This document shows, piece after piece, positions 1 to 64,000 of a stretch of DNA of 64,000 nt. A program made the translations under genes and the position numbers. The notes below the pieces were generated by a model that searched no databases, was not told the origin of the DNA, and worked only from the letters and a program-made list of their open reading frames with translations. Source of the DNA: Mycobacterium sp. UM_WGJ. Lineage in GTDB: Bacteria; Actinomycetota; Actinomycetes; Mycobacteriales; Mycobacteriaceae. Every line of letters begins with the position of its first letter. Within the stretch, counting starts at the first letter, position 1. The stretch is taken from assembly GCF_000455125.1 (NCBI RefSeq), contig NZ_AUWR01000047.1, positions 1 through 64,000 of the forward strand. Reading direction: 5' to 3'.

Positions 1-48
1 CCCCCGACGAAAGCCGGGCGTCACCCCATACCGTCTAACGGCTGATCA

Positions 49-1014
49 TCACGCGCCGCGGTTCAGGATCCTGGCGGCGTCGTGGACCATCTGTGCCACG
101 ATGGCGCCCGCGGGCATGACGTCGTGGATGAGTCCGACGGCCTCACCGACCAAGAGGTGGGCGATGTCGAAGTCGGCTGCTGCGACTCCCGCCTCAAACT
201 CAGCGATGGCCTCGGGCAGGTTGGCCCGCAAGTGGCTCTCGTCGCCGTGCCAGGTCCGCAGGAACGCGTTGCGTAGCGCCCGCTCGTCGTAGTGGGCAGG
301 CCAATCGAGTTGTCGCACAAGGTCGTAGGCGCGAGTCCGGACGGTGTCCTCGCCGCTGGCCCGGATGGCTCGCTCGTGCGCTTCGGGTGGCACGAGTGCC
401 TCGCTGGCGACCCAGAACCGCGTGCCGACGACAACGCCGTCGGCGCCGAGCGCCAGTGCCGCGGCCACCCCGCGACCGTCGGCGATACCGCCCGCGGCCA
501 ACACGAATGTCTCCGGCGAGTAATCGGCTACCAGGTCGACTACGGCCGGGACGAACGTCATGGTCGAAGGACCCGACATGCCGTGGCCGCCGGCCTCGGT
601 GCCTTGGGCCACGATCACTTTCGCCCCCGCCCGCAGCGCCGTGTGGGCCTGCTCAAGGGTCTGCACCTGGCAGATCAGCGAAACGCCCGCGTCGCGGATG
701 TCACCGGCGAAGGCCGTGGGGTCACCGAAGGAAAGCATGATGGCCGCCGGGTCCCGGTCGAGTGCGACGGCGAGAGCCTCCGGTGCGCGAGCCAGGCTCC
801 AGGTGATGAATCCGCATCCGACGCGTGCGTCGCCGGCGGCATCGAATTCGCGCTGCACCCAGTCCGGGTCGCCGTAACCCCCGCCGAGCAGACCGAGCCC
901 ACCGGCACGGGTGACCGCCGCGGCCAGCCGGCCTCCGGATGCCTGCGCCATCGGCGCCAGCACGATCGGGTGGTCGATACCGAAGTGGTCGGTGAGGCGA
1001 TTGCGCAGCGACAT
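49..1014 (-). CDS. nitronate monooxygenase (2-nitropropane dioxygenase family)
   Basis: A 321-residue FMN-dependent TIM-barrel oxygenase that would oxidise alkyl nitronates to carbonyl compounds and nitrite in the cytosol. Visible family marks are the N-terminal PIVLAPMAQASGG stretch that lines the flavin, QGTEAGGHG around residue 137 (the catalytic-loop region), and the phosphate-binding AAGGIADGRG and GADGVVVGTRF segments near residues 173-200. The ATG at 1014 lies 18 nt after the stop of the upstream PrsW-like gene, so the two are probably co-transcribed. Class I enzymes and enoyl-reductase (FabK-like) relatives share this fold, so the substrate is uncertain. Confidence 0.85.
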   Translation of the reverse strand: MSLRNRLTDHFGIDHPIVLAPMAQASGGRLAAAVTRAGGLGLLGGGYGDPDWVQREFDAAGDARVGCGFITWSLARAPEALAVALDRDPAAIMLSFGDPTAFAGDIRDAGVSLICQVQTLEQAHTALRAGAKVIVAQGTEAGGHGMSGPSTMTFVPAVVDLVADYSPETFVLAAGGIADGRGVAAALALGADGVVVGTRFWVASEALVPPEAHERAIRASGEDTVRTRAYDLVRQLDWPAHYDERALRNAFLRTWHGDESHLRANLPEAIAEFEAGVAAADFDIAHLLVGEAVGLIHDVMPAGAIVAQMVHDAARILNRGA

Positions 1015-1032
1015 GGCGGTGGCTCCCGGAGA

Positions 1033-2169
1033 TCAGCGCCGTACCGGCAGCGGAGCGTGATACCCGGCCATGGTGTAGAGCACCGGCGCCGCCGCCCGGG
1101 CGGCCACCACGCCGTAGGCGTCCTCCTGCTGCACCGCGAACACCTCGGGGTCACCGAACCCGCGATCGATGCGGTCCCGGATGAATGCCAGCCGGACCAC
1201 TTGGACGGCGAACTTCTTCACGGCCCGGCCGGCGGCTCGGCCACCGATGCGCTTGGCCTCGCGGATCGCGTGCTTGCGAGTTCGGATCGATCCCAGCCAC
1301 GTCGCCTCGTTGGCGCTGATCAAGCCGCCGGCCACCATGCCGGGCAGTTTGGTCGCCACCAGATGCTGTTCGTGCCGACGGCTCAGCATGCCCAGCAGCA
1401 CCATCAGCAGGAACACCGGCACCAGCCAGAACAGGTAGGTCACCAGGAACAACTGCCCGCCACCCATCGCCAGTGAGGCGTTCCACGACGCGTGCATCGC
1501 CACCGCCCCCAGGTAGCCGAGCAGAATCACGAAGGTTTTGGACCAGAACCCGTGGCGGCGTAGCGCGAAGAACACCCCGATTCCGGTCATGGTGGTGAAC
1601 AGCGGGTGGGCGAACGGGCCGAAGATCAGCCGGGCGATGGCCACCGCGGCCATTTTGGCCGGTGATTCGGCCGGCGCGATGTAGACGATGTCCTCCATCC
1701 AGGCGAAACCCACCGCCACGACGCCCGAATAGACCATGCAGTCGGTCAGCGAGTTCAGCGCCAGCCGCCGGCGTCCGGTCAGCATCACCAACAGGAACAG
1801 GCCCTTGGCGGCCTCCTCGATGAACGGCGCCTGGATGGCCGCCATGTCGAAGGTCTTCGACACCAGCGGCCGCACCGTGGCGACCGAGGACCCGAAGGTC
1901 TCCAGGCCCACCGCCAGCACCACGGCGACCGATGCGCCCCACAAGAACGCCAGTTGCAGCAGCCGGCGCGGCTCGGGCTCCCAGCGATCCAGCCAGCGGT
2001 AGCACAACAGCACCACCAGCATCGACATGCTCGCCAGTACCAGCGCGGTCAGGGTCCCGCCCGGGTTGGCCGCGGTGAACAGCAGCAGCAGGAACACCGT
2101 GAGGATGGCGAGCAGGACGATCACAATGAGCGGCGCTCCGACTCTCCGCCGGTTCCGCGTCTGGGGCAT
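1033..2169 (-). CDS. PrsW-family intramembrane metalloprotease-like protein
   Basis: A polytopic membrane protein of 378 residues. I chose the ATG at 2169 (MPQTRNRRR) because everything upstream in frame is arginine-rich and not membrane-like, and a first hydrophobic helix (LIVIVLLAILTVFLLLL) follows directly. The three PrsW/CPBP-like motifs are present: EEAAKG, WMEDIVY and HASWN, which supply the putative metal ligands. Family members cleave anti-sigma factors (PrsW in Bacillus), but the function of actinobacterial members is mostly unknown. No anti-sigma gene is nearby. The gene reads away from rpsA, with about 164 bp between the two starts, and leads into the nitronate monooxygenase gene. 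Confidence 0.8.
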   Translation of the reverse strand: MPQTRNRRRVGAPLIVIVLLAILTVFLLLLFTAANPGGTLTALVLASMSMLVVLLCYRWLDRWEPEPRRLLQLAFLWGASVAVVLAVGLETFGSSVATVRPLVSKTFDMAAIQAPFIEEAAKGLFLLVMLTGRRRLALNSLTDCMVYSGVVAVGFAWMEDIVYIAPAESPAKMAAVAIARLIFGPFAHPLFTTMTGIGVFFALRRHGFWSKTFVILLGYLGAVAMHASWNASLAMGGGQLFLVTYLFWLVPVFLLMVLLGMLSRRHEQHLVATKLPGMVAGGLISANEATWLGSIRTRKHAIREAKRIGGRAAGRAVKKFAVQVVRLAFIRDRIDRGFGDPEVFAVQQEDAYGVVAARAAAPVLYTMAGYHAPLPVRR

Positions 2170-2333
2170 AGCGAGGGAGCGTAGCCACCGGTTTGTCCAG
2201 CGTGCAACGCGTCGAGTAGCCTCAACAGGTAGTCCTCGACTAGTCCTAGACCAGATCGTGGGCGACCGCATGCGCAGCATGCGTGACAAGACCCCGTCCC
2301 TACTACGTCAAAATGTCCGGAGCAACCCAACAC

Positions 2334-3773
2334 ATGCCAAGTCCCACCGTCACCTCGCCGCAAGTAGCCGTCAACGACATCGGCTCGGCCGAGGACTTTC
2401 TCGCCGCCATCGACAAAACGATCAAGTACTTCAACGATGGCGACATCGTCGAAGGGACCATCGTCAAGGTTGACCGGGACGAGGTCCTGCTCGACATCGG
2501 TTACAAGACCGAAGGGGTCATCCCCTCCCGCGAACTGTCCATCAAGCACGACGTCGACCCCCACGAGGTGGTGTCCGTCGGTGATGAGGTCGAGGCCCTG
2601 GTCCTGACCAAAGAGGACAAAGAGGGTCGTCTGATCCTGTCCAAGAAGCGCGCCCAGTACGAGCGCGCCTGGGGCACCATCGAAGAGCTCAAGGAGAAGG
2701 ACGAGGCCGTCAAGGGCACCGTCATCGAGGTCGTCAAGGGCGGCCTGATCCTCGACATCGGGCTGCGCGGCTTCCTGCCGGCCTCGCTGGTGGAGATGCG
2801 CCGGGTCCGCGACCTGCAGCCCTACATCGGCAAAGAGATCGAAGCCAAGATCATCGAGCTGGACAAGAACCGCAACAACGTGGTGCTGTCGCGTCGCGCC
2901 TGGCTGGAGCAGACCCAGTCCGAGGTGCGCAGCGAGTTCCTCAACCAGCTGCAGAAGGGCGCCGTCCGCAAGGGCGTGGTCTCCTCGATCGTCAACTTCG
3001 GCGCCTTCGTCGACCTGGGCGGCGTGGACGGCCTGGTGCACGTCTCCGAGCTGTCCTGGAAGCACATCGACCACCCGTCCGAGGTGGTTCAGGTGGGCGA
3101 CGAGGTCACCGTCGAGGTGCTGGACGTCGACATGGACCGCGAGCGGGTTTCGCTGTCGCTCAAGGCCACTCAGGAAGACCCGTGGCGGCACTTCGCCCGT
3201 ACCCACGCGATCGGTCAGATCGTCCCGGGCAAGGTCACCAAGCTGGTGCCGTTCGGTGCGTTCGTCCGCGTCGAGGAGGGCATCGAGGGCCTGGTGCACA
3301 TCTCCGAGCTGGCTGAGCACCACGTCGAGGTCCCGGACCAGGTGGTCGCGGTCGGCGACGACGCCATGGTCAAGGTCATCGACATCGACCTGGACCGCCG
3401 CCGGATCTCGCTGAGCCTCAAGCAGGCCAACGAGGACTACACCGAGGAGTTCGACCCCTCCAAGTACGGCATGGCCGACAGCTACGACGAGCAGGGCAAC
3501 TACATCTTCCCCGAGGGCTTCGACGCCGAGACCAACGAGTGGATCGAAGGTTTCGACAAGCAGCGCACCGAGTGGGAGGCCCGCTACGCCGAGGCCGAGC
3601 GCCGGCACAAGATGCACACCACGCAGATGGAGAAGTTCGCCGCTGCCGAGCAGGCCGAGCCGCGCTCGGGTGCCAACGGTTCGCACCGCGACGAGGCTCC
3701 GGCCGGCGGTTCGCTGGCCAGCGACGAGCAGCTCGCCGCACTGCGGGAGAAGCTCGCCGGTAACAGCGCATAA
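2334..3773 (+). CDS. rpsA: 30S ribosomal protein S1
   Basis: RNA-binding ribosomal protein that delivers structured or weakly led mRNAs to the 30S subunit. The ATG at 2334 (MPSPTVTSPQ) gives 479 residues and matches the mycobacterial N-terminus; an in-frame start at 2283 would add 17 residues foreign to the family. Four S1 OB-fold repeats are visible at roughly 36-105, 124-188, 210-277 and 295-364; the last two carry the classical FGAFV core. The acidic tail ends in DEQLAALREKLAG, typical of mycobacterial S1, whose C-terminus has been discussed as a pyrazinoic-acid target in M. tuberculosis. The sequence is nearly identical to the H37Rv protein over the repeats, so the assignment is very secure. 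Confidence 0.98.
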   Translation: MPSPTVTSPQVAVNDIGSAEDFLAAIDKTIKYFNDGDIVEGTIVKVDRDEVLLDIGYKTEGVIPSRELSIKHDVDPHEVVSVGDEVEALVLTKEDKEGRLILSKKRAQYERAWGTIEELKEKDEAVKGTVIEVVKGGLILDIGLRGFLPASLVEMRRVRDLQPYIGKEIEAKIIELDKNRNNVVLSRRAWLEQTQSEVRSEFLNQLQKGAVRKGVVSSIVNFGAFVDLGGVDGLVHVSELSWKHIDHPSEVVQVGDEVTVEVLDVDMDRERVSLSLKATQEDPWRHFARTHAIGQIVPGKVTKLVPFGAFVRVEEGIEGLVHISELAEHHVEVPDQVVAVGDDAMVKVIDIDLDRRRISLSLKQANEDYTEEFDPSKYGMADSYDEQGNYIFPEGFDAETNEWIEGFDKQRTEWEARYAEAERRHKMHTTQMEKFAAAEQAEPRSGANGSHRDEAPAGGSLASDEQLAALREKLAGNSA

Positions 3774-3803
3774 CCAGCGCCCAGTGGGGTTGAAGGGGCG
3801 CAG

Positions 3804-5030
3804 ATGCTGCGTATCGGTCTGACCGGCGGTATCGGCGCCGGTAAGTCGACGGTGTCGGCGACCTTCAGCCGCCATGGTGGCGTCATCGTTGACGGTGACG
3901 TCATCGCCCGTGAAGTTGTGGAGCCCGGTACCGAAGGCCTCGCCAAACTGGTCGAGGCCTTCGGGCCGGGCATCCTGCTTTCCGACGGAGCTTTGGATCG
4001 TCCGGCGCTGGCCGCGATCGCGTTCAGTGACGACGACAAGCGGGCCACCCTCAACGGCATCGTGCACCCGCTGGTGGCACACCGCCGCGCGGAGCTGATC
4101 GCCGAGGCCGGTGACGAGGCGGTGATCGTCGAGGACATCCCGCTGCTGGTCGAATCGCAGATGGCCCCGCTGTTCCCGCTGGTGATCGTGGTGCACGCGG
4201 ACGTAGAGACCCGAGTAGCCCGACTCCTCCAATACCGTGGCATGTCGGAGGAGGACGCGCGGGCTCGGATCGCCGCGCAGGCCACCGAGCCGCAGCGCCG
4301 CGACGTCGCCGACGTCTGGCTGGACAACTCGGGCGATCCGGACCAATTGGCCGAGCAGGCCCTGGAGCTGTGGCACCAGCGCATCAAGCCGTTCGCGCAC
4401 AACCTGATCACCCGCCAGACGGTGCCGTCGCCCACTGAGCTGATGAAAGCCGATCCGACCTGGCCGGATCAGGCGCAGCGCATCCTGGCCCGGTTGCGCA
4501 CCGCCTGCGGGCACCGGGCCGTCCGGGTGGATCACATCGGCTCCACCGCGGTGCGCTGGCCGGAGGCCTTCGAAGCCCGAGACGTCATCGACGTTCAGGT
4601 CACGGTCGCTTCGCTGGCGATGGCCGACGAACTCGCCGAGTCCCTGCTGCGGGCCGGTTACCCGCAGGTGGCGGCTATCACCGCCGACAACGGTAAACCC
4701 GATGCCCGCAGCACCGCCGCGGAGTTCGATCGCGCGGGAGATCCGGCGTTGTGGCGCAAGCGCATTCACGCCTCCGCGGACCCGGGCCGGGCCACCAACG
4801 TGCATATCCGGGTCGAGGGCTGGCCCAATCAGCAGTTCGCCCTGCTGTTTCCGGCCTGGCTTACCGCTAACCCCGCCGCGCAGGCCGAGTATCTGGCGGT
4901 CAAACGCGACGCCGAACGCGCGGGAATCGACGGTGGCATCGATGCCTACGCGCAGGTCAAGGAGCCCTGGTTCGACACCGCCTATCGGCAGGCCTGGGCC
5001 TGGGCCGATGCCACCGGGTGGAGGCCCTGA
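3804..5030 (+). CDS. coaE: dephospho-CoA kinase fused to a GrpB/UPF0157 domain
   Basis: Catalyses the last step of coenzyme A synthesis, ATP-dependent 3'-phosphorylation of dephospho-CoA. The N-terminal kinase domain (about residues 1-200) begins with the P-loop GLTGGIGAGKST. The C-terminal half (about 215-400) is a GrpB/UPF0157 nucleotidyltransferase-fold domain, recognisable from VDHIGSTAVRWPEAF. This fusion is the normal architecture of mycobacterial CoaE (about 407 residues); the GrpB part is reported to assist folding of the kinase. It starts 30 nt after the rpsA stop, so the two are likely co-transcribed. Confidence 0.96.
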   Translation: MLRIGLTGGIGAGKSTVSATFSRHGGVIVDGDVIAREVVEPGTEGLAKLVEAFGPGILLSDGALDRPALAAIAFSDDDKRATLNGIVHPLVAHRRAELIAEAGDEAVIVEDIPLLVESQMAPLFPLVIVVHADVETRVARLLQYRGMSEEDARARIAAQATEPQRRDVADVWLDNSGDPDQLAEQALELWHQRIKPFAHNLITRQTVPSPTELMKADPTWPDQAQRILARLRTACGHRAVRVDHIGSTAVRWPEAFEARDVIDVQVTVASLAMADELAESLLRAGYPQVAAITADNGKPDARSTAAEFDRAGDPALWRKRIHASADPGRATNVHIRVEGWPNQQFALLFPAWLTANPAAQAEYLAVKRDAERAGIDGGIDAYAQVKEPWFDTAYRQAWAWADATGWRP

Positions 5031-5047
5031 GCGGGCCTACAAACTGA

Positions 5048-5488
5048 TCAGGCCATGCTGCTGATCAGGGCGCCACACAGCATCGCGCCGGTGTGCGGGT
5101 CGTTGGTGTTGCCCCAGGTGTTGATGAAGCGCTCGCTTTTGACCGTGGTGACCTCGTCGACTTTGATCTCGCAGTGCACGGTCGCGGTGGTCGGGAAGCG
5201 CAACCGGATCACCATGCCGGCCTTGCTGGGGTCGGACATCACGGTGTTGGCCTCGAACGGAGTGCCGAACGCGTCGAGGTCCGCGCTGGCGGTCTCGTAG
5301 TCGTTGCGCATGAAGGTGACCACGTTGCCGCTGGACCAGGCGTCGACTTTCGCGATGTAGGTCACGTTGTGCAGCTCGGTGGTGTTGTCGTTGTCATCGG
5401 CGGCCGCGGGCGCCGGGAACAGCTGACCACACCCGAGCACGGCTGCGGTGGTGGCAGCGGCGACACCGATTCGCAGTTTGGCGTTCAT
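5048..5488 (-). CDS. small secreted or lipidated protein of unknown function
   Basis: I do not recognise a named family. The ATG at 5488 gives 146 residues with a signal peptide: basic start MNAKLR, a hydrophobic run, then either a weak lipobox (VLGC) or an AxA cleavage site (APAAA) before DDND. The mature part is beta-rich, with two cysteines (VHCEIKVDEV and AMLCGA) that could form a disulphide. The CEIKVDE stretch faintly resembles the conserved cysteine segment of MmpS proteins, and the neighbours are a TetR gene and mmpS-mmpL, so an accessory role in that export system is possible but only inferred. An in-frame start at 5551 would place the signal peptide internally and is rejected. Confidence 0.6.
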   Translation of the reverse strand: MNAKLRIGVAAATTAAVLGCGQLFPAPAAADDNDNTTELHNVTYIAKVDAWSSGNVVTFMRNDYETASADLDAFGTPFEANTVMSDPSKAGMVIRLRFPTTATVHCEIKVDEVTTVKSERFINTWGNTNDPHTGAMLCGALISSMA

Positions 5489-5576
5489 ATCAGCGGAGTT
5501 TAGCGCGGTCGCGGCATGGGCCCCACTTGTAGCGTGCGTCACAGTCGGCACAGCCGAGCGTGCGAAATCACGAAAA

Positions 5577-5609
5577 TTGCATGGCGCGCAAAGTTTGCAT
5601 TGTGTGCAA
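5577..5609. promoter_or_regulatory. tandem palindromic operator in front of the TetR gene
   Basis: Two 15-bp units of the form TTGCA-N5-(T/C)GCAA lie at 5577-5591 and 5595-5609, with centres 18 bp apart. They sit between the divergent secreted-protein gene and the TetR gene, ending 10 bp before the proposed TetR ATG. Spacing and symmetry suit two TetR dimers and autoregulation. No protein-DNA data are available here. Confidence 0.55.
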
Positions 5610-5619
5610 TGATTTCGGG

Positions 5620-6219
5620 ATGGGTGCGCCGCAGGTCAGCTCGCTGAGGGAACGCCGGCGGCGTGAAACCGAAGCCGCCATCCACCGCGCGGCGGTCGAG
5701 TTGGTCGCGGCGCAGGGCTACGACGCGGTGACGGTGCCGATGATCAGCGAGCGGGCCGGTGTCTGTGTGCGCACCTTCTTCAACTATTTCCCCAACAAGG
5801 AATCGTCCGTAGTGCTGCCGTTCCCGTCGTTCGACCCGGAGCTCAGTGCCGTGGTGCGAAGTGGGCCGGGTGCCAAGCGTCTGATGGCCGACGTGGCCGA
5901 CCTGGTGATCAACCACATCGAGGTCCATACCGCGAACTCGGTCGGCCTCACCACGCTGCTGCCGATGATCTGCGAGATCCCGGAGTTGCTCCGGCTTCAC
6001 ACCGCGGAATTGGCCGAGCTGGAAACGCAGCTGGTCGAGCTGATCGCTCAGCGACTGCGGTTGCCCGCCGACGATCGGCGCGTCGAAGTCATCGCCAGTG
6101 CGGTGATGGCCACGGCCAGCACCGCCATCCAGCGCTGGTCGCGCGACCCGGAGGCGGGTTCGTTGTCGGACGAGGTCCGGCGCTGCGTGAACCTGCTGGA
6201 ACCCCTGCAACACCTTTAG
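5620..6219 (+). CDS. TetR/AcrR-family transcriptional regulator
   Basis: A 199-residue one-component repressor. The N-terminal helix-turn-helix covers about residues 8-55 (RERRRRETEAAIHRAAVELV through VCVRTFFNYFPNKE). The C-terminal ligand domain is not recognisable by family. I chose the ATG at 5620 because the alternative at 5560 would make the protein read through the two palindromic operators. It is followed after 50 nt by mmpS-mmpL in the same direction, an arrangement typical of drug- or siderophore-export loci in mycobacteria, so it probably controls that pump and itself. The ligand is unknown. Confidence 0.8.
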   Translation: MGAPQVSSLRERRRRETEAAIHRAAVELVAAQGYDAVTVPMISERAGVCVRTFFNYFPNKESSVVLPFPSFDPELSAVVRSGPGAKRLMADVADLVINHIEVHTANSVGLTTLLPMICEIPELLRLHTAELAELETQLVELIAQRLRLPADDRRVEVIASAVMATASTAIQRWSRDPEAGSLSDEVRRCVNLLEPLQHL

Positions 6220-6269
6220 CCCCCTCGGTTTTACCGCGAAAGCGAAAGGGAAAGACCATTTTTGAGTTC

Positions 6270-6680
6270 GTGAAGCGCGCCTGGATCCCTATGGTCGTGG
6301 TCCTGGTGGCGGCGCTGGCCGGGTTTGCCGGGTTTCGCATCCATGCGGTGATGGCGCCCAAACCGGCGTCGACCGCCTTCATCGACGAGTCCCGACCCGT
6401 GATCCCCAAAGACGTCGTCTACGAAGTGTTCGGACCCGAGGGCACGGTCGGCCAGGTGAACTACCTCGACGAGAACTCGCAGCCGCAGCGGGCCGAATTC
6501 ACCACCCTGCCGTGGTCGTTCACCATCTCCACCAAGCTGACGTCCATCTTCGCCAACGTGGTCGCCCAGGGCGACAGCAGCTCGATCGGCTGCCGCATCA
6601 CCGTCAACGGCGAAGTGCGTGACGAGCAGACGGTCGACACCCACAACGCTCAGGTCTTTTGTCTGGTGAAGTCGGCATGA
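6270..6680 (+). CDS. MmpS-family membrane accessory protein
   Basis: A 136-residue protein with a short basic cytoplasmic start (MKRAWIP), one transmembrane helix at about residues 8-28, and a periplasmic beta domain containing the conserved SIGCRITVNGEVRDEQ cysteine segment of MmpS proteins. MmpS proteins pair with an MmpL transporter encoded just downstream. The GTG start at 6270 is preceded by a purine-rich stretch rather than a strong Shine-Dalgarno. The stop overlaps the ATG of mmpL (ATGA), indicating translational coupling. Which numbered MmpS it corresponds to cannot be decided from sequence reading alone. Confidence 0.88.
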   Translation: MKRAWIPMVVVLVAALAGFAGFRIHAVMAPKPASTAFIDESRPVIPKDVVYEVFGPEGTVGQVNYLDENSQPQRAEFTTLPWSFTISTKLTSIFANVVAQGDSSSIGCRITVNGEVRDEQTVDTHNAQVFCLVKSA

Positions 6681-9559
6681 GCGACACCGACACCGTCACC
6701 CGTTCCCGCGTCGCGCAGTTCATCCACCGCGTACCGCTCCTGGTCGTGGTGGCGTGGCTGGCGCTCACCGTCGTCGTCAACGTCGTTGTGCCGCAGCTCG
6801 AAGAGGTCGGCAAGGCGCACTCGGTGTCATTGGCGGCCAAGGACGCCCAGTCCTACCAGGCGATCAAGAAACAGGGCGCCAACTTCGAGCAGTTCGACTC
6901 CGACAGCATGGTGATGGTGCTGCTGGAGGGCGACGAACCGCTCGGCGACCAGGCGCGCACCTACTACCACGGCCTGGTGGAGAAGCTGCGGGCCGACACC
7001 GAGCACGTCGAGTACGTGCAGGACTTCTGGGGCGACCGGATCACCGCCGGTGGCGCCCAGAGCATGGACGACAAGGCCGCCTACGTGCAGCTGAACCTGG
7101 TCGGCGACCAGGGCACCACCACCGGCAAGGAGTCGGTGCAGTCGGTGCGCGACATCGTCGACGGCAGCACACCGCCGCCCGGGCTGCATGTCTATGTGAC
7201 CGGTCAGGCCGCGCTGACCATGGACATGAACGACGCCGGCGACGAGAGCATGCTCAAGATGACGGCGATCACCTTCGTGGTGATCACGGTCATGCTGCTG
7301 CTGATCTACCGGTCGATGACGACGGTGCTGCTGATCCTGTTCACCGTCTTCGTCGAGTTGGGTGCGGCGCGCGGGATCGTGGCCGTGCTGGGCCATTTCG
7401 AGATCATGGGGCTGTCCACGTTCGCGGTCAGCCTGTTGACCTCGCTGGCGATCGCGGCCGGTACCGACTACGCGATATTTTTCATCGGCCGCTATCAGGA
7501 GGCCAGGGCGGCGGGTCAAGACCGCGTCACCGCGTATTTCACCACCTACCACAGTGTTTCGCACGTGGTGCTGGGCTCGGGTTTGACCATCGCCGGCGCC
7601 ACGTTCTGCCTGAAGTTCACCCGGCTGCCCTATTTCGCCTCCATGGGGGTGCCGTGTGCGGTCGGCATGCTGGTCGTGGTCGCCGCGGCGATGACGATCA
7701 CCCCCGCGGTTCTGCTGCTGGGCACGCGATTCGGCCTGCTGGAGTCCAAGCGGAAACTCTCGGCGCGGGGCTGGCGCCGGATCGGGACCGCGATCGTGCG
7801 CTGGCCGGGGCCGATCTTCGTGGTGACCATGATCGTCGCCCTGATCGGGATCGCCGTGTTGCCGTCGTACTCGGTGAACTACAATGACCAGTACTACATC
7901 CCCGACAGCCTGCCGTCGATTCAGGGCTATGAGGCGTCGTATCGGCACTTCTCCAAGGCCCGGATGAACCCGGACATCGTGCTCGTCGAGACCGATCAGG
8001 ATCTGCGGACGCCGGGCAACATGCTGGTACTGGATCGGATCGCGAAGAACATATTCCGTCTGGACGGAATCGACAAGGTACAGAGCATCACTCGGCCGCT
8101 AGGGGCGCCGATCGACCACAGCTCGGTGCCGTTTCAGCTGAGCATGCAGTCGGTGCCCATCACCGAGAACCTGGACTATCTCAAAGGCCGGATGGCCGAC
8201 ATGCTGCACATGACCGACCAGCTCGGTTCGATGATCGAGATCATGGAGCGCATGCAGGCCCTGATGTCGGAGCAGGCCGGCGTCACCCACGACATGGTGG
8301 GCCATACCACCGAGATGAAACAGGTCACCGACGAAATGCGGGACCACCTGGCTGATTTCGACGACTTCTGGCGTCCGATGCGCAACTACTTCTATTGGGA
8401 GCCGCACTGCTCGGGCATCCCGATGTGCTGGTCGCTGCGGTCGATCTTCGACGGACTCGACGGGGTCGACAACCTCAGCGACAAGATGACCGCGATGCTG
8501 GGCGACCTGGAGCACATGGACACCCTGATGCCGCAGCTGGTGGCGCAGCTGCCGCCGATGATCGCCATCTCCAAGGACATTCGCGAGACGACGCTGACGA
8601 TGTACAGCACGTTCAACGGGATGATCAACCAGATGGCCCGGATGACCGACACCGCGACCGTCATGGGGCAGGCCTTCGATGCCGCCAAGAACGACGACTT
8701 CTTCTATCTGCCGCCGGAGGCCTTCGACAACGCCGACTTCCAGAAGGGCCTCAAGCTGATGGTCTCGCCGGACGGGAAGTCCGCGCAGATCATCGTCACC
8801 CACGAGGGCGACCCGGCGGGCAACGCGGCGCTCTCCAAGACGCAGGAGGAGCTGACCGCTGCCAAGGCGGCGATCAAGGGCACTCCGCTGCAGGGCGCCC
8901 GGGTCTACATCGGCGGCACGGCGGCGACCTATCACGACATCGGCGAGTTCTTGAGATACGACATGATGCTGGCGGTGATGGCGTCGCTGTGCCTGATCCT
9001 GATCATCATGCTGGTGCTGACCCGCAGCCTGGTGGCGGCCGCGGTGATCGTCGGAACCATAGCGGTCTCGCTGGGCTCGTCATTCGGGCTGTCGGTGCTG
9101 GTCTGGCAGCACATCCTCGGCCTGCAACTGCACTGGTTCGTGCTGCCGTTCACCGTGATCATCCTGTTGGCGGTGGGGTCGGACTACAACCTGCTGCTGG
9201 TGTCCCGCTTCAAGGAGGAACTCGGCGCCGGGATGAACACCGCGATCATCCGCGGCGTCGGGGGATCGGGCAGCGTGGCCACCCAGGCGGGCCTGGTGTT
9301 CGCGTTCACCATGGGCGCGATGATCAGCAGTGACCTGATCTCGATCGGTCAGTCCGGGACCGCGATCTGTCTGGGCCTGCTGTTCGACACCTTCATCATC
9401 CGGGCGTTCATGACGCCGTCGATCGCGGCGCTGCTGGGCCGCTGGTTCTGGTGGCCGATCAAGGTGCTGCCCACCTCGTCGCTCACCCGGCCCCGGCCCG
9501 TCACCGAGGACCCGGCGACTACCGAGATCCTGGTGGCGACCCCCGGAGCCCGTCGCTGA
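6677..9559 (+). CDS. MmpL-family RND transporter
   Basis: A 960-residue inner-membrane RND exporter of the MmpL class, which moves lipids, siderophores or drugs using proton motive force. The ATG at 6677 (MSDTDTV) overlaps the mmpS stop by 4 nt; a TTG at 6659 is a less likely start. Topology is classical: one N-terminal helix, a large periplasmic loop, a five-helix bundle containing GTDYAIFFIGRYQEA (proton-relay Asp-Tyr), a second large loop, and a second bundle containing GSDYNLLLVSRFKEE. The second loop (about residues 480-680) is rich in methionine and coiled-coil-like, as in MmpL4/5-type proteins. The cargo is unknown. Its 3' end overlaps the convergent DUF402 gene by 41 bp. Confidence 0.93.
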   Translation: MSDTDTVTRSRVAQFIHRVPLLVVVAWLALTVVVNVVVPQLEEVGKAHSVSLAAKDAQSYQAIKKQGANFEQFDSDSMVMVLLEGDEPLGDQARTYYHGLVEKLRADTEHVEYVQDFWGDRITAGGAQSMDDKAAYVQLNLVGDQGTTTGKESVQSVRDIVDGSTPPPGLHVYVTGQAALTMDMNDAGDESMLKMTAITFVVITVMLLLIYRSMTTVLLILFTVFVELGAARGIVAVLGHFEIMGLSTFAVSLLTSLAIAAGTDYAIFFIGRYQEARAAGQDRVTAYFTTYHSVSHVVLGSGLTIAGATFCLKFTRLPYFASMGVPCAVGMLVVVAAAMTITPAVLLLGTRFGLLESKRKLSARGWRRIGTAIVRWPGPIFVVTMIVALIGIAVLPSYSVNYNDQYYIPDSLPSIQGYEASYRHFSKARMNPDIVLVETDQDLRTPGNMLVLDRIAKNIFRLDGIDKVQSITRPLGAPIDHSSVPFQLSMQSVPITENLDYLKGRMADMLHMTDQLGSMIEIMERMQALMSEQAGVTHDMVGHTTEMKQVTDEMRDHLADFDDFWRPMRNYFYWEPHCSGIPMCWSLRSIFDGLDGVDNLSDKMTAMLGDLEHMDTLMPQLVAQLPPMIAISKDIRETTLTMYSTFNGMINQMARMTDTATVMGQAFDAAKNDDFFYLPPEAFDNADFQKGLKLMVSPDGKSAQIIVTHEGDPAGNAALSKTQEELTAAKAAIKGTPLQGARVYIGGTAATYHDIGEFLRYDMMLAVMASLCLILIIMLVLTRSLVAAAVIVGTIAVSLGSSFGLSVLVWQHILGLQLHWFVLPFTVIILLAVGSDYNLLLVSRFKEELGAGMNTAIIRGVGGSGSVATQAGLVFAFTMGAMISSDLISIGQSGTAICLGLLFDTFIIRAFMTPSIAALLGRWFWWPIKVLPTSSLTRPRPVTEDPATTEILVATPGARR

Positions 9560-10058
9560 CCGGCCAGGTCACCGGCATGCCCTGACTACTCAGCCATCGG
9601 TGCAGGTCGTAGCCGTTTCGGGCCAGACCGTCGACGGCGGCCACCGCACGCAGCACCGCGTGTTCGGCGTCGTGCCGGCTCAGCAGGCCCTCGGCGACGG
9701 CGGCCATCAGCTCGTCGGTGTCGGCGAGCTCGACGCCGGATGCGGTGCGGACCACCAGATCCAGGTAGTGGTCCCGGGAGTGCCAGCGCTCCGGTCCCGC
9801 GGTGTACTCGCCGACGTCGAGGTAGAAGTCCTGGTCGCGTTCATACCCCGGGCTGAAGTGGAAGACGGTCGCGCGCAGCCCCAGCGACGGCAGCAGCCAG
9901 GACTCCAGGTAGTGGAACTGGGCCCGGCCCGGGGTGGGGCGCGCCAGGTAGAGGCCCCACGGGTGCACCGTGTAGACGTCGACGTCGCGCACCACCCCTT
10001 TGGGGTCGGTATTGGTGTAGCCGCGCAGGTCGAAGGTCTCTTCCTTGGGTGGATGCAC
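9519..10058 (-). CDS. DUF402-domain protein (Rv1632c-like)
   Basis: A 179-residue cytoplasmic protein, conserved next to uvrB in mycobacteria as I recall. The GTG at 10058 ([11 protein letters not shown]) was chosen because residues further upstream are low-complexity and would run across the uvrB promoter. The domain shows the DUF402 pattern of aromatic and acidic residues: [36 protein letters not shown] and [16 protein letters not shown]. Relatives with this fold include nucleoside-diphosphate phosphatases (Ntdp/SC4828-like) with clustered acidic metal ligands, so a phosphatase activity is a reasonable inference. Confidence 0.8.
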
Positions 10059-10131
10059 CGCTGGCCGCCTCTCGCTGTCGGAGACCCAGCCTATGGCCCG
10101 GCTCCTCCTCATCGCGCTGGCGCGCTCTGCC

Positions 10132-10154
10132 TTGTCGCCGGGCGGGCCTACTCT
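10132..10154 (+). promoter_or_regulatory. RecA-independent DNA-damage promoter (PafBC-type) of uvrB
   Basis: TTGTCGCCG at 10132-10140, exactly 8 nt, then TACTCT at 10149-10154 match the published mycobacterial RecA-NDp layout TTGTCRGTG-N8-TAnnnT; the last bases of the first box are imperfect. The GTG of uvrB begins 7 nt later, so the transcript should be leaderless or nearly so. The same arrangement occurs in front of uvrA. Confidence 0.72.
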
Positions 10155-10161
10155 GGCTTTC

Positions 10162-12333
10162 GTGGCCTTCGCAACCGAACACCCTATCGTCGCGCATTCG
10201 GAGTACCGGCCCGCCGCAGACGCCGTGGAAGGCATCGTCCGCGCCGGCGGCCGGTTCGAGGTCGTCAGCGAGTTTCAGCCGGCCGGTGACCAGCCGGCCG
10301 CCATCGCCGACCTGGAACGCCGAATCACCTCGGGGGAGAAGGATGTGGTGCTGCTGGGCGCCACCGGCACCGGCAAGTCGGCCACCGCGGCCTGGCTGAT
10401 CGAACGGCTGCAGCGTCCCACCCTGGTGATGGCGCCGAACAAGACGCTGGCCGCGCAGCTGGCTAACGAGCTGCGAGAGATGTTGCCGCACAACGCCGTC
10501 GAGTACTTCGTTTCGTACTACGACTACTACCAGCCGGAAGCCTATATCGCCCAGACCGACACCTACATCGAGAAGGACAGCTCGATCAACGACGACGTCG
10601 AGCGGCTTCGCCACTCGGCCACCTCCAGCCTGCTGTCCCGGCGCGATGTCGTGGTGGTGGCCTCGGTGTCCTGCATCTACGGCCTGGGCACCCCGCAGTC
10701 CTACCTGGACCGCTCGGTGGAGCTGCAGGTCGGCGCGGAGGTGCCGCGCGACGGGCTGCTGCGGCTGCTGGTCGACGTGCAGTACACCCGCAATGACATG
10801 GCGTTCACCCGCGGTTCCTTCCGGGTGCGCGGCGATACCGTCGAGATCATCCCCTCCTATGAGGAGCTGGCGGTCCGCATCGAGTACTTCGGCGACGAGA
10901 TCGAAGCGCTGTACTACCTGCATCCGCTCACCGGAGACGTGGTGCGCAAGGTCGACTCGCTGCGCATCTTCCCGGCCACCCACTACGTCGCAGGCCCGGA
11001 ACGGATGACCCAGGCCATCTCCACCATCGAGGCGGAGCTGGCCGTCCGGCTCGAAGAGCTGGAGAGCCACGGAAAACTGCTGGAGGCCCAGCGGCTGCGG
11101 ATGCGCACCAACTACGACATCGAGATGATGCGCCAGGTCGGCTTCTGCTCGGGCATCGAGAACTATTCGCGCCACATCGACGGTCGCGGCGCCGGCACGC
11201 CCCCGGCCACCCTGCTCGACTACTTCCCCGAGGATTTCCTGCTCATCATCGACGAGTCGCATGTCACCGTGCCGCAGATCGGCGGTATGTACGAGGGCGA
11301 CATGTCGCGTAAGCGCAACCTGGTCGAATTCGGGTTCCGGTTGCCCTCGGCGTGCGACAACCGGCCGCTGACCTGGGAGGAGTTCGCCGACCGGATCGGC
11401 CAGACGGTGTACATGTCGGCCACCCCGGGGCCCTATGAACTCAGCCAGGCCGGCGGCGAGTTCGTCGAGCAGGTGATCCGCCCGACCGGCCTGGTGGACC
11501 CCAAGGTCGTGGTGAAGCCGACCAAGGGCCAGATCGACGATCTGATCGCCGAGATCCGGCAGCGCACCGAGGCCGACGAGCGGGTGCTGGTCACCACCCT
11601 GACCAAGAAGATGGCCGAAGACCTCACCGATTACCTGCTGGAGATGGGGATCCGGGTGCGCTACCTGCACTCCGAGGTCGACACGCTGCGGCGGGTGGAG
11701 CTGTTGCGGCAGCTGCGGCTCGGCGACTACGACGTGCTGATCGGCATCAACCTGCTGCGTGAGGGGCTGGACCTGCCCGAGGTGTCGCTGGTGTCGATCC
11801 TCGACGCCGACAAGGAGGGCTTCCTGCGCTCCACCCGCAGCCTGATCCAGACCATCGGTCGCGCCGCCCGCAACGTCTCGGGCGAAGTGCACATGTACGC
11901 CGACAAGATCACCGACTCGATGAGGGAGGCCATCGACGAAACCGAACGCCGCCGGGCCAAGCAGGTCGCCTACAACGAGGCCAACGGCATCGACCCCCAG
12001 CCGCTGCGCAAGAAGATCGCCGACATCCTCGACCAGGTCTACCGGGAGGTGGAGGACACCGAATCGATCGAGGTCGCCGGGTCGGGCCGTAACGCCTCAC
12101 GCGGGCGGCGCGCCCAGGGCGAGCCCGGCCGGGCAGTCAGCGCGGGGGTCTTCGAAGGCCGCGACACCAGCAACATGCCCCGGGCCGAACTGGCCGATCT
12201 GGTCAAGGACCTCACCGAGCAGATGATGAACGCGGCACGTGATCTGCAGTTCGAGCTGGCGGCCCGGATCCGCGACGAGATCGCCGACCTCAAGAAGGAA
12301 CTGCGGGGTATGGACGCGGCCGGCATCAAGTGA
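10162..12333 (+). CDS. uvrB: excinuclease ABC subunit B
   Basis: Damage-verification helicase-like subunit of nucleotide excision repair; 723 residues from the GTG at 10162 ([15 protein letters not shown], the mycobacterial N-terminus). Walker A is [10 protein letters not shown] near residue 65, followed by the DNA-clamping beta-hairpin ([11 protein letters not shown]...[16 protein letters not shown]). The DEAD-like segment is [15 protein letters not shown], helicase motif VI is QTIGRAARN, and the C-terminal UVR motif that binds UvrA/UvrC lies in the last 40 residues. Its promoter carries a damage-response element, and uvrA further along the window has the same element, so both should be co-induced. 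Confidence 0.98.
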
Positions 12334-12392
12334 CGCGCCAGGCGGCCGGTCCATTTTCGCGTGGGATGGCGATCCGTGATTGACTGCAAGCG

Positions 12393-13832
12393 GTGGTGGA
12401 ACTGACGGAAGCAGCGGTGCATGACTCCGCTGTTAGTACTGGCAGCTGGCGTGAGCTGCTCGGTAGGCGCTACCTGGGCACCGCGGCCGTGCTGGCCGGC
12501 GGTGTGGCGCTGTACGCCACCAACGAGTTCCTGACGATCAGTCTGCTGCCCAACACCATCAAGGACATCGGCGGTGAGCGGTTCTACGCCTGGGTGACCA
12601 CCCTCTACCTGGTCGGTTCGGTGATCGCCGCGGCCGCCGCGAACGCGGTGCTGGTCCGGGTCGGTTCCCGCTCGGCCTACCTGATGGGTCTGCTGTCGTT
12701 CGGCCTGGGCACGGTGCTCTGTGCGCTGGCACCCGAGATGGAAATTCTGCTGGTCGGTCGCACTCTGCAGGGCATGGGCGGCGGCCTGTTGGCCGGGCTG
12801 GGGTGGGCGCTGATCAACGCAGTCCTGCCCAGCTGGCTGTGGACCCGGGCCTCGGGGCTGGTGTCCGCCATGTGGGGTGTCGGCACCCTGGTCGGACCGG
12901 CAGCCGGCGGCCTGTTCGCCCAGTTCGGCATCTGGCGGTGGGCCTTCGGTCTCATGGCGATTCTGACCGTGGTGATGGGCGTGGCGGTCAGTGTGGTGCT
13001 GCCCGCCGGGAGCAGCGGGTATCGCGGCGAACCCGTGCAGTTCCCGGTGCGGTCACTGCTGCTGCTGGGCGGCGCCGCGCTGGCGGTCAGCGTCGCGCAG
13101 CTTCCGCGCAGCCTGATCGGTGCGATGGGGCTGCTGCTGGTCGGGGCGGTCCTCCTGGTGGTGTTTCTGGTCGTGGACCGGCGTTCGTCGTCGGCGGTGC
13201 TGCCGTCCAGCGCTTTCCAGCCGGGCCGGGAGAAGTGGATCTACCTGACGCTGGGCCTGCTGATGGCCACCACCAAGGCCAACCTGTACATCCCGCTGCT
13301 CGGGCAGCGGCTGGCCCACCTGCCGCCGATGATGGCCGGCTTTCTGGGCGCCGCGCTGTCGACCGGTTGGACCATCAGCGAGATCGCCAGCGCGTCGGTG
13401 AGCAAGACGCGGGTGGTCATCGGCCTGGTGATCAGCGCGCCGCTGGTGATGTCGGCGGGTTTGTCGGTGGTCGCGTTCGCCCGGATGAGCAGTTACAACC
13501 CGACCGCGGTCGGCGCGATCTGGGCGCTGGCGCTGCTGGTCGTCGGCATCGGCGTCGGCGCCGGCTGGCCGCACCTGTCGGCGTGGGCCATGAGCTGCGT
13601 CGACGATCCGGCCGAGGGCGGGACCGCCGCCGCTGCCGTCAACACCGTCACGCTGATCGGCGGGGCGTTCGGCGCGGGCATCGCCGGCCTGGTGGTCAAC
13701 ACCGCGATGAGTACCGGTCAGCCCGCGGCTCGCTGGCTGTTCGCGATCTTCGCGGTGCTCGCCGCGCTGGGCTTCGTGGTCGCCTATCGGGCCAGCCGGG
13801 GCGCTGGGGAAGTCGTCGGCGGTACCGGCTGA
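12393..13832 (+). CDS. MFS transporter, drug-efflux type (Rv1634-like)
   Basis: A 479-residue major-facilitator protein with 14 predicted helices, orthologous by position and sequence to H37Rv Rv1634, which is annotated as a possible drug pump. The conserved stretches GGVALYATNEFLTISLLPNT in helix 1 and LAGRTLQG-type motif (here LLVGRTLQGMGGGLLAGLGWALIN) and MWGVGTLVGPAAGGLFAQ in helices 4-5 are characteristic of the DHA2-like group. The GTG at 12393 follows the uvrB stop by 59 nt. No cognate regulator is adjacent, and substrates cannot be read from the sequence. Confidence 0.88.
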   Translation: MVELTEAAVHDSAVSTGSWRELLGRRYLGTAAVLAGGVALYATNEFLTISLLPNTIKDIGGERFYAWVTTLYLVGSVIAAAAANAVLVRVGSRSAYLMGLLSFGLGTVLCALAPEMEILLVGRTLQGMGGGLLAGLGWALINAVLPSWLWTRASGLVSAMWGVGTLVGPAAGGLFAQFGIWRWAFGLMAILTVVMGVAVSVVLPAGSSGYRGEPVQFPVRSLLLLGGAALAVSVAQLPRSLIGAMGLLLVGAVLLVVFLVVDRRSSSAVLPSSAFQPGREKWIYLTLGLLMATTKANLYIPLLGQRLAHLPPMMAGFLGAALSTGWTISEIASASVSKTRVVIGLVISAPLVMSAGLSVVAFARMSSYNPTAVGAIWALALLVVGIGVGAGWPHLSAWAMSCVDDPAEGGTAAAAVNTVTLIGGAFGAGIAGLVVNTAMSTGQPAARWLFAIFAVLAALGFVVAYRASRGAGEVVGGTG

Positions 13833-13847
13833 GGCGGTGCGAGCCCC

Positions 13848-14915
13848 CTAACAGCGGACGGGGTGGGTGGGTGCGCTGAAGCGGCCGCGCAGGGCCAGCG
13901 CCGCGTAGACCAGACCGACCAGGACGGGCACTTCGATCAGGGGCCCGACAACCCCGGCCAGGGCTTGCCCACTGGCGGCGCCCCAGGTGGCGATCGCCAC
14001 CGCGATGGCCAGCTCGAAATTGTTGCCGGCCGCGGTGAACGCCAAGGTGGTCGTGCGCGCATAGCCCAGGCCCAGAGCGGCCCCGACCAGGTAGCCGCCG
14101 CCCCACATGATCGTGAAGTAGGCCAGTAGCGGAATCGCGATACGGACCACGTCGAGGGGGCGGTGGGTGATCTGATCGCCTTGTAGCGCGAAAAGGATGA
14201 CGATCGTGAAGAGCAGTCCGTAAAGCGCCCAGGGTCCGATCCGTGGCAGGAACCGGCTCTCATACCAGCCGCGGCCCTTGCTGCGTTCGGCCCAGCGGCG
14301 GGTCAGATACCCGGCGGCCAGCGGTATGCCGAGGAAGATCGCCACTGACTTGGCGATCTGCCATGGCGAGACTTCGATGCTGGTCTGCGGCAGTCCCAGC
14401 CAGCCCGGCAGCAGCGACAGGTAGAACCAGCCCAGCACCGCGAACATGACGACCTGGAAGACCGAGTTGAGCGCGACGAGGACGGCCGCGGCTTCGCGGT
14501 CCCCGCAGGCCAGGTCGTTCCAGATGATGACCATGGCGATACAGCGGGCCAAGCCGACCACAATGAGCCCGGTGCGGTATTCGGGCAGGTCGGCCAGCAG
14601 CAGCCAGGCCAGAGCGAACATCACGGCCGGGCCGGCAACCCAGTTGAGCAGCAGCGAGCTGATCAGCAGTCGCCGATCCGAGGTGACGGTGTCGAGCCGG
14701 TCATAGCGGACCTTGGCCAGCACGGGATACATCATGATCAGCAGTCCGGCGGCGATCGGCAGCGAGATCCCGTCGATCTGCACCGCGCTGAGGCCGTCGC
14801 CCAGACCCGGGATCATCCGTCCCAGAGCCAGGCCGGCGGCCATGGCCAGTCCGATCCAGACCGGCAGCAGTCGGTCCAGGGTGGACAGCCGGGTGGTGGT
14901 TGCGTCGTCGCCCAT
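13848..14915 (-). CDS. acr3: ACR3-family arsenite efflux transporter
   Basis: A 355-residue, ten-helix membrane antiporter that expels arsenite. The ACR3/BASS hallmarks are visible: LIMMYPVLAKVRY, GLARCIAMVIIWNDLACGDRE with the conserved cysteine of the ACR3 transport site, and FTAAGNNFELAIAVAIA. The ATG (14915) overlaps the stop of arsI by one base (TGATG), so translation is coupled and the two are one operon reading away from arsR. The third cysteine sits at the extreme C-terminus (PVRC). The gene converges on the MFS gene, with 15 bp between stops. Confidence 0.93.
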   Translation of the reverse strand: MGDDATTTRLSTLDRLLPVWIGLAMAAGLALGRMIPGLGDGLSAVQIDGISLPIAAGLLIMMYPVLAKVRYDRLDTVTSDRRLLISSLLLNWVAGPAVMFALAWLLLADLPEYRTGLIVVGLARCIAMVIIWNDLACGDREAAAVLVALNSVFQVVMFAVLGWFYLSLLPGWLGLPQTSIEVSPWQIAKSVAIFLGIPLAAGYLTRRWAERSKGRGWYESRFLPRIGPWALYGLLFTIVILFALQGDQITHRPLDVVRIAIPLLAYFTIMWGGGYLVGAALGLGYARTTTLAFTAAGNNFELAIAVAIATWGAASGQALAGVVGPLIEVPVLVGLVYAALALRGRFSAPTHPVRC

Positions 14916-15310
14916 CAGCAGCAGGAGGCCGGTGCTGCGGCGGACTCGGTATCGGCGATCTTGGTGTAGACCTCCCAGCGTTCCCGGTCTGGGCCGCTGA
15001 CCCAGACCTTGTCCTGCACGGCGTAACAGCAGGTGGTGTCCATTTCCGTCTCGGTCAACAGGCCCGCGTCGCTGAGCCGGGCGACTTCCTGGTGGACGAT
15101 CTCGCTCGAGGCCACCTCGACGCCGAGGTGGTTCAGTGTTCCGCCGTGGCCGGGGTTTTCCAGCAGGACCAGCTTCAGCGGCGGGTCGGCGATGGCGAAA
15201 TTGGCGTAGCCGGGCTTGACCTTGGCCGGCGCGGTGCCGAACAGCCGGGAATAGAACGTGATCGCGGCATCGAGGTTGTCGACGTTGAGTGCGAGTTGGA
15301 TGCGGGACAT
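14915..15310 (-). CDS. arsI: ArsI/CadI-family lyase (cadmium- and arsenic-induced glyoxalase-fold protein)
   Basis: A 131-residue vicinal-oxygen-chelate protein starting MSRIQLALNVDNL. ArsI uses Fe(II) and O2 to cleave the carbon-arsenic bond of trivalent organoarsenicals. The residues needed are present: the metal histidine in LNHLGVEV, the cysteine pair in TTCCYAVQDKVWV (substrate-binding thiols), and the glutamate in RWEVY. A further CC pair ends the protein (APASCC). Cadmium-induced CadI of M. tuberculosis is the closest relative I recall, so a response to cadmium is an alternative. Coupled to the efflux gene and divergent from arsR. Confidence 0.88.
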   Translation of the reverse strand: MSRIQLALNVDNLDAAITFYSRLFGTAPAKVKPGYANFAIADPPLKLVLLENPGHGGTLNHLGVEVASSEIVHQEVARLSDAGLLTETEMDTTCCYAVQDKVWVSGPDRERWEVYTKIADTESAAAPASCC

Positions 15311-15331
15311 GGCAGTCACCTTCAGCTGTGA

Positions 15332-15387
15332 GACATATGTCGAACTAGTGATGTGGCGTCAGCATGCCAACCTTTTCGATATATGTC
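15332..15387. promoter_or_regulatory. paired ArsR-type operators between arsI and arsR
   Basis: A perfect 10-bp palindrome GACATATGTC lies at 15332-15341 and a one-mismatch copy GATATATGTC at 15378-15387, with centres 46 bp apart in the 100-bp divergent intergenic region. Each is placed to cover one of the two promoters; CAGAAT ends 6 nt before the arsR ATG. Dyad ATA-rich sites are typical ArsR targets. Confidence 0.6.
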
Positions 15388-15410
15388 AATGAATGTGGCA
15401 GAATGAATCC

Positions 15411-15770
15411 ATGCCGAAAGCGTTGCCGGTAATCGACATGACCGCACCGGTGTGTTGCGCCCCGGTTGCCGCGGGCCCCATGACCGACGCCGATGCATTG
15501 CAGATCGCGTTGCGGCTCAAGGCGTTAGCGGACCCGGTACGGGTCAAGATCGTGTCGTATCTGTTCGGCTCGACCGCCGGAGAGCAGAACTCCGGCGACC
15601 TGGCCGCCGCGCTGGGCTTGAGCGAATCCACGGTCAGCCACCACTTGACGCAGCTGCGCAAGGCCGGTTTCGTGGCGTCAGACCGGCGGGGGATGAACAT
15701 GTTCCACCGCGTGCGTCCGGATGCTTTGCAGGCGGTGTGCGCGGCCCTGGACCCCAACTGCTGTACCTAG
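15411..15770 (+). CDS. arsR: ArsR-family metalloid-responsive repressor
   Basis: A 119-residue winged-helix repressor that would release its operators when trivalent arsenic binds. The recognition helix segment is SGDLAAALGLSESTVSHHLTQLRKAGFV. A cysteine pair falls at positions 15-16 (APVCCAPV) from the chosen ATG at 15411, the same positions as in Corynebacterium glutamicum ArsR1; that protein uses a third cysteine at 55, which is missing here, but another pair ends the protein (NCCT). So the metalloid site is of the N-terminal CC type, probably completed by other thiols. It controls the divergent arsI-acr3 operon. Confidence 0.9.
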   Translation: MPKALPVIDMTAPVCCAPVAAGPMTDADALQIALRLKALADPVRVKIVSYLFGSTAGEQNSGDLAAALGLSESTVSHHLTQLRKAGFVASDRRGMNMFHRVRPDALQAVCAALDPNCCT

Positions 15771-15776
15771 GGGTGT

Positions 15777-17378
15777 TCAGCGGGTGGACTTGATCACCTG
15801 GGCGAAGGTGAACTGCCAGCGTTCGACGACGTGAAAGTGCAGCGCGTGCAGCATCTGGCCGTCGGGGGTACGCGCGAACCGGGTGCCCGCCGGCAACTTC
15901 ACGGCGCGCTGATGGGCCGGCAGGCTGCGGTCGTGATCGGTGATCGTCCAGATCGTCGCGCAGCGGTCGAACTGATCTTTCAGTGCCCACACCGCCAGGT
16001 GGCCGTCCCACAACCGCCCCAGGGTTTGGCGGTGCGGCCCCAGGCCGGGGTCGGTCAGCTTCGCGAACGCCTCGGGACGCGCGGCGGTCAGCGCCCGGAT
16101 CGGGCCGGGCAGCCACCGGGTGGTGTTGTCGATCATCAGGCAGTCCCCGGGCTGGGCGTGCGCGACGATCACGTCGGCCACCGCGCTGTAGTCCCAGCCC
16201 TTCTCTTTGGTGTAGCGATCGCGTTGATTGACAACGTAATTGGGCGCTGCGGCGATCGCCAACAGGGCGACGACGCCGATCACGGCGCGGCGCGAAGTGG
16301 CGAGCGTGGTGATCGCGATCGCCAGCGCGATCGCCATCGCCGGAGCCGTGCAGATCAAATACCGCGGGTAGTAAACGGGTTTCACCACCACCGAATAGGC
16401 CAGCGTGGCCAGGGTCGGGATGAGCATCCAGGCCGCGCACAGCGCCGCCAGCCGCCGCGTATCGGGATCGGGGGACCGGCGGGTGCCGTTCCGAACGGCG
16501 ACCACGGCGCCGGCGAGCCCCAGCCACGCCAGGATCGCGAACGGCACACTGCTGTCGAAGTACTGCTGCTGGACGATCTCGATGACGGTGTGCGGGTTCA
16601 GCGGCCGAATCCAGGCGACCTGGCGGATCTGCCCCTGGCTGAACCAGAGGAACGGGGCCAGCGCGGCCAACGCGGCACCGGCCGCCACGGCCCACCTTCG
16701 CCGCGCGGAGTCGTCGGTTCGCAGCCGTCGCAGCGCCACTGCGTGTACCGCAACCATCAGCACGGTGAAGGTGTTCAGCAGCGTCGCCGCCACGACTGCC
16801 ACGGCGTAGCCCACCCACAGTCGCACCGTGTTACGCCGGGCCGCGGTCACCCACAGCACGGTGAGCCAGACGGCGGCCATCGCCGAGAACGCGTACGGGC
16901 GCGCCTCGACGCCGGCCCACGTCATGCGCGGCAATATCGCGTAAAGCGCACCGGCGCACACCGATACCTGCCGGCCGGTGAACCCGCGGGACAGCACCAC
17001 CACGCCGGCGGTCCCCAGGCCGACCGCCAGACTGCTCGGCACCCGCGACCAGAATTCGGTCGCGGGGAAGACCGCGAACCAGCCGTGCATCACCAGGTAG
17101 TACAGCCCGTGTACCGCGTCGATGTGGGTGAGCAATCGCCACAGTTCCGGCAGGGAGCGGTGCGTCGACGCCGAGATGGTGGCGGCCTCGTCGAACCACA
17201 GCGACGGCCGGCTCGCGCCGATGACGCTGATCAACGTTGCGGCGACGGCGATTACGGCCGCATCCGGTGAGCGCGGTGGACGCCGGGGCGGGGCCGCATC
17301 GGTACGCACCGGGGCCGGGCTCAATACCTGGCTCAACGGCGTGCGTTGTCGGTAGCGGTGACGGTGATGACATTCCAC
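15777..17378 (-). CDS. capA: GT-C type mannosyltransferase, LAM capping enzyme (Rv1635c/CapA-like)
   Basis: A 533-residue polytopic membrane glycosyltransferase using polyprenyl-phospho-mannose. After a cytoplasmic N-terminus comes the first helix and the luminal SLWFDEAATISAS loop, whose DE pair is the GT-C catalytic signature; EARPYAFSAMAAVW and YYPRYLICTAPAMAI are further family blocks. H37Rv Rv1635c in the same position adds the first mannose cap to lipoarabinomannan. The first 35 residues from the GTG at 17378 are poorly conserved-looking (His/Arg/Pro-rich), and the real start may be internal. It converges on arsR with only 6 bp between stops, marking the edge of the arsenic insertion. 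Confidence 0.82.
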   Translation of the reverse strand: MECHHRHRYRQRTPLSQVLSPAPVRTDAAPPRRPPRSPDAAVIAVAATLISVIGASRPSLWFDEAATISASTHRSLPELWRLLTHIDAVHGLYYLVMHGWFAVFPATEFWSRVPSSLAVGLGTAGVVVLSRGFTGRQVSVCAGALYAILPRMTWAGVEARPYAFSAMAAVWLTVLWVTAARRNTVRLWVGYAVAVVAATLLNTFTVLMVAVHAVALRRLRTDDSARRRWAVAAGAALAALAPFLWFSQGQIRQVAWIRPLNPHTVIEIVQQQYFDSSVPFAILAWLGLAGAVVAVRNGTRRSPDPDTRRLAALCAAWMLIPTLATLAYSVVVKPVYYPRYLICTAPAMAIALAIAITTLATSRRAVIGVVALLAIAAAPNYVVNQRDRYTKEKGWDYSAVADVIVAHAQPGDCLMIDNTTRWLPGPIRALTAARPEAFAKLTDPGLGPHRQTLGRLWDGHLAVWALKDQFDRCATIWTITDHDRSLPAHQRAVKLPAGTRFARTPDGQMLHALHFHVVERWQFTFAQVIKSTR

Positions 17379-17531
17379 GCTACCGGTGGACCCGGCATGT
17401 CAGCTACGTCACGAGGGCGGGCAAACGGGGCCTTCTGGCCGGTCAGGCGGCTGTGCGCGCCGCGCCGCAAACGACATGTGACGTCAATCGCCCCCATCGG
17501 GGCCGTCGACGCGTTAGGGTCGCGATGGCTT

Positions 17532-17566
17532 AATTTGCGAACAGGCGATCAATGCACCGGGAGGGT
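17532..17566 (+). promoter_or_regulatory. putative promoter and ribosome-binding site of the USP gene
   Basis: In the 193-bp capA-usp divergent gap, TAATTT (17532-17537) is a plausible -10 hexamer in an otherwise GC-rich region, and GGGAGGG near 17560-17566 is a good Shine-Dalgarno in front of the ATG at 17572. A TGTGACGTCA-like string upstream recalls half a CRP site but lacks the second half. Confidence 0.35.
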
Positions 17567-17571
17567 TACCA

Positions 17572-18018
17572 ATGAGCGGCTACAAGACCGTGGTGGTCGG
17601 TACGGACGGCTCGGACTCGTCGCTGCGCGCCGTCGACCGCGCGGCTCACCTGGCGTCCGGTGAGGGCGCCAAGGTCGTCATCGCCACCGCCTACCTACCG
17701 CACGCCGACGACCCCCGCGCCGCCGACGCGCTGAAGGACGAGGGCTACAAGGCCTCAGGCAACGCCCCGATCTACGCCATCCTCAAGGAGGCCAAGGAGC
17801 GGGCCATCGCGGCCGGCGCCAACGAGGTCGAAGAGAAGGCCATCGTCGGTGCCCCGGTCGATGCGCTGGTGGAGCTGGCCGAGTCGGTCAAGGCCGACCT
17901 GCTGGTGGTCGGCAACGTCGGCTTGAGCACCATCGCCGGGCGGCTGCTCGGTTCGGTGCCGGCCAACGTGTCGCGGCGCTCCAAGATCGACGTGCTGATC
18001 GTCCACACCACCGGCTAA
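17572..18018 (+). CDS. universal stress protein, cAMP-binding type (Rv1636-like)
   Basis: A 148-residue single-domain USP. It begins VVVGTDGSDSSLRAVDRAA and carries the nucleotide-binding signature G-x2-G-x9-G-S/T as GNVGLSTIAGRLLGSVPANV near residues 117-136. The M. tuberculosis ortholog Rv1636 binds cAMP with unusual preference and is abundant, acting as a cytosolic cAMP sink; sequence identity over the binding loop is very high here. A class III cyclase (Rv1647-like) is encoded 16 kb away in the same window. Monocistronic: its own RBS, and the next gene starts 154 bp later in a sequence of different composition. Confidence 0.93.
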   Translation: MSGYKTVVVGTDGSDSSLRAVDRAAHLASGEGAKVVIATAYLPHADDPRAADALKDEGYKASGNAPIYAILKEAKERAIAAGANEVEEKAIVGAPVDALVELAESVKADLLVVGNVGLSTIAGRLLGSVPANVSRRSKIDVLIVHTTG

Positions 18019-18095
18019 CCGGCGGGGAGATTCACCAATCCCGTTCGCGCCAACGGAGGCCCAGCGTCACGGGCGCCCGGCACGCTGAACTGTAT

Positions 18096-18118
18096 GGTGT
18101 AGTTTCAGGTGTTGTTTC
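18096..18118 (+). promoter_or_regulatory. direct repeat, candidate operator of the RES/Xre module
   Basis: Two 11-bp direct repeats, GGTGTAGTTTC and GGTGTTGTTTC, lie one base apart (period 12) about 60 bp upstream of the antitoxin ATG. ACTGTAT at 18089 and ATACAGT at 18148 also form a widely spaced inverted pair around the promoter zone. Toxin-antitoxin operators commonly have this repeated form; binding is untested. Confidence 0.35.
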
Positions 18119-18172
18119 CAGTGGGCTTAGTGGTAGCCTTACGGTGGATACAGTCCATCTGGAGGTCGCAGA

Positions 18173-18568
18173 ATGTCTGTTTTAACAGCCAGCGCTGCTG
18201 AGAAGCTCGATTTCGAGGCAACAACCCGTCCAATTCGTGAAATCGCCAGCTACCTGCAGGAAGCAGTCGGACAACGAATCGCCGCGGCCCTCGCGGGACT
18301 GGCCGATGTAAAGCAGATCGGCCGATACGCGCGGGTAGGCGGCCCGGAACCACACGATGTAACCGAACGCAGGCTGCGTGAGGGCTACAAAGTTGTCCGA
18401 ATGCTTGTTGATGCGTACGACGACAAGACTGCTCGGGCCTGGTTGTTTGGCACAAACACACGCCTCGACGATCGGGCGCCAGTTGAAGTTCTCGGCGCCG
18501 CGTCCGACACGGCTGATTTCGCGATGGTCGTGCAAGCGGCTAGACAGGTCGCTAGCTTTCAGGCGTGA
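18173..18568 (+). CDS. Xre/MbcA/ParS-type antitoxin (DUF2384)
   Basis: A 131-residue antitoxin of a type II RES/Xre module. An Xre-like helix-turn-helix core covers about residues 28-70 (LQEAVGQRIAAAL through RRLREGYKVV), and the C-terminal toxin-binding domain contains ARAWLFGTNTRLDDRAPVEVL, the DUF2384 signature also seen in M. tuberculosis MbcA (Rv1990c). A GGAGGT Shine-Dalgarno lies 6 nt before the ATG. The stop overlaps the toxin GTG (GTGA), the usual coupling. Base composition is visibly less GC-rich than the flanking core genes and the module is absent from the H37Rv locus, so it was probably acquired. Confidence 0.85.
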   Translation: MSVLTASAAEKLDFEATTRPIREIASYLQEAVGQRIAAALAGLADVKQIGRYARVGGPEPHDVTERRLREGYKVVRMLVDAYDDKTARAWLFGTNTRLDDRAPVEVLGAASDTADFAMVVQAARQVASFQA

Positions 18569-19356
18569 CCAGAGCCGGCTCCGAACTGCTGTTGTGGCGA
18601 GTTGGCTACCACGCAAGTCCACTTGGATTCACGCCGCGCGAGCTGTACAGCTTCAGTCATCGCTTCGATGACATTCACCACCGCTTCCGTACTCTCTATC
18701 TGGCGGACTTGCCCGAAACCTGCCTCCGGGAGGTGCTGGCAGACCTCCGGCCAAATCTTGGTGCCAAGCTCAGGCATATCGCGAGATACGGGCCCGAAGC
18801 GGCTGAAGACTTCGCCTCGGAACCGGTGACTGCAAGCTGGCGTCGTCAGATAGAAGACAGGCACGTCCCGCTTTTGGTCGCACATGGAATGGACCACCTT
18901 GATCTGCACGAAATCACGACGAGTCGTCGCCTGGTTACCCAGACGATTGCTGGTGAGCTCTACGACGGCGGTGTAGCCGCCGTGAGGTTCTTGTCTCGGC
19001 TTGACGCTCAACCTTGTGTGGCCCTATTTGAGGGCCGCGGAGCCGCGGACCTCGTGGGTGAGATCATTCCTCTGACCGACCCCGCTCCCGGTCCGCTTCT
19101 CACTGTCACGACTGAATGGAATCTGGAACTGGAGGCCTCTACCGAGCCGCCGGGGGCTACCAGCCCCGTTCGCGCCACTCCGCCAGGTGCGGACGCTCCA
19201 CGCCCAGAACGGTGTCATCACCGTGCCCGGGGTAGACGATGGTGTCGTCGCCGAACCGGTCGAACACCTTGCGGCTCACGTCGCCAAGCAGGCGTTCGAA
19301 GTCCCCGGGCTGCCAGGTCTTTCCGACACCGCCCGGAAACAGGCAGTCGCCGGTGA
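18565..19356 (+). CDS. RES-domain toxin (MbcT-like NAD+ degrading enzyme) with read-through tail
   Basis: RES toxins phosphorolyse or hydrolyse NAD+ and are neutralised by the Xre partner. The domain spans about residues 8-190: LLWRVGY at the start, SHRFDD then TLYLADLPETCLREVL (the conserved Tyr and Glu), and GVAAVRFLSRLDAQPCVALFEG near residues 139-158 with the conserved serine. The sequence from about residue 195 is arginine-rich and antisense to the last 200 bp of the convergent MBL hydrolase gene; it looks like translation past a lost native stop at the right edge of the inserted module. The functional protein is probably about 195 residues plus a non-homologous tail of roughly 68. Confidence 0.8.
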   Translation: MTRAGSELLLWRVGYHASPLGFTPRELYSFSHRFDDIHHRFRTLYLADLPETCLREVLADLRPNLGAKLRHIARYGPEAAEDFASEPVTASWRRQIEDRHVPLLVAHGMDHLDLHEITTSRRLVTQTIAGELYDGGVAAVRFLSRLDAQPCVALFEGRGAADLVGEIIPLTDPAPGPLLTVTTEWNLELEASTEPPGATSPVRATPPGADAPRPERCHHRARGRRWCRRRTGRTPCGSRRQAGVRSPRAARSFRHRPETGSRR

Positions 19357-19843
19357 ACAGCTGGGTCACCCCACCGGTGGCCGCGCCGTCCAGGGCTAGC
19401 GCCACCGAACCCTCGGTGTGCCCTTGCAGGTGGATCACGTCGAAGCTCAGATCGCCGACGGTCACGGTGTCGCCGTCGGCCAGGATGCGATCCGGGGCGA
19501 CCGGCAGCGGCTCGGCGTCCAGGGCGTGTGCGGCGGTCGGCGCCCCGGTAGCCTCGGCCACCGCGGTCAGCGCCTGCCAGTGGTCGAAGTGCTGGTGGCT
19601 GGTGACGATCAGCGCCACGTCCGGGGCGTGCTCGCGTACCAGCGCCACCAGGTTCTCGGCGTCGTTGGCCGCGTCGATCAGCAGCGTCTTGCCGGTGTTG
19701 GTGCACGTCACCAGGTAGGCGTTGTTGTCCATCGGGCCCACCGAGGTCTTGATGATGGTGGCCCCGGGCAGGGTGCGCCGTGCCGCGGTTCCGGGTTCGA
19801 CGTGTCCGGTGTAGGTGTCGTCTACCGCGATCTGGGAGGTCAT
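19157..19843 (-). CDS. metallo-beta-lactamase-fold hydrolase (glyoxalase II-like, Rv1637c-like)
   Basis: A 228-residue cytosolic hydrolase with a binuclear metal site. Motif 1 is TSHQHFDHW, giving the HxHxDH ligands (HQHFDH); the later ligands are QGHTEGS, FTGDCLFPGG and YPGHGDD. This is the hydroxyacylglutathione-hydrolase branch; in mycobacteria the thiol would be mycothiol, which is an inference. The ATG at 19843 (MTSQIAVDDTY) was chosen because the frame upstream runs antisense through uvrA. It diverges from uvrA with 57 bp between starts, a gap that holds the uvrA damage promoter. Confidence 0.88.
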   Translation of the reverse strand: MTSQIAVDDTYTGHVEPGTAARRTLPGATIIKTSVGPMDNNAYLVTCTNTGKTLLIDAANDAENLVALVREHAPDVALIVTSHQHFDHWQALTAVAEATGAPTAAHALDAEPLPVAPDRILADGDTVTVGDLSFDVIHLQGHTEGSVALALDGAATGGVTQLFTGDCLFPGGVGKTWQPGDFERLLGDVSRKVFDRFGDDTIVYPGHGDDTVLGVERPHLAEWRERGW

Positions 19844-19871
19844 GACCGTCACGGTACTGGCCCTGACCTGG

Positions 19872-19894
19872 TTGTCGGTAGCGCCACCTAGCAT
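19872..19894 (+). promoter_or_regulatory. RecA-independent DNA-damage promoter (PafBC-type) of uvrA
   Basis: TTGTCGGTA (19872-19880), 8 nt, then TAGCAT (19889-19894) match the RecA-NDp consensus TTGTCRGTG-N8-TAnnnT at all but one position. The uvrA GTG begins 6 nt later, implying a leaderless transcript. This is the better of the two damage elements in the window; the other precedes uvrB. Confidence 0.82.
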
Positions 19895-19900
19895 GGACCC

Positions 19901-22807
19901 GTGGCTGACCGGCTGATCGTCAAGGGTGCGCGGGAACACAACCTGCGCAGTGTGGATCTGGACCTGCCGCGTGACGCGTTGATCGTGTTCACCGGGCTGT
20001 CGGGTTCGGGTAAATCCTCGCTGGCCTTCGACACCATCTTCGCCGAGGGTCAGCGTCGCTACGTCGAATCCCTGTCGGCCTACGCCCGCCAGTTCCTGGG
20101 CCAGATGGACAAGCCGGACGTCGACTTCATCGAGGGCCTGTCGCCGGCGGTCTCCATCGACCAGAAGTCCACCAACCGCAACCCGCGCTCGACGGTCGGC
20201 ACCATCACCGAGGTCTATGACTACCTGCGGCTGCTCTACGCCCGCGCCGGGACCCCGCACTGCCCGGTCTGTGGCGAGCGGATCGCCCGCCAGACCCCGC
20301 AGCAGATCGTCGACCAGGTGCTGGCCATGGACGAGGGCCTGCGCTTTCAGGTGCTGGCGCCGGTGGTGCGCACCCGCAAGGGGGAGTTCGCCGACCTCTT
20401 CGAGAAGCTGAACACCCAGGGCTACAGCCGGGTGCGGGTGGACGGCGTGGTGCATTCGCTGACCGATCCGCCCAAGCTCAAGAAGCAGGAGAAGCACGAC
20501 ATCGAGGTGGTCGTCGACCGCCTCACCGTCAAGGAGTCGGCCAAGCAGCGGCTCACCGACTCGGTGGAGACCGCGCTGGGCCTGGCCGACGGCATCGTGG
20601 TGCTGGAATTCGTCGACCGCGATGACGATCACCCCCATCGCGAGCAGCGGTTCTCCGAGAAGCTGGCCTGCCCCAACGGGCACGCGCTCTCGGTCGACGA
20701 CCTGGAGCCGCGGTCGTTCTCGTTCAACTCCCCGTACGGGGCCTGCCCGGAGTGCGTGGGCCTGGGCATCCGCAAGGAGGTCGACGCCGACCTGGTGGTG
20801 CCCGACCCGGACCGAACCCTGGCCGAGGGCGCGGTGGTGCCCTGGTCGATGGGCCCCACCAGCGAGTACTTCACCCGGATGATGGCCAGCCTCGGTGAGG
20901 CGATGGGCTTCGACGTCGACACCCCGTGGCGCAAACTGCCGGCCAAGGCCCGCAGGGCGATCCTGGAGGGCTCCGACGAGCAGGTGCACGTGCGCTACCG
21001 TAACCGCTACGGCCGGACCCGCTCGTACTACACCGATTTCGAAGGTGTGATGGCGTTCCTGCAACGCAAGATGGAGCAGACCGAATCCGAGCAGATGAAG
21101 GACCGCTACGCCGGGTTCATGCGGGACGTGCCGTGCCCGGAATGCGCCGGAACCCGGCTCAAGCCCGAGATCCTGGCGGTGACGCTGGCCGCCGGCGGCT
21201 ACGGCAGTAAATCCATTGCGCAGGTGAGTGAGCTGTCGATCGCGGACTGCGCGGACTTCCTCAACGCCTTGACCCTGGGCGCGCGTGAGCAGGCCATCGC
21301 GGGGCAGGTGCTCAAAGAGATCCAGTCCCGGCTCAGCTTCCTGCTCGACGTCGGCCTGGAGTATCTGACCCTGTCCCGGGCCGCCGGAACCCTGTCCGGT
21401 GGTGAGGCGCAACGCATTCGGCTGGCCACCCAGATCGGGTCGGGTCTGGTCGGGGTGCTCTACGTGCTCGACGAGCCGTCGATCGGGCTGCATCAGCGCG
21501 ATAACCGGCGGCTGATCGAAACCCTGGTGCGGCTGCGCGATCTGGGCAACACCCTGATCGTCGTCGAGCATGACCTGGACACCATCGCGCACGCCGACTG
21601 GATCGTCGACATCGGCCCGGCGGCCGGCGAGCACGGCGGGCGGATCGTGCACAGCGGGCCCTACGCCGAGCTGTTGGCCAATGCGGATTCGATCACCGGC
21701 GCCTACCTCTCCGGCGCGAAAAGCATTGCGGTGCCCGAGGTCCGCCGGCCGGTGGACGCCAAGCGCCAACTCGGCGTGGTCGGCGCACGCGAGCACAACC
21801 TGTCCGGTGTGGACGTGGCGTTTCCGCTCGGGGTGCTCACCGCGGTCACCGGGGTGTCCGGCTCGGGCAAGTCGACCCTGGTCAACGACATTCTGGCGAC
21901 GGTGCTGGCCAACAAGCTCAACGGCGCCCGGCTGGTGCCCGGCCGGCACACCCGGATCACCGGACTCGATCACCTGGACAAGCTGGTGCGGGTGGACCAG
22001 TCACCGATCGGGCGCACACCGCGGTCCAACCCGGCCACCTACACCGGGGTGTTCGACAAGATCCGCACCCTGTTCGCCGCCACCACCGAGGCCAAGGTCC
22101 GCGGCTACCAACCCGGCCGGTTCTCGTTCAATGTCAAGGGCGGCCGCTGCGAGGCGTGCACCGGCGACGGCACCATCAAGATCGAGATGAACTTCCTGCC
22201 GGATGTCTATGTGCCCTGCGAGGTCTGCCACGGTGCCCGCTACAACCGGGAGACCCTGGAGGTGCACTACAAGGGCAAGACCATCGCCGAGGTGCTGGAC
22301 ATGTCGATCGAGGAGGCGGCGGAGTTCTTCGAGCCGATCACCGGCATCCACCGCTACCTGCGCACCCTGGTCGACGTCGGGCTGGGATATGTGCGGCTGG
22401 GCCAGCCGGCGCCGACGCTGTCCGGGGGAGAGGCGCAGCGGGTGAAGCTGGCCTCCGAACTGCAGAAGCGTTCCACCGGCCGGACGGTCTACATCCTCGA
22501 CGAGCCCACCACCGGCCTGCATTTCGAGGACATCGCCAAACTGCTGGGCGTCATCAACGGCCTGGTGGACAAGGGCAACACGGTGATCGTCATCGAGCAC
22601 AACCTCGACGTGATCAAGACCGCGGACTGGATCATCGACATGGGCCCCGAGGGCGGCGCCGGGGGTGGCACGGTGGTGGCCACCGGCACACCCGAGGACG
22701 TGGTGGCCGTGCCGGAGAGCTACACCGGCAAGTTCCTGGCCGAAATCCTGGGCGCACCGGCCAAACCCGCCAAGGCCGTGAAACGACGGCGTAAGGCCAG
22801 CGCGTAG
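19901..22807 (+). CDS. uvrA: excinuclease ABC subunit A
   Basis: Damage-sensing ABC ATPase of nucleotide excision repair, 968 residues, starting at GTG 19901 ([18 protein letters not shown]). Two ATP sites are complete: Walker [10 protein letters not shown] near residue 35 and GVSGSGKST near 652, signatures [15 protein letters not shown] and [15 protein letters not shown], and Walker [12 protein letters not shown] and [11 protein letters not shown]. Zinc-binding cysteine pairs occur as [24 protein letters not shown] and the C-terminal CEACTGDG...CEVCHGAR module. The C-terminal tail is lysine/arginine-rich, typical of mycobacteria. Damage-inducible promoter upstream. Confidence 0.98.
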
Positions 22808-22820
22808 GGTCCGGGCTGGG

Positions 22821-23462
22821 CTAAGCCGGTTCAGCGCCGAGGCTGACGCGCAGGTGCCGCACGACGGCGTCGGCGACAGTCTCGATCGGCTCGGTCTTGC
22901 CCGCAGCGACCCACTCGGTGAGCCAGATCTGTAAGGCCGAGATGACCAGTGCCGCAGCGATTCGCGGAGTCAGGTGGGTGATCTGACCCGCGTCCACCGC
23001 GATCTCGGCGGCTCGGGTGATCATGTCCATACCGGTTCGCCATGCCGCTCGTTGACCACCTCGGCCCAATTCGGCTGAGGCCGATGCCCAGCTCAGGCCC
23101 TCGTTGATGTGCAGCTGCAGAAAGTGCGGGTGTGCGGCGAAGAACTCCACCTCGGCACGTGCTCCGACCAGGATCGCCTCCAGCGGGGAGTCGATCGTGT
23201 CTGTGCGGAGGCGCACGGCGGCGACGAACTCCTGCATCCGCGCGGCGTTGAGGGCATCCCAGATCTCGTCTTTGCCACCGAAGTGCTTGTAGACCGTGGC
23301 CAGTGACACCCCGGCGGTCTTGGCGATGTCGCTCACCCGTGCGTCGGCGAAGCCGGTGCGGCTGAATTCGTACTCGGCTGCGGCCACGATCTGCTGCTGG
23401 TACATGGCCCTGCGTGCGTCGGCCAGGTCGGCGACCGGCGGCGTGGATCGGTTCGTTCCCAT
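22821..23462 (-). CDS. TetR-family transcriptional regulator
   Basis: A 213-residue repressor from the ATG at 23462, which has an AGGTGG Shine-Dalgarno about 8 nt upstream; a GTG at 23504 would add 14 residues. The helix-turn-helix is RVSDIAKTAGVSLATVYKHFGGKDEIWDAL near residues 45-75. The ligand-binding half (ALVISALQIWLTEWV) has no specific family I recognise. It is divergent from an emopamil-binding-like membrane protein gene, and a 37-bp near-perfect palindrome lies between them, so it almost certainly represses that neighbour and itself. Converges on uvrA, with 13 bp between stops. Confidence 0.85.
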   Translation of the reverse strand: MGTNRSTPPVADLADARRAMYQQQIVAAAEYEFSRTGFADARVSDIAKTAGVSLATVYKHFGGKDEIWDALNAARMQEFVAAVRLRTDTIDSPLEAILVGARAEVEFFAAHPHFLQLHINEGLSWASASAELGRGGQRAAWRTGMDMITRAAEIAVDAGQITHLTPRIAAALVISALQIWLTEWVAAGKTEPIETVADAVVRHLRVSLGAEPA

Positions 23463-23522
23463 GGCCGCCACCTGCTTTCGATCGACCGTTGGCTGAGTGT
23501 CCACGAGGTGCTACGGTGCCAC

Positions 23523-23559
23523 AGTAATGATGATTCTGTGTAACAGAATGATGATTACT
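23523..23559. promoter_or_regulatory. large TetR operator palindrome
   Basis: Left arm AGTAATGATGATTCTGT (23523-23539), spacer GTA, right arm ACAGAATGATGATTACT (23543-23559): inverted symmetry with two mismatches in 17 bp. The arms also contain the direct repeat AATGATGATT twice, so two overlapping dimers could bind. The site is strikingly AT-rich for this genome and lies midway between the divergent TetR and membrane-protein genes. Confidence 0.75.
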
Positions 23560-23592
23560 CGGGTGCTTGATCGGGACGGGAGAGGGGCGCCG

Positions 23593-24435
23593 ATGGCGAC
23601 CGCAGAGTTGAGCCGGGAAGACTCAGCGCAGATTTCGGCGACACTTCCGCGCTCGCGGGGACTGCGCATCGTCTGGATCGTGGCGTTCGGCTCGCTGGCC
23701 CTGGCGTTTCCGCTCTACAGCTACTTGGCATTTCACAGCGGCGTCGACCGCTCCGTCATCGCCGATGCCATGGTCGTGCAGGTGACCGCCGCCTACTTCC
23801 TGGGTATCTTCGCGGCATTCCTGCCGATACCGTCGCTTCGCACGTGGACCCGATTCCAACGCCTCCAAGCCGTCGTTCTGCCGTTCGTGATCTGTTCCTA
23901 CACAACGCATCTCACCTGGGAGCTCGGCTGGCTGATTCTGCACAAGGCGATCGCCGGTGCCCGCGATGCGGTGTGGGCGTATCCCTGGTGGAACTACATC
24001 GACGGCGGCGACCTGCGCTATCTGCACGCCGAACCCAACTTCTTGATGATCGAGGTGCTGTCGGTGATCAACGCCTGCGTGGGCGTCACCGGACTCGTCC
24101 TGCTGTTGCGGTCCAAGTTCACCGACTACCGGGGAACGCTGCTGGTCATGTCGACCGCCGTCACCCACACCGTGCTGACCTGGTACTACTACGGCACCGA
24201 GATCATCGCCGGCTTCCCGTCGACCAACACCGCCAGCTTCATGGATCTGGGCGTCAAGTTCATCCTGCTGAACGGCCCCTGGTTGATCGCGCCCTGGCTG
24301 GTACTGGCCTGGGGGTACGCGATGCTCAAGAAGCAGTTCACCGCTTCGGGAAACCACGCCGTCAGCGCTGTGCCGCCTTCACCAGCGGCGACGGGAACCG
24401 CGGCGGAACCCGCACCCCGTCCAGCCACGCGGTGA
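23593..24435 (+). CDS. EXPERA/emopamil-binding-protein-like membrane protein
   Basis: A 280-residue protein with six or seven predicted transmembrane helices. The ATG at 23593 has a GGGAGAGG ribosome-binding site; upstream in-frame starts would overlap the operator. Segments THLTWELGWLI, a polar LRYLHAEPNFLMIEVLSVINA helix, WYYYGTEI and FILLNGPWLIAPWLV resemble the emopamil-binding/EXPERA fold (sterol isomerase and sigma-2 receptor relatives), known in eukaryotes and in scattered actinobacteria. A sterol- or isoprenoid-related role is therefore possible but inferred. The final 25 residues are Pro/Ala-rich and overlap the convergent gene by 74 bp, so the tail may be read-through. Confidence 0.65.
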   Translation: MATAELSREDSAQISATLPRSRGLRIVWIVAFGSLALAFPLYSYLAFHSGVDRSVIADAMVVQVTAAYFLGIFAAFLPIPSLRTWTRFQRLQAVVLPFVICSYTTHLTWELGWLILHKAIAGARDAVWAYPWWNYIDGGDLRYLHAEPNFLMIEVLSVINACVGVTGLVLLLRSKFTDYRGTLLVMSTAVTHTVLTWYYYGTEIIAGFPSTNTASFMDLGVKFILLNGPWLIAPWLVLAWGYAMLKKQFTASGNHAVSAVPPSPAATGTAAEPAPRPATR

Positions 24436-25537
24436 GCTCCTGCGCCCGTTTGTTCAGCGCGTCACGGGCTTGGGTGCCCGGGTCTTCGAGCAGCTGCAGC
24501 TGCACTTCGGCGGCCGCATTCTGATACCAGCCGCCGACGATCCGGCCGTTCCACCACACGGTGGGCCCGGCGTTGCCGTTGTTGTCGAAGAGCTGGCCGC
24601 GGTGCTCGCCGAGGTACCAGTCGCGCTGGTACCAGCCCATCGTGGTGACGTCGAGGCCCGGCAGCAGCGCACCCCACGGCTCGGGCTCGGGTTCGGGCTC
24701 CAGGTCGTCGGCCAGCGCGTAGCCGGGCGTGTCGTGCAGGTCGACATCGACGGCGCCGATCTCACTCAACGCCTTGCGGACCACCGTCTTAGTGGTACCG
24801 AACCACCACTTGATGTCCTCGGCGGTGGCCGGGCCGAACGCCCGCAGCCAGGTTCGGATCAGCTGGGTCTGCGCCGGCTCGGCCATCATCGGGGCGCCGA
24901 GTGCGCCGAGCCAGCTCGTCGCGGTCGTCCACTGCGGCCGCGACGAGGTCCAGCCGCCGTCGTTGGGCCCGCGCACGATGTGGCCCTGCGCGCCCAGGAC
25001 GGTCAGCGCGCGCGGCGCCAGATGGGTCTGGCCGCCGTAGGTCTTGCCGGGCGCGGGATCGTAGGTGCCGGCCAGCTCGGGCAGGGCCGCGCGCAGCGCG
25101 ATGCTGCTGGCCGGGCCGTTCTCATCGAGGTGCCGCAGCACCGCGGCCGCAGCATGGGTCAGCCACTTTTCGCCGTCATTGGCCACGCCCGCCTTGGCCA
25201 CCTCGGCGATCAGCTTGCGCCGTTCGGTGTCGGCCACCCGGTCGCTGGCCGCAGCCTGCACGGCGGGCAGGTCGGCGGGATCGAACACCCACAGCGTTCG
25301 GCGCATCGCCAGATGCTTGACCAGTGAGCGCTTTTCATACAGCGCGTCGTGCAGGTCGGCCACCGCGAACCCCGAGCGCCGCGCCCACAGCGAGAGGTAC
25401 GGAGTCGCCGGATCGGTGGCGTGCAGCCCGACCAGCGTTGCCGCGATCCGGGCTATCGGCGCATCAGCGGTGTCAGGGGCAAGAAAATGTCGGCGCGCCA
25501 AACGGTTTCGCCTTTCGGCGATGGTGAAGGTCCGCAC
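24362..25537 (-). CDS. winged-helix DNA-binding domain protein (HTH_42 family)
   Basis: A 391-residue cytosolic protein of the HTH_42 family, whose characterised member AlkZ is a DNA glycosylase that unhooks interstrand crosslinks. Three winged-helix-like units are implied by RRHFLAPDTADAP, LRHLDENGPASSIALRAALPEL and TWLRAFGPATAEDIKWWFG. In place of the QxQ/QxD catalytic motif of AlkZ proteins, the equivalent early helix reads GLHATDPATPYLSLW, which is usual for the actinobacterial subgroup, so glycosylase activity should not be assumed. Starts GTG at 25537, 3 nt after the stop of the small coiled-coil gene, so they form one operon. Confidence 0.78.
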   Translation of the reverse strand: MRTFTIAERRNRLARRHFLAPDTADAPIARIAATLVGLHATDPATPYLSLWARRSGFAVADLHDALYEKRSLVKHLAMRRTLWVFDPADLPAVQAAASDRVADTERRKLIAEVAKAGVANDGEKWLTHAAAAVLRHLDENGPASSIALRAALPELAGTYDPAPGKTYGGQTHLAPRALTVLGAQGHIVRGPNDGGWTSSRPQWTTATSWLGALGAPMMAEPAQTQLIRTWLRAFGPATAEDIKWWFGTTKTVVRKALSEIGAVDVDLHDTPGYALADDLEPEPEPEPWGALLPGLDVTTMGWYQRDWYLGEHRGQLFDNNGNAGPTVWWNGRIVGGWYQNAAAEVQLQLLEDPGTQARDALNKRAQELTAWLDGVRVPPRFPSPLVKAAQR

Positions 25538-25540
25538 CGG

Positions 25541-25780
25541 TCAGTGCTCACCCTCGTGCATCGACTTGCGGATCTGCTCCAGCCGGTCGGCCGCCGCGCG
25601 CTGGCGGTCCTCGAACTGCTTCTCGACGGTGCGACCTTCCTGGGTCTCGGAATCCAGTTCCTGTGCGCCGATCGAGGTCTCATAGCGGCGTTCGATCTTC
25701 TCGCGCACGGAGTCGAACGTCGGCACGCCGGCGTCGTCGTATCCGGTGTCGGGCTGCGGGTCGCTCGGATCGTCACCCAT
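25541..25780 (-). CDS. small conserved coiled-coil protein (Rv1638A-like)
   Basis: A 79-residue charged protein beginning MGDDPSDPQPDTGYDD. The N-terminal third is disordered and acidic; the rest (FDSVREKIERRYETSIGAQEL through DRLEQIRKSMHE) is a continuous amphipathic helix, probably a coiled coil. It matches the position and type of H37Rv Rv1638A, a conserved hypothetical between uvrA and lysX. A start at 25933 would read through the 57-bp inverted repeat and is rejected. No function is known; it is tightly linked to the winged-helix gene. Confidence 0.72.
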   Translation of the reverse strand: MGDDPSDPQPDTGYDDAGVPTFDSVREKIERRYETSIGAQELDSETQEGRTVEKQFEDRQRAAADRLEQIRKSMHEGEH

Positions 25781-25827
25781 GGTCGCCACGTTACCGCCGG
25801 CGGTTTCGAAGTAGCGGACCCATTCCT

Positions 25828-25884
25828 CGAGTGTGCGGTTTGGTACGCAGAACGGCCGATTTTCGAACCAAACCGCACACTCGG
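25828..25884. repeat. 57-bp perfect inverted repeat (stem 17 bp, loop 23 nt)
   Basis: CGAGTGTGCGGTTTGGT at 25828-25844 is the exact reverse complement of 25868-25884. The element lies in the gap between a divergently arranged... no gene reads through it in the chosen annotation; it is flanked by the starts and stops of two minus-strand genes. It has no T-tract, so it is not a classical terminator. Its CGAGTG...CACTCG ends and length match the imperfect palindrome between argG and argH. Confidence 0.8.
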
Positions 25885-25963
25885 CGAATTGTTCGATGCA
25901 GCCGCTGTCGCTCAGAGCCGGGCACAACACCATATGGTCGAAATCCGGACCAGCATCGCCTCC

Positions 25964-27247
25964 TCACACGCTCGGGAAGCCCACCGGCGCCACCCCCGGG
26001 GTGCCCAGCCGGGCGGCCAGCCACGGCAGGGCGTGGGTGAACACCCTGCCGGCGAACGGCCAGTCGTGTTGGCCCGGTTCGGTGATCACCGCGCAGTCGA
26101 TACCGTTGGCCCGGCCCAGCGTGCACAGCGACTTCGCGGCGGCCAGCTGACCGCCGCTATCGGACTTGGCGGCGCTGCCGTCGACCGCGAACCACCCCGA
26201 AACCCCGGAATACCGGCCGTGCCTGGCGATCACCGTCGACGGGTCGAACGCCGCCCAGGCGTCGACGCTGCCGCCGAACAGCCGTCTGATGGTCTGCGCG
26301 CGGGTTCCCGTGTTGGGGCTCAGGTCGCCGGCGATGTCGACGAAGGCGCTGAACCTCTCGGGATGCATCGTGGTCAGGTCCACCGCGCAGGTGCCGCCCA
26401 TGGACCAGCCGACCACCCCCCACTGCGCCGGTTGCGGGCTGACCCCGAAGTGCGAGATCACGTACGGCACCACATCTTCGGTCAGATGGTCGGCGGCGTT
26501 GCCGCGCGGGCCGTTGACGCATTCGGTGTCGTTGTTGAAGGAGCCACCCGAGTCGACGAACACCAGCACCGGTGCGTTGCCGTGGTGGGCGGCGGCGAAG
26601 TCGTCGACGGCTTTGATCGCGCCTCCGGAGCGCAGCCAGTCCGCGGGCGTGTTGAACTCGCCGCCGATCATCATCACGGCCGGCAGCTGCGGCGGCGGAT
26701 CCTGGGCGAACCACGCCGGAGGCAGGTACACCAGCTTGCCGCGATGCTTGAAGTGCGAGGCGTCGGCGGGAATCGTCACCCGCAGTACGTGGCCGCGTCC
26801 GGGCAGGGCCCCCGAGCCGGCGATCGCGTTCACCGCCGCCTGGTCGCTCTGGTCGGGCAGCGGTCCCGACGTCAGGTCGCCCCAGGCGCTCTGCACGGTC
26901 GGGAAGTAGCCGACCCAGGCGTTGAGGGTCAAACCCGCACTGAGCAGACACAGTGGCACCGCCAGCAGGGCGATGCCGCGGCGCCACCAGGCCGCACCCC
27001 GCCAGCCCAGCACCAGCAGCGCCGCGGCGGCGCCGGTCAGCGCGACCCACAGCCACAGGCTGATCGGCGGCGGCTGAGCGGACAGGCCGTCGTCGCTCAC
27101 GAACCAGTACACGCATCCCGCCACGGCCAGCCCCACGGCGCCGATCAGCGGCAGTCGCCGCAGCCAGCGGCGCGACCGCCAGCCCACGGCCAGCACCAGC
27201 GACAGCACCGCCGCCGCCTGCACCGTGACCGGGATCCAGCCATGCAT
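25964..27247 (-). CDS. membrane-anchored alpha/beta-hydrolase (Rv1639c-like)
   Basis: A 427-residue protein with about four N-terminal transmembrane helices (to residue 130) and an extracytoplasmic esterase domain of the antigen-85/FrmB type. The nucleophile elbow is GWSMGG, preceded by VLVFVDSGGSFNNDTECVNGPRG; the acid and histidine are near the end (TEPGQHDWPFAGR). ATG 27247 was chosen; GTG 27280, lying right after GGAGGG, would add 11 residues. It follows lysX on the same strand. In other bacteria hydrolases encoded next to aminoacyl-lipid synthases trim aminoacyl-phosphatidylglycerol, so a role in LysX lipid turnover is a reasonable inference. Confidence 0.8.
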   Translation of the reverse strand: MHGWIPVTVQAAAVLSLVLAVGWRSRRWLRRLPLIGAVGLAVAGCVYWFVSDDGLSAQPPPISLWLWVALTGAAAALLVLGWRGAAWWRRGIALLAVPLCLLSAGLTLNAWVGYFPTVQSAWGDLTSGPLPDQSDQAAVNAIAGSGALPGRGHVLRVTIPADASHFKHRGKLVYLPPAWFAQDPPPQLPAVMMIGGEFNTPADWLRSGGAIKAVDDFAAAHHGNAPVLVFVDSGGSFNNDTECVNGPRGNAADHLTEDVVPYVISHFGVSPQPAQWGVVGWSMGGTCAVDLTTMHPERFSAFVDIAGDLSPNTGTRAQTIRRLFGGSVDAWAAFDPSTVIARHGRYSGVSGWFAVDGSAAKSDSGGQLAAAKSLCTLGRANGIDCAVITEPGQHDWPFAGRVFTHALPWLAARLGTPGVAPVGFPSV

Positions 27248-27306
27248 CAGCGAGGTGTGTTCGCCACTCGCCAGGATCACCCCTCCATGATGGACCGGAA
27301 TCCGGC

Positions 27307-30300
27307 TCAACGAGGTTTGGCCAGCGGAAACGGCAGAGTGTCCCGGATGCTGTGGCCGGTGATGAGCATGACGACGCGGTCCACGCCCATGCCCAGCCCG
27401 CCGGTCGGCGGCATCGCGTATTCCATAGCCTGCAGGAAGTCCTCGTCGAGTTCCATGGCCTCGGGGTCGCCGCCTGCGGCCAGCAGCGACTGCTGGTGTA
27501 GCCGGCGGCGCTGCTCCACCGGATCGGTGAGTTCGCTGTAGGCGGTGCCCAGCTCCACGCCCCACGCCACCAGGTCCCACCGCTCGGCCACCCCCGGCTT
27601 GCTGCGGTGCGGCCGGGTCAGCGGCGACACCGAGGTGGGGAAGTCGGTGTAGAACGTGGGCTGCTGGGTGCGGGCCTCGACCAGCTGCTCGTAGAGTTCG
27701 AGCACCACCGCCCCGGCATCCCACTGCCGCAGGTAGTGGACGCCGGCGTGGTCGCACAGTCGGCGCAGGGTGGCCACATCGGTGCCGGCGTCGATCTGCT
27801 CGCCGAGCGCGTCGGACACCGCGTCGTGCACGCTGCGCACCGGCCACTGCCCGGAGATGTCGACCGCTTCGAGCTGGTCGTCGGCCCCGGGCCGCATCAC
27901 CACCGGGGCGCCGTTGGCCGCGACCGCGGCGTTCTGGATCAGCTCCCGTGCCCCGTCGATCCAGGCCAGGTAGTCGCCGTGCGCCTGGTAGGCCTCCAGC
28001 AGGGTGAACTCCGGGTTGTGGCTGTAGTCGACGCCCTCGTTGCGAAAGGCGCGGCCCAGCTCGAACACTCGCTCCACCCCGCCTACGCACAGTCGCTTGA
28101 GGTAGAGCTCCGGGGCGATCCGCAGATACAGGTCCAGGTCGTAGGCGTTGATGTGGGTGACGAACGGGCGCGCGTTGGCCCCGCCGTGCAGCTGCTGCAA
28201 AATCGGGGTCTCGACCTCCAGAAATCCCTTGGCGAACAAGGTGTCCCGGATCGAGCGCAGCACCTGGCTGCGGGCTGCGATCAGCTCGCGCGCCTGCGTG
28301 TTGATCGCCAGGTCCACATAGCGGGTCCGCAGCCGCGCCTCGGGGTCGGTCAGGCCCTTCCATTTGTCGGGCAGTGGACGCAGGCATTTGCCGACCAGCC
28401 GCCAGTGCGTCACCAGCAGCGACGGTGTCCCGTTGCGGCTGCGGCCTATCCGGCCGGTCGCCGCGACCAGGTCGCCGAGATCGACCCCGGCGCTGAAGTC
28501 CGCGGCGCGCGCGTCGCCGTCGGCCTGCGCGAGTACCGAATCGTCGAGCAGTAGCTGCACCTCACCGGACCAGTCGCGCAACTGGGCGAAGAGCACGCCG
28601 CCGAAGTCGCGCATCCGCAATACCCGTCCGGCCACCGAGACGGTCTCTTCGGTGCCGCCGGCCAGGGCCTGGCGCACGGTGTGGCTGGGCGCGGCACCCA
28701 CCGGGTAGGCGTCGACGCCGCTGTCCTGCAACGACTTCAGTTTGGCCATCCGGACCCGGACCTGCTCGGGAAGCCGGGGCAGTGTCTTGTCGGGCTCACT
28801 GAACTCGCCGACCCCGCTGTCGATGTCGTCGGGTGCGGTCCCGTCGCTGTGCAGCCGTCCGGAGGCGGCCATCGTCGCCGGCACGGCCGAGTGGTGTCCG
28901 GTGTGCTGCTTGTTGCGCCGCGAGAAGGGCAGCACCAGAAAGCCTTCGGCGATCACCGAGGCGACCCCGACGCGGGGGATCAACCGGGCGTCCTCGTAGC
29001 AGGCGTAGCGCGGCACCCACTGCGGCCGATACTTCATGTTCGACCGGTACAGCGTCTCCAGCTGCCACCAGCGGGAGAAGAACATCAGCAGCCGCCGCCA
29101 CAGTCGCAGCACCGGGCCGGCGCCCAGCTGTGCGCCCTGTTCGAAAGCGGCCCGGAACATCGCGAAGTTCAACGAGATCCGGTTGACGCCGATGGTGGCT
29201 GCCTGCAGGGCCAGTTCGCTGACCATCAGTTCGATGGTGCCGTTGGGGGATTGCGGGGAGCGCCGCATCAGATCCAGCGACACCCCGCTGTGCCCCCACG
29301 GCACCAGCGACAGCATCGCCACGACCTCCCCGGTACGCGGGTCGCCGCGCACCGCCTCGACCAGCAAGCAGTCGGCGTCGGCCGGATCGCCGAGGCGGCC
29401 CAGCGCCATGGAGAACCCGCGCTCGGATTCGGTGTCGCGCCAGGCGTCGGCGTGGTCGATGACGCGGGCCATCTCGTCGGCGCCGATCTCGCCGTGCCGG
29501 CGCATCCGCACCGTCAGACCCGAACGGCGGGCCCGGGTGACCGCCTGGCGCACCCCGCGCATGTCGGGTCCGGACAGTTTGAACTCCGCGGGCCGCAGGA
29601 TCGCCTCGTCGCCCAGTTCCAGCGCGCTCAGCCCGGCGTCGCGGTAGGCCTGCGCCCCGGCGAAGCTGGCCCCCATCACTCCGGGCGCCCAGCCGTAGTC
29701 CTTGCAGACCCGCAACCAAGTGTTGATGGCCTGTGGCCACGACCGCGGGTCGCCTACCGGGTCGCCGCTGGCCAGGCAGACGCCCACCTCGACCCGGTAG
29801 GTGATGGCGGCGCGCCCGTTGGGGGCGAACACCACCGACTTGTCGCGGCGGGTGGCGAAGTAGCCCAGCGAGTCGTTCTGGCCGTACTGCTCGAGCAGCC
29901 CGCGGATCGCCGACTCGTCCTGGCCGGTGAGGGCATTGTCGGCGCGCTGCGACAGGAACAGCACGATGGCCGCGACGATCAGGGCCAGCGCCCCGAGCAG
30001 CCCGCACAGCGCCTTGAGCCCGAAGTCGGGTTTGCCGGGGAAGAGGTCCGGCTCGAGCAGCCCGAAGCCCACCACCCGGTTCACCACGTAGGGCAGTCGC
30101 AACGGGCGCGTCACCGTGCCGGGGAACAGTTCGATGAGGCCCCAGCACAGCAGGATCGCCACCGCCCACCCGGCGGCCAGCGTCGCTGCGGATTTGAGCA
30201 GTGCTCCGCGCCGCACTTTGGCCCAGAACTCGCCGCGGGCTGCCACCAGCACCACGATCGCGACCACATGCAGCACCAGGCCCGCCACGCCGCTGATGAC

Positions 30301-30651
30301 ACCGAAGCGGTCGGAGGTGTCCGACACTAGCCGGCTGACGTTCCAGCCGCCGGCGACCACCAGGTTGGCGATCAGCAACCACCAGGCGATGCGTTTGTGC
30401 GCGCTGAGCGCGGCGGCGAGCAGGGCCAGCACGAAGGCCCAGGCCAGGCTGGTGTCGGGGAAATTGAACAGGTACTTGTCGATGAACTCCCGAGGCACCC
30501 GGATCGCCCACCGGATCACCGGTGACATGCTCGCCAGCAGCGACAATGTGGCGGCGATGCCGACGGCCCAGGCGGCCGCGGAGGGCACCCAGTGCAGCCG
30601 GGTGGTGGAGCGGCTGCGCGAGCGCGGCACAGCCGGCACTGTCAGGGTCAT
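27307..30651 (-). CDS. lysX: bifunctional lysyl-tRNA synthetase / lysyl-phosphatidylglycerol synthase
   Basis: A 1114-residue fusion. Residues 1 to about 610 form the MprF-like part: several transmembrane helices followed by the GNAT-type DUF2156 transferase ([46 protein letters not shown]). The C-terminal part is an OB-fold plus class II lysyl-tRNA synthetase: [22 protein letters not shown], motif 2 [15 protein letters not shown] and motif 3 [12 protein letters not shown]. It charges tRNA and transfers lysine to phosphatidylglycerol, giving resistance to cationic peptides. ATG 30651 has TATTCT 8 nt upstream on its strand. H37Rv LysX is slightly longer at the N-terminus. Confidence 0.96.
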
Positions 30652-30855
30652 AGCCCGCGAGAATATGCAGGAAAGCCGCGAAAAGGACGAAAAGCAGGTG
30701 TGGAATCGCCGGTGGGGATGATCGCCGGGCGGAATGACTGCTGAACAGCTGCTAGACTCCCTAACGCGACCGTCCCGGCGTACGCCAGGACAGCAAGTGG
30801 AGTTCCCTCCCACCACTAGCCTGAGGAGCAATCCTTGCGGCTCAGTGGTCCGGTC

Positions 30856-30897
30856 GCAGGCGGTGTAAACCGCCTGCTCTGCGCGCTGCGCAGGCGG
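30856..30897 (+). promoter_or_regulatory. mutually exclusive hairpins in the infC leader
   Basis: GCAGGCGG (30856-30863), CCGCCTGC (30870-30877) and GCAGGCGG (30890-30897) let the middle segment pair with either flank. The first pairing has a 6-nt loop and the second a 12-nt loop. This is the form of an RNA switch placed 36 nt before an intrinsic terminator. What selects the state (L20, IF3 or a leader peptide) cannot be read from sequence. Confidence 0.6.
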
Positions 30898-30932
30898 CTT
30901 GAGGTTGTTCAGGCCGTGATCGGTCGGTATGG

Positions 30933-30957
30933 GCCCTGCTTCGTGCAGGGCTTTTTT
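30933..30957 (+). terminator. intrinsic terminator (attenuator) upstream of infC
   Basis: GCCCTGC (30933-30939), loop TTCGT, GCAGGGC (30945-30951), then six T residues (30952-30957). This is an unusually classical Rho-independent terminator for a mycobacterium. It lies about 80 nt before infC and in the same orientation, so it most likely works as an attenuator rather than ending a gene. Confidence 0.85.
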
Positions 30958-31036
30958 GCTGGTGGGTGGGGTCAGCGCCGCTGCGTCCGGACGAGCACTG
31001 CGGCGGCCGCGACCGAAGACTACCCAAGGAGGTCCC

Positions 31037-31660
<624 letters not shown>

Positions 31661-31687
31661 AAACCCCGACAGCAGAACTGAGGAAAC

Positions 31688-31882
31688 ATGCCCAAGGCGA
31701 AAACCCACAGCGGCGCTTCGAAGCGATTCCGTCGCACCGGAACCGGCAAGATCGTCCGGCAGAAGGCGAACGCCCGCCACCTGCTCGAGCACAAGCCGAG
31801 CACCCGCACCCGTCGTCTGGCCGGCCGCACCGAGGTGGCTGCCGCCGACACCAAGCGCGTCAACGCGATGCTGAACGGCTGA
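31688..31882 (+). CDS. rpmI: 50S ribosomal protein L35
   Basis: A 64-residue, highly basic ribosomal protein beginning [20 protein letters not shown], the diagnostic L35 start, with [20 protein letters not shown] following. A GAGGAA Shine-Dalgarno lies just before the ATG. It sits between infC (27 nt upstream) and rplT, the universal bacterial order. Length is normal for mycobacteria. Confidence 0.97.
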
Positions 31883-31939
31883 TTGCCGCTTTCTCCGCAC
31901 CGCAATCCCCTTACGCCCCAACGAGAGTAGGAACACCCC

Positions 31940-32329
31940 ATGGCACGCGTGAAGCGCGCAGTCAACGCCCAGAAGAAGCGCCGTACAGTCCTGAAGGCTT
32001 CGAAGGGTTACCGTGGCCAGCGGTCGCGGCTGTACCGCAAGGCCAAAGAGCAGCAGCTGCACTCAATGACCTACGCCTACCGGGACCGTCGTGCCCGCAA
32101 GGGTGAGTTCCGGAAGCTGTGGATCTCCCGCATCAACGCGGCGGCCCGCGCCAACGACATCACCTACAACCGGCTGATCCAGGGCCTCAAGGCCGCCGGT
32201 GTCGAGGTGGACCGCAAGAACCTCGCCGAGATCGCCGTCAGCGACGCGGCTGCATTCACCGCGCTGGTCGAGGTCGCTCGGGCCGCGCTGCCCGAGGATG
32301 TCAACGCGCCTTCCGGCGAGGCTGCCTGA
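31940..32329 (+). CDS. rplT: 50S ribosomal protein L20
   Basis: A 129-residue assembly protein of the large subunit that binds 23S rRNA early. The N-terminal extended helix [20 protein letters not shown] and the globular part [23 protein letters not shown] are canonical. In several bacteria L20 also represses the infC-rpmI-rplT operon by binding its mRNA; the leader hairpins upstream of infC are possible targets, but no L20-like pseudoknot is obvious by eye. The C-terminal 12 residues ([13 protein letters not shown]) are a mycobacterial extension. Confidence 0.97.
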
Positions 32330-32343
32330 CCCGAACCGAGCCG

Positions 32344-33126
32344 ATGCTGACCGAACGTTCGGCCCGGGTGGTCGCGGCGGTCAAGCTGCATCGGCACGTG
32401 GCCAGGAAGCGCGAACAGCGCTTCCTGGCCGAGGGGCCCAATCTGATCGAGGCCGCGATCGCTCGCGGCCTGGTCCTGGAGGTCTTCGCCACCGAAGCGG
32501 CGGCGCAACGTCACCACGATCTGCTGGCCTGCGCGCAGGTACCGGTCCACCTGGTGACCGACCGCGCGGCAAAGGCCTTGTCGGACACCGTCACTCCGGC
32601 CGGATTGATCGCGGTGTGCGCGCACGCCGAAGCGGATCTGCACACTGTGCTGGCCGGTGCTCCGCGACTGGTGGCGGTGGCGGTGGGCATCGGCGAGCCC
32701 GGTAACGCCGGCACCCTGATTCGCATCGCCGACGCCACCGGTGCCGACCTGGTGGTGCTGACCGGCAACAGCGTCGATCCCTATAACGGCAAGTGCCTGC
32801 GCTCGTCCGCGGGCAGCATCTTCCACGTCCCGGTGGTAGTGGCCGCCGACACCGATGCCGTGCTCACCGCATTGCGGGAGGCGGGACTGCAGGTGCTGGC
32901 GACGGCGCTTGACGGTGAGCTGAGCCTCGATGACGCCGACCCGGTCCTGGCCGGGCCCACCGCGTGGCTGTTCGGCCCGGAGGCTCAGGGGTTGCCGGCC
33001 GAGGCCGCAGCCGCCGCCGACCACCGGGTGCACATCCCGATGGCAGGAGGCGCTGAGAGCCTCAATGTTGCAGCGGCAGCGGCGATCTGCCTCTACCAGA
33101 GCGCGCGAGCCCAGCGCCGCGCTTAG
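32344..33126 (+). CDS. tsnR: SpoU/TrmH-family RNA 2'-O-methyltransferase
   Basis: A 260-residue SPOUT methyltransferase that would methylate a ribose 2'-OH in rRNA or tRNA using S-adenosylmethionine. The three SpoU motifs are present: GNAGTLIRIADATGAD (motif 1, with the catalytic Arg), WLFGPEAQGL (motif 2), and HIPMAGGAESLNVAAAAAI (motif 3), which form the trefoil knot. An N-terminal L30e-like substrate-binding domain (RKREQRFLAEGPNLIEAAIA) precedes them. The ATG at 32344 lies 14 nt after rplT, so it is the last gene of the infC operon. The exact RNA target is not determined by the sequence. Confidence 0.92.
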   Translation: MLTERSARVVAAVKLHRHVARKREQRFLAEGPNLIEAAIARGLVLEVFATEAAAQRHHDLLACAQVPVHLVTDRAAKALSDTVTPAGLIAVCAHAEADLHTVLAGAPRLVAVAVGIGEPGNAGTLIRIADATGADLVVLTGNSVDPYNGKCLRSSAGSIFHVPVVVAADTDAVLTALREAGLQVLATALDGELSLDDADPVLAGPTAWLFGPEAQGLPAEAAAAADHRVHIPMAGGAESLNVAAAAAICLYQSARAQRRA

Positions 33127-34241
33127 GCGGCCTTGGGCTTACGGCGCGGCGGTCGCGGGGTCAGGCCACTGCCGGCGGCCAGCGAGAAGGTGCTGTGCAT
33201 CAGCGCTCCGGCGCGCTCGACCAGCTTCATGCCCGCGCTGACCGGCGGGACGTAGTGCATTCCGCTGTGCCGCCGGTCTTTTGGCGGTCCGCTGAACCAC
33301 GGGGCCTCGATCGGCGGGGTGTCACTGGGGATCTTGCCCTGCTCGCGCCGGTAGCCGGCCAGCGCGCGCGGGTGCAGCCGAATCTCGTCGGGTACAAAGC
33401 TGAATGCCACGTGGCTGACCTTGCCCAGCAGCCGCAGCAGCACCTCGTCGCTCTCCGACCAGCGCAGACCGGCCTTCTCCCGCACCACCGGCTCGAACAA
33501 TCCGGCCGCCACCCAGCGTTGGGCGGCCAGCGCCGGCTTGAACATCTGGTGCCACACCGCGTCGGGCATGGGCACGAACCACGGCTTGGGGATGCGGATG
33601 TTCAAGATGTCGATGGCGGCCGGGGTCAGCTCCAGTTCGTCCTCGCACACCCGGTTCCAGTACTCGCAGAACTCTTCCCAGGACTTCGGCACGGGACGCA
33701 TGCTCATGCCATACATCTGGTACCACTGCACGTGCTCGTCGAAGAGCTGGCGCTTCTCGGCCAAGGTGAGGCCGCCGTCGAAGTACTCGGCGAGTTTGAT
33801 GATCAGCATGAAGAACGTGGCGTGCGCCCAATAGAAGGTGTCGGGGTCCAGCGCGTGATAGCGCCGGCCCTTCTCGTCGACGCCCTTGATGTCGCGGTGG
33901 TAGTCGCGGATCGAGGCGCCGGTGTGCTGGGCCCGAATGCCGTCATAGACCACACCCATGATCGGGTAGACCGACCGTGTCACACGTTGCATCGGCTCGC
34001 TCAAGATGCTGGAGTGCTCGGTGACGCCCGCGCCCAGGCCGGGGTACATGTTCTCGATGGCGCCGATCCAGACGCCCATGATGCCGGTGCGCAGGTCGCC
34101 GAAGTACTTCCAGGTCAACGAGTTAGAGTTCAACGGCTCCACCGCGGGAGCAGGCTTGGGAGCGGTTTTGGCAACGCTGGGGGCACTGTCGTCGGCGGGC
34201 GCAGACGCCTGCTCGACGGACGCGGTCGGCGTAACGGTCAT
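33123..34241 (-). CDS. DUF2236 (MpaB/Lcp-like) oxygenase family protein, Rv1645c-like
   Basis: A 372-residue protein with a disordered Ala/Pro N-terminus (to about 38) and a helical DUF2236 domain, related to latex-clearing protein and fungal MpaB, which hold a b-type haem. Family landmarks are LSEPMQRVTRSVYPIMGVVYDG and YHALDPDTFYWAHATFFMLI, with the conserved histidine, then FCEYWNRVCEDELELT. The ATG at 34241 has GGAG upstream; a GTG directly before it is an alternative. The 4-bp overlap with the tsnR end is convergent. The substrate is unknown. A 16-bp perfect palindrome lies upstream, suggesting repression by a regulator encoded elsewhere. Confidence 0.8.
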   Translation of the reverse strand: MTVTPTASVEQASAPADDSAPSVAKTAPKPAPAVEPLNSNSLTWKYFGDLRTGIMGVWIGAIENMYPGLGAGVTEHSSILSEPMQRVTRSVYPIMGVVYDGIRAQHTGASIRDYHRDIKGVDEKGRRYHALDPDTFYWAHATFFMLIIKLAEYFDGGLTLAEKRQLFDEHVQWYQMYGMSMRPVPKSWEEFCEYWNRVCEDELELTPAAIDILNIRIPKPWFVPMPDAVWHQMFKPALAAQRWVAAGLFEPVVREKAGLRWSESDEVLLRLLGKVSHVAFSFVPDEIRLHPRALAGYRREQGKIPSDTPPIEAPWFSGPPKDRRHSGMHYVPPVSAGMKLVERAGALMHSTFSLAAGSGLTPRPPRRKPKAA

Positions 34242-34280
34242 CACGTCTCCTGTCTGGGAACCTGAAACTACGATAATTGT

Positions 34281-34296
34281 GACAACGATCGTTGTC
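34281..34296. promoter_or_regulatory. 16-bp perfect palindrome upstream of the DUF2236 gene
   Basis: GACAACGATCGTTGTC is perfectly self-complementary. It lies 40 bp upstream of the DUF2236 ATG and about 100 bp upstream of the divergent cyclase. The form is that of a TetR-family operator, but no regulator gene is adjacent, so it may belong to a trans-acting regulon. Confidence 0.55.
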
Positions 34297-34384
34297 TACA
34301 TTCGCTGTGGCGCGTCGCACCGAAAACGCCAATCGTGTCGTGTGCCACTGTCGGCGGTCGTTGCCGGTGTCGGCGAGCGCCACC

Positions 34385-34390
34385 TACCCT
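34385..34390 (+). promoter_or_regulatory. -10 element of a leaderless cyclase transcript
   Basis: TACCCT fits the mycobacterial TAnnnT -10 and ends 7 nt before the cyclase ATG at 34398, with no Shine-Dalgarno in the intervening GAAACTC. This places the transcription start at or next to the A of the start codon. Confidence 0.5.
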
Positions 34391-34397
34391 GAAACTC

Positions 34398-35303
34398 ATG
34401 GACCTCGAGCCGGCCCCACGGCAGGCTGCTGGGCTCGGGGAGGCGGTAGCAGTGCCCGACCAGCCCAGCCCCGACCGCCGCACCTCCTTCTCCCTGGATG
34501 AGGCCGCGGCCTGGCTGAACCGCACCACCAACGACGTCCGAATCGTCGACCTGGTCCGGCGAGTGCGGCGCGTGCTGCCCGGCGACCCAGAATTCGGTGA
34601 TCCGCTGTCCACCGCCGGAGATGGCGGCCCGCAGGCCGCCGCGCGGGCGGCCGACCGCCTGATGGGAGACCGCTCGGCGGCCTCCCGCGAAGTCAGCCTG
34701 GGCGCGTTGCAGGTCTGGCAGGCCCTGACCCAACGGATGTCGCGGGTGCCGGGCAATTCCGAGGCAACGCTGGTGTTCACCGATTTGGTCGGCTTCTCCA
34801 CCTGGTCGCTGCAGTCCGGCGACGACGCCACCCTGACCCTGCTGCGGCGAGTGTCGCGCGCGATCGAGCCGCCGCTGCTGGACGCTGGTGGCCGCATCGT
34901 CAAACGAATGGGCGACGGGCTGATGGCCGTGTTCCGCGACCCGCTGGTCGCCGTTGCCGCCGTGCTGGAGGCGCAAGAGGCCCTTCGCGAGGTCGAGGTC
35001 AACGGGCACACGCCGCGGATGCGGGTCGGCATCCACACCGGCCGGCCCCAGCGGCTGGCCGACGACTGGCTCGGCGTGGACGTCAATATCGCCGCCCGGG
35101 TGATGGAACGCGCCCTCAAGGGCGGGATCGTGGTGTCCGGGCCGACCTTGGAACGCATTGATGCGGCCGCCCTCGAGGAGCTGGGTGTGGTTGCCAAGCG
35201 AGCGCGCCGTCAGGTGCTCGCGGCCAAGACCAGCGGCGTCCCGGCGGATCTGACGATGTACCGCCTGAAGGCAGTTCGCCAGAGCCCGTCACACGCCGAC
35301 TGA
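34398..35303 (+). CDS. class III adenylate/guanylate cyclase (Rv1647-like)
   Basis: A 301-residue soluble nucleotide cyclase with one catalytic domain (about 120-290) that must dimerise. The metal-binding aspartates are in LVFTDLVGFSTWS and KRMGDGLMAVF, and the transition-state region is WLGVDVNIAARVMER (Asn and Arg). The N-terminal 110 residues form a helical module containing FSLDEAAAWLNRTTNDVRIVDLVRRV. H37Rv Rv1647 is an active adenylyl cyclase with atypical substrate residues and an alkaline optimum. Product cAMP could be buffered by the Rv1636-like USP of this window. Probably leaderless; the promoter shares the gap with the DUF2236 gene. Confidence 0.9.
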   Translation: MDLEPAPRQAAGLGEAVAVPDQPSPDRRTSFSLDEAAAWLNRTTNDVRIVDLVRRVRRVLPGDPEFGDPLSTAGDGGPQAAARAADRLMGDRSAASREVSLGALQVWQALTQRMSRVPGNSEATLVFTDLVGFSTWSLQSGDDATLTLLRRVSRAIEPPLLDAGGRIVKRMGDGLMAVFRDPLVAVAAVLEAQEALREVEVNGHTPRMRVGIHTGRPQRLADDWLGVDVNIAARVMERALKGGIVVSGPTLERIDAAALEELGVVAKRARRQVLAAKTSGVPADLTMYRLKAVRQSPSHAD

Positions 35304-35401
35304 TTAGCCGTTCTCGGCTTCTTTGTGGGCCGGTAAGGTCGCCCCGCACGAGTGGATGAACCCCGTTCCTTGGAATACCCTTCGGTGAGCAAGGTAACTA
35401 T

Positions 35402-35430
35402 TTGACCGTTTTACACAGGTCGCCTTAACG
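35402..35430 (+). promoter_or_regulatory. SigA-like promoter of the PGRS gene
   Basis: TTGACC (35402-35407), a 17-bp spacer and TTAACG (35425-35430) form a plausible housekeeping promoter 16 bp before the ATG. GCGGGG just upstream of the ATG at 35446 could serve as Shine-Dalgarno. A weak hairpin GCCG-TTCT-CGGC followed by TTCTTT at 35306-35323 may end the cyclase transcript. Confidence 0.5.
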
Positions 35431-35445
35431 CAGAAGCGGGGAATC

Positions 35446-40729
<5,284 letters not shown>

Positions 40730-40730
<1 letters not shown>

Positions 40731-43213
40731 TGCGTATTCCCTACAGCTGGTTGCGTGAGACGCTGATCGCCGGAGCGCCGGGATTCGACATCACCGCCGC
40801 CGAACTCGAGCAGGCGCTGCTGCGGATCGGCCACGAGGTCGAGGGCGTGCACACCCTGGGTCCGGTCACCGGGCCGTTCAAGGTCGGCCGGGTGGTCGAG
40901 ATCGAGGAACTCACCGAGTTCAAGAAGCCGATCCGGGCCTGCCGCGTCGACGTCGGCGAGGCCGAGCCGCGTGACATCGTCTGCGGTGCCAGCAATTTCG
41001 CCGTCGGTGACTTGGTGGCCGTCGCACTGCCCGGCGCGGTGCTGCCCGGTGATTTCACCATCGCCACCCGCAAGACCTACGGCCGCACCTCCGACGGCAT
41101 GATCTGCTCGGCGTCCGAAATACGGCTGAGCACCGACCATTCCGGCATCCTGGTGCTGCCGGATGGCACCGCCGAGCCCGGTGCGGACGCCGCGGAAGTA
41201 CTGGGCCTCGACGACGTGGTCTACGAGCTGGCCATCACCCCCGACCGCGGCTACTGCATGTCGGTGCGTGGGCTGGCACGCGACATCGCCTGCGCGCTGG
41301 ACCTGGACTTCGCGGACCCGGCTGCGGTCCCGGCTTTGCCCGCCGAGGGTGAGGCGTGGCCGCTGAGTGTGCAGCCGGGCACCGGGGTACGCCGCTTCGC
41401 GCTGCGCAGCGTCACCGGGATCGACCCGGCAGCGGTATCGCCGTGGTGGCTGCAACGGCGCCTGGCGCTGTGCGGCATCCGGGCGATCTCCCCGGCCGTC
41501 GACGCCACCAACTACGTGATGGTCGAACTCGGCCACCCGATGCACGCCCACGACCGGGCCCGCATCACCGGCGGCTTCGACGTCCGCTTCGCCGCGCCCG
41601 GCGAAACCGTCACCACCCTCGATGACATCGAACGCAAACTGGAACCGGTCGACGTGCTCATCGTCGACGACGTCGCCACCGCCGCGATCGGCGGCGTGAT
41701 GGGCTCGGGCAGCACCGAAATGCGCGACGACTCAACCGATGTGCTGCTGGAGGCCGCGATCTGGGACCCCGCCGCGGTGTCACGGACCGCGCGGCGGCTG
41801 CACCTGCCCAGCGAAGCCGCTCGGCGCTATGAGCGCTCCGTGGATCCGGCCATCTCGGTGGCCGTGTTGGACCGCTGTGCGAGCCTGCTGGCCGAAATCG
41901 CCGGGGGAGTCATCGGATCGGGCCTGACTGACTGGCGCGGGGAGCCGCCCGTCGAGAACTGGAGCCAGGCTCCGATCGAGATTCCCGCCGACCTGCCGGA
42001 CCGCACCGCGGGGGTGAGCTACCCCGAGGGCACCACCGTTCGGCGGCTGACCCAGATCGGCTGCGAGGTGGCGGTCGCCGGGGACGTGTTGACCGTCACC
42101 CCGCCGAGCTGGCGCCCAGATCTGCGCCAGCCGGCCGACCTGGTCGAGGAGGTGCTGCGGCTGGAGGGACTGGAGTCCATTCCGTCGGTGCTGCCCGCCG
42201 CGCCGGCCGGGCGTGGCCTGACTGCCACCCAGCGTCGGCGCCGCGCGATCGGCAAGTCGCTGGCCCTGGCCGGCTACGTCGAGGTGCTGGCCACGCCGTT
42301 CCTGCCCGCCGGAGTGTTCGACACCTGGGGGCTGGCCGACGACGACCCGCGCCGCGCCACGGTGTCGGTGCTCAACCCGCTGGAGGCCGACCGGCCCCAG
42401 CTGGCCAGCACTTTGCTGCCCAGCCTGTTGGAAGCCTTGGGCCGCAACGTGTCTCGCGGCATGAGTGACGTCGCCCTGTTTGCGATCGCCCAGGTGGTGC
42501 AGTCGGCGGGGCCAGCCGAGTTCCCGGCCGTCACACCTGCTCGGCGCCCGACCGACGCCGAGATCGCCGGAATCGATGCCGCCCTGCCGCGCCAGCCGCA
42601 GCACATCGCGGTCGCACTGACCGGCCTGGCCGAACCCCGGGGACCATGGGGGCCGGGCCGGCCGGTGGAAGCCGCCGACGCCATCGAGGCGGCACGGGTG
42701 ATCGCCCGCGCCAGCGGCGTCGAGGTCACCCTGCGCTCCGCGGCCCAGCTGCCGTGGCATCCGGGCCGCTGCGCCGAGGTGCTCGTCGGCGAGACCGTGA
42801 TCGGCCACGCCGGCCAGCTGCACCCGGCCGTCATCGAACGCGCCGGCCTGCCCAAGGGCACCTGTGCGGTCGAGCTGAACCTGGATGCCATCCCGCTGTC
42901 CGCGGCCCTGCCGGCTCCCCGGGTGTCGCCGTTCCCGGCGGTGTTCCAGGACCTGGCCCTGGTGGTCGATGAGAAGGTGACCGCGCAATCGGTGGCCGAC
43001 GCGGTGCGCGAGGGCGCCGGAGAGCTGCTGGAGGACATCGCACTGTTCGACGTCTACACCGGCCCGCAGGTCGGCGAGGGCCGCAAGTCGCTGGCGTTCG
43101 CGCTGCGCTTCCGGGCCGCCGATCGCACGCTGACCGAGGACGAGGCCAGTGCGGCCCGCGACGCCGCCGTCGCCCGCGCCGGAGAGGCCGTCGGCGCCGC
43201 CCTGCGGGGGTAG
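40730..43213 (+). CDS. pheT: phenylalanyl-tRNA synthetase beta subunit
   Basis: The 827-residue beta chain, with editing of Tyr-tRNA and tRNA anticodon-stem binding. Domain order: tRNA_bind OB fold (about 40-150, [34 protein letters not shown]), B3/B4 editing module (about 210-390, [18 protein letters not shown]), B5 ([26 protein letters not shown]), a catalytic-like core without full motifs, and the C-terminal FDX-ACB domain ([17 protein letters not shown] to [15 protein letters not shown]). It starts at ATG 40730 within TGATG. No further gene follows in the operon; a minus-strand toxin gene begins its stop 31 bp beyond. Confidence 0.97.
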
Positions 43214-43244
43214 ACTTCCGAGCCCGGCGGCACGGTCAACTTCC

Positions 43245-43562
43245 TCAGTCCAGTGCCAGCACCGAGCGCAGGGCGGTGTCGACGTCCTGCAGCTCGCCGG
43301 TACTCAACCGGCCGACGAACTCGCCGAGGCGCTGCTGCGGATCGATCACGGTGAGTTGCTCGACCAGCACGCGGGTTGTGCCGCCGCCGATTTCAATTTC
43401 TGGGCGGAACGAGGCCGCGCGACGGCCGGTCGAGGTTGGCGCGACGATCCAGGTCGATAGCGGAAGATCATCGGACTGCACCACGACCGCGTAGCGCGAC
43501 CCGGATTGCTCGTGGCCGCGTGCTTCCTTCGGGGCTCGCAGGCGGTACACGTCACCACGCAC
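43245..43562 (-). CDS. MazF/PemK-type endoribonuclease toxin
   Basis: A 105-residue SH3-like toxin starting GTG 43562 (VRGDVYRLRAPKEARGHEQ). Family marks are GDVYRL at strand 1, the SRYAVVVQSDDL loop, STWIVAPTSTGRR and LVEQLTVIDPQQRLGEFVGRLS, matching PemK/MazF (the conserved RP/RxxVVVQ and Thr/Ser of the active site). It would cleave specific mRNA sequences. It overlaps the end of its antitoxin gene by 11 nt. The Pro-Ala-rich in-frame sequence upstream of 43562 belongs to the antitoxin on the other frame. This module occupies the place where H37Rv has PE_PGRS30. Confidence 0.85.
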   Translation of the reverse strand: MRGDVYRLRAPKEARGHEQSGSRYAVVVQSDDLPLSTWIVAPTSTGRRAASFRPEIEIGGGTTRVLVEQLTVIDPQQRLGEFVGRLSTGELQDVDTALRSVLALD

Positions 43563-43782
43563 GGATGGTGTCCATCTCTGCTGCGAGCTCGCGCGAGGCA
43601 GCAACATCGTCGGGGTCGTTGCGCAGTTCTTCGGCTTCGGCACGCATACGCTCCCGGCGGCGAGCGCGTTCGGCATCCAAGATCGCCGCGCGAGCGGCCT
43701 CCGACCGCGAACGGCCCCCGCTGGTCAGCTCGGCCAAGGCCCGTTCCACCTCGGAATCAGTGCGGATCGTCAAAGTCCCCAT
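43552..43782 (-). CDS. ribbon-helix-helix antitoxin of the MazF-type toxin
   Basis: A 76-residue antitoxin. The N-terminal strand and helices (TLTIRTDSEVERALAELT, GRSRSEAARAAI) fit a CopG/ribbon-helix-helix DNA-binding domain; the C-terminal half is a charged helix (RRRERMRAEAEELRNDPDD) that should wrap the toxin, ending MDTIRAW. The ATG at 43782 was preferred to 43803 because TACGAT sits exactly 7 nt upstream on the minus strand, as expected for a leaderless transcript. Its stop lies inside the toxin start, so the two are co-translated. Confidence 0.82.
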   Translation of the reverse strand: MGTLTIRTDSEVERALAELTSGGRSRSEAARAAILDAERARRRERMRAEAEELRNDPDDVAASRELAAEMDTIRAW

Positions 43783-43789
43783 CGTGCCT

Positions 43790-43795
43790 ATCGTA
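43790..43795 (-). promoter_or_regulatory. -10 element of a leaderless antitoxin transcript
   Basis: On the minus strand TACGAT is followed by AGGCACG (7 nt) and the antitoxin ATG. No -35 is evident. An autoregulatory operator would be expected to overlap this position, but no clear dyad is visible. Confidence 0.45.
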
Positions 43796-43968
43796 GTCGG
43801 CAATGCACGAGTTTCCGCTTACATTCTGTACTGCCGCTGGTCAGATGCGCGGCATCCACGGGCTTGCCCGGGAAACAGCTGGGCAAGCTCGCAGTGGCGT
43901 ACCCGGGGAGTCCGTGCTGGGATGGATCCAGCTTTCCTCGCCAAACAGCTTCGAGAGGACGCGCTCAG

Positions 43969-45405
43969 ATGACCGAAACGTACGACGTCGTCGTCCTCGG
44001 TGCCGGACCGGTCGGGGAGAACGTCGCCGACCGCGCCCGCGCCGCCGGGCTGAGCGTGGCGATCGTGGAACGCGAACTCATCGGCGGCGAATGTTCCTAC
44101 TGGGCCTGCGTGCCCAGCAAGGCCCTGCTGCGGCCGGTGCTCGCGCTCGATGATGCGCGCCGCGTCGACGGCGCACGACAGGCCGTCAGCTCTTCGATCG
44201 ATGCCGCCGGGGTGTTTCGGCGCCGCAATCACTATGTGGGGGACTGGAACGACTCCGGGCAGGCCGACTGGATCGAGGGGGTCGGAGCGACGCTGGTGCG
44301 CGGCCACGGTCGCCTGGACGGGCCACGACGGGTGGTGGTCGCCACCGACGGCGGCGACGTGACGCTGACCGCCCGGCACGCCGTCGTCATCTGCACCGGA
44401 ACCCGCGCGTCCCTGCCGGATCTGCCGGGCATGGCCGACGCCCGTGCGTGGACGAACCGCGAAGCCACCGAGGCCACGTCGGTGCCGGGGCGCCTCGCCG
44501 TGGTCGGGGCCGGCGGTGTGGGCGTCGAGATGGCCACCGCCTGGCAGGGATTGGGTTCGGCGGTGACGCTGCTGGTGCGCGGCTCGGGGTTGCTGCCGCG
44601 GATGGAACCGTTCGTCGGCGAATACGTCGCTCGCGGGCTGGCCGACGCCGGAGTCGACGTGCGCACCGGTGTTTCGGTGGCCCGGCTCGAGCGGGCGGGC
44701 GACGGCCCGGTGCGCCTGGAGCTGACCGACGGCACCGAGCTCGACGTCGACGAGATCTTGTTCGCGACCGGCCGCACCCCGCTCACCGGCGACATCGGCC
44801 TGGAAACCGTCGGACTCACCCCCGGCGACTGGCTGGAGGTCGATGACACCTGCCGGGTGCGCGCCGTCGAGGAGGGGTGGCTGTATGCCTGCGGCGACGC
44901 CAATCACCGCGCACTGCTCACCCACGAGGGCAAATATCAGGCGCGCATCGCCGGCGACGCCATCGGCGCCCGGGCCGCCGGGGAGCCACTGGACACCGCG
45001 CCGTGGGGCATGCACGCCGCCACCGCCGACCACCACGCCGTACCGCAGGTCTTCTTCACCGACCCCGAGGCGGCCGCGGTCGGGCTCACCGCCGCGAAGG
45101 CCGAGCGGGCCGGCCACCGGGTGCAGGTGGTGGACGTCGAGATCGGCGACGCGGTGATGGGGGCTAAGCTGCACGCCGACGGCTACCGCGGGCGGGCCCG
45201 CATGGTGGTCGACGCCGACGAGTTGTTCCTGCTCGGCGTGGCCTTCGTGGGCCCCGGTGTGGCTGAGCTGCTGCATTCGGCCACCGTCGCCGTCGCCGGC
45301 CGGGTGCCGATCAGCCGGCTGTGGCACGCCGTGCCGTGTTTCCCGACGATCAGTGAGATCTGGCTGCGACTGTTGGAGGCCTACCGCGACGCCGGAGCGG
45401 CCTGA
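43969..45405 (+). CDS. FAD-dependent pyridine nucleotide-disulphide oxidoreductase family protein, atypical
   Basis: A 478-residue class I flavoprotein of the lipoamide-dehydrogenase/mercuric-reductase fold. The FAD motif is VVVLGAGPVGENVADRA, the redox pair is in GGECSYWACVPSKALLRP (Cys-x4-Cys), the NAD(P) motif is RLAVVGAGGVGVEMATAW, and the second FAD segment is LYACGDANHRALLTH. At the C-terminus the usual HPTxxE catalytic pair reads FPTISE: the active-site base His is replaced by Phe, so ordinary disulphide reduction is doubtful. The same replacement is familiar in the ECSYWAC subgroup of actinobacteria. AGAGGA precedes the ATG. Substrate unknown. Confidence 0.85.
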   Translation: MTETYDVVVLGAGPVGENVADRARAAGLSVAIVERELIGGECSYWACVPSKALLRPVLALDDARRVDGARQAVSSSIDAAGVFRRRNHYVGDWNDSGQADWIEGVGATLVRGHGRLDGPRRVVVATDGGDVTLTARHAVVICTGTRASLPDLPGMADARAWTNREATEATSVPGRLAVVGAGGVGVEMATAWQGLGSAVTLLVRGSGLLPRMEPFVGEYVARGLADAGVDVRTGVSVARLERAGDGPVRLELTDGTELDVDEILFATGRTPLTGDIGLETVGLTPGDWLEVDDTCRVRAVEEGWLYACGDANHRALLTHEGKYQARIAGDAIGARAAGEPLDTAPWGMHAATADHHAVPQVFFTDPEAAAVGLTAAKAERAGHRVQVVDVEIGDAVMGAKLHADGYRGRARMVVDADELFLLGVAFVGPGVAELLHSATVAVAGRVPISRLWHAVPCFPTISEIWLRLLEAYRDAGAA

Positions 45406-45458
45406 CGGTCGGCTACCGTGCAGCTGGCACGTTCGTGCCCGCACCCCGCCGTAATTAG

Positions 45459-47733
<2,275 letters not shown>

Positions 47734-47737
<4 letters not shown>

Positions 47738-48605
47738 CAGAACTCACCACCACCGTCAAAGCCCAGGTACTGGCGGAAGCCCTGCCGTGGCTCAAGCAGC
47801 TGCACGGCAAGATCGTCGTCGTCAAGTACGGCGGCAACGCCATGACCGACGACACCCTCAAGCACGCCTTCGCCGCCGACATGGCCTTCCTGCGCAACTG
47901 CGGAATCCACCCGGTGGTGGTGCACGGCGGCGGGCCGCAGATCAGCGCCATGCTCAAGAAACTCGGCATCGAAGGTGACTTCAAGGGCGGATTCCGGGTC
48001 ACCACACCGGAAGTGCTCGACGTGGCGCGCATGGTGCTGTTCGGCCAGGTCGGCCGCGAACTCGTCGGCCTGATCAACGCCCACGGCCCGTACGCGGTGG
48101 GCATCACCGGCGAGGACGCCGCGCTGTTCACCGCGGTGCGGCGCAGCGTGAACGTCGACGGGGTCGCCACCGACATCGGCCTGGTCGGCGACGTCGACAA
48201 AGTCAACACCGCCGCGGTGCTGGACCTGATTGCCGCAGGCCGGATTCCGGTGGTCTCCACCCTGGCGCCCGATCCCGACGGGGTGGTGCACAACATCAAC
48301 GCCGACACCGCGGCGGCCGCGCTGGCCGAAGCGCTGCAAGCCGAGAAACTGTTGATGCTCACCGACGTCGACGGCCTCTACACCGACTGGCCCAACACCG
48401 ATTCGCTGGTCAGTGAGATCGACACCGCCACATTGGAGCAACTGCTGCCGCGACTGGAGTCCGGCATGATCCCCAAAGTCGAAGGCTGCCTGCGCGCCGT
48501 CCGCGGCGGGGTGCCCAGCGCCCACATCATCGACGGCCGCGTCGAACACTGCGTGCTGGTCGAGCTTTTCACCCACGCCGGCACCGGAACCAAGGTGGTA
48601 AACCC

Positions 48606-48609
<4 letters not shown>
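47734..48609 (+). CDS. argB: acetylglutamate kinase
   Basis: A 291-residue amino-acid kinase that phosphorylates N-acetylglutamate and is normally the arginine-inhibited step. Motifs: [11 protein letters not shown] (Lys for phosphate), [19 protein letters not shown], and [15 protein letters not shown]. The N-terminal helix [22 protein letters not shown] is the one that forms the arginine-sensitive hexamer interface in related enzymes. Coupled by ATGA overlaps to argJ and argD. The in-frame sequence upstream of 47734 is antisense-quality and is not part of the protein. Confidence 0.97.
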
Positions 48610-51186
<2,577 letters not shown>

Positions 51187-51226
51187 CACCCACAAGCACA
51201 CAGCAACACAAAGCAAGGAGAACTCG

Positions 51227-52426
51227 ATGTCCGAACGCGTCATCCTGGCGTATTCCGGCGGCCTGGACACTTCGGTGGCGATCAGCTGGATCGGCAAGGA
51301 GACCGGCCGCGAAGTCGTCGCCGTCGCCATCGACCTCGGCCAGGGCGGCGAGGACATGGAAGTGGTACGCCAGCGGGCCCTGGACTGCGGTGCGGTGGAG
51401 GCCGTCGTGGTCGACGCCCGCGACGAGTTCGCCGACGAGTACTGCCTGCCGACCATCAAGGCCAACGCGCTCTACATGGACCGCTACCCGCTGGTCTCGG
51501 CCATCAGCCGGCCGCTGATCGTCAAGCACCTGGTGGACGCCGCGCGCAGCCATGGCGGCACCATCGTCGCCCACGGCTGCACCGGCAAGGGCAACGACCA
51601 GGTCCGCTTCGAGGTCGGCTTCGCCTCGCTCGCACCCGAACTCGACGTGATCGCCCCGGTCCGCGACTACGCCTGGACCCGCGAGAAGGCCATCGCGTTC
51701 GCCGAGCAGAACGACATCCCGATCAACGTCACCAAGCGCTCGCCGTTCTCCATCGACCAGAACGTGTGGGGCCGCGCGGTGGAGACCGGATTCCTCGAAG
51801 ACCTGTGGAACGCCCCCACCAAGGACGTCTACGACTACACCGAGGACCCGACGGTCAACTTCAACGCCCCCGACGAGCTGATCATCAGCTTCGATAAGGG
51901 CCGCCCGGTGGCCATCGACGGTCGCCCGCTTAGCGTGCTGCAGATCATCCAGGAGCTCAACACCCGGGCCGGCGCGCAGGGCGTGGGCCGGCTGGACGTG
52001 GTCGAGGACCGGCTGGTGGGCATCAAGAGCCGCGAGATCTACGAGGCGCCCGGCGCGATGGTGCTGATCACCGCGCACACCGAGCTCGAGCACGTCACCC
52101 TGGAGCGCGAACTGGGCCGCTACAAGCGTGGTGTGGACCGCAAGTGGGGCGAGCTCACCTATGACGGCCTGTGGTTCAGCCCGCTCAAGCGGTCGCTGGA
52201 GGTGTTCGTCGAGGACACCCAGCAGCACGTCTCCGGTGACATCCGCCTGGTCCTGCACGGCGGCAGCATCATCATCAACGGCCGGCGCAGCGCGGAGTCG
52301 CTGTATGACTTCAACCTGGCCACCTACGACGAGGGCGACACTTTCGACCAGACCGCGGCGCGTGGCTTCGTGCAGATCCACGGGTTGAGCTCCAAGATCT
52401 CCGCCCGCCGGGATCTGGGTTCGTGA
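51227..52426 (+). CDS. argG: argininosuccinate synthase
   Basis: A 399-residue ATP-dependent ligase joining citrulline and aspartate. The N-terminal PP-loop is [15 protein letters not shown]; further marks are [16 protein letters not shown] and [15 protein letters not shown]. Unlike the genes before it, argG is separated from argR by 40 nt and has its own AAGGAG Shine-Dalgarno 7 nt before the ATG, so its translation is independent. It remains in the same transcription unit by orientation and spacing. Confidence 0.97.
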
Positions 52427-52442
52427 TCCCGGTCCTTGGCCG

Positions 52443-54607
<2,165 letters not shown>

Positions 54608-54755
54608 GCTGTGATCCGTTCCCTTCGTCGCGGGTGCTGTCATCGGGGTGGTGGCCCCGTTGCCGAATGCGTCTTCCGCCAGCGTAGTGAGTCTGCCCGG
54701 GTCCGCCAGTCCAGACAGCGGCGGCGGCCGGTAGCGGATCGAGCGCTGCGCTAGC

Positions 54756-55457
54756 GTGATTGGGATCAACGGCAGCCGGAAGATCTCGACCGCGGGGCGC
54801 CTGATGGCGGCGCTCGCGCTCTGCGGGCTGCTGGCGCAGTGCACCGGCGCCGGGCCGCCACCCGGCTCGGCGCCGGCGGAATCCGCGCCGCGCAACGCAC
54901 CCGAGCCCGCCGCCGTCGCAGCCGTCACGGCCACCGAACTCGGCCCCACCTGGCACCGCGACTGCCCGGTCACCCCCGCGCATTTGCGGCGGGTCACCGT
55001 GACCCACCTGGGCTTCGACGACCGGCCGCATCGCGGCGAGTTGATCGTGCATCAGGAGCTGGTTCCGCAGGTCATCGCCATATTCGACCGCCTCTACCGG
55101 CTGGAGTTCCCGATCGAGCGGATGCAACCGGTGGCGCACTATCGCGGCGGTGACGACGAGCTGTCGATGGAGGACAACAACACCTCGGCGTTCAACTGCC
55201 GGCGCATCCCGGGCTCCGGCAACTGGGCGCTCCACGCCTATGGCCGGGCCATCGACGTCAACCCGCTGCTGAATCCGTGGGTCGATCACGGCAGGTTCGT
55301 GCCCCGCAACGCCGCGGTCTACCTGGATCGCCGCCGGATCGAGCCGGGCCTGCTGCATGCCGGTGATGCCGCGGTGCGCGCCTTCACCGATGCTGGGTGG
55401 AGCTGGGGCGGCAACTGGCGCTCGCCGGTGGACTACCAGCATTTCGAGCGGCGCTGA
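54756..55457 (+). CDS. M15-family peptidase lipoprotein (D-Ala-D-Ala or L-Ala-D-Glu peptidase type)
   Basis: A 233-residue exported zinc peptidase acting on peptidoglycan peptides. The signal peptide ends in a lipobox LLAQC at residue 29, followed by a Pro/Ala/Glu-rich spacer to about 60. The M15 zinc site is LHAYGRAIDVNP (HxxxxxxD), and the third ligand is DYQHFE at the extreme C-terminus, with GWSWGGNW before it. Starts GTG 54756; the gap to the divergent haem-oxygenase start is 148 bp. Whether it is a carboxypeptidase or an endopeptidase is not decided by sequence. Confidence 0.87.
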   Translation: MIGINGSRKISTAGRLMAALALCGLLAQCTGAGPPPGSAPAESAPRNAPEPAAVAAVTATELGPTWHRDCPVTPAHLRRVTVTHLGFDDRPHRGELIVHQELVPQVIAIFDRLYRLEFPIERMQPVAHYRGGDDELSMEDNNTSAFNCRRIPGSGNWALHAYGRAIDVNPLLNPWVDHGRFVPRNAAVYLDRRRIEPGLLHAGDAAVRAFTDAGWSWGGNWRSPVDYQHFERR

Positions 55458-55464
55458 CGCGCGC

Positions 55465-57246
55465 CTACTCCACCAGCTCCGAGAGCTCCAGCCAACGGCC
55501 CTCCTGCTCGGCCACCTCGGCCTCCAGCGCCCTCAGCTGCCGGGTGAGCTCCGCCAGGCCCACGTGATCGGACTGGTCAAAGTCGGCCAGCTCGTGATGC
55601 TTGGCCTCGATCTGCTCGGCCAGCCGCGCGAGCCGGCGATCGACGGCCGCCAGATCCTTCTGTGCCGCACGCAGTTCGGCTCCCGACAGCGGACCGGGAC
55701 CATCGTCGGCAGCGGCGGCGGGCCGCGACACCGGCGCTCGACGAGCGTCGGCGGCCAGCTGCAGGTATTCATCGACACCGCCCGGTAGGTGGCGCAGGCG
55801 CCCGTCCAGGATCGCGTACTGGTTGTCGGTCACCCGCTCCAACAGATACCGGTCATGGGAGACCACGATCAAGGTGCCCGGCCAGGAGTCCAACAGATCC
55901 TCGGTCGCGGTCAGCATGTCGGTGTCGACGTCGTTGGTGGGCTCGTCGAGCACCAGCACGTTCGGCTCGGCGAGCAAGGTGAGCATCAACTGCAGCCGCC
56001 GCTGCTGCCCGCCGGAGAGCTCGCCCACCCGCGCCGACAGCTGAGCGCTGCCGAACCCGAGCCGCTCCAACAGCTGTGCGGGCGTCATCTCCTTGCCGTC
56101 GACCTGGTAGTCGTTGCGCAGCCGGCCCAGCACGTCGGCGACCCGGTCGTCGCGCAGCGTCGCCAATTCCGCCGACTGCTGGTCCAACATGCCCAGTCGC
56201 ACCGTCTTGCCGCGCTTGACTCGGCCGCTGTCCGGCACCACCGTCCCGGCGATCAGCCCGAGCAGGGTGGATTTCCCGGCACCGTTGGCGCCGACGATCC
56301 CGGTGCGCTCACCGGGGCCGATCCGCCACTCGACGTCGCGCAGCACCGGTTTGCCGTCGAACGAGACCGAGACGTCCAGCAGGTCGATGACATCCTTGCC
56401 CAGCCGTGCGGTCGCCAGCTTCATCAGCTCGACGTCGTTGCGCAGCGGCGGAACATCGGCGATCAGCGCGTTGGCCGCCTCGATGCGGAACTTCGGCTTG
56501 GAGGTGCGCGCCGGTGCCCCACGTCGCAGCCAGGCCAACTCTTTGCGTAACAGGTTCTGCCGCCTGGCCTCACTGGCCGCGGCCATCCGGTCGCGCTCCA
56601 CCCGCTGCAGAACATAGGCCGCATAGCCGCCCTGGAACGGTTCCACGATGCGGTCGTGCACTTCCCAGGTGGTGGTGGCCACCTCGTCGAGAAACCACCG
56701 GTCGTGCGTGACCACCAGCAGGGCGCCGGCACTGCGAGCCCAGCGCTGCTGAAGATGGCGCGCCAGCCAGGTGATTCCCTCGACGTCGAGGTGGTTGGTC
56801 GGCTCGTCGAGGCAGATCACGTCCCATTCGCCGATCAGCAAGGCCGCCAACTGCACTCGCCGGCGTTGCCCGCCCGACAGCCCGGAGATGGTTGCGTCCC
56901 ATGCGATGTCGGAGACCAAGCCGTCCACCACGTCGCGGATTCGCGGATTGGAGGCCCATTCATGGTCGGCCTGGTCACCGACCAGCGACGCCCCCAGCGT
57001 GCTGTCCGGGGCGAGGGTGTCGGCCTGGTCCAGCAATCCGACCCGCAGTCCGCTGCGCCGGGTGACGCGGCCCGAGTCCGGGGTGGCGGCGCCGGCCAGC
57101 AGCCGCAGCAGCGACGATTTGCCGTCGCCATTGCGCCCGACGATGCCGATCCGGGCGCCGTCATTGACCCCGAGGGTGACTGAGTCCAACACCACACCGG
57201 TGGGGTACCGCAGGTGAAGGGCCTCAGCTCCGAGCAGGTGTGCCAC
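55465..57246 (-). CDS. ABC-F family ATPase (intact Rv1667c/Rv1668c counterpart)
   Basis: A 593-residue soluble protein with two ABC domains and no transmembrane part. ABC-F proteins act on the ribosome in translation or antibiotic protection. Walker A: GRNGDGKSS and GANGAGKST; signatures LSGGQRRRV and LSGGQQRRL; Walker B: ICLDEPTNHLD and LVLDEPTNDVD. The linker between domains (about 230-300) is arginine-rich. A C-terminal coiled coil follows (LAAVDRRLARLAEQIEAKHHEL). In H37Rv the orthologue is split into Rv1667c and Rv1668c; here the frame is continuous. GTG 57246 has TACCGT 7 nt upstream, hence a leaderless start. Confidence 0.93.
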   Translation of the reverse strand: MAHLLGAEALHLRYPTGVVLDSVTLGVNDGARIGIVGRNGDGKSSLLRLLAGAATPDSGRVTRRSGLRVGLLDQADTLAPDSTLGASLVGDQADHEWASNPRIRDVVDGLVSDIAWDATISGLSGGQRRRVQLAALLIGEWDVICLDEPTNHLDVEGITWLARHLQQRWARSAGALLVVTHDRWFLDEVATTTWEVHDRIVEPFQGGYAAYVLQRVERDRMAAASEARRQNLLRKELAWLRRGAPARTSKPKFRIEAANALIADVPPLRNDVELMKLATARLGKDVIDLLDVSVSFDGKPVLRDVEWRIGPGERTGIVGANGAGKSTLLGLIAGTVVPDSGRVKRGKTVRLGMLDQQSAELATLRDDRVADVLGRLRNDYQVDGKEMTPAQLLERLGFGSAQLSARVGELSGGQQRRLQLMLTLLAEPNVLVLDEPTNDVDTDMLTATEDLLDSWPGTLIVVSHDRYLLERVTDNQYAILDGRLRHLPGGVDEYLQLAADARRAPVSRPAAAADDGPGPLSGAELRAAQKDLAAVDRRLARLAEQIEAKHHELADFDQSDHVGLAELTRQLRALEAEVAEQEGRWLELSELVE

Positions 57247-57253
57247 TGCTGGA

Positions 57254-57259
57254 ACGGTA
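57254..57259 (-). promoter_or_regulatory. -10 element of a leaderless ABC-F transcript
   Basis: On the minus strand TACCGT is followed by TCCAGCA and the GTG start. It lies in the 115-bp gap shared with the divergent Rv1683-like gene. Confidence 0.5.
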
Positions 57260-57361
57260 CTGCCTGCCCCTCGGCGAATGGTGAACCAGCCGGACGAACG
57301 GCCCTGATATGCCAGAATGTGCACGTCATTCCAGGATCGTGCGCAACGTAGGGGAGCAGCG

Positions 57362-60346
57362 GTGGATCTGAACTTGTCGGCCATCACCCGGCCGGTCGAG
57401 TGGCTGATGGCCACTGCACAGAACGGCCTGGAGGTGCTGCGCTGGGGCGGTCTGGAGACCGGAACTGTGCCCTCACCGTTCCAGATCGTCGAGAGCACCC
57501 CGATGTACAAGCTGCGGCGGTACTTCCCGCCGGACAGCCGACCGGGTCAACCGCAGCCCGGACCGCCGGTGCTGCTGGTGCACCCGATGATGATGTCGGC
57601 AAACATGTGGGACGTCACGCAAGACGAGGGCGCGGTCGGCATTCTGCGGGCCGCCGGCGTGGACCCGTGGGTGATCGACTTCGGCTCACCGGACCAGATC
57701 GAAGGCGGCATGCGCCGCAACCTGGCCGACCACATCGTCGGCCTGAGCCAGGCCATCGACACCGTGGCCGAGACCACCGGGCGCGACGTGCACGTGGCCG
57801 GCTACTCCCAGGGCGGCATGTTCGCCTATCAGACCGGGGCATACCGGCATTCGAAGAACATCGCCAGCATCATCGCGTTCGGTTCTCCGGTGGACACGCT
57901 GGCCGCGCTGCCGATGGGACTGCCGCCCAATCTGGCCTCCGGTGTCGCCGGCTTCATGGCCGACCACGTCTTCAACCGGCTCGACATCTCCGGATGGCAG
58001 GCTCGCCTGGGCTTCCAGATGATGGACCCGCTCAAGACGGCGAAGGCGCGGATGGACTTCCTGCGCCAGCTGCATGACCGCGAAGCCCTGCTGCCGCGCG
58101 AGGCGCAGCGCCGCTTCCTGGAGTCCGAAGGCTGGATCGCCTGGTCGGGTCCGGCGATCTCCGAGCTGCTCAAGCAGTTCATCGCCCACAACCGGATGAT
58201 GACGGGTGGTTTCGCGATCAACGGTCAGCTGGTCACGCTCACCGACATCACCTGTCCGGTGCTGGCATTCGTCGGCGAGGTCGATGACATCGGGCAGCCG
58301 GCGGCGGTTCGCGGGATCCGCCGCGCGGCGCCCGACGCCAAGGTCTTCGAATATCTGTTGCGGGCAGGCCACTTCGGTCTGGTGGTGGGTTCCAAGGCCG
58401 CCGAACTGACCTGGCCGACCGTGGCGCGCTGGGTGCTGTGGCAGTCCGGAATGGGTCCGCAGCCGGCCGGCGTGGCGCTGATGTCCGCGCAGCCGTCCGA
58501 AGGCGACAAGCGCGGTGTGGCGATGACGTCGCGGATCGCGCACGGGCTGGGTGAGGCCTCCGAGGTCGCGTTGACGCTGGCGCGCGGCGCCGCGGACGCC
58601 ATGGTGGCGGCGCAGAAATCGATGCGCACCATGGCCGTTGAGACCGCGCGCACCCTGCCGCGGCTGGCCCGACTCGGACAGATCAACGACCACACCCGCA
58701 TCTCGCTGGGCCGCATCATCGATGAGCAGGCCGCCGACTCACCCGACGGCGAATTCCTCTTGTTCGACGGGCGCGTGCACACCTACGAGGCGGTCAACAA
58801 GCGCATCGACAACGTCGTCCGCGGCCTGATCGAAGTCGGGGTGCGCCAAGGCGTCCACGTCGGCGTGCTGATGGCCACCCGGCCCAGCGCCCTGGTCGCG
58901 ATCGCGGCGCTGTCTCGGCTGGGTGCGGTGGCCGTGCTGATGCCGACCGACGGCGACCTGCTGCCCGCGGCTCACCTGGGCGGCATCTCCGACATCATCG
59001 TCGACCCGGAGACCCTGGAGCTGGTCGGCGCGGCCGCCCGCGAACTGGACTGCCAGGTGCTGGTGCTCGGCGGTGGTGAAGCCCGCGACCTGGACCTGCC
59101 CACCGACATCGACGTCGTCGACATGGAGCAGATCGACCCGGACGCCGTCGAACTGCCCGGCTGGTACCGGCCGAACCCCGGTTTCGCCCGCGACCTGGCA
59201 TTCGTGGCCTTCGGCAACGCGGCCGGCGAGCTGGTGGCCAAGCAGATCACCAACTTCCGCTGGGCGCTCTCGGCGTTCGGCACCGCGTCGACAGCGGCCC
59301 TGGGCCCCAACGACACGGTGTACTGCCTCACACCGCTGCACCACGAGTCCGGACTCCTGGTCAGCCTCGGCGGTGCCGTGGTCGGTGGGGCCCGCATCGC
59401 GCTCTCGCGCGGCCTGAACCCGGACCGGTTCGTCTACGAGGTCCGTCAGTACGGCGTGAGCGTGGTGTCCTACACCTGGGCGATGCTCGGTGAGGTCATC
59501 GACGACCCGAACTTCGTCTTGCAGGGCAACCACCCGGTCCGGCTGTTCATCGGTTCCGGTATGCCCGTCGGCCTGTGGAACCGGGTGACCGACGTGTTCG
59601 CGCCGGCCCACGTCGTCGAGTTCTTCGCCACCAAGGACGGTCAGGCCGTGCTGGCCAACGTCTCCGGCGCCAAGGTCGGCAGCAAGGGGCGCCCGCTGCC
59701 CGGCGCGGTGGATGTCGAGCTGGCCGCCTACGACTGCGATCACGACCTGATCCTGGAAGACGACCGCGGTTTCGTGCGAGTCGCCGAGACCGATGAAGTC
59801 GGCGTGATGCTGGCCAAGCCGCGCGGACCTATCGACCCGTCGGCCTCGGTCAAGCGCGGGGTGTTCGCGCCGGCCGACACCTGGATCTCCACCGAGTTCC
59901 TGTTCCGGCGCGACGCCGACGGCGACTACTGGCTGGTCGGCGGGCGCGCATCCAGCATCCGCACCGACCGCGGGATCGCCTTCCCGGTAGTCATCACCGA
60001 CGCCCTGGGCGCCGTCACCGGCGTGGACCTGGCCGTCACCTATCGGGTGCCGACGGAGGGGGCGGACCTGGTGGTGTCGGCGGTGACCGTGCAGCCCGGC
60101 GCCACCATCACCGCGGCCGACCTCAGCGAGGCGGTGGCCGCGCTTCCGTCCGGTGTCGGTCCCGATGTCATCCACGTGGTGCCGGACCTGTCGCTGAGCA
60201 CCGTGTACCGACCGGTGGTGGGCGCGCTGCGCGACGCCGGGCTGCCCAAGGCAGGACGCAACGCCTGGTACTACGACGCCGGCAGCCGGCAGTTCAAACG
60301 GCTGACCGCCGCGGTGCGTGGCGAATTGGCCGGTGGCCGACCATGA
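57362..60346 (+). CDS. bifunctional hydrolase / acyl-CoA synthetase-like protein (Rv1683-like)
   Basis: A 994-residue protein. The N-terminal half (about 1-370) is an alpha/beta-hydrolase of the PHA-synthase/lipase type with nucleophile motif GYSQGGMFAY and PVLLVHPMMMSANMWD upstream. The C-terminal half (about 440-990) has the ANL adenylate-forming fold, ending in DTWISTEFLFRRDADGDYWLVGGRASS. The core AMP-binding P-loop is degenerate (VAFGNAAGELVAKQITN instead of YTSGTTGxPKG), so adenylation may be weak or lost. The BCG orthologue was reported lipid-droplet associated, with lipase and acyl-CoA-synthetase roles in triacylglycerol turnover. GTG 57362 follows AGGGGAG. Confidence 0.88.
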   Translation: MDLNLSAITRPVEWLMATAQNGLEVLRWGGLETGTVPSPFQIVESTPMYKLRRYFPPDSRPGQPQPGPPVLLVHPMMMSANMWDVTQDEGAVGILRAAGVDPWVIDFGSPDQIEGGMRRNLADHIVGLSQAIDTVAETTGRDVHVAGYSQGGMFAYQTGAYRHSKNIASIIAFGSPVDTLAALPMGLPPNLASGVAGFMADHVFNRLDISGWQARLGFQMMDPLKTAKARMDFLRQLHDREALLPREAQRRFLESEGWIAWSGPAISELLKQFIAHNRMMTGGFAINGQLVTLTDITCPVLAFVGEVDDIGQPAAVRGIRRAAPDAKVFEYLLRAGHFGLVVGSKAAELTWPTVARWVLWQSGMGPQPAGVALMSAQPSEGDKRGVAMTSRIAHGLGEASEVALTLARGAADAMVAAQKSMRTMAVETARTLPRLARLGQINDHTRISLGRIIDEQAADSPDGEFLLFDGRVHTYEAVNKRIDNVVRGLIEVGVRQGVHVGVLMATRPSALVAIAALSRLGAVAVLMPTDGDLLPAAHLGGISDIIVDPETLELVGAAARELDCQVLVLGGGEARDLDLPTDIDVVDMEQIDPDAVELPGWYRPNPGFARDLAFVAFGNAAGELVAKQITNFRWALSAFGTASTAALGPNDTVYCLTPLHHESGLLVSLGGAVVGGARIALSRGLNPDRFVYEVRQYGVSVVSYTWAMLGEVIDDPNFVLQGNHPVRLFIGSGMPVGLWNRVTDVFAPAHVVEFFATKDGQAVLANVSGAKVGSKGRPLPGAVDVELAAYDCDHDLILEDDRGFVRVAETDEVGVMLAKPRGPIDPSASVKRGVFAPADTWISTEFLFRRDADGDYWLVGGRASSIRTDRGIAFPVVITDALGAVTGVDLAVTYRVPTEGADLVVSAVTVQPGATITAADLSEAVAALPSGVGPDVIHVVPDLSLSTVYRPVVGALRDAGLPKAGRNAWYYDAGSRQFKRLTAAVRGELAGGRP

Positions 60347-60576
60347 TCGCCCAGGACCTGCTCGACATCCTGGTCTGCCCGGCCGACCGCGGGCCGCTGC
60401 TGCTGGTGCGGCGCTCCGGTGGCTCCGGCAACCAGGCGCTCTACAACCCGCGCCTGCACCGGGCCTACCGCATCGACGACGACATCCCGGTGCTGCTGAT
60501 CGACGAGTCCGAAACCATCGGCGACGACGAACACGCCCTGCTCATTGCCCAAGCGGGTCCGGCAGCTCCCCAGTGA
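60343..60576 (+). CDS. Trm112-like small protein (Rv1684-like)
   Basis: A 77-residue protein with the Trm112/UPF0434 core: LLDILVCPADRGPLLLV, then NPRLHRAYRIDDDIPVLLIDE. Trm112 proteins are zinc-finger partners that activate methyltransferases; here only one of the usual cysteines (VCPADRG) is present, so zinc binding is doubtful. The ATG overlaps the stop of the Rv1683-like gene (ATGA) and the reading frame converges on the TetR gene with 35 bp overlap. No methyltransferase gene is adjacent. Confidence 0.85.
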   Translation: MIAQDLLDILVCPADRGPLLLVRRSGGSGNQALYNPRLHRAYRIDDDIPVLLIDESETIGDDEHALLIAQAGPAAPQ

Positions 60577-61162
60577 GATAACGCTGCAGGGTCGGGGCGA
60601 TCATCGCCACCACCTCCCGCGCGGGCAGCGAGGCGATCGGCTCGAGCCCGACGATGTAGCGGGCGACCACCACGCCCATCAACTGGCTGGCGGCGAACTC
60701 GGCGCGCAGCACGCCGGTTCCGGACGGCTCGTCGATGCGCGGGGCGAGTTCGGCGATCACGATGTCACGAAAGAACGACCGGGCCAAGGGCACCTCGGTC
60801 CCGGTGAGCATGGACCGCATCGCCGCGATCACGCCGGTGCCGGCCTGCGAATCCCACAGCGGCAGCAGCAGTTCGGGCAGGGTGCGCCCGAGTCGCTCGA
60901 CCGGCGTCTCGCGCAACGGCCCCAGCACCGCCATCGGATCGATCGGCAGCTCGACCGCAGCGGCGAACAGCTGCTGCTTGGTGCCGTGGTAGTGGTGTAC
61001 CAGCGCTGCGTCGACGCCCGCCGCGGCGGCCACCGCCCGAATCGAGGTGTTCGCGAAACCATTGCGGGCGAACAGCTCTCGAGCCGCGCTCAGGATTTTC
61101 TCTCGGTTGTCCGAGCCGCCGGACGGGCGACCCGGTCTGCGGCTGTTCGACGCGGTGGCCAT
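60542..61162 (-). CDS. TetR-family regulator of the downstream-linked ABC exporter (Rv1685c-like)
   Basis: A 206-residue repressor: basic N-terminal arm (SNSRRPGRPSGGSDNREKIL), helix-turn-helix with TSIRAVAAAAGVDAALVHHYHGTKQQLFAAAV, and a C-terminal TetR_C domain. The ATG at 61162 is the last base of the permease stop (TAATG), so ATPase, permease and regulator form one operon. The tandem TTCATCAC/GTGATGAA half-sites over the ATPase start are its probable target, making the unit autoregulated. The inducer is unknown. Confidence 0.88.
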   Translation of the reverse strand: MATASNSRRPGRPSGGSDNREKILSAARELFARNGFANTSIRAVAAAAGVDAALVHHYHGTKQQLFAAAVELPIDPMAVLGPLRETPVERLGRTLPELLLPLWDSQAGTGVIAAMRSMLTGTEVPLARSFFRDIVIAELAPRIDEPSGTGVLRAEFAASQLMGVVVARYIVGLEPIASLPAREVVAMIAPTLQRYLTGELPDPLGQ

Positions 61163-61992
61163 TACGCGGTCCGTCGCCGCAGCGTGACCGCGGCCAGTCC
61201 CAGTGCCGCGGTCGCGAACGCCAGCACGATGACGATGTCGCGCACGGCGACACCGGTCAGGTCCGGGTGGGCGCCCACCTGCTGCAGCGCTTCGAGGGCG
61301 TAGCTGGCCGGCATGGCGTTGCTCACCCACTGCAGCCACTCCGGCATCGCCGCGCGCGGCACGATGATTCCGGCCAGCAGCAGCTGCGGCACCATCACCA
61401 GCGGAATGAACTGCACGGCCTGGAATTCAGTGCGGGCGAACGCGCTGCACAGCAGCCCCAGGCCGACGCCGAGCACCGCGTTGATGATCGCGATCCCGAA
61501 CACCCATGCCGGGCTGCCCGCGGTGTGGAAATCCAGCAGCCAGAATGCGACCAGACACGCCAGGCTGGCCTGCGCGGCCGCCGCGATCGAGAACGCGGTC
61601 CCGTAGGCGGCCAGCAGGTCGCCCCGGCGCAGCGGGGTGGTCAGGATGCGCTCCAGGGTTCCCGAGGCGCGTTCGCGCTGCATGGTGATCGCGGTGATCA
61701 CGAACATCAGAAACAGCGGGAACAGGCCCAGCAGCACCAGGCAGGCGGCGTTGAACGGCGACGGCGTACCCGGCGGGTGCACGGCGCCCGAGAACATGAA
61801 GTACATCAGCGTGATGACCAGGCTGGGCACCAGCAGGATCATCGCGACGCTGCGGTGATCACCTGCCAGCTGGCGCAGGATTCGCAGCGTGGTGGCCGCG
61901 AAGGGCCGTAGCTGCAGGGCTCCGGTCAGCCGGCTCGGGGCGCGGTGGTGCGCCGGATGATGGACAGGAACGCTTCTTCCATCGATTGACAT
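61162..61992 (-). CDS. ABC-2 type transporter permease (Rv1686c-like)
   Basis: A 276-residue membrane protein with six predicted helices of the ABC-2/DrrB class, beginning after a His/Pro-rich arm. Conserved positions are RNQRERASGTLERILTTPLRR-like (here QRERASGTLERILTTPLRRGD), the hallmark of drug/lipid exporters, and a MPEWLQWVSNAMPASYALEALQ extracellular helix near the end. ATG 61992 has GAGAGGAG upstream and overlaps the end of the ATPase gene by 67 nt in another frame. The exported substrate is unknown. Confidence 0.88.
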   Translation of the reverse strand: MSIDGRSVPVHHPAHHRAPSRLTGALQLRPFAATTLRILRQLAGDHRSVAMILLVPSLVITLMYFMFSGAVHPPGTPSPFNAACLVLLGLFPLFLMFVITAITMQRERASGTLERILTTPLRRGDLLAAYGTAFSIAAAAQASLACLVAFWLLDFHTAGSPAWVFGIAIINAVLGVGLGLLCSAFARTEFQAVQFIPLVMVPQLLLAGIIVPRAAMPEWLQWVSNAMPASYALEALQQVGAHPDLTGVAVRDIVIVLAFATAALGLAAVTLRRRTA

Positions 61993-62684
61993 CCGGTCTC
62001 CTCTCGCAGTCGTCGCGGGGTGGTCCGCGCCAGCAGCCGGCCCTCGCGCATCAGCAGCAGATCGCCGCAGTGCTCGGCCTCGTCCATCACGTGACTGGAC
62101 ACCAGCAAGGTGGTGCCGCGCCGGGCCAGCGCCGCGAACTGCTGCCAGAGTTCGGCGCGCAGCACCGGGTCCAGGCCGATCGTCGGCTCGTCGAGCACCA
62201 GCAGGTCCGGCCGGCCGACCAGGGCGCAGGCCAGGGAGACCCGGGCGCGCTGCCCGCCGGACAGGTTGGCGCAGTAGTCGCCGCGGTGCTTTTGCAGGTC
62301 CACCAACGCGATCGCGTCGTCGGCGTCGCGGGTGTCGACCCCGGCGAGTGCGGCGAAGTACCGCACGTTGTCGATCACTCGCAGGTCGTCGTAGATGGTG
62401 GCCTGCTGCGGCATGTAGCCGACCCGGTGGCGCAGCACGGGGGAGCCGGCCGGGCTGCCGAGCACCTCGACCCGGCCGCCGGTGATCAGCTGGGTGCCCA
62501 CGATGGCGCGCATCAGGGTGGTCTTGCCGCAGCCGGACGGCCCGAGCAGGCCAGTGATGGCGCCCGGGGCGATCTGCACCGAGAGGTCGTGCAGCACCGG
62601 CCGCTTGCCGCGCGCCACCCGCAGGCGATCGATCGCCACGGCAGGACCCGCCGACAAGAATTCATCACGCGATGAAATCACCAT
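61926..62684 (-). CDS. ABC transporter ATP-binding protein (Rv1687c-like)
   Basis: A 252-residue ATPase of the DrrA/CcmA type. Walker A is GPSGCGKTTLM, Q-loop GYMPQQATIYDDL, signature NLSGGQRARVSLA, Walker B LLVLDEPTIGLDP and switch SSHVMDEAEH. It drives the adjacent permease. ATG 62684 lies inside the tandem operator and 7 nt after GATTAT on its strand, so the message is probably leaderless and the repressor covers the start codon itself. Confidence 0.92.
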   Translation of the reverse strand: MVISSRDEFLSAGPAVAIDRLRVARGKRPVLHDLSVQIAPGAITGLLGPSGCGKTTLMRAIVGTQLITGGRVEVLGSPAGSPVLRHRVGYMPQQATIYDDLRVIDNVRYFAALAGVDTRDADDAIALVDLQKHRGDYCANLSGGQRARVSLACALVGRPDLLVLDEPTIGLDPVLRAELWQQFAALARRGTTLLVSSHVMDEAEHCGDLLLMREGRLLARTTPRRLREETGCQSMEEAFLSIIRRTTAPRAG

Positions 62685-62697
62685 GTGATGAATAATC
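62661..62697. promoter_or_regulatory. tandem operator and promoter over the ABC ATPase start codon
   Basis: TTCATCACGCGATGAA (62661-62676) is a near-perfect 16-bp dyad and ATCAC-CAT-GTGAT (62677-62689) a perfect one directly beside it. The -10 GATTAT on the minus strand (62692-62697) and the ATG (62682-62684) fall within or next to them. TetR binding here would block both polymerase and the start of translation. Confidence 0.65.
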
Positions 62698-62752
62698 TGC
62701 CTGGCACGGCACCCTGTCAAGGCGTTGCGGCGGCAAGGCAGAATCTCCCAGC

Positions 62753-63364
62753 GTGAGTGCTGTCCGGCTTGCCGTGGATCCGCTCGCGGCTGCCCACCGA
62801 TTACTCGGCGCCACCCTCACCTGCCGCGGCGTTGACGCCACCATCGTCGAAGTGGAGGCCTACGGGGGCGTGCCGAGCGGGCCCTGGCCGGACCCGGCGG
62901 CGCATTCCTACCGCGGCCCCACCCCGCGCAACACCGTGATGTTCGGCCCGCCCGGGCGCCTCTACACCTACCGCAGCTACGGCATGCACATCTGCGCCAA
63001 CGTGGTCTGCGGCCCGGACGGGACGGCCGCCGCGGTGCTGCTGCGGGCGGCGGTTATCGCCGCGGGTAAGCAGCTGGTCCAAGCCCGCCGCGGTGACACC
63101 GTGCCGGACGTGGCATTGGCCCGCGGTCCGGGCAACCTCTGCTCCGCGTTGGGAATCACCATGGCGGACAACGGAATCGACCTGTTCGCCCCACGCAGCC
63201 CGGTGCGGCTGCAGCTCGGCGGGCCGCTGCCGGCACAGGCCGGGCCGCGCGTGGGCGTCAGTCAGGCAGCCGACCGGCCGTGGCGGCTGTGGGCGCCCGG
63301 GACACCCGAGGTTTCGGCGTACCGACGCAGCCCGCGGGCACCGGCGCCGGGCGCCTCGGACTGA
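62753..63364 (+). CDS. mpg: 3-methyladenine DNA glycosylase (AAG/MPG family)
   Basis: A 203-residue base-excision glycosylase of the mammalian MPG type, removing alkylated purines. The catalytic glutamate is in IVEVEAYGG, followed by [29 protein letters not shown], which inserts into DNA, and [16 protein letters not shown] 62753 has GAATCT 6 nt upstream, but no damage-type TTGTC box. It reads away from the ABC operon, and tyrS follows 17 nt later, so they may share a transcript, as in M. tuberculosis. Confidence 0.95.
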
Positions 63365-63381
63365 TCCGGGAAAATCAACCC

Positions 63382-64000
63382 ATGCCGACGACGATTCTCG
63401 ACGAGCTGACCTGGCGCGGGCTGATCGCCCAGTCGACCGACCTGGACGCCCTGACCGCCGACGTGACGCGCGGACCGATCACGGTGTATGCCGGATTCGA
63501 CCCGACCGCGCCGAGCCTGCACGCCGGAAACCTGGTGCCGCTGCTGGCATTGCGCCGCTTCCAGCGGGCCGGGCATCGGCCCATCGTGTTGGCCGGCGGC
63601 GCCACCGGGCTCATCGGCGATCCTCGCGACAGCGGCGAACGCACCCTGAACACCGCGGACACCGTGGCTGAGTGGTCCGAGCGGATCCGCGGGCAGCTGG
63701 AGCGCTTCGTCGACTTCGACGACGGCCCGACCGGTGCCGTGGTGGTGAACAACCTGGACTGGACCGCGCCGCTGTCGGCGGTGGAATTCCTGCGTGACGT
63801 GGGCAAACACTTCTCGGTCAACGTGATGCTGGACCGCGACACCATCCGGCGCCGACTCGATGAGGGCATCTCCTACACCGAATTCAGCTACATGCTCCTT
63901 CAGGCCAACGACTACGTGCAGCTGCATCAGCGCTACGGCTGTTCGCTGCAGATCGGCGGCTCCGATCAGTGGGGCAACATCATCGCCGGGGTGCGGCTGG
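63382..64000 (+). CDS. tyrS: tyrosyl-tRNA synthetase, N-terminal part (cut by window end)
   Basis: The first 206 codons of a class I aminoacyl-tRNA synthetase. [20 protein letters not shown] leads into the tyrosine/ATP site; the HIGH signature is [17 protein letters not shown], and [20 protein letters not shown] and [14 protein letters not shown] line the amino-acid pocket. The KMSKS loop and C-terminal S4-type tRNA-binding domain lie beyond the window. The ATG at 63382 follows the mpg stop by 17 nt. Confidence 0.96.

What the first reader, a model, noticed from the sequence alone, without database searches (positions are those of the whole stretch)
30856..31039. infC leader: switchable hairpins, intrinsic terminator and a rare ATC start codon
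Three pairing segments allow two exclusive hairpins ahead of a textbook terminator with six T residues, which is rare in mycobacteria. The infC coding sequence then begins at ATC after AAGGAGGT. This suggests control of translation-factor and ribosomal-protein supply at both transcription and initiation.
Basis: partly seen in the sequence, partly recalled or inferred. Interest (0 to 1): 0.7.

Follow-up and report, generated by a model that had tools for sequence, protein, structure and literature searches.

The report
Actinobacterial L20-type infC leader attenuator
The stretch before the gene for translation factor IF3 is a conserved folded RNA that carries what looks like the docking site of ribosomal protein L20 followed by a transcription stop signal, so mycobacteria and their relatives probably throttle this operon by a feedback switch described so far mainly in Bacillus-like bacteria.

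Summary
At 30856-30897 three segments allow two hairpins; a GC hairpin with six T (30931-30957, the only TTTTTT on either strand of the window) follows; infC starts at ATC 31037 after AAGGAGGT. The proposed switch is not conserved: the alternative hairpin shows no covariation, whereas the ordinary fold does (23 of 54 pairs with double changes, 46 mycobacterial-type leaders). Its most conserved part (30795-30849) is AAG-N-[hairpin]-C-[RCC...GGY helix], the layout of the L20-binding junction of the Firmicutes L20 leader. It lies before infC in 179 of 189 class-level loci (0.9% of shuffles). Rfam's L20 leader model matches the same place in other actinobacterial classes (8 of 20 tested, best E 6e-6, all below the curated cut-off) but not in the window. 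The Streptomyces counterpart is filed in Rfam as an sRNA, Scr1601. Best reading: an L20-responsive transcription attenuator, plus the known IF3-controlled non-AUG start. L20 binding and termination were not measured, and no antiterminator was established.

The parts
30753..30758 (+). -10 element TAGACT in TGCTAGACT; start of transcription inferred at about 30765-30767
   Evidence: Seen in the sequence; 26 of the 30 loci have TGCTA[AG]A[CG]T ending 216-333 nt before infC. No start-site data for this genome.
30767..30771 (+). 5' strand of long-range helix P0 (CGACC), pairs with GGTCG 30922-30926
   Evidence: 46 of 46 leaders keep all five pairs unchanged, so no covariation there.
30772..30791 (+). 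hairpin P1
   Evidence: Minimum free energy fold.
30795..30849 (+). L20-type core: AAG 30795-30797, N 30798, P2 hairpin 30799-30810, C 30811, helix P3 30812-30849 (ACC...GGT)
   Evidence: Parsed in 184 of 189 oriented class-level loci, 178 with P3; model R2 hits 30793-30857 at E 1.8e-9; P3 covaries.
30850..30923 (+). multi-branch domain P4 closed by CCGGTC 30850-30855 and GATCGG 30918-30923, holding hairpins A 30856-30877, B 30879-30893 and C 30894-30917
   Evidence: Alternative pairing with 30870-30877 not supported.
30931..30957 (+). intrinsic terminator: hairpin plus six T (30952-30957)
   Evidence: hairpin paired in 99.8% of cells over 46 leaders.
31026..31033 (+). Shine-Dalgarno sequence AAGGAGGT
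   Evidence: Sequence; GGAGG conserved.
31037..31660 (+). infC (IF3), ATC start codon 31037-31039
   Evidence: Pfam; ATC at the aligned place in 177 of 189 loci.
31688..31882 (+). rpmI (ribosomal protein L35)
31940..32329 (+). rplT (ribosomal protein L20), the presumed regulator

Best explanation
[quoted passage not shown] Shown: a conserved, covarying RNA with a two-helix junction laid out like the L20-binding junction of the Firmicutes L20 leader, followed by a conserved terminator hairpin, before the operon that encodes L20. Inferred: when L20 exceeds its 23S rRNA sites it binds P2/P3 on the nascent leader, the terminator is favoured and IF3, L35 and L20 fall together; when L20 is scarce, read-through rises. 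A second, separate control acts on read-through mRNA: IF3 discriminates against its own AUC start codon.
For: Rfam's L20_leader consensus reads AAG-a-[AGAAGC ACCC GCUUCU]-C-g-CCU...CAGGc; [quoted passage not shown] The same layout is found in 179 of 189 class-level infC leaders against 33 of 3780 dinucleotide shuffles (174 of 184 after removing duplicates), and in 21 of 40 loci from the rest of the phylum against 15 of 2000. L223 carries AAGC-AGAAGC-ACCC-GCUUCU-CACC, nearly the Firmicutes letters. Of 20 outgroup loci that I chose from the 26 parsed, RF00558 matches 8 at E<=0.5 (L223 6.4e-6, L218 8.9e-6, L216 1.1e-3), and in all 8 its AAG falls on the AAG parsed independently. Structure covaries in 46 mycobacterial-type leaders (23 of 54 pairs, 0 of 500 shuffles, slid controls lower). 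The whole leader occurs once in the genome (E 3.8e-42, next 0.83). In M. tuberculosis the infC 5' UTR is more abundant than the coding region, 2.6-fold in exponential and 4.9-fold in stationary phase (PMC3207917 Table 8, passages read), as expected of premature termination. infC of Streptomyces starts at ATC, and IF3 represses a non-canonical start (sigR GTC) there (PMC5472188, passages read).
Against: RF00558 does not match the window or 16 leaders of its order; 12 of 20 chosen outgroup loci gave no match either, and all 8 matches are below the gathering score of 58.7. No antiterminator was established: P3's 3' strand is no more complementary to its own terminator arm than to those of other loci (p 0.89; 89 non-mycobacterial loci p 0.21); it beats shuffled arms over all loci (p 0.007) but not in the 89 (p 0.57). 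In the window's prefix transcripts the terminator's 5' arm pairs only in part: at a 3' end of 30940, 30933-30935 with 30926-30928 (0.56-0.59) and 30937-30939 with 30793-30795, at the edge of the core (0.62-0.77); not followed up. Model R2 of the class core reaches the outgroup leaders only weakly (4 of 40, best E 0.036), and its seven weak hits in other classes in whole genomes do not lie at infC. P2 does not vary in the 46 mycobacterial-type leaders. Nothing here measures L20 binding.
Confidence: 0.65

Rival explanations
1. One reading: segments 1, 2 and 3 form two exclusive hairpins (A, or an extended B) that decide on termination.
For: Both pairings are possible in the window, and the extended hairpin is found in near relatives such as L002, L003 and L005.
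Against: No covariation for segment 2 with 3 against strong covariation for segment 1 with 2. Seven of 53 distinct mycobacterial-type leaders lack the stretch with hairpins B and C. Neither hairpin overlaps the terminator.
Confidence: 0.06
2. The leader is an attenuator or translational operator bound by another protein, such as IF3 or L35, and the likeness of P2/P3 to the L20 site is convergence.
For: Operon context fits IF3 and L35 equally. RF00558 does not match 16 leaders of the order.
Against: AAG-N-helix-C-RCC recurs with Firmicutes-like letters in other actinobacterial classes and is hit there by the L20 leader model, AAG on AAG.
Confidence: 0.18
3. Ribosome-mediated attenuation through a short upstream reading frame.
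For: The GTG inside AAGTGGAG is present in nearly all mycobacterial-type leaders as part of the motif, and some have an AGGA-like sequence upstream.
Against: That GTG is GCG wherever the motif is AAGCGGAG, and the two frames read out differ in length (23 codons in L001, 52 in L015). No systematic coding test was run.
Confidence: 0.04
4. The terminated leader is a separate small RNA that acts in trans (the Scr1601 view).
For: The Streptomyces counterpart was described as an sRNA and is in Rfam (RF02830).
Against: All 7 hits over the cut-off sit 84-88 nt before the infC match in the sense direction; in S. ambofaciens the homologue was found in UTRs (PMC8388888, passages read); and it carries the L20-type core.
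Confidence: 0.07

Closest known systems
L20 leader of Firmicutes (Rfam RF00558; B. subtilis infC operon attenuator)
   Same: Same operon, same AAG-N-helix-C-RCC junction, terminator downstream before infC.
   Different: Not matched by the Rfam model in the window; P2 stem mostly GGAG:CUCC with U or C after AAG; extra 5' helix P0/P1 and a multi-branch domain between core and terminator in most mycobacterial-type leaders; no antiterminator established. A survey that included Corynebacteriaceae and Mycobacteriaceae reported the L20 motif in Firmicutes and Thermotogales only (PMC3766115, passages read).
Scr1601 (Rfam RF02830)
   Same: It is the infC leader of the genomes it hits over its cut-off; in the three of them that one search also searched, the P2/P3 core model hits inside it.
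   Different: Filed as an sRNA; its model does not match the window genome at E 0.001.
IF3 autoregulation through a non-canonical start codon (infC ATT in E. coli, ATC in Streptomyces; PMC5472188, passages read)
   Same: ATC start after a strong Shine-Dalgarno sequence.
   Different: Not tested in mycobacteria here.

Membership tests
L20 leader RF00558 | Lies upstream of infC-rpmI-rplT | tested here: met
L20 leader RF00558 | L20-binding junction AAG-N-H1-C-R-CC with H2 | tested here: met
   Window 30795-30849; 179 of 189 loci against 33 of 3780 shuffles. Layout only; binding not tested.
L20 leader RF00558 | Scores above the Rfam gathering cut-off | tested here: not met
   No match at the window; best outgroup 42.9 of 58.7 bits. 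Not filed as a member of this Rfam family.
L20 leader RF00558 | Intrinsic terminator before the start codon | tested here: met
   as sequence, termination not measured.
L20 leader RF00558 | Alternative antiterminator fold | tested here: inconclusive
   P3 strand to terminator arm: no co-evolution seen; partial pairings in prefix transcripts not followed up.
L20 leader RF00558 | L20 binds and lowers read-through | not testable with these tools
   Needs biochemistry.
Scr1601 RF02830 | Model matches the sequence | tested here: not met
   No match in the window genome at E 0.001.
Scr1601 RF02830 | Same place and same core | tested here: met
   In three genomes (G331, G411, G432) the R2 hit lies inside the RF02830 hit, before infC.
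Non-AUG infC start | ATT, ATC or ATA start after a Shine-Dalgarno sequence | tested here: met
   ATC in 177 and ATT in 3 of 189 at the aligned place, 3 GTG, 6 others of which 4 show ATC or ATT three bases on.
uORF attenuator | Conserved upstream reading frame | tested here: inconclusive
   A GTG lies in the conserved motif of mycobacterial-type leaders, but frames read out differ in length.

The most novel reading that the evidence does not exclude
The actinobacterial leader is a two-input device: L20 reads the P2/P3 core, while the P0/P4 multi-branch domain, which is extra to the Firmicutes leader and whose closing strands GGUCCGGUC and GAYCGGUCG are invariant or nearly so in mycobacterial-type leaders, reads a second signal (another ribosomal protein, IF3 or the transcription machinery), and the AUC start adds a third layer.
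Probability: 0.15. Interest if true: 0.75.

Novelty: new variant of a known kind. Interest (0 to 1): 0.5.

Why it matters
It would move L20 feedback from a Firmicutes speciality to a probable feature of much of Actinomycetota, explain the long abundant infC 5' UTR of M. tuberculosis and the Streptomyces sRNA Scr1601 with one mechanism, and give a precise testable site (AAG and RCC at the P2/P3 junction) for how mycobacteria balance ribosome parts.

Tried and rejected
Segment 2:3 switch: rejected for lack of covariation. Antiterminator between P3's 3' strand and the terminator 5' arm: no co-evolution seen; the partial pairings were left open. Shared infA/infC leader, as suggested from M. tuberculosis (PMC3207917, passages read): the infC leader model finds no second convincing copy in this genome (next best E 0.83) and the core pattern occurs once. 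uORF: not supported, but only lightly tested. Mimicry of 23S rRNA: the genome's 23S locus has GCTAAGTGGA where the leader has GCAAGTGGAG, but AAGTGG occurs twice in that locus, so this is no evidence; that this is the L20 site of 23S rRNA is recalled. Reach of the class core model R2 into other classes: weak, and its seven weak hits there in whole genomes are not at infC (places compared), so chance. The terminator census (143 of 178) had no shuffle control.

Rows dropped or chosen: L114 (my script oriented it wrongly) from all counts, where the first motif search gave 180 of 190; seven leaders lacking the B/C stretch (L017, L029, L030, L077, L089, L093, L097) and three duplicates (L071, L073, L095) before A1. 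The 189 class-level loci hold five duplicates. A1 includes four metagenome contigs with other or vaguer labels (L072, L083, L084, L091). A2 holds 49 of 94 non-redundant candidates that already parsed, so its 100% pairing is by selection. The P3 parse favoured helices followed by GGTC. L204 is only 200 nt long.

Full report
What is there. The window holds a mycobacterial infC (IF3) - rpmI (L35) - rplT (L20) cluster followed by a SpoU-type rRNA methyltransferase gene. Before infC, from the start of helix P0 at 30767 to the ATC codon at 31037, lies a leader of about 270 nt. The leader up to the terminator folds far better than shuffles (z -6.5, 0 of 200), and the six-T tract at 30952 is the only TTTTTT on either strand of the window.

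The conserved fold. I collected infC upstream regions from 30 genomes of the genus, 80 genome contigs with titles, 40 genomes of the order and 40 of the class: 190 loci, of which one was misoriented by my script and five are duplicates. On 46 distinct mycobacterial-type leaders (A1; seven shortened leaders left out beforehand) the consensus fold has 54 pairs; 23 show changes on both sides, 96.6% of cells pair, and the covariation score is 0.249 against 0.143 in shuffles and at most 0.094 when partners are slid. The fold is: P0 joining the 5' end to the base of the terminator, P1, P2, P3, a branched domain with hairpins A, B and C, and the terminator. The pairs of P0's CGACC:GGUCG, of P2, and much of the terminator do not vary, so covariation says nothing about them in this set.

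Segments 1 and 2 form hairpin A, which covaries strongly (8 of 9 pairs). Segment 3 is the seam of hairpins B and C. The alternative pairing of segments 2 and 3 does not covary. I read it as a by-product of repeated GC-rich letters.

The L20-type core. The most widely conserved part is AAG-N-[P2]-C-[ACC...GGU]. I parsed it in 184 of 189 loci, 178 with P3. It has the layout of the consensus of the Firmicutes L20 leader printed by Infernal, AAG-a-[AGAAGC ACCC GCUUCU]-C-g-CCU...CAGGc, whose L20 site is the junction of the two helices according to PMC6097659 (sections 3 and 5 read). A search for this layout, with stem and helix letters left free, finds it in 179 of 189 class-level leaders and in 33 of 3780 shuffles; without duplicates 174 of 184, and in 178 of 179 hits it is the same AAG as in the first parse. 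The 64-kb window holds six matches on both strands, one of them at 30795. In 40 loci from the rest of the phylum it is present in 21 against 15 of 2000 shuffles; L223 has AAGC-AGAAGC-ACCC-GCUUCU-CACC. I ran Rfam on 20 of the 26 outgroup loci parsed: the L20 leader model matches 8 at E 0.5 or better (L223 6.4e-6, L218 8.9e-6, L216 1.1e-3, five between 0.0056 and 0.13), each with its AAG on the parsed AAG, all below the curated cut-off; 12 gave no match. In the window and in 16 leaders of its order the model does not ring. So membership of RF00558 as curated fails, while the core feature is met.

Reach and copy number. A model of the mycobacterial-type leader (R1) finds one copy in the genome at E 3.8e-42 with the next at 0.83, and matches 32 of 50 chosen loci outside Mycobacterium at E 0.01 or better (three of the 50 are from other classes and gave none). 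A model of the class core (R2) was run on 149 genomes of the phylum: the 12 genomes of the class in the list all match, each best hit lying upstream of infC (places compared); no genome of the class is among the non-matches shown, 110 of which are not listed. Seven weak hits (E 4.9e-4 to 5.7e-3) in other classes do not lie at infC and look like chance. On the 40 outgroup leaders R2 gives four weak hits (best E 0.036), three of them at the parsed place. The bridge from the class to the other classes thus rests on the layout and on RF00558, not on R2.

Scr1601. Rfam RF02830, described from Streptomyces coelicolor as an sRNA, hits 7 of 198 genomes of the phylum above its cut-off, all seven 84-88 nt upstream of the infC match in the same direction. 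An eighth, weak hit (G328) is not at infC. R2 hits lie inside the RF02830 hits of G331, G411 and G432. PMC8388888 (passages read) found the S. ambofaciens homologue in UTRs and discusses a possible misclassification.

Start codon. Use of ATC by infC is already documented for Streptomyces (PMC5472188, passages read). So the rare start is real but known.

How it probably works. By analogy with B. subtilis, free L20 would bind P2/P3 on the nascent RNA and favour termination. The steps shown here are the conserved structure, the L20-type layout, the conserved terminator hairpin (a hairpin with at least 4 T in the next 8 in 143 of 178 leaders, without a shuffle control) and the operon. The abundance of the M. 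tuberculosis infC 5' UTR over its coding region, 2.6-fold rising to 4.9-fold in stationary phase (PMC3207917, passages read), fits premature termination. Binding, the direction of the response and the coupling to the terminator are inferred. My candidate antiterminator showed no co-evolution. In prefix transcripts the terminator's 5' arm pairs in part with 30926-30928 and with 30793-30795 at the edge of the core; that second contact would link core and terminator, but I did not test it. The lack of an established antiterminator is the main gap.

Prior art. Searches for infC with mycobacterium/attenuation/leader/terminator, infC/L20 leader/actinobacteria, infC/Term-seq, infC/Streptomyces/leader/L20, scr1601, infC/leader/IF3/Actinobacteria, L20/infC operon/mycobacter, termination in mycobacteria, L20 leader/Actinobacteria and infC start codons listed no paper that I recognised as describing an L20-type leader in Actinobacteria. 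PMC3766115 (passages read) states that the L20 motif appears confined to Firmicutes and was also found in Thermotogales, and PMC6097659 calls it narrowly distributed to Firmicutes. PMC4128351 (passages read) names infC only for its promoter; its list of attenuated leaders is in a supplement that I did not see. The library holds open-licence papers only, so key papers (the B. subtilis L20 paper, the Streptomyces sRNA paper and four of the ids tried) were not read.

Noticed in passing
30929-31660 +: An ATG inside the leader, just before the terminator hairpin, is in frame with infC (243-aa frame); automatic annotation could start infC there, although 24 of 53 loci examined (L001-L030 and L071-L093, one of them Gordonia) have an in-frame stop within 40 codons upstream of ATC.
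   Followed up: partly
35446-39558 +: A 1370-aa frame rich in Gly-Gly-X repeats that looks like a PE_PGRS-type or other glycine-rich repeat protein (label recalled).
   Followed up: no
L200 2593-2768 -: A c-di-AMP riboswitch above its Rfam cut-off elsewhere in the window's genome (48 bits against 38).
   Followed up: no
L017, L029, L030, L077, L089, L093, L097: Mycobacterial-type infC leaders that have lost the stretch of hairpins B and C but keep the L20-type core and the terminator hairpin, a natural minimal form.
   Followed up: partly
   Followed up: no
L072: A contig labelled Acidobacteria encodes an IF3 85% identical to the window's and has a mycobacterial-type leader; probably a mis-binned contig.
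   Followed up: no
L168, L170, L178, L180: A group with AAGCGGGGGTTCGCCCTCCACC, a P2 variant with changed stem letters and a different layout between core and infC.
   Followed up: no
30793-30795 and 30937-30939: In a transcript ending at 30940 the terminator's 5' arm is predicted to pair with GCA at the edge of the L20-type core (probability 0.62-0.77).
   Followed up: no
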